From positions 1 through 36,838 of the IMG/VR virus record IMGVR_UViG_3300034198_003104: 36,838 nt of DNA; one strand, 5' to 3'. A program made the position numbers and the translations under genes. Shown here piece by piece: positions 1 through 36,838 of the stretch. The DNA is from a virus. How positions within the stretch are numbered: the first letter of the stretch is position 1; the number at the start of each line of letters is the position of its first letter. The notes under the pieces were generated by a model that did no database searches, had not been told where the DNA came from, and saw nothing but the letters and a program-made list of their open reading frames with translations.

Positions 1-87
1 AATCCTAATCTCGGACAACTGACGCTGCGCCAAGATTATAGCCATAGCGTCGTTAAAGCCTAGGTCACACACTACATGCACCTTTAG
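1..87. repeat. Terminal direct repeat, left copy (assembly overlap)
   Basis: The first 87 bases are identical to the last 87 bases of the window. The repeat lies inside the terminase large-subunit reading frame, and joining the two copies gives an uninterrupted gene. This is what a circular or circularly permuted genome looks like after linear assembly. A genuine short terminal repeat is possible but less likely, because it would sit in the middle of an essential gene. Confidence 0.95.
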
Positions 88-810
88 CTTAGGGTCATAC
101 GGCACGTTAGCGAACCGCCCAGACTCCATTGAAGCCGCTATCTCTTTGGCGTAAATAGCACCGTCTACCGCTGCCTTCGTGTTGCCTTCCCAGATGTTTT
201 CATAACTCTCTGGGTCTGTTGCCTTGCAGTGCAATCGTTCGGCTTCCAAGACTTCTGGAAACCACGGGTTATCTTGATAGTTGATTTTGACCACAACCGC
301 AGAAGGCGGTGGGTTTAGCACAAATCGTTTGTATGTCTCGTCGCTGTCTAGCTCAGGGTTAAAACTGATCCATACCTCGGAATCAGGCTTGCGGATCGTC
401 GGGATAAGAATATCCCATGATCGTTTACTAACTGCTTGGGCTTCTTCGATCCAAACGCGGTCTATACCCTCAAAAGATTTTATAGACTCCGCAGTGTGGT
501 CAGCCAGACCAGCGAATATAAACTCTGTTCCGTTCTTGCCCCTGATCTCGGTAGTCAGCACATCGTAGAACTGGCCTAGTCCCAACTCCTGTATCTGGTC
601 GCCTAGTAGCTTATGGACTGAATCTTTGATCGACTTCTGGACTTCGCGTGTGCAGAGTATCCGCAACTTTCGTTCAGCGCCCGTAATCAGTAGCGCCCTA
701 GCGTAGCCCCATGACTTCGCCCCACCCCGACCACCATAGCAGACCTTGAATCTGTGCGGCTTGAATAAAAACTCTAGCTTCTCTGGAAACCGAACCTCAG
801 TTTCGGCCAA
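1..810 (-). CDS. terL: Terminase large subunit, N-terminal ATPase part (continues at 36751)
   Basis: This is the ATPase half of the DNA-packaging motor. The frame runs off the left end and resumes at 36751-36305, giving 418 residues when the circle is closed. A TTG codon at 810 is the only possible start that keeps the whole ATPase domain, because a stop lies just upstream in the frame. A Walker A motif (GGRGGAKS, residues 26-33) and a Walker B segment (RVWIEEA, about 118-124) are visible. A DNPWFP motif further on resembles PBSX-type Terminase_3 proteins. The start overlaps the end of the small-subunit candidate by 14 bases, which suggests coupled translation. Assignment is by motif, and the TTG start is inferred. 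Confidence 0.93.
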   Translation of the reverse strand, partial: MAETEVRFPEKLEFLFKPHRFKVCYGGRGGAKSWGYARALLITGAERKLRILCTREVQKSIKDSVHKLLGDQIQELGLGQFYDVLTTEIRGKNGTEFIFAGLADHTAESIKSFEGIDRVWIEEAQAVSKRSWDILIPTIRKPDSEVWISFNPELDSDETYKRFVLNPPPSAVVVKINYQDNPWFPEVLEAERLHCKATDPESYENIWEGNTKAAVDGAIYAKEIAASMESGRFANVPYDPKLKVHVVCDLGFNDAMAIILAQRQLSEIRI

Positions 811-1084
811 ACAGCACCCGCATCGACATGTTTATCGGGTTCTCTGCATCACCAGCTACGGTAACAGCCTGCGCTGGCCTACCGTCCAATCTATCAGCAA
901 TCTCTTTGATTGCCCACGGCTCACCGACGGAAGCTAGGTCTAGCAGTTTCTCGGCAGCAGAGCGCAGCCTTTTACTGTCGTCCTGAACAATCGCTCTATT
1001 CAAAACGTCAATAAATTTACGGTCTTTTGACACTCCGGCCGGGTTTCCTGATTGACCTTTTTTAAATGGCATTGCTGTAGACAA
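797..1084 (-). CDS. Terminase small subunit candidate (DUF5681-like)
   Basis: This encodes a basic protein of up to 95 residues with the N-terminal motif KKGQSGNPAG. That motif is typical of the DUF5681 family, which is often found directly before terminase large-subunit genes. Its position immediately upstream of terL, with a 14-base overlap, supports a role in DNA recognition during packaging. The first codon of the long frame is TTG at 1084; an ATG at 1072 (MPFKKGQ) is an alternative. Neither has a clear ribosome-binding site. No classical small-terminase fold can be read from the sequence, so the function rests on motif and position. Confidence 0.65.
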   Translation of the reverse strand: MSTAMPFKKGQSGNPAGVSKDRKFIDVLNRAIVQDDSKRLRSAAEKLLDLASVGEPWAIKEIADRLDGRPAQAVTVAGDAENPINMSMRVLFGRN

Positions 1085-1107
1085 TAAGTTATTGATTTAT
1101 TTGCTGA

Positions 1108-1488
1108 TTAGAATTTGGTCGTAGTGTAACCGGTTATTGCGACGGTCTGCTGTGTTGACGCGCCACCAGCACCGCTAAATTCCAGCGTTACAGCCTGACC
1201 TGATACGCCCTCGATGTTCAGCCCTGATAGCGTAACCTCGTTACCGCCTGTAACCGGCCCGCGCATGGCGCATGACCAGAGGATGTTACCCGCACCAGTC
1301 GTAGAGTCGCGCAGCCTAGCGAATACAATCGAGCTTGCAGCTACGTCACCGCAAATGCTGGCCGTGATTGACGTAACCCAATGCTTCTGACCAGCTACAG
1401 CACCACGGCTGATAGTCGCTGCAGTATTGGTTGCCGGTTCATGAGCTATTGACCACTCTGCGGGGCCGGTTGTTTTCTGTGGGTCCAT
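1108..1488 (-). CDS. Virion-like beta-rich protein, unknown function
   Basis: A 126-residue protein rich in Thr, Ser, Ala and Gly with alternating hydrophobic residues, as in small beta-sandwich virion proteins. The ATG at 1488 follows a GAGGT ribosome-binding site. It lies in the late leftward operon between a zinc-ribbon protein and the terminase genes. There is no signal peptide or membrane segment. A head decoration or fibre-associated role is possible from composition, but I do not recognise the family. Confidence 0.75.
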   Translation of the reverse strand: MDPQKTTGPAEWSIAHEPATNTAATISRGAVAGQKHWVTSITASICGDVAASSIVFARLRDSTTGAGNILWSCAMRGPVTGGNEVTLSGLNIEGVSGQAVTLEFSGAGGASTQQTVAITGYTTTKF

Positions 1489-1490
1489 AA

Positions 1491-1739
1491 TTAAACCTCA
1501 AATTTGTTAGCAGATTCAGTCATTTGCGACACAGAATCCATTATTGTCTGCCGTAATACGGAATTTTCCGCTTCCAATTCCCTAATCTGGGCTGATAACC
1601 GTTCTTCCATCGTAGAGCCAAACGACTCCGCACAGGATCTGCACAAGTAGCCGGATATTCCAGACTCACCACCGTAGCAGTCCATGTAAGCGTATCGCCT
1701 GCACTTCATGCACCGCGTGTCGTCAAACAGTTTTGACAC
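1491..1739 (-). CDS. Small zinc-ribbon and coiled-coil protein
   Basis: An 82-residue protein with two CxxC pairs in its first 40 residues (CMKC and CRSC, with a further Cys between them), consistent with a zinc ribbon. A heptad-like helix rich in Glu and Leu follows. It starts with GTG at 1739, directly after the stop codon of the 16-residue peptide gene. It is the second gene of the late operon. A nucleic-acid-binding or protein-bridging role fits the layout, but no family is recognised. Confidence 0.7.
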   Translation of the reverse strand: MSKLFDDTRCMKCRRYAYMDCYGGESGISGYLCRSCAESFGSTMEERLSAQIRELEAENSVLRQTIMDSVSQMTESANKFEV

Positions 1740-1790
1740 TTAGCAGCCTTTTTTGCCGCCCTTACCTTTACCGCCTTTTGATTTCTTCAT
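1740..1790 (-). CDS. 16-residue Lys/Gly-rich peptide
   Basis: ATG at 1790 is preceded by a strong AAAGGA ribosome-binding site with 6-base spacing. It encodes MKKSKGGKGKGGKKGC and ends in TAA directly before the GTG of the next gene. Eight of 16 residues are Lys and six are Gly or Cys, so the product would be a very basic, flexible peptide. It could bind DNA or RNA, or it could mainly couple translation to the zinc-ribbon gene. The strong ribosome site and tight junction argue that it is translated, but its function is unknown. Confidence 0.6.
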   Translation of the reverse strand: MKKSKGGKGKGGKKGC

Positions 1791-1814
1791 GATTTTCCTT
1801 TGAACAAATAAATT

Positions 1815-1846
1815 GCCCCCGACTGCCATCGCGAACAGTCAGGGGC
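1815..1846 (-). terminator. Strong hairpin with AU-rich tail, candidate leader terminator
   Basis: An 11-bp stem (GCCCCTGACTG paired with CAGTCGGGGGC, one G-U pair) is followed on the minus strand by AATTTATTTG. The tail is AU-rich but not a clean U-run, so termination may be partial. It sits just upstream of the first late gene, where a Q-dependent terminator would be expected. Confidence 0.4.
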
Positions 1847-1848
1847 CA

Positions 1849-1887
1849 AAACCACGGGCAGCAGGGAGGGGGTCTGTGCCGTGGTTT
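1849..1887 (-). terminator. 9-bp hairpin ending in a short U-run, candidate terminator
   Basis: AAACCACGG and CCGTGGTTT pair perfectly around a 21-base C-rich loop, and the descending arm ends in TTTT on the minus strand. The short U-run and long loop make it a weak intrinsic terminator or a pause/antitermination structure rather than a textbook terminator. Confidence 0.35.
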
Positions 1888-1971
1888 AAATAACGGATTT
1901 TTAGGCGAGCAAGTGCGCTGATAAGCACTTCTCCGGTTTAGCTTCAACCGAGAGCCTTCCGAATTACTCCA

Positions 1972-2000
1972 TTTTTACCACAAACAATTTGACAGCGCAA
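1972..2000 (-). promoter_or_regulatory. Candidate late promoter after the Q-like gene
   Basis: On the minus strand TTGCGC (2000-1995) and TAAAAA (1977-1972) are separated by 17 bases, and TGG directly before the -10 gives an extended -10. The -35 matches consensus at only 3 of 6 bases, so the promoter is tentative. Its position, between the stop of the Q-like gene and the hairpin leader, is that expected of a lambda pR'-type late promoter. Confidence 0.35.
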
Positions 2001-2519
2001 TTATTTTGTGTGCCGCTCCAATTCCCGACACATCACCGCGTTAGCTGTCCGGTCGTGCTGCCCCATAACCCCGAGTAGCCACGTGATTTTGAACCCTGAC
2101 CGCTTGGTCATGGCGTAACTGATCTGCATCGTCCGCGCACGCTCAAAATCGTTGTATTTATGAATCTTCGACCCGCCGCAGGTCTCACACACTACGCGCA
2201 GGTCATTCACCAGCATCTCGCCAACGCCCCGACAGTCACGGCAGGAAGGGGCCAGAAACTCGCGCAAAGCCTGCGCCACGATTGCGGCAGCGATAGGTGG
2301 GGCATCCGTATACCTTTTCGCGTAAATCTCCGCTAAAGCAGCTTGTGCGTGTTTGTAAGCGTTTGACTCCAACTGATACTTGGCTTTCCACAACCACAAT
2401 CCGAGAGGGTCAACCTTGCCACTAGCGGCGACCCTATCAACCGCCTTCTCCTCCAACGGCGACCACGACAACCCGGCAAACGCAGTAGAAGCAAACGGTT
2501 CCCGCACGTTAGTCACCAT
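2001..2519 (-). CDS. Q-like late antiterminator candidate with zinc-binding motif
   Basis: A 172-residue protein with a DnaJ-like zinc-binding pair in its C-terminal half: C93-x2-C96-x-G-x-G and C111-x2-C114-G-G. Lambdoid and betaproteobacterial-phage Q-type antitermination proteins carry comparable CxxCxGxG motifs. It is the last gene before the late leader and the virion operon, which is where Q is usually found. If correct, it would load onto RNA polymerase at the late promoter and let it read through the leader hairpins. It overlaps the upstream gene by 11 bases. The Q assignment combines motif and position and is not certain. Confidence 0.5.
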   Translation of the reverse strand: MVTNVREPFASTAFAGLSWSPLEEKAVDRVAASGKVDPLGLWLWKAKYQLESNAYKHAQAALAEIYAKRYTDAPPIAAAIVAQALREFLAPSCRDCRGVGEMLVNDLRVVCETCGGSKIHKYNDFERARTMQISYAMTKRSGFKITWLLGVMGQHDRTANAVMCRELERHTK

Positions 2520-2841
2520 AGTAATCCGCCTTATTTGCGACGCATTCGCATATTGCTTTTAATAAATCTTTATTTACACCTAATATTGTTTCATCGTCAG
2601 ACCACCTTACAAGCCAACATTTATCTTGGAAAAATATTTCAAGTTTCAAACTTAAAACCAAATCCATAGCTTGTGATTTGCTATTTGATGGGTCGTAAAG
2701 ATCTGATTTTTTAATTCCATTTCCTCCGCGCCGGTCATTTATTCTGCACATTCCAGCATAAAACCTGTGTTTAATACCCATCGAATCAGCGCATTTTTTA
2801 ATAATTTCATTGGGAAACATCCACTTCCATTTGTCTACCAT
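2509..2841 (-). CDS. Hypothetical protein, 110 residues
   Basis: The frame is longer, but ATG at 2841 overlaps the stop of the preceding nuclease-like gene and is the better start. The product is basic and soluble, with aromatic residues at the N-terminus (KWKWMF) and several Cys residues that form no recognisable cluster. It is AT-richer than its neighbours, with many AAA and ATT codons, which may mark a recent acquisition. I do not recognise the family. Confidence 0.65.
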   Translation of the reverse strand: MVDKWKWMFPNEIIKKCADSMGIKHRFYAGMCRINDRRGGNGIKKSDLYDPSNSKSQAMDLVLSLKLEIFFQDKCWLVRWSDDETILGVNKDLLKAICECVANKADYYGD

Positions 2842-3158
2842 TTTAGCACCCCGTCGATGATCGCCTGCCGCACCGTAGCAGCAAAATGTTCCAACTGACT
2901 CCCGTAAACCTTCTCCCAATTCGCGACGGGCATGGAGTGAAACGCCGTGTGCTCATCCCGCGTCAGCGGTATCACGAACAGGTCATCGCCTTTCATACCA
3001 CCTGTTGCACCGGTTAGCTTGGCATAACCCTTGATGTGGTGAGGATCGTCTGCCGGTCTGCCGCTGATGCAGCTAGGCAGCGACTTGACGTATTTCAGCC
3101 ATGCCTCATTACGCAAGTATTCGCGTTTTTGCGAAGGTTTTTGTCCGGTTAGGTTCAT
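2835..3158 (-). CDS. HNH-like phage nuclease (DUF968-like)
   Basis: Start ATG at 3158 overlaps the stop of the NinB-like gene by ATGA, giving 107 residues. The central part has DPHHI (residues 38-42), GGMKGDDLFVIPL and DEHTAFH (68-74). This spacing is typical of DUF968-type phage proteins, which are predicted HNH nucleases. These genes usually sit in nin-like recombination regions next to NinB, as here. The usual first Cys pair is incomplete (only C30 remains before the His pair), so zinc binding may be weakened. Activity is predicted only. Confidence 0.7.
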   Translation of the reverse strand: MNLTGQKPSQKREYLRNEAWLKYVKSLPSCISGRPADDPHHIKGYAKLTGATGGMKGDDLFVIPLTRDEHTAFHSMPVANWEKVYGSQLEHFAATVRQAIIDGVLKW

Positions 3159-3469
3159 CCCTCGTAATCCTCCAGATATACGCCCCTCTCGGCAGCGAAG
3201 TGTTCGACCTTTTCCATAAACTCCCCGAATTCCGCGACATCTAAATCCGTCGACGACCGGCACCTGTGGATAACCTTCCCGTTCGGCAGCTTTACATCGT
3301 CCATCCCAAGCAAGCGGCTTTTGAAATACTCGTGCCAGACCTCTGCGGTATACGCCTGACCCTGCGGCTTCAGTTTGTCAGCCATCAGGTGCAGAATCAG
3401 CCAATACCGCGCATTAGCAGGATTAGACCTGCGCTTACGTTGCTTGCATGTGGGGCAGCGGTCAATCAT
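3155..3469 (-). CDS. NinB-like recombination protein
   Basis: A 104-residue protein whose C-terminal half reads STDLDVAEFGEFMEKVEHFA and then AERGVYL. This matches the pattern of phage NinB (lambda Orf-like) recombination mediators, which end in a Ser-Thr-x-Leu helix and an AAERGV segment. The N-terminus has a CPTC pair that is not part of the standard family and may bind zinc. ATG at 3469 overlaps the upstream stop by ATGA. NinB-type proteins bind single-stranded DNA and help RecA-like or annealing reactions, which fits the ERF and SSB-like genes elsewhere in the genome. Confidence 0.65.
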   Translation of the reverse strand: MIDRCPTCKQRKRRSNPANARYWLILHLMADKLKPQGQAYTAEVWHEYFKSRLLGMDDVKLPNGKVIHRCRSSTDLDVAEFGEFMEKVEHFAAERGVYLEDYEG

Positions 3470-3801
3470 GCGTCTTTGCCATTATCAGGGTAGTCGTCAA
3501 TGCTGTGCTTTGTTTTCGCGTATGACTCAAAATCAATCAACATAGCAACTGTTTTAAATACGTCATCCATATTCCGCACAACCACCATGAATAGCGGGAA
3601 TTTCTTTTGCGCGTCCGTTAGCTTTCCTGTTTTTGTTTTGATTTCAACAGGTATACAAATTTTGCCATGCCCGACCAAAATGTCAGGGAAACCTGAACCA
3701 AACCGAGAACAATCAACAACACCGTCAGCCCCAAGAATCCGACGGAAAGCATCACGGATTTCGCCATGATTCGCATCAATTCGACGCGCATACTTGCTCA
3801 C
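3466..3801 (-). CDS. PD-(D/E)xK nuclease, VRR-NUC-like
   Basis: A GTG start at 3801 overlaps the upstream stop as GTGA and gives 111 residues; a longer frame from GTG 3828 is possible. The core shows FPDILVG with D40, then PVEIKTKTGKLTDAQKKF with E53, K55 and Q65. This is the D...ExK...Q arrangement of the VRR-NUC group of the PD-(D/E)xK nucleases, used as resolvases and repair enzymes. It lies in the recombination block between a small unknown gene and the NinB-like gene. A Holliday-junction or replication-intermediate substrate is inferred from context. Confidence 0.75.
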   Translation of the reverse strand: MSKYARRIDANHGEIRDAFRRILGADGVVDCSRFGSGFPDILVGHGKICIPVEIKTKTGKLTDAQKKFPLFMVVVRNMDDVFKTVAMLIDFESYAKTKHSIDDYPDNGKDA

Positions 3802-3980
3802 GCCAAATCCCGCATCGGCCACAGGCACCCCGTCCGGTATGGCTTAGGTGCGAACACCCCGCTGCCGCCTTTCCGCACTCTCGGCCTCGGCTTGAATAAA
3901 ACGCGGTGATCGCCAATGTAGTCGCTTAAGTCCTGAACTTGCTGTGGTTTCTTCTGCTCTGATTTCGTCGATTGAGTCAT
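3798..3980 (-). CDS. Small basic protein, 60 residues
   Basis: The open frame begins further upstream, but ATG at 3980 has an AAAGGAG ribosome-binding site with 7-base spacing and is clearly the start. The product is basic, with a central RPRVRKGGSG stretch and a Pro/Gly/aromatic-rich C-terminus. The stop overlaps the GTG start of the nuclease gene. No family is recognised. Its coupling to the nuclease suggests a related role, but this is only positional. Confidence 0.65.
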   Translation of the reverse strand: MTQSTKSEQKKPQQVQDLSDYIGDHRVLFKPRPRVRKGGSGVFAPKPYRTGCLWPMRDLA

Positions 3981-4003
3981 TGCCGAACTCCTTTCGTATT
4001 TCG

Positions 4004-4228
4004 TCAATCCACAAAGCGCACTGTGGGAGTTGTGTTCGATTGTTCTGCTTTGATTTTTCTGAATATGTTTGATGTGGCAATTTCGTATTCCTGTTCCAAT
4101 AAAAATATCCAATCCCGCAAAATGTCAGCCCGTAGCAATGCAGGTAATTCTTGGAATTTAATCCTGTTGCCAATTTCCCCTACGCCGTTGTCCAAATCAG
4201 CAATCAGTTGAATAACGTGACCATTCAT
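4004..4228 (-). CDS. Hypothetical helical protein, 74 residues
   Basis: ATG at 4228 overlaps the helicase stop by ATGA. The product looks mostly alpha-helical, with alternating Leu, Ile and acidic residues and no Cys or membrane segment. It lies directly downstream of the replicative helicase gene, so it may be a replication accessory factor. No conserved motif is visible. Confidence 0.65.
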   Translation of the reverse strand: MNGHVIQLIADLDNGVGEIGNRIKFQELPALLRADILRDWIFLLEQEYEIATSNIFRKIKAEQSNTTPTVRFVD

Positions 4229-5196
4229 GCCGCATCACCTCCATAAAAGTTTGCTATCTCGTGATACTCTTTTTTCGCCTGCTCAGGATTCATGTAATTC
4301 GTCGGTGCCCCCTCTGTAAATTGTCGCGATCCGTCGTGAAAGCCTAGCCCCAACACCCCAAGCCAGTTCGTCTGCCCCCGCTGTTTGTCCACCGTCAGCA
4401 AAGCCGGAAAGCCGTGAGCGTTTTTGTTTTGCTTGTCGCGCCACACGTTGAAGATGTAATCGGCCATAGATGCTATGTCGTGCGCTCCTGCGATGTCGTG
4501 GGCGCTGCCCGGTGAGTCCTCGCCGCCCTTTCCTTCACGCTTCCGCATGTGCGCTACCAGATGAATCGTGCAGCCCGTGTCGTGCGCTAGGGTTTTGAGT
4601 TCTGCGACGAAGGTAGACTGCGCTTCGTAATCATCCCGACCGACGTCAAGCATCATCAGCGAGTCAACAACAAACTGCGTGACCTTCAATTCTTCGCAGC
4701 AATACCGCACCACCGCCCGCAATGTGTCAGCCTTCAATCTTCCCTGCTGGTCGTAAAACCACAGATGCGCTGTTGCTTTGGCTATCCATTCGTCAATCAG
4801 TTTCGTGCTAGGGTCTTTTTGCCCGACAGCGACGCGGCACATGTCGCACCAGATGTGCCTGACCTCCTCTTCAAGCGACGCTATAGCAACCTTCTGACCA
4901 CCGCAGACAGCGTAAGCCATGACCTGCTTGAGCAACTGCGACTTGCCGTGATGCTGCCAACCAACCCACAGCGCCAGCTTGCCAGGACGTATCAAAACCT
5001 TGCCTTCAGCTTTCCGCCACGGCAGCGTCAACCCATCCTCCCTCTCCCGCCCCACCAGCATCATCCGGCGTCCTTCATCGGCCAAAGACTCGGCGGGAAT
5101 GATGCGGTTCATTTCCTCGCGGTTAAGGTATTTCTTTAAATCCAGATTCCGCAGCACGTTTGCCTGCTGTGCACGCTCTATCAGTCCGATTGTCAT
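4225..5196 (-). CDS. DnaB-like (RecA-fold) replicative helicase
   Basis: A 323-residue RecA-fold ATPase. It has a Walker A GWQHHGKSQ (79-87), a conserved Glu-rich segment after strand 2 (SLEEE, about 106-110), a Walker B VVDSL (175-179) and a HLVAH sensor region (211-215). A later stretch has ADYIFNVWRDK. This layout matches the C-terminal helicase domain of DnaB and twinkle-like proteins without the N-terminal primase-interaction domain. It would unwind the fork during phage replication. It is coupled to a small zinc protein upstream (4-base overlap) and lies two genes from the primase-like zinc protein. A primase TOPRIM domain is absent from this protein. Confidence 0.85.
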   Translation of the reverse strand: MTIGLIERAQQANVLRNLDLKKYLNREEMNRIIPAESLADEGRRMMLVGREREDGLTLPWRKAEGKVLIRPGKLALWVGWQHHGKSQLLKQVMAYAVCGGQKVAIASLEEEVRHIWCDMCRVAVGQKDPSTKLIDEWIAKATAHLWFYDQQGRLKADTLRAVVRYCCEELKVTQFVVDSLMMLDVGRDDYEAQSTFVAELKTLAHDTGCTIHLVAHMRKREGKGGEDSPGSAHDIAGAHDIASMADYIFNVWRDKQNKNAHGFPALLTVDKQRGQTNWLGVLGLGFHDGSRQFTEGAPTNYMNPEQAKKEYHEIANFYGGDAA

Positions 5197-5486
5197 GATT
5201 TGCTCTCCGTCAAAACTTCGTGGAGATGACGACGCTGTTCTGTTGTTAATTCTGGCTCTGAAATACCGTCTGATTGCTGATACTTTTCAATCATTTCCTT
5301 TTTAAGCACGTTTTCCCACCACCACTTACGCGCCTTCAATTCCTTGCCCTTCAGTTTGCCGCTTGCAGCGTTAAAATCAAGCCAACATCCGTAGCAAATT
5401 TCTTTAAATTGCTCAGTCCGTTCTCGCTCAAAAATTATCTTGCATGAACGACATTCAACCGCCTCTGGATCAACTATCTTTTTCAT
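5193..5486 (-). CDS. Small zinc-binding protein of the replication block
   Basis: A 97-residue protein with C13-x2-C16 (VECRSC) and C31-x2-C34 (CYGC), a likely four-Cys zinc site, followed by a charged helical region rich in Lys, Trp and Glu. It overlaps the primase-like gene upstream by four bases and the helicase downstream by four bases. The context suggests a loader or primase partner, but the family is not recognised. Confidence 0.7.
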   Translation of the reverse strand: MKKIVDPEAVECRSCKIIFERERTEQFKEICYGCWLDFNAASGKLKGKELKARKWWWENVLKKEMIEKYQQSDGISEPELTTEQRRHLHEVLTESKS

Positions 5487-5899
5487 TGCCCCCCCACCAT
5501 CTCAAGTGCCTGTTGAAATTCGCCAGCAATCGCCAGCAGCTTGTTTTTCTCCGCTTCCGCCAAAACCTTGCCTTTTGCCATGTCAACCGCCGCCAAAGCG
5601 ACTATTGTTGCCGAAAAGCTCATTGCACGTAACACATCTGCCGCAGGAATACGTCCACGACGCGTCAGGTGAGCCGTAGGCGCATCCGGCATGAGGTCTG
5701 ATACATCCATGCCCACAGAAGCCATAATTTCGCCAATTCCGCAGCCTGCGAAGCAATGCACCAGCAGCCGGTCGGAGTCCGATTCCGTAATGGTCATCGA
5801 CGGGGTTTTGTCGTCATGTGCCGGACAGCAAGCCAGCCAGCGACCACGACCGGTTTGCTTGACCTTGGAAAGATGGGATAGAAACAGGTCTGTTTTCAT
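5483..5899 (-). CDS. Stand-alone primase zinc-binding domain (CHC2-like)
   Basis: The first 60 residues contain CCPAHDDKTPS (C25, H28) and HCFAGC (C49, C53), the CHC2 zinc-finger signature of DnaG-type primases. A full primase would continue into a TOPRIM catalytic domain, but this protein ends at 138 residues with an Ala-rich helical tail and no E...DxD motif. It may act with a host primase or direct template recognition for another enzyme. It overlaps both neighbours by four bases, inside the replication block. The domain call is solid; how priming is completed is not known from this window. Confidence 0.8.
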   Translation of the reverse strand: MKTDLFLSHLSKVKQTGRGRWLACCPAHDDKTPSMTITESDSDRLLVHCFAGCGIGEIMASVGMDVSDLMPDAPTAHLTRRGRIPAADVLRAMSFSATIVALAAVDMAKGKVLAEAEKNKLLAIAGEFQQALEMVGGQ

Positions 5900-6546
5900 A
5901 CTATCGCCAATCTCGGCACAGAAGGCGCGTCCTGTTCCCAGCGTTCCTGATTCAGGTAGGTCAGCGGATTCGGGCAGAACTGCCCTTTTTCCTTAATCCA
6001 CTGGTCTGACTGCGCCATTGCCGTTACGTGAGACAAAATCTGGTCTGCAACAGAATCAAGGTTTTTCGATTCCCATTTCGACAGACATTGCGGCTTTTGA
6101 ATCTTCTTGGGGTAGACCGACCAGAACTCAGCGAAGCGCAATGTATTTGTATTTTTATGGTTAGTGGTTAATGGTTTATGGTTAGGGTTTTGTTTGGGTT
6201 CCCCAGATGAAACCGACTGGGTTTTTTTTGGCCTACCACCTTTGTTACCATTAGCCTTGTTTCTATTGACTATTTCCATATATTCTTCAATTTCCGCATC
6301 AATTCTACGATGTTGCCAACCGGCTTCCGTTTTTAAAAAAAATTCATTTAGAATTGAAAAAACTGCTTTTTTTTCTGAAACCGTGGTTGCCCGAATCATC
6401 AAACAAAGCCGGTTCATATCAAGCGTGAGCGGCTTTTCGGCTGTGTAGTAAGCATCCATAAGCAAACGGTAAGCGCCGTGCTCTATCACGGAAAGATGCT
6501 GTGTGCGGGTGGCGTAGTCGCCCAAATGATGCTTGTAGTATTTCAA
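5896..6546 (-). CDS. DUF1376-type replication initiator
   Basis: A 216-residue protein. The N-terminus (YYKHHLGDYATRTQHLSVIE, then HGAYRLLMDAYY) is a DUF1376 winged-helix-like domain seen in phage replication proteins. A linker rich in Asn, Lys and Pro (about 95-135) is followed by a C-terminal segment FWSVYPKKIQKPQCLSKW and YLNQERW, the FxxxYPxK helix typical of O-like initiators. The start is TTG at 6546, preceded by GGGG. Its linker DNA carries four tandem 7-bp repeats, as the origin does in lambda O. It probably recognises the origin and recruits the helicase. Coupled ATGA to the primase-like gene. Confidence 0.8.
   Translation of the reverse strand: MKYYKHHLGDYATRTQHLSVIEHGAYRLLMDAYYTAEKPLTLDMNRLCLMIRATTVSEKKAVFSILNEFFLKTEAGWQHRRIDAEIEEYMEIVNRNKANGNKGGRPKKTQSVSSGEPKQNPNHKPLTTNHKNTNTLRFAEFWSVYPKKIQKPQCLSKWESKNLDSVADQILSHVTAMAQSDQWIKEKGQFCPNPLTYLNQERWEQDAPSVPRLAIV
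6158..6185. repeat. Four tandem 7-bp iterons, candidate replication origin
   Basis: On the plus strand the units are TGGTTAG, TGGTTAA, TGGTTTA and TGGTTAG, directly adjacent (6158, 6165, 6172, 6179). They lie inside the linker of the DUF1376 gene in an AT-rich stretch that includes a run of T at 6152-6156. Seven is not a multiple of three, so the repeat is not a by-product of a repeated peptide. Iterons inside the initiator gene are the lambda arrangement. Confidence 0.5.
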
Positions 6547-6660
6547 TTAAACCCCGCACTTCTTGGCTATCAATCGCATTGCCCGCTGATACTCCGCAGG
6601 CGTAGCGCCGGGATGCTCACGCACCCACTGGCGTTTGAGCATTTCGTAATATCTCAGCAC
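6547..6660 (-). CDS. Small conserved-looking phage protein, 37 residues
   Basis: A GTG start at 6660 overlaps the upstream stop; an internal ATG at 6642 is an alternative. The product has a KRQWVREHPGATPAEYQRAM core and ends in IAKKCGV. I recall similar short proteins from proteobacterial phages near replication genes, but I cannot name the family. It ends right before the TTG start of the DUF1376 gene, so it may serve partly as a translational coupler. Confidence 0.6.
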   Translation of the reverse strand: MLRYYEMLKRQWVREHPGATPAEYQRAMRLIAKKCGV

Positions 6661-6881
6661 GATTCGAGCGCCGCAAGTTCTGCCCGTGCCTTGACTATAC
6701 GCGCTTCAGCACGGCGGATAGCTTCCTTTAACTTCGTTTTCCGGTGCGTCAGAACGTGCGCTGGTTTGTTTGATCGCCGCCATTTATACATGTATTCGCG
6801 CATGTATTCTTGACGATCTCGAGATTTATCCGCTGGCTTGTTGACGCAGATTAGCTGCGTTGGCAGGTCGGATAAGTTCAT
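6654..6881 (-). CDS. Small basic helical protein, 75 residues
   Basis: ATG at 6881 overlaps the upstream stop by ATGA. The protein is Arg/Lys-rich with a DRQEYMREYMYKWRRSNK stretch and a long C-terminal helix rich in Ala, Arg and Glu that could form a coiled coil. DNA or RNA binding is plausible from its charge. It sits between the accessory module and the replication block, so its affiliation is unclear. Confidence 0.65.
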   Translation of the reverse strand: MNLSDLPTQLICVNKPADKSRDRQEYMREYMYKWRRSNKPAHVLTHRKTKLKEAIRRAEARIVKARAELAALESC

Positions 6882-7162
6882 ATCAAATTTAATTGCTTGT
6901 TAGTTAATTCTTTGTATTCAGGCCTTGCTTCAATTTCTATTTTTTTTAATGCCATATAATATTTTGAAGTTGCCGGAGTAAATCCCAAAGATTTTAATGA
7001 ATGATCGTTTTTCAAAATTGCATTACAAATAGCCTGATATGAAGGCGCTAAATTCAATTGCATCAATCGAAGTGGAACCTCATCTGGTATGTCTTCTGGG
7101 TATCCTTGCTGCTGCCATGAACTAATGTATTTGCGTATTTTCTTTTCCATTTTCCTAGCCAT
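6878..7162 (-). CDS. Stand-alone DUF3440-type C-terminal domain protein
   Basis: A protein of up to 94 residues with IRKYISSWQQQGYPEDIPDE, then YQAICNAILKNDHSLKSLGF (ILKNDH at 49-54). The large PAPS-reductase-like protein of the same operon ends in a matching segment (ILKNDHTCKYMGL at 412 onward), and IbrA-type proteins carry such a C-terminus. So this is a detached copy of that domain. The start may be ATG 7162 or ATG 7150 (AGGA nearby). It is the last gene of the accessory module. It could bind the same partner as the large protein and compete with it or complete it; that is inference. Confidence 0.7.
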   Translation of the reverse strand: MARKMEKKIRKYISSWQQQGYPEDIPDEVPLRLMQLNLAPSYQAICNAILKNDHSLKSLGFTPATSKYYMALKKIEIEARPEYKELTNKQLNLI

Positions 7163-7488
7163 TTGAACGCGGTGGCATTTGCGATGTTTTGCTCTTGCTC
7201 GGTTAATAATTTGAAACCACCCCTAAAACACGACGGTATGCCGGTATCAATACACATTGAAGCCTGACCAAGCCACGCGATTCTGTTGATGCTTTCGTTC
7301 AATAAAAACTGTTCGCATGAGACAGGCCATTCTTCAATTACTCTGCACAATGCGGCTTCAAATCTTTTTGAATCTCTAAGAAAAATTGCGTAATGTTCAA
7401 GAGGATTTTCTACGCTTGTTTGCGTATCGTAGAAACCAGCTTTAAAACATTCCCATTTATGCCACGGATGATAGACGCGGCGTATCAA
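7063..7488 (-). CDS. Unrecognised module protein starting near a YHPWHKWE motif
   Basis: The open frame extends to 7539, but a TTG at 7488 with a perfect GGGAGG ribosome-binding site 6 bases upstream is the best start, giving 141 residues. It overlaps the ParB-like gene by 32 bases and the downstream gene by about 100 bases. The N-terminus has VYHPWHKWECFKAGFYD, rich in His, Trp and Cys, and there are further Cys residues at CRV, SCEQF, MCID and SCFRG. A metal or redox site is possible. Its fixed place between ParB-like and DUF3440-like genes suggests it is part of the same machinery. I do not recognise a named family. Confidence 0.7.
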   Translation of the reverse strand: MIRRVYHPWHKWECFKAGFYDTQTSVENPLEHYAIFLRDSKRFEAALCRVIEEWPVSCEQFLLNESINRIAWLGQASMCIDTGIPSCFRGGFKLLTEQEQNIANATAFKWLGKWKRKYANTLVHGSSKDTQKTYQMRFHFD

Positions 7489-8002
7489 ATTCCGCCTCCC
7501 AACTATCAGAAAAATCACGATTAGCAAATAATGCAGCAACGCCAGTAATTTGCTTCAAGCGCAAAAGCTCATCCACGCTCATGCCGATATGCTGACAAAT
7601 CCAACGATCACCCTTGCCCATCTCGACAAGCTCCGCAACAATAGTGCTCATCAATTCGATGTTGTGCGTGCCCCTAGCGCGATTGTGGCGAATCGTAGAC
7701 GCCATCCTGTCGCCTAACTCCTTGTTGATAACAACAATAGGCAGGCAGTTGTTCTCGCGCTCTCTAATCCGGGCGCTATTCTTCATCGTCAAATAGCGGT
7801 GGAATCCGTCGACAACGATATAAATATCGTTTTCAGCATCAAAATACGTAACGATAGGTTGCGTGTATCCGTCTTCCCAAATAGACGTTTCGAGCAATGC
7901 CATTTCAGGTGGGGCTACGGCGTTCGGGTTGTAATCGTTTGACTTGACGCGATCAATCGGAACGCACAATACGTTGTAAACCGGCGATTTAAACTCACTC
8001 AT
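7457..8002 (-). CDS. ParB-fold protein, IbrB-like
   Basis: A 181-residue protein of the ParB/sulfiredoxin-fold superfamily. The N-terminal domain has VPIDRVKSNDYNPN, then VDGFHRY (64-70), the equivalent of the ParB GxRR/GxHR box, and RHNRARGTH (105-113), the motif characteristic of IbrB-type proteins. The C-terminal part has a HTH-like segment (WICQHIGMSVDELLRLKQIT). IbrB partners with IbrA-type PAPS-reductase-like proteins, which are present here two genes upstream. It overlaps the cupin gene by 8 bases and the next gene by 32. It may be a nucleotide-dependent switch or nuclease; the biochemical role is unknown. Confidence 0.85.
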   Translation of the reverse strand: MSEFKSPVYNVLCVPIDRVKSNDYNPNAVAPPEMALLETSIWEDGYTQPIVTYFDAENDIYIVVDGFHRYLTMKNSARIRERENNCLPIVVINKELGDRMASTIRHNRARGTHNIELMSTIVAELVEMGKGDRWICQHIGMSVDELLRLKQITGVAALFANRDFSDSWEAEFDTPRLSSVA

Positions 8003-8372
8003 AACTGCCGTCCTCTTTGTGGGTTTCGTTGCCTTTGCATGGCGGGTTAAATACCGATATCAAAATAGTCGGCTCCAATGCTTGAAATGTATGGTCATCG
8101 TGCTTGTCCAAAACATAGAGCATGTCTTCGCGGATCATTTCTTGGTCACCTGTTGCAAGGTTTGTAAGCACGCCCCATCCAGAAATGCAGTAGCAAGCCT
8201 CAAAATGTTTGGTGTAATGCCAATGCTGTGCTGGTCCAACAGGAATAATTGTTTTGTGTAGCGAAAAACCCATTCCATCAGATTCAAGCAAAGCGCGAAG
8301 GCTTACCATGCCTGAAGGAAATTTAACGTCACGGCTTGTGTTTTTCAGGTTTTCAAAATGTATGATTCTCAT
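7995..8372 (-). CDS. Ectoine-synthase (EctC)-like cupin
   Basis: A longer frame exists, but ATG at 8372 overlaps the preceding stop as ATGA and gives 125 residues, close to the usual EctC length of about 130. It matches EctC nearly end to end: SRDV, SDGMGFSLHKT (31-41), HYTKHFEACYCISG (52-65), MLYVLDKHDDH (84-94) and VFNPPCKGNETHKEDG. Residues E58, Y86 and H94 line up with the iron ligands of EctC, and R26, T41, Y53, H56 and E116 with substrate contacts, while the usual Trp near 21 is Met22. No ectA or ectB is present. It may make a cyclic amino acid or act on another substrate. Confidence 0.9.
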   Translation of the reverse strand: MRIIHFENLKNTSRDVKFPSGMVSLRALLESDGMGFSLHKTIIPVGPAQHWHYTKHFEACYCISGWGVLTNLATGDQEMIREDMLYVLDKHDDHTFQALEPTILISVFNPPCKGNETHKEDGSYE

Positions 8373-9703
8373 ATGCGTTTGTATTTCTCCATGATTTGAC
8401 GCTGGCGTAATGCCTGCTCTTTTGTTGGAGCAAGCCCCATATATTTGCAAGTGTGATCGTTTTTCAAAATAGTTATTGCAAACCGCTTCCATGAAGCAAC
8501 TTCACTGTTATGGCATGTCAAAAAATCAGTGTGGTCCGGATACTTTTGAATACGAATACGCAACTTTGTTTTTTTACCGTGCGGGGTTGTTCCGTTTTCT
8601 TTAATCTTCAATTCGGAATTTTTAAGCTCTGCAAGCGTTCTGTCCGATACTGACCGTCCGACGCGGCCCCAGTATTTAATAGACTGAACAAAACGCTGCT
8701 TAAAATTATCACCTACCTCTTTAGGTAACGTAGCCAGTAAAAACTTGGTAAACGATTTCCATGTGTGTCCGGGCGGCAATTTCAAACTTTTGTAGCCAAG
8801 CTGTTTGCCGTAAGTAGCAATGAAGTTTGCCCCCTGAACCCTTGCACAAAGCCGCGCCCAAACGTGCGGATCAATCACACGATACATGCCCAGACTTGAT
8901 TTAGACTCACTCATGAACGGAGAAGCAACGCGCATTTTTCCAACCGGCACGCCAGCTTTATAAAAAATGTCGTAAAGCTCGTTGTATTCCCAATCAAATT
9001 TATAATTCGCAGTCCAAATATCCTCTGTTCTCCAATCATAAATTGGGTAACAGTTGTATACGTATTTGGTGTTTTTCTTTGTCCACATTTGACCGTGCAA
9101 AATTTCCTTGTCTACATTCATGATTGCACGAAACCTGTTGAGACTCTCGCTTGCGCGTATGCCGATCATGCAGGCTGTTCTTTTGCCTTGACCATACCAA
9201 TCGCCAAACTTGTCCCAAAATTCATCGTAATTCATGTCCTCGCGAAAAAAATCAAACGGACAATTTTTTATTGTTACGACGTATGGCCGATCAGGATATG
9301 GACGAATCCATTGTTCTTTGTCTCTTTCACCCCAGCATTGCCATTCCACAGCGTATGCACTGACGGTGCATGGCAACGTAATCGGCAGGCAGCACCAATA
9401 AACATCCAACAAATCTAGATTTTTATCTAGAATACTGTGCATAAACTTCAGCGAATATTCGTAATTCGCCTCGTTATCCAAAATCATTACGCCAATTTTT
9501 TTTGTTATGTTGTTGCGGCGCATGTAATCCAGCGTAAGGTTAAGCATTACGCCGCTGTCCTTGCCACCAGAAAATGATAGGTAAATCTTCGGAAAGTTTT
9601 TGAAAATAAAATCAATTCTTTCCATTGACGCCGAGTAGACGTTTACTTTTTTATTGTAAACTCTATTGGCTTTTTCAAAAATAGAACTATCTATTTCTTC
9701 CAT
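8369..9703 (-). CDS. PAPS-reductase/PP-loop protein with DUF3440-type C-terminus (IbrA-like)
   Basis: ATG at 9703, with a strong GGGGGG ribosome-binding site, gives 444 residues; an earlier ATG at 9727 is less likely. The PP-loop SFSGGKDSG is at 44-51, as in PAPS reductases and ATP pyrophosphatases. Further conserved parts are DWRTEDIW and MRVASPF (middle) and ILKNDHTCKYMGL (from 412), the DUF3440-type end. This is the IbrA family, which adenylates or reduces a still unidentified substrate. It overlaps the regulator gene by 17 bases and is coupled by ATGA to the EctC-like gene. Together with the ParB-like gene it makes an IbrA/IbrB pair. Confidence 0.9.
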   Translation of the reverse strand: MEEIDSSIFEKANRVYNKKVNVYSASMERIDFIFKNFPKIYLSFSGGKDSGVMLNLTLDYMRRNNITKKIGVMILDNEANYEYSLKFMHSILDKNLDLLDVYWCCLPITLPCTVSAYAVEWQCWGERDKEQWIRPYPDRPYVVTIKNCPFDFFREDMNYDEFWDKFGDWYGQGKRTACMIGIRASESLNRFRAIMNVDKEILHGQMWTKKNTKYVYNCYPIYDWRTEDIWTANYKFDWEYNELYDIFYKAGVPVGKMRVASPFMSESKSSLGMYRVIDPHVWARLCARVQGANFIATYGKQLGYKSLKLPPGHTWKSFTKFLLATLPKEVGDNFKQRFVQSIKYWGRVGRSVSDRTLAELKNSELKIKENGTTPHGKKTKLRIRIQKYPDHTDFLTCHNSEVASWKRFAITILKNDHTCKYMGLAPTKEQALRQRQIMEKYKRI

Positions 9704-9854
9704 TTGCCCCCCTTTCCATTTTGGCAATCTGCCCGACCCTCTGCTTGCTAATGCCCATGATCTTAGCGACCTCTTTTGGGGTTTTCTTTGCCAGCAAAGC
9801 GATTACTTTAGCCCTGCGGCGCTCGTATTGTTTCAACAGTGTTTTATAGTCCAT
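9687..9854 (-). CDS. Small helix-turn-helix regulator
   Basis: ATG at 9854 gives 55 residues; the open frame reaches TTG 9872. The C-terminal half reads KKTPKEVAKIMGISKQRVGQ, a clear helix-turn-helix (VAKIMGIS-turn-RVGQIA). A basic helix precedes it (QYERRRAKV). It is the first leftward gene, divergent from the rightward operon, and overlaps the PAPS-reductase-like gene by 17 bases. It probably represses or balances both divergent promoters and may autoregulate the accessory module. The size is at the lower end for a repressor, so a Cro-like role is possible. Confidence 0.75.
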   Translation of the reverse strand: MDYKTLLKQYERRRAKVIALLAKKTPKEVAKIMGISKQRVGQIAKMERGANGRNR

Positions 9855-9859
9855 GCCCG

Positions 9860-9889
9860 ATTGTGTCCTCAAAATAAACCCCTTGTCAA
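9860..9889 (-). promoter_or_regulatory. Candidate leftward promoter of the regulator/accessory operon
   Basis: A perfect TTGACA (9889-9884) is followed after 18 bases by CACAAT (9865-9860). The expected transcription start falls at about 9853-9854, on the ATG of the regulator, so the mRNA could be leaderless as lambda cI from PRM is. The -10 is weak (4 of 6). A second, weaker -35 (TTTACA) lies further upstream. Confidence 0.4.
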
Positions 9890-9927
9890 CTAATTAATGT
9901 AAATATATTTATTGGAAACCCCTTGAC
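9876..9927. promoter_or_regulatory. Paired direct repeat overlapping both divergent -35 boxes
   Basis: AAACCCCTTGTC (9876-9887) and AAACCCCTTGAC (9916-9927) are 40 bases apart and differ at one base. The first contains part of the leftward -35 on the opposite strand, the second contains the rightward -35. Such placement is expected for an operator used by the neighbouring helix-turn-helix protein. Between them is an AT-rich spacer. Confidence 0.5.
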
Positions 9928-9951
9928 GATTGGATCGTGTGGGAACATAAT
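9923..9951 (+). promoter_or_regulatory. Sigma-70 promoter of the rightward operon
   Basis: TTGACG (9923-9928) and CATAAT (9946-9951) are separated by exactly 17 bases; each matches consensus at 5 of 6 positions. The first gene starts at 9987, about 30 bases past the expected transcription start, with GAGGGG as ribosome-binding site. This is the strongest promoter I see in the window. Confidence 0.75.
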
Positions 9952-9986
9952 CACTCCATCGCATCAAAACAACCGAGGGGAACAAA

Positions 9987-10310
9987 ATGACAAGAACCGA
10001 GATGATTCAAGATATAGCCGAAGACATTGCAGACGGTCACGCAGTTGGCGGTTACGCAACACACCAGTTTATTGACATCCTGATCGACGAAGACAAGATA
10101 GACTCAGCTGCGGTGGCTGTTCTGCTGAATGGCGGCGAGTGGGAATACGACGTTAAGAAGCGCATCCGCGAACAGATTAAGGCCGAGGCTGTTTCGTTCT
10201 TTACGGACGGTCTCGGTTCAGATTACATTGACGACCGCATGGCAGAACAACGCGCAGAGTCGGAATCTGACGCGGAGTTTGAGCGCAAATACGGGATGTC
10301 AGCACCGTGA
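9987..10310 (+). CDS. Acidic hypothetical protein, first gene of rightward operon
   Basis: A 107-residue, strongly acidic protein (many Asp and Glu, for example DIAEDIADG and ESESDAEFE). ATG at 9987 has a GAGGGG ribosome-binding site. As the first product of the strong rightward promoter it is expressed early, and its acidity is compatible with a DNA-mimic or inhibitor role, though many ordinary early phage proteins are also acidic. No motif or family is recognised. Confidence 0.75.
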   Translation: MTRTEMIQDIAEDIADGHAVGGYATHQFIDILIDEDKIDSAAVAVLLNGGEWEYDVKKRIREQIKAEAVSFFTDGLGSDYIDDRMAEQRAESESDAEFERKYGMSAP

Positions 10311-10414
10311 CCGACTACGCCAGCAAGTCATGGCTCCGGCGGGAGTCGTTTGACGGATGGGATTACGCAAGCGTTGTTTTGATAGTTCTGACAATTATCT
10401 GGATGGGGGCATGA
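10307..10414 (+). CDS. Small single-pass membrane protein, 35 residues
   Basis: A GTG start at 10307 overlaps the preceding stop as GTGA. The N-terminal half is polar and charged (KSWLRRESFDGWDY), followed by a hydrophobic segment ASVVLIVLTIIWMGA long enough to cross the membrane. The stop overlaps the next start by ATGA. It is too short for homology judgement; reading-frame coupling on both sides argues it is translated. Confidence 0.55.
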   Translation: MTDYASKSWLRRESFDGWDYASVVLIVLTIIWMGA

Positions 10415-10506
10415 TGAAACGGCTATGGATCGCGCTGTGCTTGTATTGGCGGCATCAATACGCTTGGCGATTTGCTTGGACGCGCTCTAAAGAGATTGCG
10501 TCATGA
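10411..10506 (+). CDS. Trp/Arg-rich microprotein, 31 residues
   Basis: Two adjacent ATG codons (10411 and 10414) follow a GGGGG ribosome-binding site; the second is better spaced. The product has a hydrophobic N-terminus (LWIALCLYW) and a basic, Trp-rich remainder (RHQYAWRFAWTRSK). It could be a membrane-interacting peptide. It overlaps both neighbouring frames by four bases. Function unknown. Confidence 0.5.
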   Translation: MMKRLWIALCLYWRHQYAWRFAWTRSKEIAS

Positions 10507-10658
10507 CGGACGGGGATGTGTGGCAAGTTTACGAACAATTTTTAGAGGAGCAAGAGAATGAGCGTATTAACGAAGCTAATGCAAGCGCGGATCGAGTTGC
10601 AGCAGACGCCCTTGAAAAAGAGTGGGCACAACAAGTTTGCCGGGTATCACTATTTTGA
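10503..10658 (+). CDS. Possible small ORF overlapping the ERF gene start
   Basis: ATG at 10503 overlaps the previous stop as ATGA, giving 51 residues, strongly acidic at the N-terminus (FLEEQENER). Its last two-thirds overlap the ERF gene in another frame, and its DNA supplies the ERF ribosome-binding site. The unique part is only 18 codons. It may exist mainly to couple translation of the ERF gene, or be a chance frame. Confidence 0.35.
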   Translation: MTDGDVWQVYEQFLEEQENERINEANASADRVAADALEKEWAQQVCRVSLF

Positions 10659-11202
10659 ATTGGGAGACTTCCTGCCTACTGTTCAGCAGATATTTGCCAA
10701 GATTGGGCTGTGCGGGTTTGTCAGTTATACGGCTGAATTGGCAACACTTAATATTTGTGACATAGATTCTGTCGGTACCCTTCAAATCACCTCTCCGATG
10801 GGAAGTGCAGCACTCAAGGGTTGCCATGAAGTGCAGAACATTGGTGCGGTGGAGACATACCAGCGGCGGTATCTGTGGGTCACGGCAATGGAGATTGTGG
10901 AGCATGATATTCTGGACGCGACGACCGGCAGCGATAAAAAAGGCCCGAGCGCGCCGATTACCCCGACTACAGGCGTATGGGAATCGCTCACAGACGAACA
11001 GAGAACGATTCTAAGCAACTTGGCTGGCGTAATTAAGGAATATGTATCAGACCAAGATTGCAGCGGCGCATACGAAGCCCTGGACGCTGCTGGACTGGAC
11101 GCAGACGAACGGGCAGCACTTGGCACACAGCTTGACAGCAAGACACGCACGGCCATGAGCAAATGGCGCAAAGAGAATCCGTCTAACCAAGGAGTGAAAT
11201 AA
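10558..11202 (+). CDS. erf: ERF-family single-strand annealing protein
   Basis: A 214-residue protein with the ERF superfamily layout: an N-terminal domain with KSGHNKFAGYHYFELGDFLP and the core pattern of aligned aromatic and Gly residues, then GAVETYQRRYLW in mid-protein, which is typical for the family. The C-terminal part is helical and variable. ERF proteins anneal complementary single strands and promote genome circularisation and recombination. ATG at 10558 has AGAGGAG. It is followed by a short gene and an SSB-like gene, with TAATG couplings. This gene lies on the rightward operon, apart from the other replication genes. Confidence 0.88.
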   Translation: MSVLTKLMQARIELQQTPLKKSGHNKFAGYHYFELGDFLPTVQQIFAKIGLCGFVSYTAELATLNICDIDSVGTLQITSPMGSAALKGCHEVQNIGAVETYQRRYLWVTAMEIVEHDILDATTGSDKKGPSAPITPTTGVWESLTDEQRTILSNLAGVIKEYVSDQDCSGAYEALDAAGLDADERAALGTQLDSKTRTAMSKWRKENPSNQGVK

Positions 11203-11354
11203 TGGAACTGCACCTTACCCGCGAAGATGTAGAAGCAATTGTTCTGCATTGGGCAAATGAAAAAATGCCGCAGATGCCGTTTAAAGAAGCAATTATCAGC
11301 ACGTATTCAAGCGGCTTTTGCACCGTAAAAGTTAAAGAAAAGGAGTCCGAATAA
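11202..11354 (+). CDS. 50-residue linker gene between ERF and SSB-like genes
   Basis: The start ATG (11202) and the stop both overlap neighbouring genes as TAATG. The product has a mixed helical N-terminus (LTREDVEAIVLHWANEK) and a short Lys/Glu C-terminus. The double coupling is strong evidence that it is expressed. No family is recognised; a role with the annealing protein is inferred from position. Confidence 0.65.
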   Translation: MELHLTREDVEAIVLHWANEKMPQMPFKEAIISTYSSGFCTVKVKEKESE

Positions 11355-11659
11355 TGGCAGACGCAATCGAATTCGTTTCAGGCTTGCACATCAAGGCACC
11401 GCACGAGAAAGCACCGTCTTTCGTCAAGGCGTCCATCAGCATCAAGGTAGCAGACTTGGGCCTGTGGCTGCGGGAAAAGCACAAGGCGGGGGAGGAATGG
11501 GTTAATGCGGATATAAAAGTTTCAAAGGGTAATAAATGGTATGTGCAGGTATCTACTTTTAAACCAAAAGATAAGGATGAAGCGGAACCATCCAAGCCAG
11601 CGGAACCGCAGAAGCCGAAAGATAACTTCGCAGACATGACCGACGACATACCATTCTAG
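11354..11659 (+). CDS. SSB-like protein with acidic DDIPF tail
   Basis: A 101-residue protein. The first 75 residues alternate charged and hydrophobic residues as in a small OB-fold (KASISIKVADLGLWL, WYVQVSTF). A Pro/Lys/Glu linker follows (about 76-92), and the protein ends in FADMTDDIPF. An acidic tip ending in DDIPF is the hallmark of bacterial SSB proteins, where it binds partner enzymes. It would protect single-stranded DNA for the ERF protein. The OB-fold is not certain from sequence alone. The start is coupled TAATG to the small gene upstream. Confidence 0.6.
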   Translation: MADAIEFVSGLHIKAPHEKAPSFVKASISIKVADLGLWLREKHKAGEEWVNADIKVSKGNKWYVQVSTFKPKDKDEAEPSKPAEPQKPKDNFADMTDDIPF

Positions 11660-11676
11660 TCACGGGGAGGGGATAA

Positions 11677-11862
11677 ATGGGAACAATCATAGGCGTGAGG
11701 ATTGTTTGATTTGAGAACGGCTACGGCAGCGGCGAACAACCGTTGCCACCATCAGGTGGTCGGAATGGTGATCGGCGCGCGTATCTGAAAGCATGGCGCG
11801 CGAAGAATCCTGGTAAAGGACGCGAATATCATGAGAACGCACGGCAGCGGAGAATGAAATGA
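11677..11862 (+). pseudogene. Small gene interrupted by an in-frame UGA
   Basis: ATG at 11677 has a very strong GGGGAGGGG ribosome-binding site. After ten codons (MGTIIGVRIV) there is TGA at 11707, followed by 50 open codons in the same frame ending in a TGA that overlaps the next ATG (ATGA). The downstream part has RRAYLKAWRAKNPGKGREYH, which looks coding. A single G-to-A change would turn a Trp codon into this stop. It could be a broken gene, a recoded UGA, or a ten-residue leader ORF. The genome otherwise uses TGA as a normal stop. Confidence 0.55.
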
Positions 11863-12671
11863 GTAAACGAACCAATCCTTCCGACAACAAATTTCATGTT
11901 GGTAATGGTGGCGATGGTAAGCATTACTGGTTGACGCCGCCATCGAAAAGGAGCGCAACAATGGATAAGCTGGTGCCGGTGCCTGAATCTGTTTTGTGGG
12001 ATGCAATTGCCGCCCTTGAACGGGCTGAAACACACATCACAGTTAAGCAAAAAAGTAATGCCGCAATGGCGCTGAGACTTGCCGCCGCACCCGCGCCTGA
12101 GCCGGCAGCAGAATTGTTGGCGCAGAAAGAGCGTGATCGCCAATACCACATGGACGCAATTAATCGGCTGGCAAGTTTTCTCGGCTTTCACGGCACAAGT
12201 TTTGAAGTTGTGCAGGCAGCCATAGACAACATCACTCGACTAGCAAAGCCTGAGCCGGCAGAGCAATACGAAGGAAAGCCAGAATTCGTTGATGTGGTTT
12301 GGAAAGATGGACTCGTCGGCAGAAACCAAGCAGCGCGCACCTTGAACTGGAATAACGTAGTTACGTGGTTTCCTGTGATTGTTGAGCCTACTTCGTCTGC
12401 GGTCCCTTTGCTGACGGAGGCGGAGATTGATTCTGCGGCAGCTTTTCTGATGTTCAAGAAAGCATACACACCGCAGGATGTGTTCGCCCAAGCCAAACTC
12501 GCCATCCGCTTGCAGGCTGTGGTGGACGCGGAGCCGGTGGCGTGGATGATCGAACTGGAAGATAGCCAATATCCGGTGGACAGCTTAGACGACCCGCAAG
12601 CAATCGACGACCTGACAAATAGTGGCGCAACCGCTGTGCCGTTAGTCTACGCGACGAAAGGAAAGTCATGA
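11859..12671 (+). CDS. Hypothetical protein with C-terminal DUF551-like segment
   Basis: 270 residues from ATG 11859, which overlaps the upstream stop. An in-frame ATG at 11961 has its own AAAAGGAG site and would remove 34 residues, so two products are possible. The C-terminus (EPVAWMIELED, then TAVPLVYA) matches the PVAW...PLY pattern at the end of many phage accessory proteins of the Ea22/DUF551 kind. The middle (FVDVVWKDGLVGRNQAARTL) resembles another module of that group. These modular early proteins have no known biochemical function. Confidence 0.65.
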   Translation: MSKRTNPSDNKFHVGNGGDGKHYWLTPPSKRSATMDKLVPVPESVLWDAIAALERAETHITVKQKSNAAMALRLAAAPAPEPAAELLAQKERDRQYHMDAINRLASFLGFHGTSFEVVQAAIDNITRLAKPEPAEQYEGKPEFVDVVWKDGLVGRNQAARTLNWNNVVTWFPVIVEPTSSAVPLLTEAEIDSAAAFLMFKKAYTPQDVFAQAKLAIRLQAVVDAEPVAWMIELEDSQYPVDSLDDPQAIDDLTNSGATAVPLVYATKGKS

Positions 12672-12919
12672 CCGCCGAGCAAAAGGTGTCCGAGCTTGAG
12701 GCGGCACTCGAAATCGCTGACAGGCGGATGCTGAAGGCTGAAGCGAAAGAGGCCAAGTTTGAGGCGGCGTTGAAGTCTCTGCTTGCCAAATGCCCGAACT
12801 GCGGTGGTGCTGGCGAGGTTGCAACAGGCGTTATTCAGGGAAACGTGCCGCCGCTGGTTCCTTGCGGGATATGCGCTGGCGAGCGAGCGATTTTGAACAG
12901 CAAGCAGGAGAAGAAATGA
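12668..12919 (+). CDS. Coiled-coil protein with C-terminal zinc-binding motif
   Basis: An 83-residue protein with an N-terminal charged helix of heptads (EQKVSELEAALEIADRRMLK) and then CPNCGGAGEV and PCGICAGER, two CxxC-G pairs of the DnaJ zinc-finger kind. ATG at 12668 overlaps the upstream stop by ATGA. It probably dimerises and binds zinc; its partner is unknown. Confidence 0.65.
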   Translation: MTAEQKVSELEAALEIADRRMLKAEAKEAKFEAALKSLLAKCPNCGGAGEVATGVIQGNVPPLVPCGICAGERAILNSKQEKK

Positions 12920-12993
12920 CCCCAGAACTCCTAGACCAAGCGATACACTACGCATCAATGGCGTTCGTGCTGGCTTACTTGTGGGTGGAATGA
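12916..12993 (+). CDS. 25-residue C-terminal gene of the rightward operon
   Basis: ATG at 12916 overlaps the upstream stop by ATGA and follows GCAGGAGAAG. The product has a hydrophobic stretch (ASMAFVLAYLWV) that could insert in a membrane. Its stop is directly next to the stop of the Rz gene on the other strand, with no bases between. It is very short and may be incidental. Confidence 0.4.
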   Translation: MTPELLDQAIHYASMAFVLAYLWVE

Positions 12994-13449
12994 TTAGCGC
13001 ACAGAGCGCAGCCAATTTTGCAAAGCCTCTAGTCTGGACGTTTGGACTTCAGCCTGTCGAAGAAAGGCAAGAAGCTCGGCGTCTCGGGCGGCGTCATCAG
13101 AAGGCTTGGCGGCTGTGGCGTCGGGGGGCACTGGATTGCCACTGCGACCGGCTTTGTCGTCGCGCAACCGAGCATATTCGCGATTGATAATATCAAGACG
13201 ATTCGCGTAAGATTTGGACACTTCATTGGACACATCCTTCTGTTTTTGGACAATAGCGCGGTTACGGGCCTCAGCTTCGCGTCCTAGAGTTTCAACCTGC
13301 GCGGTGAAGGCTTTATATTCCGCCGCTATAATATGGCGTTGTTCGCGCTCCTGTGCAGCGTCGTGCCTATAATAAGCGGTCGTAATGGACAGCAGAAGCA
13401 GCGGAATTGCCCACCAAAAGCGGGTTAGCAAGCTAAAGGCGATTGGCAT
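12994..13449 (-). CDS. Rz-like inner-membrane spanin
   Basis: A 151-residue protein with an N-terminal membrane segment (WWAIPLLLLSITTAYY, about 12-27) and a long charged periplasmic coiled coil (about 30-100), the i-spanin layout. It ends in a Pro-containing linker and a helical tail. A lipoprotein gene lies inside it in another frame, as in lambda Rz/Rz1. Spanins fuse inner and outer membranes in the last lysis step, so the host is Gram-negative. It is the last gene of the leftward transcript and ends next to the converging rightward operon. Confidence 0.85.
   Translation of the reverse strand: MPIAFSLLTRFWWAIPLLLLSITTAYYRHDAAQEREQRHIIAAEYKAFTAQVETLGREAEARNRAIVQKQKDVSNEVSKSYANRLDIINREYARLRDDKAGRSGNPVPPDATAAKPSDDAARDAELLAFLRQAEVQTSRLEALQNWLRSVR
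13029..13253 (-). CDS. Rz1-like outer-membrane spanin lipoprotein (nested)
   Basis: Entirely inside Rz, in the +1 frame. 74 residues from 13253, with possible later starts at 13235 or 13226. A signal peptide with a lipobox (IANMLGC) places the lipidated Cys at residue 30, and the mature part is Pro-rich (PPTPQPPSLLMTPPETP), as in Rz1. It would be the outer-membrane partner of the spanin complex. Nested Rz1 genes are common in proteobacterial phages, and the pairing with Rz makes this call reliable. Confidence 0.85.
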   Translation of the reverse strand: MSKNRRMCPMKCPNLTRIVLILSIANMLGCATTKPVAVAIQCPPTPQPPSLLMTPPETPSFLPFFDRLKSKRPD

Positions 13450-13591
13450 TTGAGATTCCCCGTATCAGTCCAATATTCGCTATTGCGTAGCCCAGGTAAA
13501 TGATTGCCTCGTTCGGATGTCGCAGATAAGCCTGTTCCAGCGAGACATACAGGTATATCGCGGTTACAAACCAAAGCAAAAAGACGCTCAT
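13433..13591 (-). CDS. Small two-segment membrane protein, holin candidate
   Basis: ATG at 13591 gives 52 residues. Two hydrophobic segments (VFLLWFVTAIYLYVS and AIIYLGYAIANIGLI) are separated by a short charged loop (EQAYLRHPNE). It sits between the endolysin and Rz genes and overlaps Rz by 17 bases. Position and topology suit a class II-like holin, but it is short and unnamed, so a simple membrane accessory protein is possible. Confidence 0.55.
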   Translation of the reverse strand: MSVFLLWFVTAIYLYVSLEQAYLRHPNEAIIYLGYAIANIGLIRGISNANRL

Positions 13592-13658
13592 TCTTGCCCC
13601 GTTCTCAATTCGCGAATTGCGTTTATAAATGGGATGCTCACGATAAAAACCCCGACAT

Positions 13659-13678
13659 TATGTCGCTATTTATGTCGC
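13659..13678. repeat. Pair of TATGTCGC octamers downstream of the endolysin
   Basis: TTATGTCGC occurs at 13658-13666 and 13670-13678 on the plus strand. The same octamer occurs twice in the opposite orientation at 14265-14272 and 14305-14312 upstream of the endolysin gene. The four copies bracket that gene as an inverted pair of pairs. Confidence 0.4.
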
Positions 13679-13681
13679 GAT

Positions 13682-14203
13682 TCACGCCAACACCTCAGTT
13701 GCCCGCTGGTAATACGCCTGACGGTCGGCATAGCCTGTAGTGCCGCCGTTGATTTTCTTTGTAACTAAAAGCAGGTCGCCTTTATCTGCAATGGAATTTA
13801 ATTTTCTGCTTGACCAATACCAACCTGCGGAACGTGTTGCGTCAATTGGGCGTTCCAAGAGTTCGGGTTCTGCAATGTAGTCAACTCCCAACGCTGCTGC
13901 ACAGGCAGCGTAATTCGCCCGTCCAGTAATTTGAATGAGTCCACGCCCTTTATATCGGATGCCGTCGCCGGGTTCAGTGTTCCCAAGATTAAGCCTGCCC
14001 TCGTATGCACCACCTGATGCAAGTTCTCTGACATAGTTAAAACCTCCGCTCTCATGGGCTACCTGCGCCAGAAACATCGCCTCACGCTCCGGCGTGTTGA
14101 TCTCAAATTCCAGAAAAGTATCATTCAGCGCGTTGACGTAGCGTGCCAATATCTGACTCCGCGTGGTCGGACAGATGCGCTGCAAATCACCTAAAGTCAC
14201 CAT
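13682..14203 (-). CDS. GH19-type (chitinase-like) endolysin
   Basis: A 173-residue peptidoglycan hydrolase of glycoside hydrolase family 19. AQVAHESGGFNYVREL carries the catalytic Glu (E51), and GRGLIQITGRANYA (86-99) is the substrate-binding signature. No signal peptide or separate wall-binding domain is present, so it needs a holin for export. ATG 14203 has GAGG ten bases upstream. It lies between an operator-like region and a small membrane protein gene. It cleaves the sugar backbone of peptidoglycan at the end of infection. Confidence 0.93.
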   Translation of the reverse strand: MVTLGDLQRICPTTRSQILARYVNALNDTFLEFEINTPEREAMFLAQVAHESGGFNYVRELASGGAYEGRLNLGNTEPGDGIRYKGRGLIQITGRANYAACAAALGVDYIAEPELLERPIDATRSAGWYWSSRKLNSIADKGDLLLVTKKINGGTTGYADRQAYYQRATEVLA

Positions 14204-14206
14204 GTT

Positions 14207-14311
14207 TCAAATCCTCGGCATTTGTGGAAATATACCTTGCTTTTGTATCAATTCGCCTACTTTTGCGACATATCGTGGAAATGTGCATATATTCGTCAGT
14301 TTTTGCGACAT
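14207..14311 (-). CDS. Possible 34-residue leader ORF upstream of endolysin
   Basis: ATG at 14311 follows GGGGAT, and the frame ends in TGA six bases before the endolysin start, so its 3' part carries the endolysin ribosome-binding site. The peptide is basic (KLTNICTFPRYVAKVGELIQ). It also contains a 14-base sequence repeated 40 bases apart, so its DNA may have a regulatory role. It is not recognised, and may be a chance frame. Confidence 0.35.
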   Translation of the reverse strand: MSQKLTNICTFPRYVAKVGELIQKQGIFPQMPRI

Positions 14312-14314
14312 ATC
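14261..14314. repeat. 14-bp direct repeat 40 bases apart upstream of the endolysin
   Basis: TTTTGCGACATATC occurs at 14261-14274 and again at 14301-14314, exactly 40 bases apart, on the plus strand. Both copies contain the octamer GCGACATA. A shorter GTGGAAAT is also repeated nearby. The second copy overlaps the first operator-like palindrome by a few bases. Confidence 0.6.
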
Positions 14315-14370
14315 CCCAAATTGGGTATTAACATCCCCAGTTTAGGTATCCTTGAATATCTAAACTTTGG
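14312..14370. promoter_or_regulatory. Operator-like palindromes in tandem
   Basis: ATCCCCAAATTGGGTAT (14312-14328) is an almost perfect palindrome centred at 14320. ATCCCCAGTTTAGGTAT (14333-14349) is a second copy centred 21 bases away, two helical turns. A third, degenerate copy (about 14357-14373, TCTAAACTTTGGGT) is centred about 24 bases further. Tandem palindromes at this spacing are typical operators for a dimeric repressor. They lie between a TTGACA on the minus strand (14402-14397) and the endolysin gene. Confidence 0.55.
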
Positions 14371-14396
14371 GTTTACATTTACCAACACAGATGAAC

Positions 14397-14415
14397 TGTC
14401 AAGTAATCCTTGACA
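14397..14415. repeat. Perfect 19-bp inverted repeat with TTGACA on both strands
   Basis: TGTCAAG and CTTGACA pair perfectly around TAATC. Each arm carries a consensus -35 (TTGACA), one on each strand. The repeat starts two bases after the metallophosphoesterase stop codon. It has no U-run and so is not an intrinsic terminator; a promoter/operator is likelier. On the minus strand TGTAAA lies 19 bases past the TTGACA, a weak -10. Confidence 0.4.
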
Positions 14416-14417
14416 CA

Positions 14418-15389
14418 TCAAACCTCAATCCGATTACCGCGAAACCAGATAACGCCTTCCTCAATCACATCCACAACCTCGGGCGGCATCATCTTGCCGT
14501 TGATGAACGTAAACACCGCGAACCCCGACCTCCAGTTAACGGGATTGTCCTCGGTATAATCCGTGAAAGCCTCTGAATACGGCTCCGACATCATCCCTGC
14601 GTCTACCCCGTAACGAGTGCCGTTGTAGTCGCTAAACCGCGTTATCTGCTGAGCGTGCAAGTGTCCGGTGCAGATTGACTTACCTGACTTCATCGTGTTG
14701 TTGTATGCCGCGTGAATCCCGTTTGCTAACCTGTGCTTGATAATCAATTCGTCATTGATCCAGCATGACCACGCAGGCATCCATGAGGGAAAGTGATCCT
14801 TAAGCTGAAAACCTTTTACGCCCTCATATTCCGGTGAAGTCGCAGCCAGTTTCGTTTCAAACCGCGCATCATGGTTCCCGAGCGTCCATATCTTCCGCGC
14901 CAGGCCACACGCCTTTTCAATCTCGTCAACACGGTCTAAGCACGCTTGCAGTTCTTCCTTAACAGACGGTTTCTTATCCCACCCGATACGCGGCCAGCGA
15001 CTAATCCCGCCTCCGTCGAAAATGTCACCATTCAGCACCACAACCCGAGGCTTCAAATCTTTGCACAGTTTGACGAATCCCCTGTGCGCCGTGGTCACCT
15101 GACCGGGCATGTAGTGGGCATCAGAACCGACAATAACGCACCCATTTGCAACCGATACCTCAACCCGAGCAGCACTCTTTTTAATGGGGTTAATGTCCGT
15201 TACTGGTGCGTCGCCTTTGTATACCGCTTTGTGGCTGTCCGTAGAAAGCAGGGTGCCTTCCTTCATCAACCTTACACGCCGCTCGTGGACTGCCCTTTCT
15301 CCTAAGCCTAGATGCTTACTGACCTTTAACGCGGTGCCGTGCTTTTCCCATGACGCAATAAACTCAGCCGTTGTCACCTTGGTAGGCAT
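14418..15389 (-). CDS. Calcineurin-like metallophosphoesterase with N-terminal HTH-like domain
   Basis: ATG at 15389 (overlapping the upstream stop as TGATG, with AAGGGG) gives 323 residues. The N-terminus (TTAEFIASWEKHGTALKVSK, then GLGERAVHERRV) looks like a helix-turn-helix. The rest has the metallophosphoesterase motifs GSDAHY (D90, H92), NGDIFD (120-125), GNHD (171-174), KHR (219-221) and GHLH (242-245). Such enzymes cut phosphodiester or phosphomonoester bonds in nucleic acids or nucleotides. It may act on DNA through its N-terminal domain. It lies between a SprT-like protease gene and the lysis module, an uncommon place. Confidence 0.85.
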   Translation of the reverse strand: MPTKVTTAEFIASWEKHGTALKVSKHLGLGERAVHERRVRLMKEGTLLSTDSHKAVYKGDAPVTDINPIKKSAARVEVSVANGCVIVGSDAHYMPGQVTTAHRGFVKLCKDLKPRVVVLNGDIFDGGGISRWPRIGWDKKPSVKEELQACLDRVDEIEKACGLARKIWTLGNHDARFETKLAATSPEYEGVKGFQLKDHFPSWMPAWSCWINDELIIKHRLANGIHAAYNNTMKSGKSICTGHLHAQQITRFSDYNGTRYGVDAGMMSEPYSEAFTDYTEDNPVNWRSGFAVFTFINGKMMPPEVVDVIEEGVIWFRGNRIEV

Positions 15390-15730
15390 CAAAACCCCTT
15401 GAAGTCGTAACCGAAAGTTTTGCAGACCAGTTTCGCCTTGCGTAAAAAGTCTGCATTGTGCTGATTCTTGTTTTCCGTCTTATCCAAGAATTGCACGACA
15501 TGTATCGCTTCATGCGCCAGCGTTTTAAATACCGTGTCAAAATGCCCGTGCAACGACGCGGAAATGGTAATTGTGTTCGGCGCCCGAAACTCACCGAATA
15601 CATCAGCCCTGGCCGGCGCGCGGAACTCCATCATTCCGGCCGGCGGTAATTTCCATTTGCAGAATGGCGGCATTTGCCGTAAACAATCCCACATCGAAGC
15701 CAGCAACTCCGGTGTGAGAGGGAAGCTCAT
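15389..15730 (-). CDS. SprT-like zinc metalloprotease-fold protein
   Basis: 113 residues with LAHEAIHVVQF (HEAIH at 73-77), the zinc-protease HExxH motif, and a further His (H91) in KNQHNADFLRKAK. This is the arrangement of SprT-like proteins. It lacks the C-terminal zinc ribbon of full-length SprT. ATG 15730 overlaps the upstream stop by ATGA. It may process a virion or host protein or remove DNA-protein crosslinks; the substrate is unknown. Confidence 0.75.
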   Translation of the reverse strand: MSFPLTPELLASMWDCLRQMPPFCKWKLPPAGMMEFRAPARADVFGEFRAPNTITISASLHGHFDTVFKTLAHEAIHVVQFLDKTENKNQHNADFLRKAKLVCKTFGYDFKGF

Positions 15731-15909
15731 TGCAAGCTTGACGGCTTAAATTCTTCGGCGGCATACCCAATTGCCGGGGCGCCTCTAACCATGATCGGTT
15801 GCAGACATATAAATGCCTCATCCTTGCCGATGTGAAATATGATTACACCATCCTCACATTCCAGTTTCGTTACAAGCTTACCTTCAATCAACTCTTTTAG
15901 TGTTTTCAT
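15727..15909 (-). CDS. Hypothetical protein, 60 residues
   Basis: ATG 15909, overlapping the upstream gene by 26 bases and the next by 4. The product has a mixed beta pattern (KLECEDGVIIFHIGKDEAFI) and no membrane segment. It is part of the block of small genes between tail and lysis. Family not recognised. Confidence 0.65.
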   Translation of the reverse strand: MKTLKELIEGKLVTKLECEDGVIIFHIGKDEAFICLQPIMVRGAPAIGYAAEEFKPSSLQ

Positions 15910-16072
15910 GGCACGCCTTTAGCAGTTGCGATATACGGTCGCCGTCAATCACTATCGTCCTGCATAGGTCGTCCGCGTGTGCATTAGCTTCGTGGATCTT
16001 CTCCCGAAGCTGCATCCGTAAATCCTCAACATCTGGGTCAAGGAAGCGCATTAGTTTCTGTCGCCAACTCAT
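15884..16072 (-). CDS. Hypothetical charged helical protein, 62 residues
   Basis: ATG 16072 overlaps the holin candidate stop by ATGA. The protein is a long charged helix (DPDVEDLRMQLREKIHEANA) with two Cys. It may form a coiled coil and may assist the upstream membrane protein, but nothing is recognised. Confidence 0.65.
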   Translation of the reverse strand: MSWRQKLMRFLDPDVEDLRMQLREKIHEANAHADDLCRTIVIDGDRISQLLKACHENTKRVD

Positions 16073-16290
16073 TGCACTTTCCCCGTAATGGCGGAAAGCA
16101 CGTTCCGCAGCCCGTTTGACGAATCAATCTGCCGATTCATCATTTCAAGCATTTTGGCTTTGTCCTCACGATCTTCGCGCCGCCAGATGACGTGGTAGTA
16201 AGCACAACCGGACAGCAAGCACATCAGCACGAGTGTCGTAGGGTCTAGCTTGGCTATGAGTGCTGCGAATACTGGGCCTAACCAATCCAT
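16069..16290 (-). CDS. Single-pass membrane protein, holin-like
   Basis: ATG at 16290 with AAAGGAG gives 73 residues; the open frame extends further but this start is clearly better. A hydrophobic N-terminal helix (MDWLGPVFAALIAKL) and a membrane segment TLVLMCLLSGCAYYHVIW (about 19-36) are followed by a charged tail (RREDREDKAK) and a polar helix. The form is similar to small phage holins or anti-holins. Together with the 52-residue protein near the endolysin it gives two holin candidates; I cannot tell which is the pore. Confidence 0.6.
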   Translation of the reverse strand: MDWLGPVFAALIAKLDPTTLVLMCLLSGCAYYHVIWRREDREDKAKMLEMMNRQIDSSNGLRNVLSAITGKVQ

Positions 16291-16303
16291 TGCAGAACTC
16301 CTT

Positions 16304-17107
16304 TTACCAAGATATGGTGCCAGTACCGCTTGTAAATGTATAAATTGTGTTTCCACCGGATGATGTTTTGGCGTAGACCAATGATCCAGTTGTTCCCTGA
16401 ATATCTCGGCTTGTGTTCGGGTAGCTAATAATTACAACACCAGAGCCACCAGCCCCGCCACCGCTACCACCACCACCGCCACCACCGCTACCTCTGTTTG
16501 CAGTTCCCGCCCCACCAGAGCCACCAGCCCCGCCACCGCCAGTGCCACCAGTTCCAATCGTATAAAGTGGAGTGCCTCCACGACCACCACCACCACCAGC
16601 ATAAGTTACCGATGATCCGCTGATAGATGACGCGGTTCCGTTGCCGCCGTTTGGATTCGTTCCCGCCCCAGTTGCACCGCCACCACCGCCACCGCCATCG
16701 GCATCACTAGCGCCGCCGTCATTTCCTTGACCGACCGTGCCAGTGCCAGCCGAACCGCTACCGGTTGACCCGCCACCGCTGCCGCCATTTCTACCGGTAG
16801 CTACAGACCTACTACCACCACCACCGCCACCGGTAGCCGTGATTGAACTCAACACCGAGTTTGATCCATCCGATCCGGCGTTAAGATTTGAAACCGATCC
16901 AGCGCCGCCAGCCCCGACAGTTACAGTGATTCCGCTTGATACCGCAAAACTTGACCCAGTTCTAAAACCACCAGCGCCGCCGCCGCCGGAAGCTGATGCG
17001 TTTACATTGTCCTGCCCACCACCACCGCCGCCAGCAACAACAAGGTAATCAACCGTCGTTGGTGCAGGCAAAAGGCCAAGACCGATAAGAATCTGCTGAA
17101 CGCTCAT
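16304..17107 (-). CDS. Glycine-rich tail appendage/adhesin
   Basis: ATG at 17107 (ATGA overlap with the upstream gene) gives 267 residues. After MSVQQILIGLGLLPAPTTVDYLVVAG the protein is mostly Gly with Ser/Ala/Asn spacers to about residue 220, then a SGVVIISYP segment and a beta-rich C-terminus (YTFTSGTGTISW). Long poly-Gly modules form packed polyglycine-II helices in the gp38-type tip adhesins of T-even phages such as S16. The segment GSGVVIISYP before the end is also frequent in such fibre tips. The Gly tracts can be variable in length between related phages. Confidence 0.7.
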   Translation of the reverse strand: MSVQQILIGLGLLPAPTTVDYLVVAGGGGGGQDNVNASASGGGGAGGFRTGSSFAVSSGITVTVGAGGAGSVSNLNAGSDGSNSVLSSITATGGGGGGSRSVATGRNGGSGGGSTGSGSAGTGTVGQGNDGGASDADGGGGGGGATGAGTNPNGGNGTASSISGSSVTYAGGGGGRGGTPLYTIGTGGTGGGGAGGSGGAGTANRGSGGGGGGGSGGGAGGSGVVIISYPNTSRDIQGTTGSLVYAKTSSGGNTIYTFTSGTGTISW

Positions 17108-17556
17108 GTCAGTCCCGTTCCAGAAATAACCCACTTGGTAGACGCAACTTTCAGCGCAGTGGCAATTCCGTTTGCAGCCAGCGTGCGGCTACCAGTTGAT
17201 CCAGACCCCGCAAGAGTCAGTGTGTCAGCAGTTATTGAAATAGTTACTGTATTTATTTCGTTTACAAATGTGATTGCCGTTCCGATGTCGTATGCCACGT
17301 TTGCATTGCTGTCAATTGTGAATGTTCTAGCGTTATTGTCTGACGATGGGTGATATATGTGTTTATTTGCATCGCTCAATACCGTTGTATATGCGGCACT
17401 CTTTGAGTTTTGCTGTATGCCATTAATACCTAGCGTCGTCTTGAGCGCAGCCAACGTCGCAGGATCACCCAATATCGTATAGTGCAGACGATTTAGGTCG
17501 TTAAACCAGTCCGCGTCCGTTAGGGTCACGTTGTTTGTAAAAGTGGTGTCGCTCAT
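17104..17556 (-). CDS. Tail-fibre-like appendage protein, 150 residues
   Basis: The N-terminus (VTLTDADWFNDLNRLHYTIL) is a helix common in short phage appendage proteins, and the remainder is a beta-rich domain (TFTIDSNANVAYDIGTAITF, TLTLAGSGST) of the kind found at fibre ends. It overlaps the Gly-rich adhesin by ATGA, so the two probably form one receptor-binding assembly. A terminator lies upstream, so it may have its own promoter. Confidence 0.7.
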   Translation of the reverse strand: MSDTTFTNNVTLTDADWFNDLNRLHYTILGDPATLAALKTTLGINGIQQNSKSAAYTTVLSDANKHIYHPSSDNNARTFTIDSNANVAYDIGTAITFVNEINTVTISITADTLTLAGSGSTGSRTLAANGIATALKVASTKWVISGTGLT

Positions 17557-17573
17557 AAATCCCCTTTAGTCGT

Positions 17574-17594
17574 AAAAAAACCCGCACGGGCGGG
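17574..17594 (-). terminator. Rho-independent terminator after the ejection-protein gene
   Basis: On the minus strand CCCGC-CCGT-GCGGG is followed by seven T residues (17580-17574). The gene block of ejection proteins ends at 17736, and the appendage genes start at 17556. It would reduce readthrough into the appendage genes. Confidence 0.85.
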
Positions 17595-17612
17595 CTGGTG
17601 TAATATATCGGG

Positions 17613-17759
17613 ATGGGAAAATTCTGGGCAATGCTATTGATGCCGTTTTACCTATTGATTGTGCTTACAGTCATCGGTATACCTTTGACTCGCGCAATCC
17701 ATAAAATGCCTGAAGGTAATATCAAAAACCTGCTGTTATTCCGCATTAGCGGACGATAG
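17613..17759 (+). CDS. Plus-strand small membrane protein, 48 residues
   Basis: ATG at 17613 gives 48 residues: a membrane segment (MLLMPFYLLIVLTVIGIPL, about 7-25) and a C-terminus MPEGNIKNLLLFRI. It is the only credible plus-strand gene in the leftward virion block. The last 24 bases overlap the 3' end of the ejection-protein gene on the other strand. The ribosome site is weak (GGG). It resembles small membrane proteins found as single antisense genes in related phages, but I cannot name the family. Confidence 0.45.
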   Translation: MGKFWAMLLMPFYLLIVLTVIGIPLTRAIHKMPEGNIKNLLLFRISGR

Positions 17760-19574
17760 ATAAGCAGGTATTCCAGCCATTCCGAATATGCCCGGAGCCG
17801 ACTGAATCGCCTCTAGCGCGTCTTTTCTGGCCTTTGGCGGCAGTGCCCTTAATGACTTTTCAAGCAACCCCGGACGCGACGCGTTAGCCATCAGTGCAGC
17901 GGCAGAGTTAGGATTCAACAACGCCTGCGCCATAGTCTGCCGCATAGCCTCATCAGCACGCTTATACGCAGCACCACCCATAGCACCAGCCCCACGAGCT
18001 ACCAGCGTTCCCATCGGGCTTAAACCGGGGATATGCCCAAAAATACCTTTTACCGCACTAGGCATCCCCATCTCTTTTGCCAAGTTATCCATAGCAAAAT
18101 TCTGGAAAGTATTGGAACCAGCACCGCGACCCAAGTCTTGAGCATTAGCTTTACGCGCCAAGTCGCGTGCGACGTTCTCAACGGCCTGCAAATTGCCGGG
18201 CGATAGGATGTCCTCAAGGCTTTGAGTGCTGCGCCCTGTGGCTGTTTTAATCGTTCTGGGAGCGTCTTTTAATGCCCTTGCGTATTGCGCGGCAGTTTCC
18301 TTGCCCAAAGCGCCGTAATCAGACAAGGCTGGAGTAAGCTTATCCAGCAGAGTGCGGCCGATTTGCATCTCGTTAACAGGTCGCGACCATGACGCATAAG
18401 CCCTATCTGCTTCGCGCAGTTTTGGGGTCAATTCCTCAAGAGTTGACATCAAGTCGGAACGTGTTTGATTCAAGGCTTTTAGCTCGTTTTTGCCAATGCT
18501 GGAATTTGGACTACCGGCTTTTTCAATAATATCGTCCAAAGCCTGCTTAACCATTTGCAAGCCTTCCGGCGAACCTTCTTTAGCAAGAGTTATAGTTTTT
18601 TCGCCAAAGATGTTTTTTGCGCGGTCAATAGCCTGCTGCATGGAAGGACGTTCCATCAGATTTTGAATCTGCGGAGCCATTGCCTGAGCCAATCCTTTAT
18701 CAACTGGGGCGGCTAGAGCTTCTTCGTATAACTTTTCGCTCATTAAACCGCGAACACCCTTCTGCATGGACAAGTCTGCATCAGTTCCAGCAACACCACG
18801 CAATGCGTTCAGGCGAGCCGTAGACTGTTGCATAGCCCTGTGCGTGTAATCTTCAGGGGCGGCAGCACTCATTGCCCGTTGCAAAGCAGCAATTCCACCG
18901 CTTTCCGCGACTTCTGCTGCAGTCGGTGCAGAGCCGGGTATCAGTTGCCGAGCATTGGCAAGTCTACCGATAACACTTGGCGCGTTATCACCAGCAGCGG
19001 CGTTCATCACACGGCCAATAATGGCATTTTGCCCTTTTTGCGTAAACGGCTCAGATGCGGCTTTCAATACCCCAAGCGATTTAGGGATCATCTGCCCCGC
19101 GAAACCGCCAGCACCACTAAGCAGCCCACCTTTAAAGCGATCCTCTGAACTGCCTGGAGTAGTCAACCCGCCAAGACCGCCACCGATTAGGGTTGAACCA
19201 ACCACGGTATTAGCGCCCGGAATAAACGCAGCTGGAGCCATCGTAGCAATATTGCCGAAAATACTGCCTGCGGTTCCTGCGCCCGTCTCAAGCAGTGGTG
19301 CATCTATTGCTTTGGTCTCATCAACAACAGACTGCGGCGCAAAGGTAACGCCCTGCTTTATGCTGTTCATCCCCTGACCGATACCAGCCATGAAGTTAGA
19401 CAAACCCTGCGGCATGGTCATTCCTGTATCAATACCAAACGGACGAAACGGCAATCCGTCCTTAGTAGGGTTTGACTTGCCACCTTTGGGCGCAGCAATT
19501 CCAAGCATTGCCCAAAGTTCTTCGTCACTCATCTTGCTGACATCATCGCTCATTTGCCAATCCTTTTCGCTCAT
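17736..19574 (-). CDS. Internal virion/DNA-ejection protein (large, helical)
   Basis: 612 residues. A Gly/Ala-rich hydrophobic stretch (about 100-160: GTAGSIFGNIATMAPAAFIP and GLLSGAGGFAGQMIP) can contact or cross a membrane, and the rest is a long alpha-helical Ala/Gln/Arg-rich region. Such proteins are packaged in podovirus heads and ejected with the DNA. It is the third of three adjacent ejection-like genes. The start is duplicated: two in-frame ATG codons 21 bases apart (19574 and 19553), each with AAAAGGA. Confidence 0.65.
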   Translation of the reverse strand: MSEKDWQMSDDVSKMSDEELWAMLGIAAPKGGKSNPTKDGLPFRPFGIDTGMTMPQGLSNFMAGIGQGMNSIKQGVTFAPQSVVDETKAIDAPLLETGAGTAGSIFGNIATMAPAAFIPGANTVVGSTLIGGGLGGLTTPGSSEDRFKGGLLSGAGGFAGQMIPKSLGVLKAASEPFTQKGQNAIIGRVMNAAAGDNAPSVIGRLANARQLIPGSAPTAAEVAESGGIAALQRAMSAAAPEDYTHRAMQQSTARLNALRGVAGTDADLSMQKGVRGLMSEKLYEEALAAPVDKGLAQAMAPQIQNLMERPSMQQAIDRAKNIFGEKTITLAKEGSPEGLQMVKQALDDIIEKAGSPNSSIGKNELKALNQTRSDLMSTLEELTPKLREADRAYASWSRPVNEMQIGRTLLDKLTPALSDYGALGKETAAQYARALKDAPRTIKTATGRSTQSLEDILSPGNLQAVENVARDLARKANAQDLGRGAGSNTFQNFAMDNLAKEMGMPSAVKGIFGHIPGLSPMGTLVARGAGAMGGAAYKRADEAMRQTMAQALLNPNSAAALMANASRPGLLEKSLRALPPKARKDALEAIQSAPGIFGMAGIPAYLSSANAE

Positions 19575-19588
19575 TTGCCAATCCTTTT
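19547..19588. repeat. Perfect 21-bp tandem duplication over a start codon
   Basis: CGCTCATTTGCCAATCCTTTT is present twice back to back (19547-19567 and 19568-19588). On the minus strand each copy contains AAAAGGA and an ATG, so the ejection-protein gene has two equivalent, in-frame starts seven codons apart. The duplication also contains the stop of the preceding gene in the upstream copy. Confidence 0.9.
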
Positions 19589-21049
19589 AGCAAGTTCCAT
19601 CATGGCGCGTTGTTTCTCTGGCGGAAATGTCGGGTTAGCTTTAAGCCACTCTCTTGATTGCTTGTAAAAATTAGAATCAAGACGCCCGTTGGTTGCTTCG
19701 TAGTCTGCCGCCATTTCAGCAATCTTCATATCTCGATTGAGTTTTGCCCGCATGACTTGCGACAACAGCATCCTACCCGGCGCTGATTGCGAAAGCGAAG
19801 GAACCATAGAGCCAAGCATCTTTTGCTCGAAGTCAGACATTGCCCCTGGCATCAGATTGGTGCCGCCGCTATTCTTCATCTTTAGCGCCATTTCGCGGGT
19901 AATCGCCCGAATTACATCTTCCTCGGTCTTTCCTGCGATATTGATACCAAACGATGCAGCAACGCCCTTCATATCACTATTCATTTCAGCCAACGCACCG
20001 GACGATACTTTAGGATTACGTAACAGACCGTCAAGCAGGTCTAGGTTATCGCGCTGCTGGTTTCCGGCTTGATACGCTTCGTTAAACTTCTGCGCTTCTT
20101 TTGCGAGGTCTTTAGACCGTTCGGAATCGTATGCTTTTTCTGATTCAGTTGACGAACCAAACAGGCTATTTAATGAAGGAAACCCCGCCCTAGTAGGCTG
20201 TTGTGCCTGCATCTCAGGCGCTTGCGTTTGTTGGCCGTTTTTACGAATCCAGCCACTATCGTATGGTATACCCATGCGCTCAGACATTTGCAGCGCCCGC
20301 ATAGCTTCTGCATCGTTCTTAGGCGGTTCCGTAATGGCTTTATAGTCAGCAACAGACATACGATATTTGCGACCGCCAATTTCAAATTCTTGGATTTGAT
20401 ACGGGGCTGATGCAGCAGCCTCGGCACCTTTAACGGCACCCTGACCTTCAGCATATCCCGGAACCAATCCAACGCCACCCTGAGCATTAGCCTGCCATGC
20501 GCCGCCCTGATTGTAGACAGTGCCAACGTAAGCCTTGAACTGCGGAGTTCCGGGCTGCATACCCAAAGAAATAGCTTCGCGGATTTTGTCCGTAGGTTTG
20601 AATTGTTGAGCTTGTGCCTGCGCCCATTTTTCAAGACCCGGATCGCCTGACAGCAAAGCAGCCTGAATCATCGGCGGCAATTCAAGACCGTTACCCTGCG
20701 GCTGGCCTTGTGACATCTGCGGTTGTTCCATACGCGCAGCATTGCTTACAGTTGGCCCTACGTCACCCTGCGCCGCGCCTTGCGTGAGTGCGTCCGTAGC
20801 GGAAGGCATTACACCTTGAGCCTGACCACCACCCATGATGCGCTGAATCATCTGCTGATTCGCTCTTTGCCGCTCTAACTGCATTTTCAACTGCTCAATC
20901 TTAAGCGGTTGCATCTGCTGGTCAAGCAATCCACTTTGCAACCCAAGAACGCCCTGCATCAGTCCTACCGTGTTCATATCACGCGATTGGTTATCCTGCA
21001 TCGCAGCGCGATAACCGTCCAAACCGGGCACACCAAGAAGTCCAGCCAT
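19571..21049 (-). CDS. Internal virion/DNA-ejection protein (Gln/Met-rich)
   Basis: 492 residues with a Gln/Met-rich N-terminal half (QQMQPLKIEQLKMQLERQRA), a low-complexity middle and a charged C-terminal helix ending in KQRAMMELAKRIGK. High Gln and Met with Ala/Gly linkers is usual for podovirus ejection proteins. It overlaps the next gene by four bases. No enzyme motif is seen, in particular no transglycosylase. Confidence 0.6.
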   Translation of the reverse strand: MAGLLGVPGLDGYRAAMQDNQSRDMNTVGLMQGVLGLQSGLLDQQMQPLKIEQLKMQLERQRANQQMIQRIMGGGQAQGVMPSATDALTQGAAQGDVGPTVSNAARMEQPQMSQGQPQGNGLELPPMIQAALLSGDPGLEKWAQAQAQQFKPTDKIREAISLGMQPGTPQFKAYVGTVYNQGGAWQANAQGGVGLVPGYAEGQGAVKGAEAAASAPYQIQEFEIGGRKYRMSVADYKAITEPPKNDAEAMRALQMSERMGIPYDSGWIRKNGQQTQAPEMQAQQPTRAGFPSLNSLFGSSTESEKAYDSERSKDLAKEAQKFNEAYQAGNQQRDNLDLLDGLLRNPKVSSGALAEMNSDMKGVAASFGINIAGKTEEDVIRAITREMALKMKNSGGTNLMPGAMSDFEQKMLGSMVPSLSQSAPGRMLLSQVMRAKLNRDMKIAEMAADYEATNGRLDSNFYKQSREWLKANPTFPPEKQRAMMELAKRIGK

Positions 21050-21058
21050 ATTTACCCC

Positions 21059-22702
21059 TTAAAACGTGACAACGCCGCTAGGCTTGTATGTTTGATTACT
21101 CGGCAGGCCAAGTTGACCAAACTGCTTCAGTAGATCATCCAGTGAGCTAGATGGATTGGTCATCTGCCCCAACCCGTAACCCGCAGCGTTATACCCACCA
21201 CCAGCGCCCGCAGCCGCTTGCAGGTTTGCAGTGCCAGCCGTATTGGTGCCCAACTGCCCAAAACTGCCCAACTGTGACCGATAGGTATTCAACGCAGGCA
21301 AAGCGGTATTTGCCGTGACGTATTTCTGTGTCTCAGCCCATGCACCGGGGTTATCCATTGGATTGCCACCAGACACACCCGGAGCCTGACCAGCAGACGC
21401 AGCACGCAGGAATGAGTTTGTAGAAGCGTCAAGAGCATCCTTGTAGCCCGGTTCGTTCATCATCGTAAAGCCGGGTTGATACGATTGCCCCAACAAACCA
21501 CGATACGGAGCGCCCATCTGCAAGTATTTGTCCGCAGTGGTGTTTAACGCATTCCTCTGTGCGTCAGAACCAAGTGCCCCGAGCGCAGACCCACCAAGTG
21601 AGCCTGCCATACTCAAATAGTCCTGCGTCGTCGCAGTGCCGTTTAGGATGCGTTGTAGAGCGGATGTAGCGTTAGACGCACCGCCTGCCGCACCTACCGC
21701 AGCGCCAGTAGCGCCAGTCATCATTCCAGAATTGGCTAGGTTTACGGTGCCACCAGAGGAAAACGGCAGACCGCCTGTGTTTGCAATTGTGGGCGCTTGG
21801 CTATACCACTGCTCCATACCGGTCGGCACGTTCTCAATCCCAATAGGATCGCCGCCACCGAAGTCAAACGGGTTTCTGTAGTTAGGATCAATCGGACTGC
21901 CACCACCAGCGTCAAAGGCGCTTGTTACGGGGCTTCCACCAAACTCCATCGTGGACGACGGAAGGTTTAACGATCCGGTTGCAGCGGCTCCAGAAGCAAG
22001 CCCGCCAATATCTTGCAAAATAGATGCAGCTTGTTGCGCGGTTAGCGTCCCATTTGCAACAGCCTCTGACAACATCTGCGGGGTAACAAATTCACCAGCG
22101 CCAACCCCGTTTACGGTAGAAAACGCGCCCGCTCCAGTTCCCGCCCCCATCGCTGCTAAACTGCCTAGTCCGCTCGCCAACCCGTAAAACTTCATCGCCG
22201 GCGAAATCACGCTATCCATGAACTCCTGACCGAAACTCATGGCATTACGCGGGTTGATCTTGTTGGCGTAGTCCGTCATTACAGAAGCGGGATTTTGAGA
22301 GGCAGGGATAATCCAACCAGCCTGTGCATCGTATTGCGGCGTAATACCACGTTGCTGAAGGAAATTGACCAGAGTAGCGTCGGGTTGCCAGTTTCCAAGC
22401 TGGTAGTCTCCGCGCGCAGTGAACCCGCCTGGGGCACCTGAATTCATCCCGCCCTCGCCGTTGTCCATAAACTGCTGCGGCGTATATCCTGCCGACCCGT
22501 AGATATTCCGGCCATCAACGCCCGCGTTATTGGCGTATTCCCATGTCTTGTTTAGCGGTTCATAGGTCGTCTGTGCGCCAAAGTCACCACCGGTCACGAC
22601 CTGTTTGTATACCTGCCCACTAGCAGGATCAACATATGCCTGATAACCACCGCCATCCTCAGAACCACCGCCGTCCATTTTCGGGTATCGAATCAGTGCC
22701 AT
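21059..22702 (-). CDS. Internal virion/DNA-ejection protein (Gly/Ala-rich)
   Basis: 547 residues, Gly/Ala/Ser-rich, with a hydrophobic patch (YGLASGLGSLAAMGAGTGAG, about 175-195) and scattered Met, Asn and Gln. It is the first of three adjacent ejection-like genes and follows a short tail protein gene. No motif points to an enzyme. Position and composition match the injection proteins of P22-like and BPP-1-like podoviruses. Confidence 0.6.
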   Translation of the reverse strand: MALIRYPKMDGGGSEDGGGYQAYVDPASGQVYKQVVTGGDFGAQTTYEPLNKTWEYANNAGVDGRNIYGSAGYTPQQFMDNGEGGMNSGAPGGFTARGDYQLGNWQPDATLVNFLQQRGITPQYDAQAGWIIPASQNPASVMTDYANKINPRNAMSFGQEFMDSVISPAMKFYGLASGLGSLAAMGAGTGAGAFSTVNGVGAGEFVTPQMLSEAVANGTLTAQQAASILQDIGGLASGAAATGSLNLPSSTMEFGGSPVTSAFDAGGGSPIDPNYRNPFDFGGGDPIGIENVPTGMEQWYSQAPTIANTGGLPFSSGGTVNLANSGMMTGATGAAVGAAGGASNATSALQRILNGTATTQDYLSMAGSLGGSALGALGSDAQRNALNTTADKYLQMGAPYRGLLGQSYQPGFTMMNEPGYKDALDASTNSFLRAASAGQAPGVSGGNPMDNPGAWAETQKYVTANTALPALNTYRSQLGSFGQLGTNTAGTANLQAAAGAGGGYNAAGYGLGQMTNPSSSLDDLLKQFGQLGLPSNQTYKPSGVVTF

Positions 22703-22711
22703 GTTTAACCT

Positions 22712-23092
22712 CTACTGTTTGACTATCAAATCCCAATTGCCAGTTCCGTCAGCAATTGCGACCAATCGTGAATATTGTGAAGCCAAGGATTGTGTAGTTG
22801 CGCCGTTAATCAGATCCGTTGAACTTCTACTAACCGTAACCGCATTGGCTGATGCGTCTGTTTTAACCACGCCAATCTGTCTACCCTGCCTGCCTATAGA
22901 CTCAGGGAGCGTTACCGTAACAGCACCACCGGTAGCGTTTACCCTGACCCAGAATATATTTTCCTGAACCGTATAAGCCGCAGTCTGTGAAGTAACCCCG
23001 ATACGGCTAATGATCCATGTCGTCAGACTGATAAAGAATGACTTAAACGACCATTCGCTAGTCTCTGGGACGTTGAAACTGCCGTAACTCAT
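22712..23092 (-). CDS. Small tail protein with fibre-end-like domain
   Basis: 126 residues, starting at 23092 with an ATGA overlap to the tail-needle/propeller gene. The first half is helical/hydrophobic (SFKSFFISLTTWIISRIG) and the second half is beta-rich (VTVTLPESIGRQGRQIGVVK, TDLINGATTQSL), as in small trimeric fibre ends. It is probably a short tail component. Family not recognised. Confidence 0.6.
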   Translation of the reverse strand: MSYGSFNVPETSEWSFKSFFISLTTWIISRIGVTSQTAAYTVQENIFWVRVNATGGAVTVTLPESIGRQGRQIGVVKTDASANAVTVSRSSTDLINGATTQSLASQYSRLVAIADGTGNWDLIVKQ

Positions 23093-24603
23093 ATTTCCCC
23101 TACTTGAATATCAGGGAACTCCAAAGCCTCAAGTCTTAGCGAAGTATTGACCGAGTGCGACAGAATCCAACTCCGACGACGAGAACTGCCTGTGCGACTA
23201 ACGCAAGGTCTGTTCCCAGACATATCCACAGAACTCACCGTTGAATAACTCTGGTAATCATCATCCGACCACGCAATACTGAGTGTTGATGCAGCATTTG
23301 CTTGGTCTCCGACTACGTTCATCTTTCCCCAAGACTTCCGCAACATATTGCCCAAATCCAGCTTAGAGGTCTGGATTGAAGCCGTAAACGCTGCGCCGTT
23401 GTCTTGGTAGGAAGTATTCGACGGATTAAACACAAACACTTTGCCGGATGTTGATATGTTGGAAATTGTGTAACACACCATCGAACTGCCGCTTATAACC
23501 CCGTCAGATTTATACCAAAGCGGTTCCGATGAACTCCACTCATGCCAGTTGTTTTCTTCAATGCAATAGACGAATGTGGTATTCAATGCCTGACACACTA
23601 CAAAATGCCGCCCGTAGAAACTCATTGAGGTTATGGTTACATTCGTCGGCCCTGCAAGCGTCAACTGTGCGTTGATCTCAGGCGGTGAAATCGGCACTGG
23701 TGTTTGCCCGTTATACGAATATAGACTGATAACACCTTGTTTTGTCGAGCCACAAAAGAAAACTGTATCTTTAATGCTGGTTATCGCATCAGCAGATATA
23801 CAACCAATCAACTGCGAATACTCTGGAATCCGCGACAACGGCGACCCAGCGGCATTACCGGCGTTTCGATACACCTCCATGCTTTCCTTGCCAAAGGCCA
23901 GTATCGTGTTCCTGAACCGAATCAGTCCAACGCCCTTATCAGGGTATTCGTTAGCCGATAGGAAATTGCTTGCAGTCCACGCCGTTATGCTGTTCAGGTC
24001 GGAGTTATAGATAAGCCCGTCGCTGGTCATGATGAACGCGTAACCATCAAGGAAGGCAAAAGTTCCCGCTATGGTTTTTCCTGCGTTACCGGGAAAGTCC
24101 GCATCTGCAATCTTGGTTAAAGCGCCCCCGTCAGGGTAATACCACCCCGTTGAATCTGTGCTGCTGATAGCTAAGTAAGCCGTTCCCGCCAAGACCGTTT
24201 CAGTGATCGCGGTAGCTTTACCGGTAATAGCACCTAGTGAACTGGTGCCGTTGTATATCGTGGAATTGGTAGCCCCAAAAGCCGCAATCACATCCCCGCC
24301 GGAACTCTTTGCCACCCATACGTGTATAGCGGTTCCTATGTTCCCCGCTGATGGGGTAGTGTTCACCGCAAAGCCGGGGCGTTTAACCACGTATAAACGC
24401 TTGGTGCCAGTAATCTGGTCATTTACAGTCGTCACCACGCAATTAACATATCTGGTATCTTTGTCCGAGCCGCGATCAGTCGCCCCGACAACCATCGCCC
24501 CAACAATACCAGTGCCAACCACCCCAGACGATGACGACAGCGAAGATACTTCAGATATTCGCGTGTTATACGTGCCTGTCAGTGGAACGCGTAACAGACT
24601 CAT
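23089..24603 (-). CDS. P22 gp10-like tail stabilisation protein
   Basis: 504 residues of beta-rich sequence with repeated blocks of about 50-60 residues (for example AGTAYLAISSTDSTGWYYPD, FRNTILAFGKESMEVYRNAG and SIKDTVFFCGSTKQGVISLY), a beta-propeller-like pattern. These blocks are characteristic of the packaged-DNA stabilisation proteins (P22 gp10) that plug the portal after packaging. It follows the adaptor gene with a 4-base overlap, matching the gp4-gp10 order of P22-like phages. Confidence 0.75.
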   Translation of the reverse strand: MSLLRVPLTGTYNTRISEVSSLSSSSGVVGTGIVGAMVVGATDRGSDKDTRYVNCVVTTVNDQITGTKRLYVVKRPGFAVNTTPSAGNIGTAIHVWVAKSSGGDVIAAFGATNSTIYNGTSSLGAITGKATAITETVLAGTAYLAISSTDSTGWYYPDGGALTKIADADFPGNAGKTIAGTFAFLDGYAFIMTSDGLIYNSDLNSITAWTASNFLSANEYPDKGVGLIRFRNTILAFGKESMEVYRNAGNAAGSPLSRIPEYSQLIGCISADAITSIKDTVFFCGSTKQGVISLYSYNGQTPVPISPPEINAQLTLAGPTNVTITSMSFYGRHFVVCQALNTTFVYCIEENNWHEWSSSEPLWYKSDGVISGSSMVCYTISNISTSGKVFVFNPSNTSYQDNGAAFTASIQTSKLDLGNMLRKSWGKMNVVGDQANAASTLSIAWSDDDYQSYSTVSSVDMSGNRPCVSRTGSSRRRSWILSHSVNTSLRLEALEFPDIQVGEI

Positions 24604-25205
24604 TCTGCCGTCACCGCAAGATTCGAGCCGCTGTTGTTTTCGTCTGCCAGTTCAGAATTAACTAGGTCACGCATTTGCCCGTATTTGGCATCCCACAACT
24701 GGAACCGATTAGCGCGACCCAGAAAACTTTCCACCTCTGCATTTGTGGCGAACAGGAACAATGAAGGATAGGCCGTAAACAACGCAGACAAAGCCGAGGA
24801 AAGTGCTACAGGTTTTGCATAATAAATCCCGAGAACAGAGTTATTCGCAGGGTATGGCGCAAAAATGAAATTAGACCCCTCTCGTGCGATATAACCCGGC
24901 GTATTCGCCCCCGACCTTACCGGATAATTGCGGTATATCCACTCTGGGCTTTTACGATCAAGCCATTGGACTTTTGCCGCGTTGATATAAGCGTGTTTCA
25001 GATCAATGTAATCCGATGGGATAGCAGCCACACCTGACGTAATGGTCAGGCTCAACGCCGACTCCATAGAGCGGTGCCGGACTTCGTTGTAGACACGTGC
25101 CTCCGCGACAGTAATCAGATCATCCAACTGTGCAGAGGTCAGGTCAGATACGTCAACCCAGTTCGATACAGCAGTGCGAAACTCTGAATATGTCGAAAAT
25201 GACAT
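24600..25205 (-). CDS. Head-tail adaptor (P22 gp4/T7-adaptor-like)
   Basis: 201 residues, mostly helical. The N-terminus (STYSEFRTAVSNWVDVSDLT, then LDDLITVAEARVYNEVR) is typical of the short-tailed phage adaptor that attaches to the portal ring, followed by a beta segment and a C-terminal helix. It precedes the propeller-type stabilisation gene. Overlaps the methyltransferase start/stop by one base. Confidence 0.75.
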   Translation of the reverse strand: MSFSTYSEFRTAVSNWVDVSDLTSAQLDDLITVAEARVYNEVRHRSMESALSLTITSGVAAIPSDYIDLKHAYINAAKVQWLDRKSPEWIYRNYPVRSGANTPGYIAREGSNFIFAPYPANNSVLGIYYAKPVALSSALSALFTAYPSLFLFATNAEVESFLGRANRFQLWDAKYGQMRDLVNSELADENNSGSNLAVTAE

Positions 25206-25768
25206 TAGTGAGCTACCTTGTAAGTTTTAGGCATCACCAAGACCATGAACCCGTCAGGCATACGTTGCAGCATGTGCAACTCCCAACGCTCTACAATCTT
25301 TGGCAACCACCATTCCAAATCTTCAATAATCAGATGGGCATTGCGGCCATCCGATAAAGTCTTGACCGCCGGAACCGTGGAAATAGTGAAAAAACCGATA
25401 CGCTTCGTAACCCGTTGCAGGTCGTCCAATACGTGCTCAAGTTTGTCCGGTTCGATATGCTCCAGAACATCCAGACAGGCCACCATCTCACACGGCTCTG
25501 CCGGTTCAGCCCATTCCGGTATTGCAGGGTCGTATAGTTGAATATCCAGAGCGTGGTCTACCTCGATCGACTTCATCAGCCGAGCCTTACCACACCCGTA
25601 ATCCAACAACTCATCAACCTGATACTGGTTGCACACCTTTGAGACAATCGGCGCAAAGTGGACAGAAGCCACCCCATAATCAGGGTTTTCATGCAACTTC
25701 TGTTGATCTTTACGATATTCCTCGGAAATCAACTGTTCCTTGTGAATTTCAGGCGGCAATACCAGCAT
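25205..25768 (-). CDS. Class I SAM-dependent methyltransferase
   Basis: 187 residues. Motif I LLDYGCGKARL (55-65), an acidic residue ending strand 2 (QLYDPA), and CLDVLEHIEPDKL (motif IV area) are visible. The substrate may be a protein, a small molecule or a sugar; no DNA-methylase target motif (such as DPPY) is present, so it is not a DNA methylase. Its place between the TPR-glycosyltransferase and the adaptor, inside the structural operon, suggests that it modifies virion proteins or glycans. Confidence 0.85.
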   Translation of the reverse strand: MLVLPPEIHKEQLISEEYRKDQQKLHENPDYGVASVHFAPIVSKVCNQYQVDELLDYGCGKARLMKSIEVDHALDIQLYDPAIPEWAEPAEPCEMVACLDVLEHIEPDKLEHVLDDLQRVTKRIGFFTISTVPAVKTLSDGRNAHLIIEDLEWWLPKIVERWELHMLQRMPDGFMVLVMPKTYKVAH

Positions 25769-25919
25769 TTTCGTCCTTTAACCAGTGTTCTAGATTGGTT
25801 TCAGCTTCTTTCGCTGAATATCCCCAAGCAACCAGACCGGATTCGTGCCGAGCTATCCACATCGTATTCGGCCACCCAACCACGGTCGCTTTGTATACCG
25901 CCCTATTTAAATCTTGCAT
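25749..25919 (-). CDS. Small hypothetical protein, 56 residues
   Basis: ATG at 25919 (overlapping the glycosyltransferase end by 17 bases) gives 56 residues; a longer frame to 25955 exists. The protein is compact, with several Trp and Ala (VGWPNTMWIARHESGLVAWG) and an acidic C-terminal helix. It overlaps the methyltransferase start by 20 bases. Role unknown; context suggests it belongs with the sugar/methyl modification pair. Confidence 0.6.
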   Translation of the reverse strand: MQDLNRAVYKATVVGWPNTMWIARHESGLVAWGYSAKEAETNLEHWLKDENAGIAA

Positions 25920-27405
25920 GGAGTTCTTTTGCGGCTTCATCAATCGGCCATCCATTATTCCAGCGCCACAACCTGACAGATTTATACCAAGGCATCAAAG
26001 TCTCACTTGGTAGCCCATAACGCCACTGGCTGTGCTTATTCACAAAGCACCAGCACTCTTTACCAATCGCACCAGCCAAGTGAATCACCGCCGTCTGCAT
26101 GGAAAAAACCATATCCATTGCCGAAACCATCGCAGCGGTGTCGTCGTAGTCTTTGGTCAGCGTTCCAAACGGGTATTGCCGTAAATCTATGTTCGGATGC
26201 TTGGCCTTAAACCGTGCTATCTCTTTACTGGCGTCTTTGTATTGAAGTGATACCCACACCGCATCAACAGACTCGAAAACAGGTAACAGTTCCTCCAAGC
26301 CCCATTCCCTGTTCCTTGCCCCTGTCCAATCCACCCCGCCAGACCAGGCAATGCCGATTACCGGCTTTTTAGTCTTGGCAAATAACGCTTTCCACATTTC
26401 TACCCGCTCAGGGTCGGGGATTAGATACGGCTCCCCGTGGAAATCTTCATCTTTTTGCCGGTAATGCTTACCCAACGCGCCCATCGATATAGACGCGTCT
26501 ATCTTGTGATTACCCTGCCAATCCGTCGCATTGTCATACCGCGTGCCGTAAACAGTAGCGGTAGGGAATGACCGCTTAAACAACCCCTCTAGCTTGTAGT
26601 CGCACTCAATAATCCCAGACATGTCATTTAAGGCATCTGGAATCATCGACGCGAAGCTAATCGCATCCCCTATTCCTTGTTCTTCGTAAATGATGACGTT
26701 CTGGCCTTTGGTGCCGTCCCACTCACCTTCATTCATATACTGCATACGCCGACGACTCACATCAAAGCCAATAATTGAATCGTAGAGTTTCCAGCCTTCA
26801 TCCCACCGTTTTAAGGCCAAGAGTGCCAACCCTAAATTTGCTTTCGCCTTGGGCTTATCTGGTCGGTATTGAAGGCATTTACGGGCTATTTTCTCCGCCC
26901 GTTCCCACTGCCCAGAGTTAACCAGCATACAACCCCAGTTCAGGTAAATCGCCCCCTTCTGGTCGTCATTTGTCGCAACACTCATGCCCTTCTTGAACGA
27001 AGCCTCTGCGTCGTCAAAAAGGTAGATAGAATCCTGAACCATCCCCAGATTCAGCCACACATACGGGTTATTTGGCGCTACATCTGCCGCCCGTCTCGCA
27101 AACGCATACGCCTCAGCGTTACGCTTTGCCTTCCACTTGATCTGATTGGCTACAACCAACCATTTAACGTCATCCTGATGACCGTGAGTTAGCGCACGAT
27201 CACATAAGGCCCATGCTGCGTCGAGGTCTCCTGACTCTGCGGCTTGTTGTGCTTTAGCGAGTGAGTTTTCATCGTCGTTTTGAGATACGGATAGTTCGCG
27301 TTGATCTCGTCGAACAGCTTCTTGTAATCCTCTCTCCGGGCTATATTGATACCTTTTTTTAGCAGTTCGTATTGCACCGTTAGTGGAATGCTCGCGTAGT
27401 GCCAT
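25903..27405 (-). CDS. TPR-glycosyltransferase (GT9/GT41-like), start uncertain
   Basis: About 450-500 residues. The N-terminal half has TPR repeats (KAQQAAESGDLDAAWALCDR; APNNPYVWLNLGMVQDSIYL), and the C-terminal half is a nucleotide-sugar glycosyltransferase with EEQGIGDAISFASM and VFSMQTAVIHLAGAIGKECW, the patterns of GT9/GT41-like enzymes. It would glycosylate a virion protein or host glycan. The frame begins at 27405, but the first 40 codons overlap the conserved-looking gene upstream in another frame and look non-coding here. No good start lies before the first TPR helix. A -1 shift at the A7 run (27360-27354), or a one-base indel near 27266, would connect it to the upstream frame. Confidence 0.8.
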   Translation of the reverse strand: MALREHSTNGAIRTAKKRYQYSPERGLQEAVRRDQRELSVSQNDDENSLAKAQQAAESGDLDAAWALCDRALTHGHQDDVKWLVVANQIKWKAKRNAEAYAFARRAADVAPNNPYVWLNLGMVQDSIYLFDDAEASFKKGMSVATNDDQKGAIYLNWGCMLVNSGQWERAEKIARKCLQYRPDKPKAKANLGLALLALKRWDEGWKLYDSIIGFDVSRRRMQYMNEGEWDGTKGQNVIIYEEQGIGDAISFASMIPDALNDMSGIIECDYKLEGLFKRSFPTATVYGTRYDNATDWQGNHKIDASISMGALGKHYRQKDEDFHGEPYLIPDPERVEMWKALFAKTKKPVIGIAWSGGVDWTGARNREWGLEELLPVFESVDAVWVSLQYKDASKEIARFKAKHPNIDLRQYPFGTLTKDYDDTAAMVSAMDMVFSMQTAVIHLAGAIGKECWCFVNKHSQWRYGLPSETLMPWYKSVRLWRWNNGWPIDEAAKELHARFK

Positions 27406-27575
27406 AAGCCCTTTTTGATCCCTTCATTGGTTGCGCCAGAATTAGCAAGTTCTTTGTTTCGGTCTAGCAAACCTTCTACATCCTCAGACTTGTGGACGAT
27501 TACACCGCCGCCCTCGGCCATTTCGTTTTCTTCCTTGACCCCAGTGACAGGATCGTATTCAACCCATTTATCCAT
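27189..27575 (-). CDS. Head-associated small protein downstream of capsid
   Basis: 128 residues as read; likely conserved up to about residue 101 (VIVHKSEDVEGLLDRNKELA, then GLWHYASIPLTVQYELLKKG, then LFDEINANYPYLKTT). This layout, following the capsid gene, resembles small proteins seen after capsid genes in podoviruses. The C-terminal 27 residues look random and overlap the TPR gene by 217 bases. An A7 run inside codons 72-74 forms an A-AAA-AAA slippery site in the right phase for a -1 shift. It may therefore be made as a short form and as a fusion with the TPR protein. Confidence 0.7.
   Translation of the reverse strand: MDKWVEYDPVTGVKEENEMAEGGGVIVHKSEDVEGLLDRNKELANSGATNEGIKKGLWHYASIPLTVQYELLKKGINIARREDYKKLFDEINANYPYLKTTMKTHSLKHNKPQSQETSTQHGPYVIVR
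27354..27360 (-). other. A-AAA-AAA slippery run, possible -1 frameshift site
   Basis: On the minus strand the 27575 frame reads CTG CTA AAA AAA GGT. The heptamer A-AAA-AAA is in the phase needed for -1 slippage, and a -1 shift leads directly into the TPR-glycosyltransferase frame. I see no obvious downstream pseudoknot. A homopolymer sequencing error elsewhere in the overlap is the main alternative. Confidence 0.35.
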
Positions 27576-27609
27576 AAAAAAACGGGGCAGCTTATTAGGC
27601 CACCCCGTT
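27576..27609 (-). terminator. Rho-independent terminator after the capsid gene
   Basis: ACGGGG (minus strand 27609-27604) pairs with CCCCGT (27587-27582), followed by a run of seven T residues (27582-27576). It lies between the capsid gene stop and the next start and probably lowers expression of downstream genes relative to capsid. Confidence 0.8.
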
Positions 27610-27622
27610 AATTACCTACTGG

Positions 27623-28600
27623 TTAAGCGCAGGCTACCGCTTTTGCAGAACTGTTCGGATTACGACCAACCAAGGTGTATTCAGCAAGAATCTGCCGCTT
27701 TTCACCGTCGCCGGTCTTTGCCAGTTCTTCCATGAACGGAGCGCGCAGCATAGCCACCGCCCAGTAATCAGGGTCGAGCATCAGCACAACGCTGGAACGC
27801 ACATGACGATGCAGGACAATCGTGTGATTGCCCCACTCAGACACATACATATCAGCAGCACCGACAATTGCACGCTGCGTCCTTGAAATTTCAGTGTATT
27901 TGGTAGAAATACCCGAATACGCCGAAATCGTCTGCTTCTGTGTAGATTCAACCAGAACCAGATTCGGCTGCCCGCCGTCAGCCCATGCCAAAGAAATAGC
28001 TTCTTTGAACTTGGCTTCTTGCAGCGCACCGGTCGTCGTGCCGTCCGTTACAACAGAACCCGCAGCGTAAGCCGCAGTAGACGCCGTTGCAGAGGTCGTA
28101 GCGCGAACACCGTTACCGCTGTTATCAGTGGTCGCCAACTGAACCTCAATACCACCCAAAGAACGGGCAGTCGTGGCGCCACCAGCCGATGCGGTCTGAT
28201 TGCGAACGATTGCGTATTCCATATCGTTCTTCAGTTCCTTCATCTGCTTCTTGATCTGACGCGCCAACTGTGACCCACCACCAGCCTGCTTAACCGCTTG
28301 CTGCGTGCCGGAAACAAGGAACGTCTTGCGCGAAATCTGGCAATAGTTCGTCGCCCGAGTCGGGGAAGTGATAGAGGTAAACGTGCCGTCATCACCTTCA
28401 AGCTGACGGTTAGCGCCTGCCGCTACCAGTGCGTCAAGTTCCCACTCGTGCAGTGTTGCACTGGCTTTAACGCGGTCGAAGTTCGTAAGGCAATAAGTCT
28501 CCAGCGGCTCGAGTTCCCAGATAATATCTTCAAGATCCTCGCGGTTACCGCCAGCCGTGCCGACGCCATAGGTTTGTGTAGTGCCTGAAATTGCAGCCAT
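27623..28600 (-). CDS. Major capsid protein (DUF5309/SU10-like)
   Basis: 325 residues of HK97-like fold. Characteristic segments of the DUF5309 family are present: GNREDLEDIIWELEPLETYC near the N-terminus, RKTFLVSGTQQAVKQAG, AREQIKKQM-like helix (LARQIKKQMKELKNDMEYAI), and GRNPNSSAKAV at the C-terminus. A tail of DPDYWAVAMLRAPFMEELAK is also conserved. It lies between the scaffold and small head genes, with a terminator directly after the gene, as usual for a highly expressed capsid gene. No protease gene or long prodomain is visible. Confidence 0.88.
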   Translation of the reverse strand: MAAISGTTQTYGVGTAGGNREDLEDIIWELEPLETYCLTNFDRVKASATLHEWELDALVAAGANRQLEGDDGTFTSITSPTRATNYCQISRKTFLVSGTQQAVKQAGGGSQLARQIKKQMKELKNDMEYAIVRNQTASAGGATTARSLGGIEVQLATTDNSGNGVRATTSATASTAAYAAGSVVTDGTTTGALQEAKFKEAISLAWADGGQPNLVLVESTQKQTISAYSGISTKYTEISRTQRAIVGAADMYVSEWGNHTIVLHRHVRSSVVLMLDPDYWAVAMLRAPFMEELAKTGDGEKRQILAEYTLVGRNPNSSAKAVACA

Positions 28601-28602
28601 AA

Positions 28603-29547
28603 TTAATCCTTAAGATTGAATTTAGCCATAATCGCCTGTTCAAATAGCGCCTTTTTGCGCACAGGGTCTTTGGCTTGATGTAACTGTTTAACAATCGCCT
28701 GCTTTTGTTGCTCTTTGCTAGGCGTGTGCGGAACTGATCCAGGCCTGATAACAGGCGGCACATTGGCCGTCCGTTTAGCCGTTGATTGCTTTTGAGATTG
28801 CAACTTCTCCCATTCCATCGCCTTGTGCAGAGCCTTGATAACTTGGGGCTTTGCAATAGCAAGATTCACCAAGTCAGTCTCGGTCAATCCTTCGTTGATT
28901 CCATAACTCAGTATGGATTGGTCAACTTCATTGCCTGACTTCCAGCCGGGGATATTCTTGGACAGGTAATTAGCTGCTTCCGTTATCGCTTGACCGCGCA
29001 AACCCTGCATATGTTGATTAAGAGCCTGCCGCTTGTGGTTAAGTGATTCCTCAACCTTGCGCTGCTCTTTCTCATACTGCTCCATGCTGTGCTTGGTGCG
29101 GACTAGCGTATCGGTGTCAAGCTGTGCCCAATTAACTTGGTCAAATTGCTTAATGGCAGATTTGATCTGGGCTAGTTTGTCCATCTCCTGCGCTGTTGCT
29201 TCTTGGTATAGCTTTTCAGCTTGGGATGCTTGTTGCTGAACCTCAACCATGCGCCGTTGCTCAGCCAGAGACTGAGTTTTCTGCGTATAGTCTTTATACC
29301 CTTCGATTGCAGATTTGAGCTTTTGCGCCTTCTCTTTAGGCAAGGCAATCGTTAAATCTTCAAACTCAATTTCTTCAGAGTCGTCTGGAGTCACCGTATC
29401 TTCTGGCGTTTGCTCCTCTGTTTGCTCTACCGCGTCTGCTTGCGGTTCTTGGATCGGTTCCTCACCAATGCCAAGTTTTGCTGCTAATTTGTCGTCAAAA
29501 CTAGCCGAATCCGTAACGGGTTGCTCGACTACTGTTTCGTCACTCAT
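28603..29547 (-). CDS. Scaffolding protein
   Basis: 314 residues. The N-terminal third is very acidic (EEPIQEPQADAVEQTEEQTP), the middle is a long coiled coil rich in Gln and Glu (YTQKTQSLAEQRRMVEVQQQ), and the C-terminus is basic and helical. This composition and the position immediately before the capsid gene are typical of phage scaffolding proteins, whose C-terminus binds capsid. No protease motif is found within it. Confidence 0.8.
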   Translation of the reverse strand: MSDETVVEQPVTDSASFDDKLAAKLGIGEEPIQEPQADAVEQTEEQTPEDTVTPDDSEEIEFEDLTIALPKEKAQKLKSAIEGYKDYTQKTQSLAEQRRMVEVQQQASQAEKLYQEATAQEMDKLAQIKSAIKQFDQVNWAQLDTDTLVRTKHSMEQYEKEQRKVEESLNHKRQALNQHMQGLRGQAITEAANYLSKNIPGWKSGNEVDQSILSYGINEGLTETDLVNLAIAKPQVIKALHKAMEWEKLQSQKQSTAKRTANVPPVIRPGSVPHTPSKEQQKQAIVKQLHQAKDPVRKKALFEQAIMAKFNLKD

Positions 29548-29561
29548 TTGTATACCTCAAG

Positions 29562-29861
29562 TTAAAAAATACGGGTTCTGTCCTTGATCTTGCGTAACAG
29601 ATTCTTATCAATATTCAATTCATTTGCGGCCATCCGACCGTTATGCACAGCCATCTCTATATTTCCGCGCAGGTCGTTTAACAGTTTAAGCATCACCTTA
29701 AGTTCGTGGGCGGATTCCTTGTCCTCAATAGAACATGACTCCCACCGCTCAAATATCGCAGCCCGAACGCTGTTAAATGCCCCTGAAAATGTCTCATCCT
29801 GCAATAGCTTTTCAGCCTTTGCAGCCCGTGTGCTGATCTCTCGTAGCTCGTGTTCTTCCAT
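29562..29861 (-). CDS. Small helical head-region protein
   Basis: 99 residues, mainly helical and charged (EISTRAAKAEKLLQDETFSG, then KVMLKLLNDLRGNIE). It is coupled (TAATG) to the gene upstream and precedes the scaffold gene. It resembles small accessory proteins that occur next to scaffold genes in podoviruses, but no specific function is known. Confidence 0.65.
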   Translation of the reverse strand: MEEHELREISTRAAKAEKLLQDETFSGAFNSVRAAIFERWESCSIEDKESAHELKVMLKLLNDLRGNIEMAVHNGRMAANELNIDKNLLRKIKDRTRIF

Positions 29862-30361
29862 TAGCCTAGAAGTAATACTTCCTCGTCGTCGTTTTCAGCT
29901 TCTATCGCCTCTATGATTAGGCGATCAATCATCATCTGTAGTGATGTCCTTAATTCCTGAGTGACCATCACCGCATGGGCTTTTAGCTCACTAGAGCCTG
30001 ATATAACCCGTATTTTTGGCTTCTTGGCAACAGGATTGCCGTTGATAACCTTGACTAACTTGGGTGATTCAAGCTTGATCTGTTTCTTGATCTCAACCCG
30101 TGAAGCGTCAATCAACGCTACCGCGTCATCTTCGTCACGGACGTAGTGAATCTGCCCGTTAATCTCTACGACTATCCGTCTGCGCTTACCGCCCCTGCCA
30201 CCAGCCTGAACAATAACAACTGGCGGTGTGACTGTCGGACATACAGTCTGATCCCACTTTTGATCTGTGCGGTCAAACGTGAATGTAGTTGAATCAAACT
30301 CAAAACATCCAGATACAACCGGCGGTGTCTCGCCTCCTGTCAGGGCTAGGAGGAGAGACAT
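29861..30361 (-). CDS. Head-region protein with short N-terminal hydrophobic stretch
   Basis: 166 residues. A hydrophobic start (MSLLLALTGG) is followed by a Pro/Thr region and a basic segment (AGGRGGKRRRIVVEINGQIH) leading into a beta-like domain and a C-terminal acidic helix ending in EVLLLG. Such proteins with a short N-terminal hydrophobic region and a GGKRRR linker appear frequently in head operons of podoviruses. Function unknown. Confidence 0.65.
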   Translation of the reverse strand: MSLLLALTGGETPPVVSGCFEFDSTTFTFDRTDQKWDQTVCPTVTPPVVIVQAGGRGGKRRRIVVEINGQIHYVRDEDDAVALIDASRVEIKKQIKLESPKLVKVINGNPVAKKPKIRVISGSSELKAHAVMVTQELRTSLQMMIDRLIIEAIEAENDDEEVLLLG

Positions 30362-30364
30362 GGT

Positions 30365-31858
30365 TTACTGGTAGTAGTGGTCGAAATCGTAAGTAAACAA
30401 AATCCCTCCGGTAGCTGTTGCCGCACCGTTCAGCATTTGGCAAAACAAGCCGACGTTCTCGCCTGGGTGAACAACAACAGGAACTTCAAACGTAATCACA
30501 ACGTCTTTATCGGCAGGAGTGCCAATTGGTGCCGTTCCTGATGACCAGCCCATAACACCAAGAAACTTGCGGCGAAATGCTTTTGTAGTGCCTGTCGCAA
30601 ATGACGCAGATTCAGTTTGAGCCAAAGTAACCGCAGTTGATCCCCAATAAATACCCCAAGCCAGCGCATGTTGCCCTGCCGCTGGCGCAGTCAAAGCAGC
30701 ACTAAACGACACTGCGCTGATTTTTATACCCGTAATAAACAGCGTTCGCGGCGTTTGGTTTACGCCTCCAAGCGGGTTTGTCGCTTGAGTCATGACCATG
30801 TCAGTTGCAGCAGTATTCCACAGCGTAGCGAGACCACGGCCACCAGTTAGACCTGTAGGCAAGTTTGCCGTCAGTGCGGTGTTAACCGGCAGTGCGGTCG
30901 TCGGATAGGCGCTGTTTGCAAAGAACGTATTTGCACCCATTGTGCCGCCATTCTGGCCCTGACCTGCGTAACCCTGCCCCGCCATCTGATGCGCCCACGG
31001 CTTTGAAATAGCAATATCCATCAAAGATACGGTAATATCGCCAACCTTCAAAATAGACGAAGGTGATGAACCAACAGTGCCTGAATTGTATTTCTCAACA
31101 AATACCGGCAATGCAGCGTTAAGGAAAGGCTGAGACTGTGCCGCTGGAGTGGTTAATTCTCCATAAAATACATCGTCAACCCAGAACTCTACCTCACGCT
31201 CAGACACAACCATTGCAAACTTGTTATTTTTGCCGAGAGTCCTAGGTGTTGCCGTAAGCAATAGCTTTGCTGCGGTTCCAGAGTTATACCTTACAACCCC
31301 ATATAACCCTGCGTTTGTCAGTTCATACCAAGCGCCATCAACAGGGTCTGCCGCCGCCAAAGCCAGCCCAAGACCAAACTGATATATCTCGTTTGCTTGC
31401 AGTGCGGTGCTTGATAGATTAGCCGTGATTTCAACAGAAAGCGGCGCAGTACCTAAAACAGGGAAATACTTCCACGTCTGCAAAAATGCATAGTTACCAG
31501 ATACCGTTGATGTTCCTGCCGCATTGACGTTTAGAAAGCCCGTCGATTGCGTCATCGTCATCGTCGTAAATGCGTGCTTCCAAACGCCGGTATTCTGCGC
31601 GGTTGCGTTAAAAGTTTCAGTAAAAAAGATGGTATCAATACCAACGCGCAGTCGGTAATCATCACTGGTTTCCGGTGATTTCAGATAAGCATCACCTGAA
31701 ATAGCGCCCGGATCGTTTTCGCTGAAAATCTTAACAGCGCCGACGTTATCAGGATTGGTTGCGGCGTCCGTTTCGGGAACGACCTTCATCTGATTTGATG
31801 CGTTTACCTCTGCGCCGTTACCGGACGATGTGCCTACTATTTTAGTGTCAAGTGCCAT
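30365..31858 (-). CDS. Large structural protein (beta-rich, possibly head fibre/appendage)
   Basis: 497 residues, beta-rich (Thr, Ala, Gly) with a lectin-like middle (WYELTNAGLYGVVRYNSGTA; EVEFWVDDVFYGELTTPAAQ) and a C-terminal beta domain ending in DFDHYYQ. It lies between small head genes, and its composition is that of an exposed virion protein. Known homologous proteins are annotated only as virion structural proteins. A carbohydrate-binding role is an inference from the lectin-like pattern. Confidence 0.65.
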   Translation of the reverse strand: MALDTKIVGTSSGNGAEVNASNQMKVVPETDAATNPDNVGAVKIFSENDPGAISGDAYLKSPETSDDYRLRVGIDTIFFTETFNATAQNTGVWKHAFTTMTMTQSTGFLNVNAAGTSTVSGNYAFLQTWKYFPVLGTAPLSVEITANLSSTALQANEIYQFGLGLALAAADPVDGAWYELTNAGLYGVVRYNSGTAAKLLLTATPRTLGKNNKFAMVVSEREVEFWVDDVFYGELTTPAAQSQPFLNAALPVFVEKYNSGTVGSSPSSILKVGDITVSLMDIAISKPWAHQMAGQGYAGQGQNGGTMGANTFFANSAYPTTALPVNTALTANLPTGLTGGRGLATLWNTAATDMVMTQATNPLGGVNQTPRTLFITGIKISAVSFSAALTAPAAGQHALAWGIYWGSTAVTLAQTESASFATGTTKAFRRKFLGVMGWSSGTAPIGTPADKDVVITFEVPVVVHPGENVGLFCQMLNGAATATGGILFTYDFDHYYQ

Positions 31859-32152
31859 CTAGTCCGCCCATACCCATCTAATTGAAAAAGTGCCCTGCAT
31901 CTTGTCCAAGCAGCGCCCGTAAATCGTAAAGCCCGTTCCAGCAGACGGTGTGCCACATGTCAGCCCTATAAAAGCAGGCGCGTATCTGTGGTCTGCTGCC
32001 GTGTGGTCTGCGGTAGTGTCGTCACCCATCAAATACGCCTCGGCCTTGGATGTTCCATTGATTCCGGTTTGACCAGTAACCGATACCGATGCCTCAGAAC
32101 TGCCGGGGAATGCTCCAAAATCAATCGTCGCAGTTCCTTGACCCGTTGCCAT
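31859..32152 (-). CDS. Small structural protein, 97 residues
   Basis: 97 residues, Gly/Thr-rich beta protein (ATIDFGAFPGSSEASVSVTG, then TGFTIYGRCLDKMQGTFSIR). Its sequence resembles small decoration-like virion proteins. It is followed without a gap by the 497-residue structural gene, so the two are likely co-assembled. A tiny 12-codon ORF precedes it but is not called here. Confidence 0.65.
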   Translation of the reverse strand: MATGQGTATIDFGAFPGSSEASVSVTGQTGINGTSKAEAYLMGDDTTADHTAADHRYAPAFIGLTCGTPSAGTGFTIYGRCLDKMQGTFSIRWVWAD

Positions 32153-32196
32153 GTCGCTACCCCAAAGCCGCCATGTCCGCTGCGAGCGCGTCCATG

Positions 32197-32466
32197 CTAC
32201 TTTCCCGCATCCGTCGCCGCGTCAAGGATCGCTTGGCGCTTAACCGGACAGCCGCAAGACATGTAAGCCTCAATTACCGGCTGCAATCGCTGCTGCAATA
32301 CTTGCTGTGTCAGTGGCTTCAAGCGATCTGCAATCAGTAATTGCCACATGCCATCAAGATTAACTGGTGGGCGCTGTTGAGATACTAACTGCCCGTTGAT
32401 TTTCATCAGTTCCAAGTTCAGCGCCGCATCTTCGTCGGCATTTGTTTCATAGGTATATGTTGCCAT
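32197..32466 (-). CDS. Small hypothetical helical protein, 89 residues
   Basis: 89 residues, starting from 32466 and mostly helical (EDAALNLELMKINGQLVSQQ, then LTQQVLQQRLQPVIEAYMSC). A CGCP segment occurs near the end. It lies between the fibre gene and small structural gene in the head block. Function unknown. Confidence 0.65.
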   Translation of the reverse strand: MATYTYETNADEDAALNLELMKINGQLVSQQRPPVNLDGMWQLLIADRLKPLTQQVLQQRLQPVIEAYMSCGCPVKRQAILDAATDAGK

Positions 32467-32475
32467 TACTATCTC

Positions 32476-33741
32476 CTATCCTGCGACCCAAGCCGCACCA
32501 TTGTAAAATGCAGGGCAATTAACCGCCCCGCCGCCAACTAATGCTGTGAGGAACGCCGGAGCAAGAGCATCAGTTACATACGCTCGCATACCTACTGTTC
32601 CTGCTGGAAGTGTTGCCACCGTGTAGCCGCCAGTTTTGACTGGAGTTGCAAAGGTGTAGCTTTTACCGTTGAAAGTGACATTAGCGCCCGCACCGTCTGA
32701 GTCTGCTTTTAGATACTCACGCTCCCCAGCACTATCGCGCACGTAATATTGAACGGTTGCTTTGCGAGTTGCGTCAGTTGGATCGTTCCATGTAAATGCT
32801 ACTCGACCCATTTCTCTTGGAACAAAAGGGGATGTCTCTCCAGTGAAAGACTGTCCAAATCCTAATCCAGTGTCACCAAATGCAAATCCAACTCCAAACT
32901 CCCTATCCCGTAGTGAAAATATGCCAACGCCAAATATTCCACCTTTTCGATGCGTATTTAAATAGTTGTTAAAATTACCAAAAACTCCGATCATTTGATT
33001 GGCAGAACTAACAACATTTTGACTCCCATAACAAACAGCGTTTATTCCATTGGTTACAGTATTGCCTCCCCCAACAATAGTCATGAAGTTACCGCCCGTA
33101 ACGCTAAGTCCGTAACCTATAATCACGCTTTGTTCTGCATAACCTGCATTTAATAAAGCGTTTGCGCCAATGACCGTCGACTTAAAAGCTCCATTTATTC
33201 CGGCAGACGCCCCTATAACCACATTGCTATCGCTTATAGCTAGAAAGTCATTGATAAAAGCACTGTTGCCAATTACTGTGTTGTTGATCCTCGCACTGCT
33301 GTTGATGTTTGCGCCAGCGCCGTAAATTTCATTTCCTGCACCACTACCATTCCCTGAAAGTGGCTTGCTACTGATGCCGCTGGTAGTTAGAGTTCCCCCA
33401 GTAAACGTCAATCCGGCATCAGTAGTAATTGGACTTGTTCCGTCACCGATCAGCAGGCGGGTGGCGGTGAATGACGAGGCCCCGGTTCCTCCATTAGCAA
33501 CGCTAATAGAGCCACTCAGGTCTGATGTAGGCACCGTCGCACTAGCCGTAAACGGAGACGTTCCATTACCTTTGACGTAGCCCGTTAGTGTCGTCGCCCC
33601 GGTCTTTCCATTCGCTACCGTATTGTCAAACGTGGAATACAACTCGGTAAAGTTGTCATTGATCTTCTGACCACCAGCGCGTGCGGTATCACCAGTGCCG
33701 TCGTTTGGTGCTGCACCGATGTTTATAGTTTGCTGCGCCAT
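32476..33741 (-). CDS. Fibre protein with YadA-head-like repeats
   Basis: 421 residues. The N-terminal part begins MAQQTINIGAAPNDGTGDTA and has GSISVANGGTGASSF, both typical of phage fibre attachment regions. About residues 150-265 carry repeats like NNTVIGNSAFINDFLAISDS and NVVIGASAGINGAFKSTVIG, the left-handed parallel roll seen in YadA heads. The C-terminus (VATLPAGTVGMRAYVTDALA ... FYNGAAWVAG) is a small domain common at fibre ends. It directly follows the portal gene, an unusual position for a receptor-binding fibre. It may be a head or neck fibre. Confidence 0.7.
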   Translation of the reverse strand: MAQQTINIGAAPNDGTGDTARAGGQKINDNFTELYSTFDNTVANGKTGATTLTGYVKGNGTSPFTASATVPTSDLSGSISVANGGTGASSFTATRLLIGDGTSPITTDAGLTFTGGTLTTSGISSKPLSGNGSGAGNEIYGAGANINSSARINNTVIGNSAFINDFLAISDSNVVIGASAGINGAFKSTVIGANALLNAGYAEQSVIIGYGLSVTGGNFMTIVGGGNTVTNGINAVCYGSQNVVSSANQMIGVFGNFNNYLNTHRKGGIFGVGIFSLRDREFGVGFAFGDTGLGFGQSFTGETSPFVPREMGRVAFTWNDPTDATRKATVQYYVRDSAGEREYLKADSDGAGANVTFNGKSYTFATPVKTGGYTVATLPAGTVGMRAYVTDALAPAFLTALVGGGAVNCPAFYNGAAWVAG

Positions 33742-35987
33742 TAACCAGCGGCCTTTGTCCCGACGGCTTTACCAGTTAGCGGATCACGCACAACTACCCT
33801 AGGAGCCTGCATCGCCTGCGCCAACTGTCCGAACCCATCCTTCAAAGCCATTGCTGTGTGGTGAACGTGCGCCATAGCTTCTGCGGGGTCTTTCTTCTCC
33901 CCCTGCTTTGCGTGTGCCGATAGGACTTGTGCAGCGGCTCCATACAGCGACTTGCGCTCCTCATGAGCCATCTGGTCAGCAGGGTGCATTTGCGGCGCTT
34001 GTGGCAGTTCTGGCTTCTTGTCCAACTGCGCCTTCTGTGCGTTGCTCATTGACTCACCGCGAATCTTGATAATCTCAATCTCTTTCTTCGCCTGATTGTC
34101 CATCGCTGCTTTTTTCAGAGTAGTTTCAGCAGTCTTGTCCGCTTTGTATTTCTCAACCATAACCAATGATGCGTTAGGGTCTTGGGGAGGCTGCGGTTGA
34201 CTGTTTGAAGGATCAGTCCAGAACCGCTCAGGACCGGGGAATCCGTTATTCTTGGTCAGTTCTGACAGCGTGTTATACAGATTCTTAGGATTAGCAATAC
34301 CGACCGCAAGCATTTCCTTCTGCGCCCCATAGATTTGCAGAAGGTTAGCGTTTGTCACCTCCTTATTACCCACACCAACACCGACCGTTAGCGTCAAGTC
34401 ATTACGCTTGCGCCACTGGCTAGGGTCAACAGTCACCCACTCGTTATTCAGCTTTACAACCTGCTCCTGATGCCCATGCTTCAAAATCAATTCATGCACA
34501 ATCTGGAACAGTTCCTTGACGCCCTCAGCCACCACCCTAGCAATGAGTTCAATCTTCTCTGAACCCATGCTGGTCATCTGCGCCATTGTGCCGACGTTGG
34601 CCTGTAGCGCCTGCTGCGGGTCTTGGCCGCTGAAGTTCTTAACTACACCAGTCCGAGACTCTGATATGCGGCTCTGGTAGTCCATGAACGCCAAAGCCTG
34701 CTGCCCGACCTGCGGATGCTGAAACGGGAATATCTCCTGCCCCGGAATGCCGTCTACTCGAACAATACCGCCAGCCCTGCTTGTGAGCATGTCGTTGAGA
34801 TTGACCTTGCTCGAAACCCCATAGCGCCCATTGTTTGACAGATACAGATTGTTTAGGGCTTGCCGCCATATGACGGTGTTTGTGTATTGAATGTCCGTAA
34901 CCAGGTCGCGTATGGACAAACCCATGTGTCTGTGCGGGAGCGGAATCGGAACAATGCACGCAATCGGAATCGTGTTGCATTCTTCAACGAACAGAACCTG
35001 CGTGCCAGCCATGACAACGTATAATTGTTCTGCAATTCCATCCTCGTTGTAGTCGTGCTGAATCCATATCATCCGCAGTTTCACCATCTTCATAGATGGA
35101 TCAACCGGCATCAACTCGCCCTTTTCCTGCTCGTAATACACATCACGCGCAGCATCTTCCACCGTGCCACTGTCGCCTGACTCCGTAATCAGGTCAGGAT
35201 CTAGCCCCATCTTGCGAAGCTCACTAACCGGCTTCCAATCCCAATACTCAAAGTAAGGCGCACCGCGCACAGAGAATCCCGGTGTGATCTCAGATACCTT
35301 GCACCGCTCCGGCGGTAAGACCAATATCTTGACCTGTTCCCGCTTCTCCGTCCGCTTAATCTCGACCTCGTGCATCATCGGGGTCGGCGGCATGGGCGGA
35401 GGTTCCATACCCTGCGCCTGCGCTTGCATGGCAATCTGCTGATACTGCTGCATCAACGCTTGCGCCATCTCCTCGTTAACCTCTGCGGTGTGCGCGACAA
35501 TCTCAACACCTTCATCGTTAACCAGAAGCGTGAATTCTTCGTCCGTCAGGTCGCAATACTTCTCTGTCTCAACCTCAATGGATTCATCCCAATACGCCAT
35601 TGCGTAAGCGTTCTTTGAGATACAGGCATCCGTAAACCATTCAAGGAATATGCGAAACCAGTCATTCTTCTGCGTTATGACATGGTTTATGTATTCCGAC
35701 TCCTGCTTGGCCTTGTCTTCATCCTCCGGCCCTGTAGGGTCAAAGCGGCATACCTGATCGCCACCCGTAAATATCCGCATGATCTTGGGTTTGATCCACT
35801 CAATCGCGTCGTATACATCACGGCTGATGACCTGCGACTGACCATCTACCTCATTGCCATACGGCTCACCGAGATAGTCCTCAATAGACCGAGCGCGGAC
35901 GTTTGATAGCTGTCCGTTAGTATCAGAGCCATATGACTCCGACTCCGCCTGCTTAATCGCTGCTATTAAGGTCTGTTCGTTCGGCAT
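33741..35987 (-). CDS. Portal protein (podovirus type)
   Basis: ATG at 35987 with GGAAGG gives 748 residues; the frame opens earlier at 36026. Segments such as RSIEDYLGEPYGNEVDGQSQ, ISRDVYDAIEWIKPKIMRIF and the long Gln/Met-rich C-terminal helix match P22-size podovirus portal proteins (about 725 residues), larger than T7-type portals. The portal is the head vertex ring through which DNA is packaged by the terminase. It follows terL with two small genes in between. Confidence 0.85.
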   Translation of the reverse strand: MPNEQTLIAAIKQAESESYGSDTNGQLSNVRARSIEDYLGEPYGNEVDGQSQVISRDVYDAIEWIKPKIMRIFTGGDQVCRFDPTGPEDEDKAKQESEYINHVITQKNDWFRIFLEWFTDACISKNAYAMAYWDESIEVETEKYCDLTDEEFTLLVNDEGVEIVAHTAEVNEEMAQALMQQYQQIAMQAQAQGMEPPPMPPTPMMHEVEIKRTEKREQVKILVLPPERCKVSEITPGFSVRGAPYFEYWDWKPVSELRKMGLDPDLITESGDSGTVEDAARDVYYEQEKGELMPVDPSMKMVKLRMIWIQHDYNEDGIAEQLYVVMAGTQVLFVEECNTIPIACIVPIPLPHRHMGLSIRDLVTDIQYTNTVIWRQALNNLYLSNNGRYGVSSKVNLNDMLTSRAGGIVRVDGIPGQEIFPFQHPQVGQQALAFMDYQSRISESRTGVVKNFSGQDPQQALQANVGTMAQMTSMGSEKIELIARVVAEGVKELFQIVHELILKHGHQEQVVKLNNEWVTVDPSQWRKRNDLTLTVGVGVGNKEVTNANLLQIYGAQKEMLAVGIANPKNLYNTLSELTKNNGFPGPERFWTDPSNSQPQPPQDPNASLVMVEKYKADKTAETTLKKAAMDNQAKKEIEIIKIRGESMSNAQKAQLDKKPELPQAPQMHPADQMAHEERKSLYGAAAQVLSAHAKQGEKKDPAEAMAHVHHTAMALKDGFGQLAQAMQAPRVVVRDPLTGKAVGTKAAG

Positions 35988-36117
35988 TCTTTGGCCTTCC
36001 GGGCTTGCGCTGCTGTTCCAACGCATAGACTCGTCTTGTTAATTCGTCGAATTCTTCAATCAGCGCCTCAAACTGTCGTTTAAGTATCGTCTGGCTTGTG
36101 ATCGGTTCTTTAATCAC
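35953..36117 (-). CDS. Small helical gene between terminase and portal, 54 residues
   Basis: GTG at 36117 overlaps the previous stop as GTGA and the frame runs to TAA 35953, giving 54 residues. It is a charged coiled-coil helix (QTILKRQFEALIEEFDELTR) with a basic end (QQRKPGRPKNAER). It overlaps the portal start, and its 3' DNA supplies the portal ribosome-binding site. Role unknown. Confidence 0.6.
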   Translation of the reverse strand: MIKEPITSQTILKRQFEALIEEFDELTRRVYALEQQRKPGRPKNAERTDLNSSD

Positions 36118-36308
36118 TTCTTTCCCTCTAGCGCACTCATGCGCCTCTCGAATTCATCAAACTTCGCGACAAACTTTATCAGTTTGGCAAAGTCCTCCTC
36201 CTGCGCCAGCACACATGTCCATAACAACGCATGTGATCCGGCCAGCTTCTCAGGACTATCAATCGGCTCCAGCGATTCACTCAACTTCACAAACTCATCT
36301 AGTCTCAC
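36114..36308 (-). CDS. Small helical gene after the terminase, 64 residues
   Basis: GTG start at 36308 overlaps the terL stop as GTGA. The product is a charged helix with Leu repeats (LDEFVKLSESLEPIDSPEKL), an aromatic patch (HALLWTCVLAQEEDFAKL), and a Lys-rich end. It is coupled by GTGA to the next small gene. A packaging accessory role is inferred from position only. Confidence 0.6.
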   Translation of the reverse strand: MRLDEFVKLSESLEPIDSPEKLAGSHALLWTCVLAQEEDFAKLIKFVAKFDEFERRMSALEGKK

Positions 36309-36838
36309 GCTAGTCCTAAATTGGGATATTTAATCGGTTGCCACGATTCATTGACCATCTTGTCAGCCACCAGTGACAGGTAACGATACGCATCAGCGCC
36401 GTGACTGTATTCGTCATGCACTGGGCTTCCCGGCTCACCCGTGGTTGTAGGGATAGACCTGCGATACCGCTTCAAGCACTCAATCAACCGCGCCGATTTG
36501 GTCTTGTCGAAATAGGTCTGATTTAGCGCCATCCGTGCCGACTTGATACCTGGCTCTATACCGGCATCGGGCACAATCTCCGTTATCCACCCCAGACCTC
36601 GCATGATATCCTCGGTAGACTTCCCCGCTGCGGCCAGCGTCTTGTGCTTTGCATCGTGCGGCAGCCACAACTTGCCCCAGTTCATTTTCTTGTCTTTGAG
36701 CGTTGCCGAATACCAGTCCAGCGTGCGGTGACTGTCCTCGATGTAATCAATAATCCTAATCTCGGACAACTGACGCTGCGCCAAGATTATAGCCATAGCG
36801 TCGTTAAAGCCTAGGTCACACACTACATGCACCTTTAG
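36305..36838 (-). CDS. terL: Terminase large subunit, C-terminal nuclease part
   Basis: This is the C-terminal half of the gene that starts at 810; the last 87 bases are the duplicated overlap. The RNase H-like nuclease shows VVCDLGFNDAM (Asp 249 of the joined protein), LPHDAKHKT in the middle, and DEYSHGADAYRYL near the end (D383, H387, D390). These match the Terminase_3C acidic residues that cut concatemeric DNA. It ends with TGA at 36305, overlapping the next gene. The joined protein has 418 residues, normal for the family. Confidence 0.95.
   Translation of the reverse strand, partial: LKVHVVCDLGFNDAMAIILAQRQLSEIRIIDYIEDSHRTLDWYSATLKDKKMNWGKLWLPHDAKHKTLAAAGKSTEDIMRGLGWITEIVPDAGIEPGIKSARMALNQTYFDKTKSARLIECLKRYRRSIPTTTGEPGSPVHDEYSHGADAYRYLSLVADKMVNESWQPIKYPNLGLA
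36752..36838. repeat. Terminal direct repeat, right copy (assembly overlap)
   Basis: Identical to bases 1-87. See the left copy. Removing one copy gives 36,751 bp of unique circular sequence. Confidence 0.95.

Follow-up and report, generated by a model that had tools for sequence, protein, structure and literature searches.

In Escherichia coli, the IbrA/IbrB pair (YbdN/YbdM in strain K-12) has been reported to co-activate the prophage eib genes, and the bare pair was also found in elements of Streptococcus, Bacteroides and Fusobacterium. No activity or biochemistry of either protein was found in the literature searched. Ectoine synthase (EctC) is a second described relative of the proteins studied here; its residue Trp-21 touches the substrate, is needed for activity in PlEctC, and has been described as conserved among 437 operon and 145 orphan EctC proteins (PMC6344544). 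No association of EctC with ParB-like and PAPS-reductase-like proteins was found in the literature searched; a survey of DNA-modification systems predicted in phages, published in 2013, may mention the core pair. The five-gene set with an EctC relative characterized below is without description in the searchable literature.

The window analysed was the whole 36,838-nucleotide stretch of virus record IMGVR_UViG_3300034198_003104. On its minus strand, from 9703 to 6878, five overlapping open reading frames were confirmed, and their domain matches supported the five-gene set that a sequence-only reading had named. The first gene of the unit (9687–9872, minus strand; start at ATG 9854 or TTG 9872) encodes a small helix-turn-helix (HTH) protein of 56–61 aa (PF13384 HTH_23, 5.8e-7), the regulator that had been noticed ahead of the module. 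It is followed, on the same strand, by genes for an IbrA-like PP-loop (PAPS-reductase-like) and DUF3440 protein of 444 aa (8369–9703), an EctC-like cupin of 125 aa (7995–8372), an IbrB-like protein of ParB/sulfiredoxin fold of 181 aa (7457–8002), the YHPWHKWE protein P4 (7063–7488), and P5, a separate protein of 94 aa that duplicates the C-terminal (DUF3440) tail of IbrA (6878–7162). For P4, the most likely start codon is TTG 7488, giving 141 aa.

The overlaps were 17 nt (HTH/IbrA), 4 nt (IbrA/EctC, ATGA), 8 nt (EctC/IbrB), 32 nt (IbrB/P4) and 100 nt (P4/P5). The ribosome sites, previously described as strong, are so 5' of IbrA (AAAGGGGGG) and of the P4 TTG (GGGAGG), but that of IbrB (GAGG) is fair and those of EctC and P5 are weaker. 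A weak promoter-like site, TTGACA-18-CACAAT (9860–9889, minus strand; consensus match only), lies upstream of the HTH gene, and the promoter-like sites found on the minus strand ahead of the module are 5' of this gene, such sites being not more frequent in the region than in shuffled sequences. No minus-strand terminator-like site was detected between 10400 and 4100, which, together with the position of the promoter-like sites, is consistent with a single transcript.

Thirty-nine viral EctC loci had flanks of 3.5 kb or more on both sides; the full five-gene set was present in 38 of them, and the carriers are dozens of unrelated, diverse phages. The exception, L011, has the arrangement IbrA-EctC-IbrB, with P4 and P5 not detectable. 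The commonest gene order is that of the window, permuted orders occur in about 15 loci, and fusions join EctC to IbrB (about 24 loci) and IbrB to P4 (about 26 loci). Such recurrence of the same five genes argues against a chance arrangement; it upholds the claim of one multi-gene unit and answers the concern that the order might recur in no other genome. Cultured carriers include Mycobacterium phages Gaia and Nebkiss and Pseudoalteromonas phage XCL1123, the gene order in XCL1123 and Gaia being identical to that of the window. In a scan of genome contigs, nearly all matches were true ectoine operons, which were used as the cellular control, and two contigs (L167 and L168) hold the complete module. 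Record MT835761 (H5), labelled as a phage, was excluded, its locus being of the bacterial ectoine type.

A three-gene core, IbrB-P4-IbrA, also occurs without EctC, and in all 42 P4 loci lacking EctC both IbrA and IbrB were present; the five genes are a conserved unit built on this core. Relatives of IbrB were detected in 218 phage records and 642 plasmid records. The P4 family has more than 400 viral members, and no P4 was found in the 72,556 plasmid records, which hold those 642 IbrB relatives. The neighbours of the module in carriers are replication and recombination genes. No recurring exporter, transporter or other metabolic gene was present near the module in the recurrent-neighbour survey, and no ParA was noticed among its recurrent neighbours.

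The EctC-like protein was assigned to the ectoine synthase family by PF06339 Ectoine_synth (7e-38, 130.2 bits, cut-off 27) and by NCBIfam NF009806 (129.7 bits, cut-off 128). The iron ligands of ectoine synthase, Glu-57, Tyr-84 and His-92, are kept in the window protein (as E58, Y86 and H94) and in 77–78 of 78 viral sequences, in which S23, R25, T40, Y52, E57 and Y84 are invariant and H92 and F106 are found in 77. Most substrate contacts of ectoine synthase are retained, but no viral sequence has tryptophan at the position aligned with Trp-21, where Phe, Gly or Met stands instead (Met in the window). Within the stretch 15–26, a tryptophan was found in 1 of 79 viral and 76 of 78 cellular sequences. 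The viral proteins form their own clade (support 0.999), apart from every sampled cellular EctC; this virus-specific clade has an intact iron active site and lacks the substrate-clamping tryptophan, a loss that favours an altered substrate, possibly a larger one. EctA and EctB were absent from 24 carrier records, in all of which EctC was found by comparison. Given this absence and the lost tryptophan, an ectoine pathway is almost certainly not what the module encodes.

The IbrA-like protein matched PF11922 DUF3440 (5e-61), PF01507 (3e-10) and phrog_2302 (2e-107), with a PAPS-reductase-like domain followed by a complete DUF3440 domain of its own. It has the SGGKDS, D76xE78 and GIR motifs and the invariant cysteines C105 and C419. 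Its predicted structure matched CysD, PAPS reductase, FAD synthase, TilS and tRNA thiolase PP-loop domains, and its similarity to DndC was weak and local (3e-7). Such genes are annotated as PAPS reductases in phage papers; a true PAPS reductase was rejected here, as the catalytic C-terminal ECGxH motif is absent from the window IbrA. The IbrB-like protein, with DGFHR and RMASTIRHNRARG motifs, matched the ParB-like PHROG 2159 (E about 3e-74), Pfam ParB_N remaining under its cut-off, and profile searches returned ParB (2.7e-4) and Noc, with the serine kinase SbnI as a weak match. A ParB-like protein is linked to IbrA in all complete loci, in the window with EctC between them.

Both proteins accompanying EctC are separate clades with conserved residues of their own. 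Those of the five-gene type were recovered as exact clades with support 1.0 (IbrA 88/88, IbrB 92/92), a split that may soften under wider sampling, since the EctC-type and core-type sets were drawn from two different searches. The IbrA of this type has many type-specific residues, several of them flanking the PP-loop, and distances of IbrA and EctC were correlated (r = 0.73; shuffle maximum 0.08).

P4 is predicted to be all-helical, is fused to IbrB in some relatives, and had no Pfam or PHROG family match and no relative among solved structures (best PDB fold search E 0.21, TM 0.2). Its sole good viral match was A0A649V0K8, an unnamed 116-aa protein with 24% identity, which, judged by its length, may be the XCL1123 copy of P4. 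P5 matched DUF3440 over the cut-off (2e-6), in agreement with the DUF3440-type gene proposed before; the domain is nevertheless complete in IbrA, and P5 covers its C-terminal part only (profile 137–177 of 182), without the cysteine invariant at that place in IbrA. Neither P4 nor P5 has a recognisable nucleic-acid-binding domain.

On balance, we consider it probable that these genes form a phage enzyme module that moves horizontally, is transcribed as one unit together in time with the early replication genes, and constitutes a single biochemical pathway. The claim of the sequence-only reading that the module activates or cyclises a small molecule is kept only as what we infer from the intact PP-loop and the intact EctC-like iron site. 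In the proposed pathway, IbrA would use its PP-loop and ATP to activate the substrate at a carbonyl or phosphate group, with IbrB as a putative NTP-dependent partner of the ParB/SbnI/sulfiredoxin type; P4 may act as a scaffold or recognise the substrate, and P5 may be a spare tail of IbrA that helps in assembly or in binding the substrate. The EctC relative would then close a ring by water elimination on a product that is presumably not N-gamma-acetyl-diaminobutyrate. The EctC-like cupin could instead be a non-catalytic ligand binder. The likeliest target class, held tentatively, would be an amino-acid-like group carried by a nucleobase, either in an RNA or at particular sites in DNA.

The fully specified version, in which IbrA/IbrB activate or load an amino-acid-like group that the EctC relative cyclises on the base of an RNA (or site-specific DNA), is a long shot; if true, the ectoine reaction would take place on a nucleic acid instead of a free metabolite. 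In chemical terms, the N3-linked aminocarboxypropyl chain of acp3U amounts to an N-gamma-acylated diaminobutyrate, which is the group cyclised by EctC, and from this chemistry acp3U in tRNA would be a concrete candidate substrate. No acp transferase was found in 24 carriers, so this route would need that of the host.

The main alternative, that the module makes a free nucleotide-, osmolyte- or peptide-like small molecule altering host physiology or blocking a host signal, is a real but lesser possibility. EctC itself works on an amino-acid derivative in free form, enzymes of free metabolites such as FAD synthase, CysD and LarE are among the PP-loop relatives, SbnI-type ParB relatives phosphorylate free serine, and carriers gave no sign of protected DNA. 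However, the survey of neighbours placed the module amid replication genes without recurring exporter, transporter or metabolic genes, and the loss of Trp-21 favours a different substrate.

A regulatory complex, in which IbrA and IbrB act as co-activators of gene expression and the cupin as ligand sensor, would agree with the annotation of the pair in prophages, with the HTH gene directly preceding the module and with SbnI, a ParB-fold kinase and, by its molecule name, regulator. The invariance of the PP-loop and the iron site in dozens of diverse phages, however, points to catalysis and none of the five proteins has a Pfam DNA-binding domain, so that we regard such a complex as unlikely.

Hypermodification shielding the entire phage genome from restriction is similarly improbable. 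DNA phosphorothioation involves the PP-loop protein DndC and the ParB-like DndB, DpdB is also ParB-like (PMC10853773, PMC12839542), and more distant IbrA/IbrB pairs adjoin DNA methyltransferases or terminases. Apart from the weak similarity of IbrA to DndC, nothing was found to support the action against a defence system suggested earlier. Carriers are depleted in 6-base palindromes (median observed/expected 0.63) as strongly as relatives without EctC (core-only loci 0.61; bacterial contigs 0.88), which disfavours genome-wide protective modification, and GTAC is nearly absent from the window; modification at sparse sites would be compatible with the palindrome counts. Cysteine desulfurase (PF00266) was found in none of 24 carrier records and the thymidylate-synthase family PF00303, relevant to thymidine hypermodification, in only two of 24. 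An auxiliary metabolic gene making ectoine for the host, which the family matches over curated cut-offs might suggest, is most improbable given the missing EctA and EctB, the lost Trp-21, the separate clade and the constant linkage to IbrA/IbrB instead.

The IbrA/IbrB pair is widespread, and its EctC-bearing variant gives a first handle on the chemistry of the pair, because the family of the added enzyme has a solved mechanism, water elimination closing a ring. The module also gives a place to solitary relatives of ectoine synthase that form a virus-specific clade, and it adds the P4 family, without known fold match. Gaia and Nebkiss grow in M. smegmatis mc2 155, which makes the question of its function directly testable.

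Among known systems, SbnI and the ParB-fold serine kinases share the ParB fold with IbrB, the match to SbnI being weak (E 0.03) and covering about 45 residues only. DndB/DndC show a like combination of ParB-like and PP-loop proteins, but the module differs in its conserved cysteines, in the avoidance of restriction sites by carriers and in having no desulfurase in 24 carriers; the companion cysteine desulfurase of DndC is replaceable by host IscS. Ectoine synthase (P. lautus 5ONM/5ONN, S. alaskensis 5BXX) is alike in family profile, length, iron ligands and most substrate contacts, whereas the viral EctC is without Trp-21 and ectA/ectB, forms its own clade and is ParB-fused in about 24 loci. 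The E. coli IbrA/IbrB prophage co-activators have the same combination of a PAPS-reductase-like plus DUF3440 protein with a ParB-like protein; IbrA and IbrB of the module stand in clades separate from those of sampled EctC-less viruses, and to the pair the module adds P4, P5 and the EctC relative.

The five overlapping minus-strand reading frames described behind a regulator in the sequence-only reading were confirmed from 9703 to 6878, with consecutive overlaps of 4, 8, 32 and 100 nt, and the small HTH gene ahead of them overlaps gene 1 (IbrA) by 17 nt. In domain scans, gene 1 matched DUF3440 and PAPS_reduct, gene 2 ectoine synthase (exceeding the cut-offs of both Pfam and NCBIfam), gene 3 (IbrB) a ParB-like PHROG, and gene 5 (P5) only the C-terminal part of DUF3440; gene 4 (P4) gave no match, and a Pfam or PHROG family is absent for it. 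P4 probably starts at TTG 7488, with GGGAGG just ahead. The G+C content of the module genes (33–48%) lies below that of the window (50%), consistent with acquisition from outside this genome.

No minus-strand terminator-like sites were detected in the 4.1–10.4 kb region, and apart from one at 6.4 kb, promoter-like sites of this strand occurred only ahead of the HTH gene, around 9.9 kb, an arrangement that fits a single early transcript for the HTH gene, the module and the downstream replication genes. Downstream are encoded a DUF1376 primosomal protein, a CHC2 zinc-finger primase fragment, a DnaB-like helicase and nin-type genes; the primase fragment is stand-alone (138 aa, 5483–5899) and adjoins the helicase and the DUF1376 protein. 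The record, a virus contig of 36.8 kb, encodes a portal, scaffold, capsid and head-closure set, and across loci the module neighbourhood consists of replication and recombination genes.

The five-gene set is real and widespread, and no description of it was found in the searchable literature. Among annotated phages, Pseudoalteromonas phage XCL1123 and Mycobacterium phages Gaia and Nebkiss carry all five genes in the order of the window, the latter two with EctC and IbrB fused and a GIY-YIG-like gene inserted between the fusion and P4 (Gaia gp105, L003 6500–6874; Nebkiss gp105, L252 3890–4264). In the XCL1123 locus (L002), P4 as annotated (6470–6934) begins too late, since homology starts ~110 nt upstream, overlapping ParB, and the P5 gene (about 6891–7088) is missing from the annotation. 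The IMG/VR scan identified 104 genes related to the EctC-like gene and 408 related to P4; 80 of each were retained, and the two sets share a few contigs. Profile searches of the kept loci showed the order IbrA>EctC>IbrB>P4>P5 in 39 loci, including the window's own; another 24 differ from this only in an EctC-IbrB fusion, and about 15 have the genes in permuted orders. Loci free of EctC showed IbrB>P4>IbrA (44) or an IbrB-P4 fusion followed by IbrA (24). The gene-neighbourhood check thus found the set in other genomes: where 3.5 kb was present on each side, all five genes occurred in 38 of 39 viral EctC loci, and IbrA and IbrB in 42/42 P4 loci without EctC. The exception, L011, has no detectable P4 or P5 near its EctC, and a search of its whole record, run without a positive control, detected no P4. 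Because the viral EctC proteins share 54% identity on average and fall into 51 clusters at 70%, the module is not confined to one phage lineage. That the genes stay linked despite permuted orders and fusions is the strongest evidence that their proteins act together. Two further contigs, L167 and L168, hold complete modules; they were assigned to genomes of Saprospiraceae and Planctomycetota but are probably viral or prophage contigs. 'Bacteriophage sp.' MT835761 from faeces, with an aminotransferase adjoining a bona fide-looking ectC, is a bacterial fragment filed as phage.

The 78 distinct viral EctC sequences were compared with the solved Paenibacillus lautus EctC (PMC6344544). Ser-23, Arg-25, Thr-40, Tyr-52, Glu-57 and Tyr-84 are invariant, and His-92 and Phe-106 are kept in 77/78. 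Trp-21, which in that enzyme touches the substrate, changes position as catalysis proceeds and is needed for activity (PMC6344544), is replaced by Phe (52), Gly (23), Met (2) or Cys (1); allowing shifted positions, Trp occurs within the 15–26 stretch in 1/79 viral versus 76/78 cellular sequences. With support of 0.999, viral EctC and the two whole-module genome contigs group in a clade that excludes every sampled cellular EctC, and neither EctA nor EctB was found in 24 carrier records (viral records with the EctC-bearing module), in all of which EctC itself was detected. By sequence, then, the protein belongs to the ectoine-synthase family as an iron cupin whose substrate site has changed, and it may still eliminate water to close a ring. 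The basal group of EctC-like proteins described in a review (PMC5924519) may represent prophage copies of this clade.

SGGKDS, D76/E78 and the GIR segment are retained in IbrA, together with two cysteines that are invariant (C105 and C419); unlike PAPS reductase, IbrA lacks the ECGxH motif. Its predicted model (pLDDT 84) matches the PP-loop domains of CysD, PAPS reductase, FAD synthase, TilS and tRNA thiolases. The five-gene type of IbrA has many type-specific residues, several beside the PP-loop; this type forms exact clades for IbrA (88/88) and IbrB (92/92), both with support 1.0, and a P4 clade with one exception (support 0.94). The distances of IbrA track those of EctC (correlation 0.73). 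IbrB is similar to ParB and, more weakly, to SbnI. In phages of actinobacteria, Bacillus and Faecalibacterium, distant IbrA/IbrB pairs (L254 1–2717, L255 3269–6099, L256 2223–5513, L257 2168–4507) have a second ParB-like gene and often a methyltransferase, often adjoin a terminase, and are possibly another variant of the system.

The P4 model, of high confidence (pLDDT 92), has six or seven helices and resembles no solved structure (best E 0.21). The natural setting of P4 seems to be phages, since none was detected in 72,556 plasmid records that include 642 with IbrB relatives; these, chiefly of Klebsiella and Escherichia, make plasmids a large reservoir of the bare IbrA/IbrB pair. P5 bears the IPD-E/A-P motif common to IbrA tails of the core type (IbrB-P4-IbrA without EctC) and lost from the IbrA of its own module, and is without the cysteine invariant in IbrA. 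In 82 loci, with the first ATG of P5 taken as its start, the P4 and P5 frames have a median overlap of about 90 nt.

The multi-enzyme pathway proposed in the sequence-only reading is partly supported: the data show the linkage, the clades and the conserved or lost residues, and its chemistry, step order and target are inferred. The window shows strong restriction-site avoidance, with GTAC observed 3 times against 93.5 expected in 1–36,838 and 6-base palindromes halved. Median observed/expected ratios for these palindromes were 0.63 in carriers, 0.61 in core-only loci and 0.88 in bacterial contigs; carrier DNA thus seems exposed to restriction, which makes genome-wide protective modification unlikely; sparse sites or RNA may be the target instead. 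Searches of 24 carriers detected no desulfurase and no acp (DTW) transferase, and a thymidylate-synthase-family gene in two of them, so the module needs little else of phage origin. In favour of DNA modification, DNA methyltransferases or terminases are found near the more distant IbrA/IbrB pairs, and DndB/DndC and DpdB provide precedents for ParB-like and PP-loop folds in such systems.
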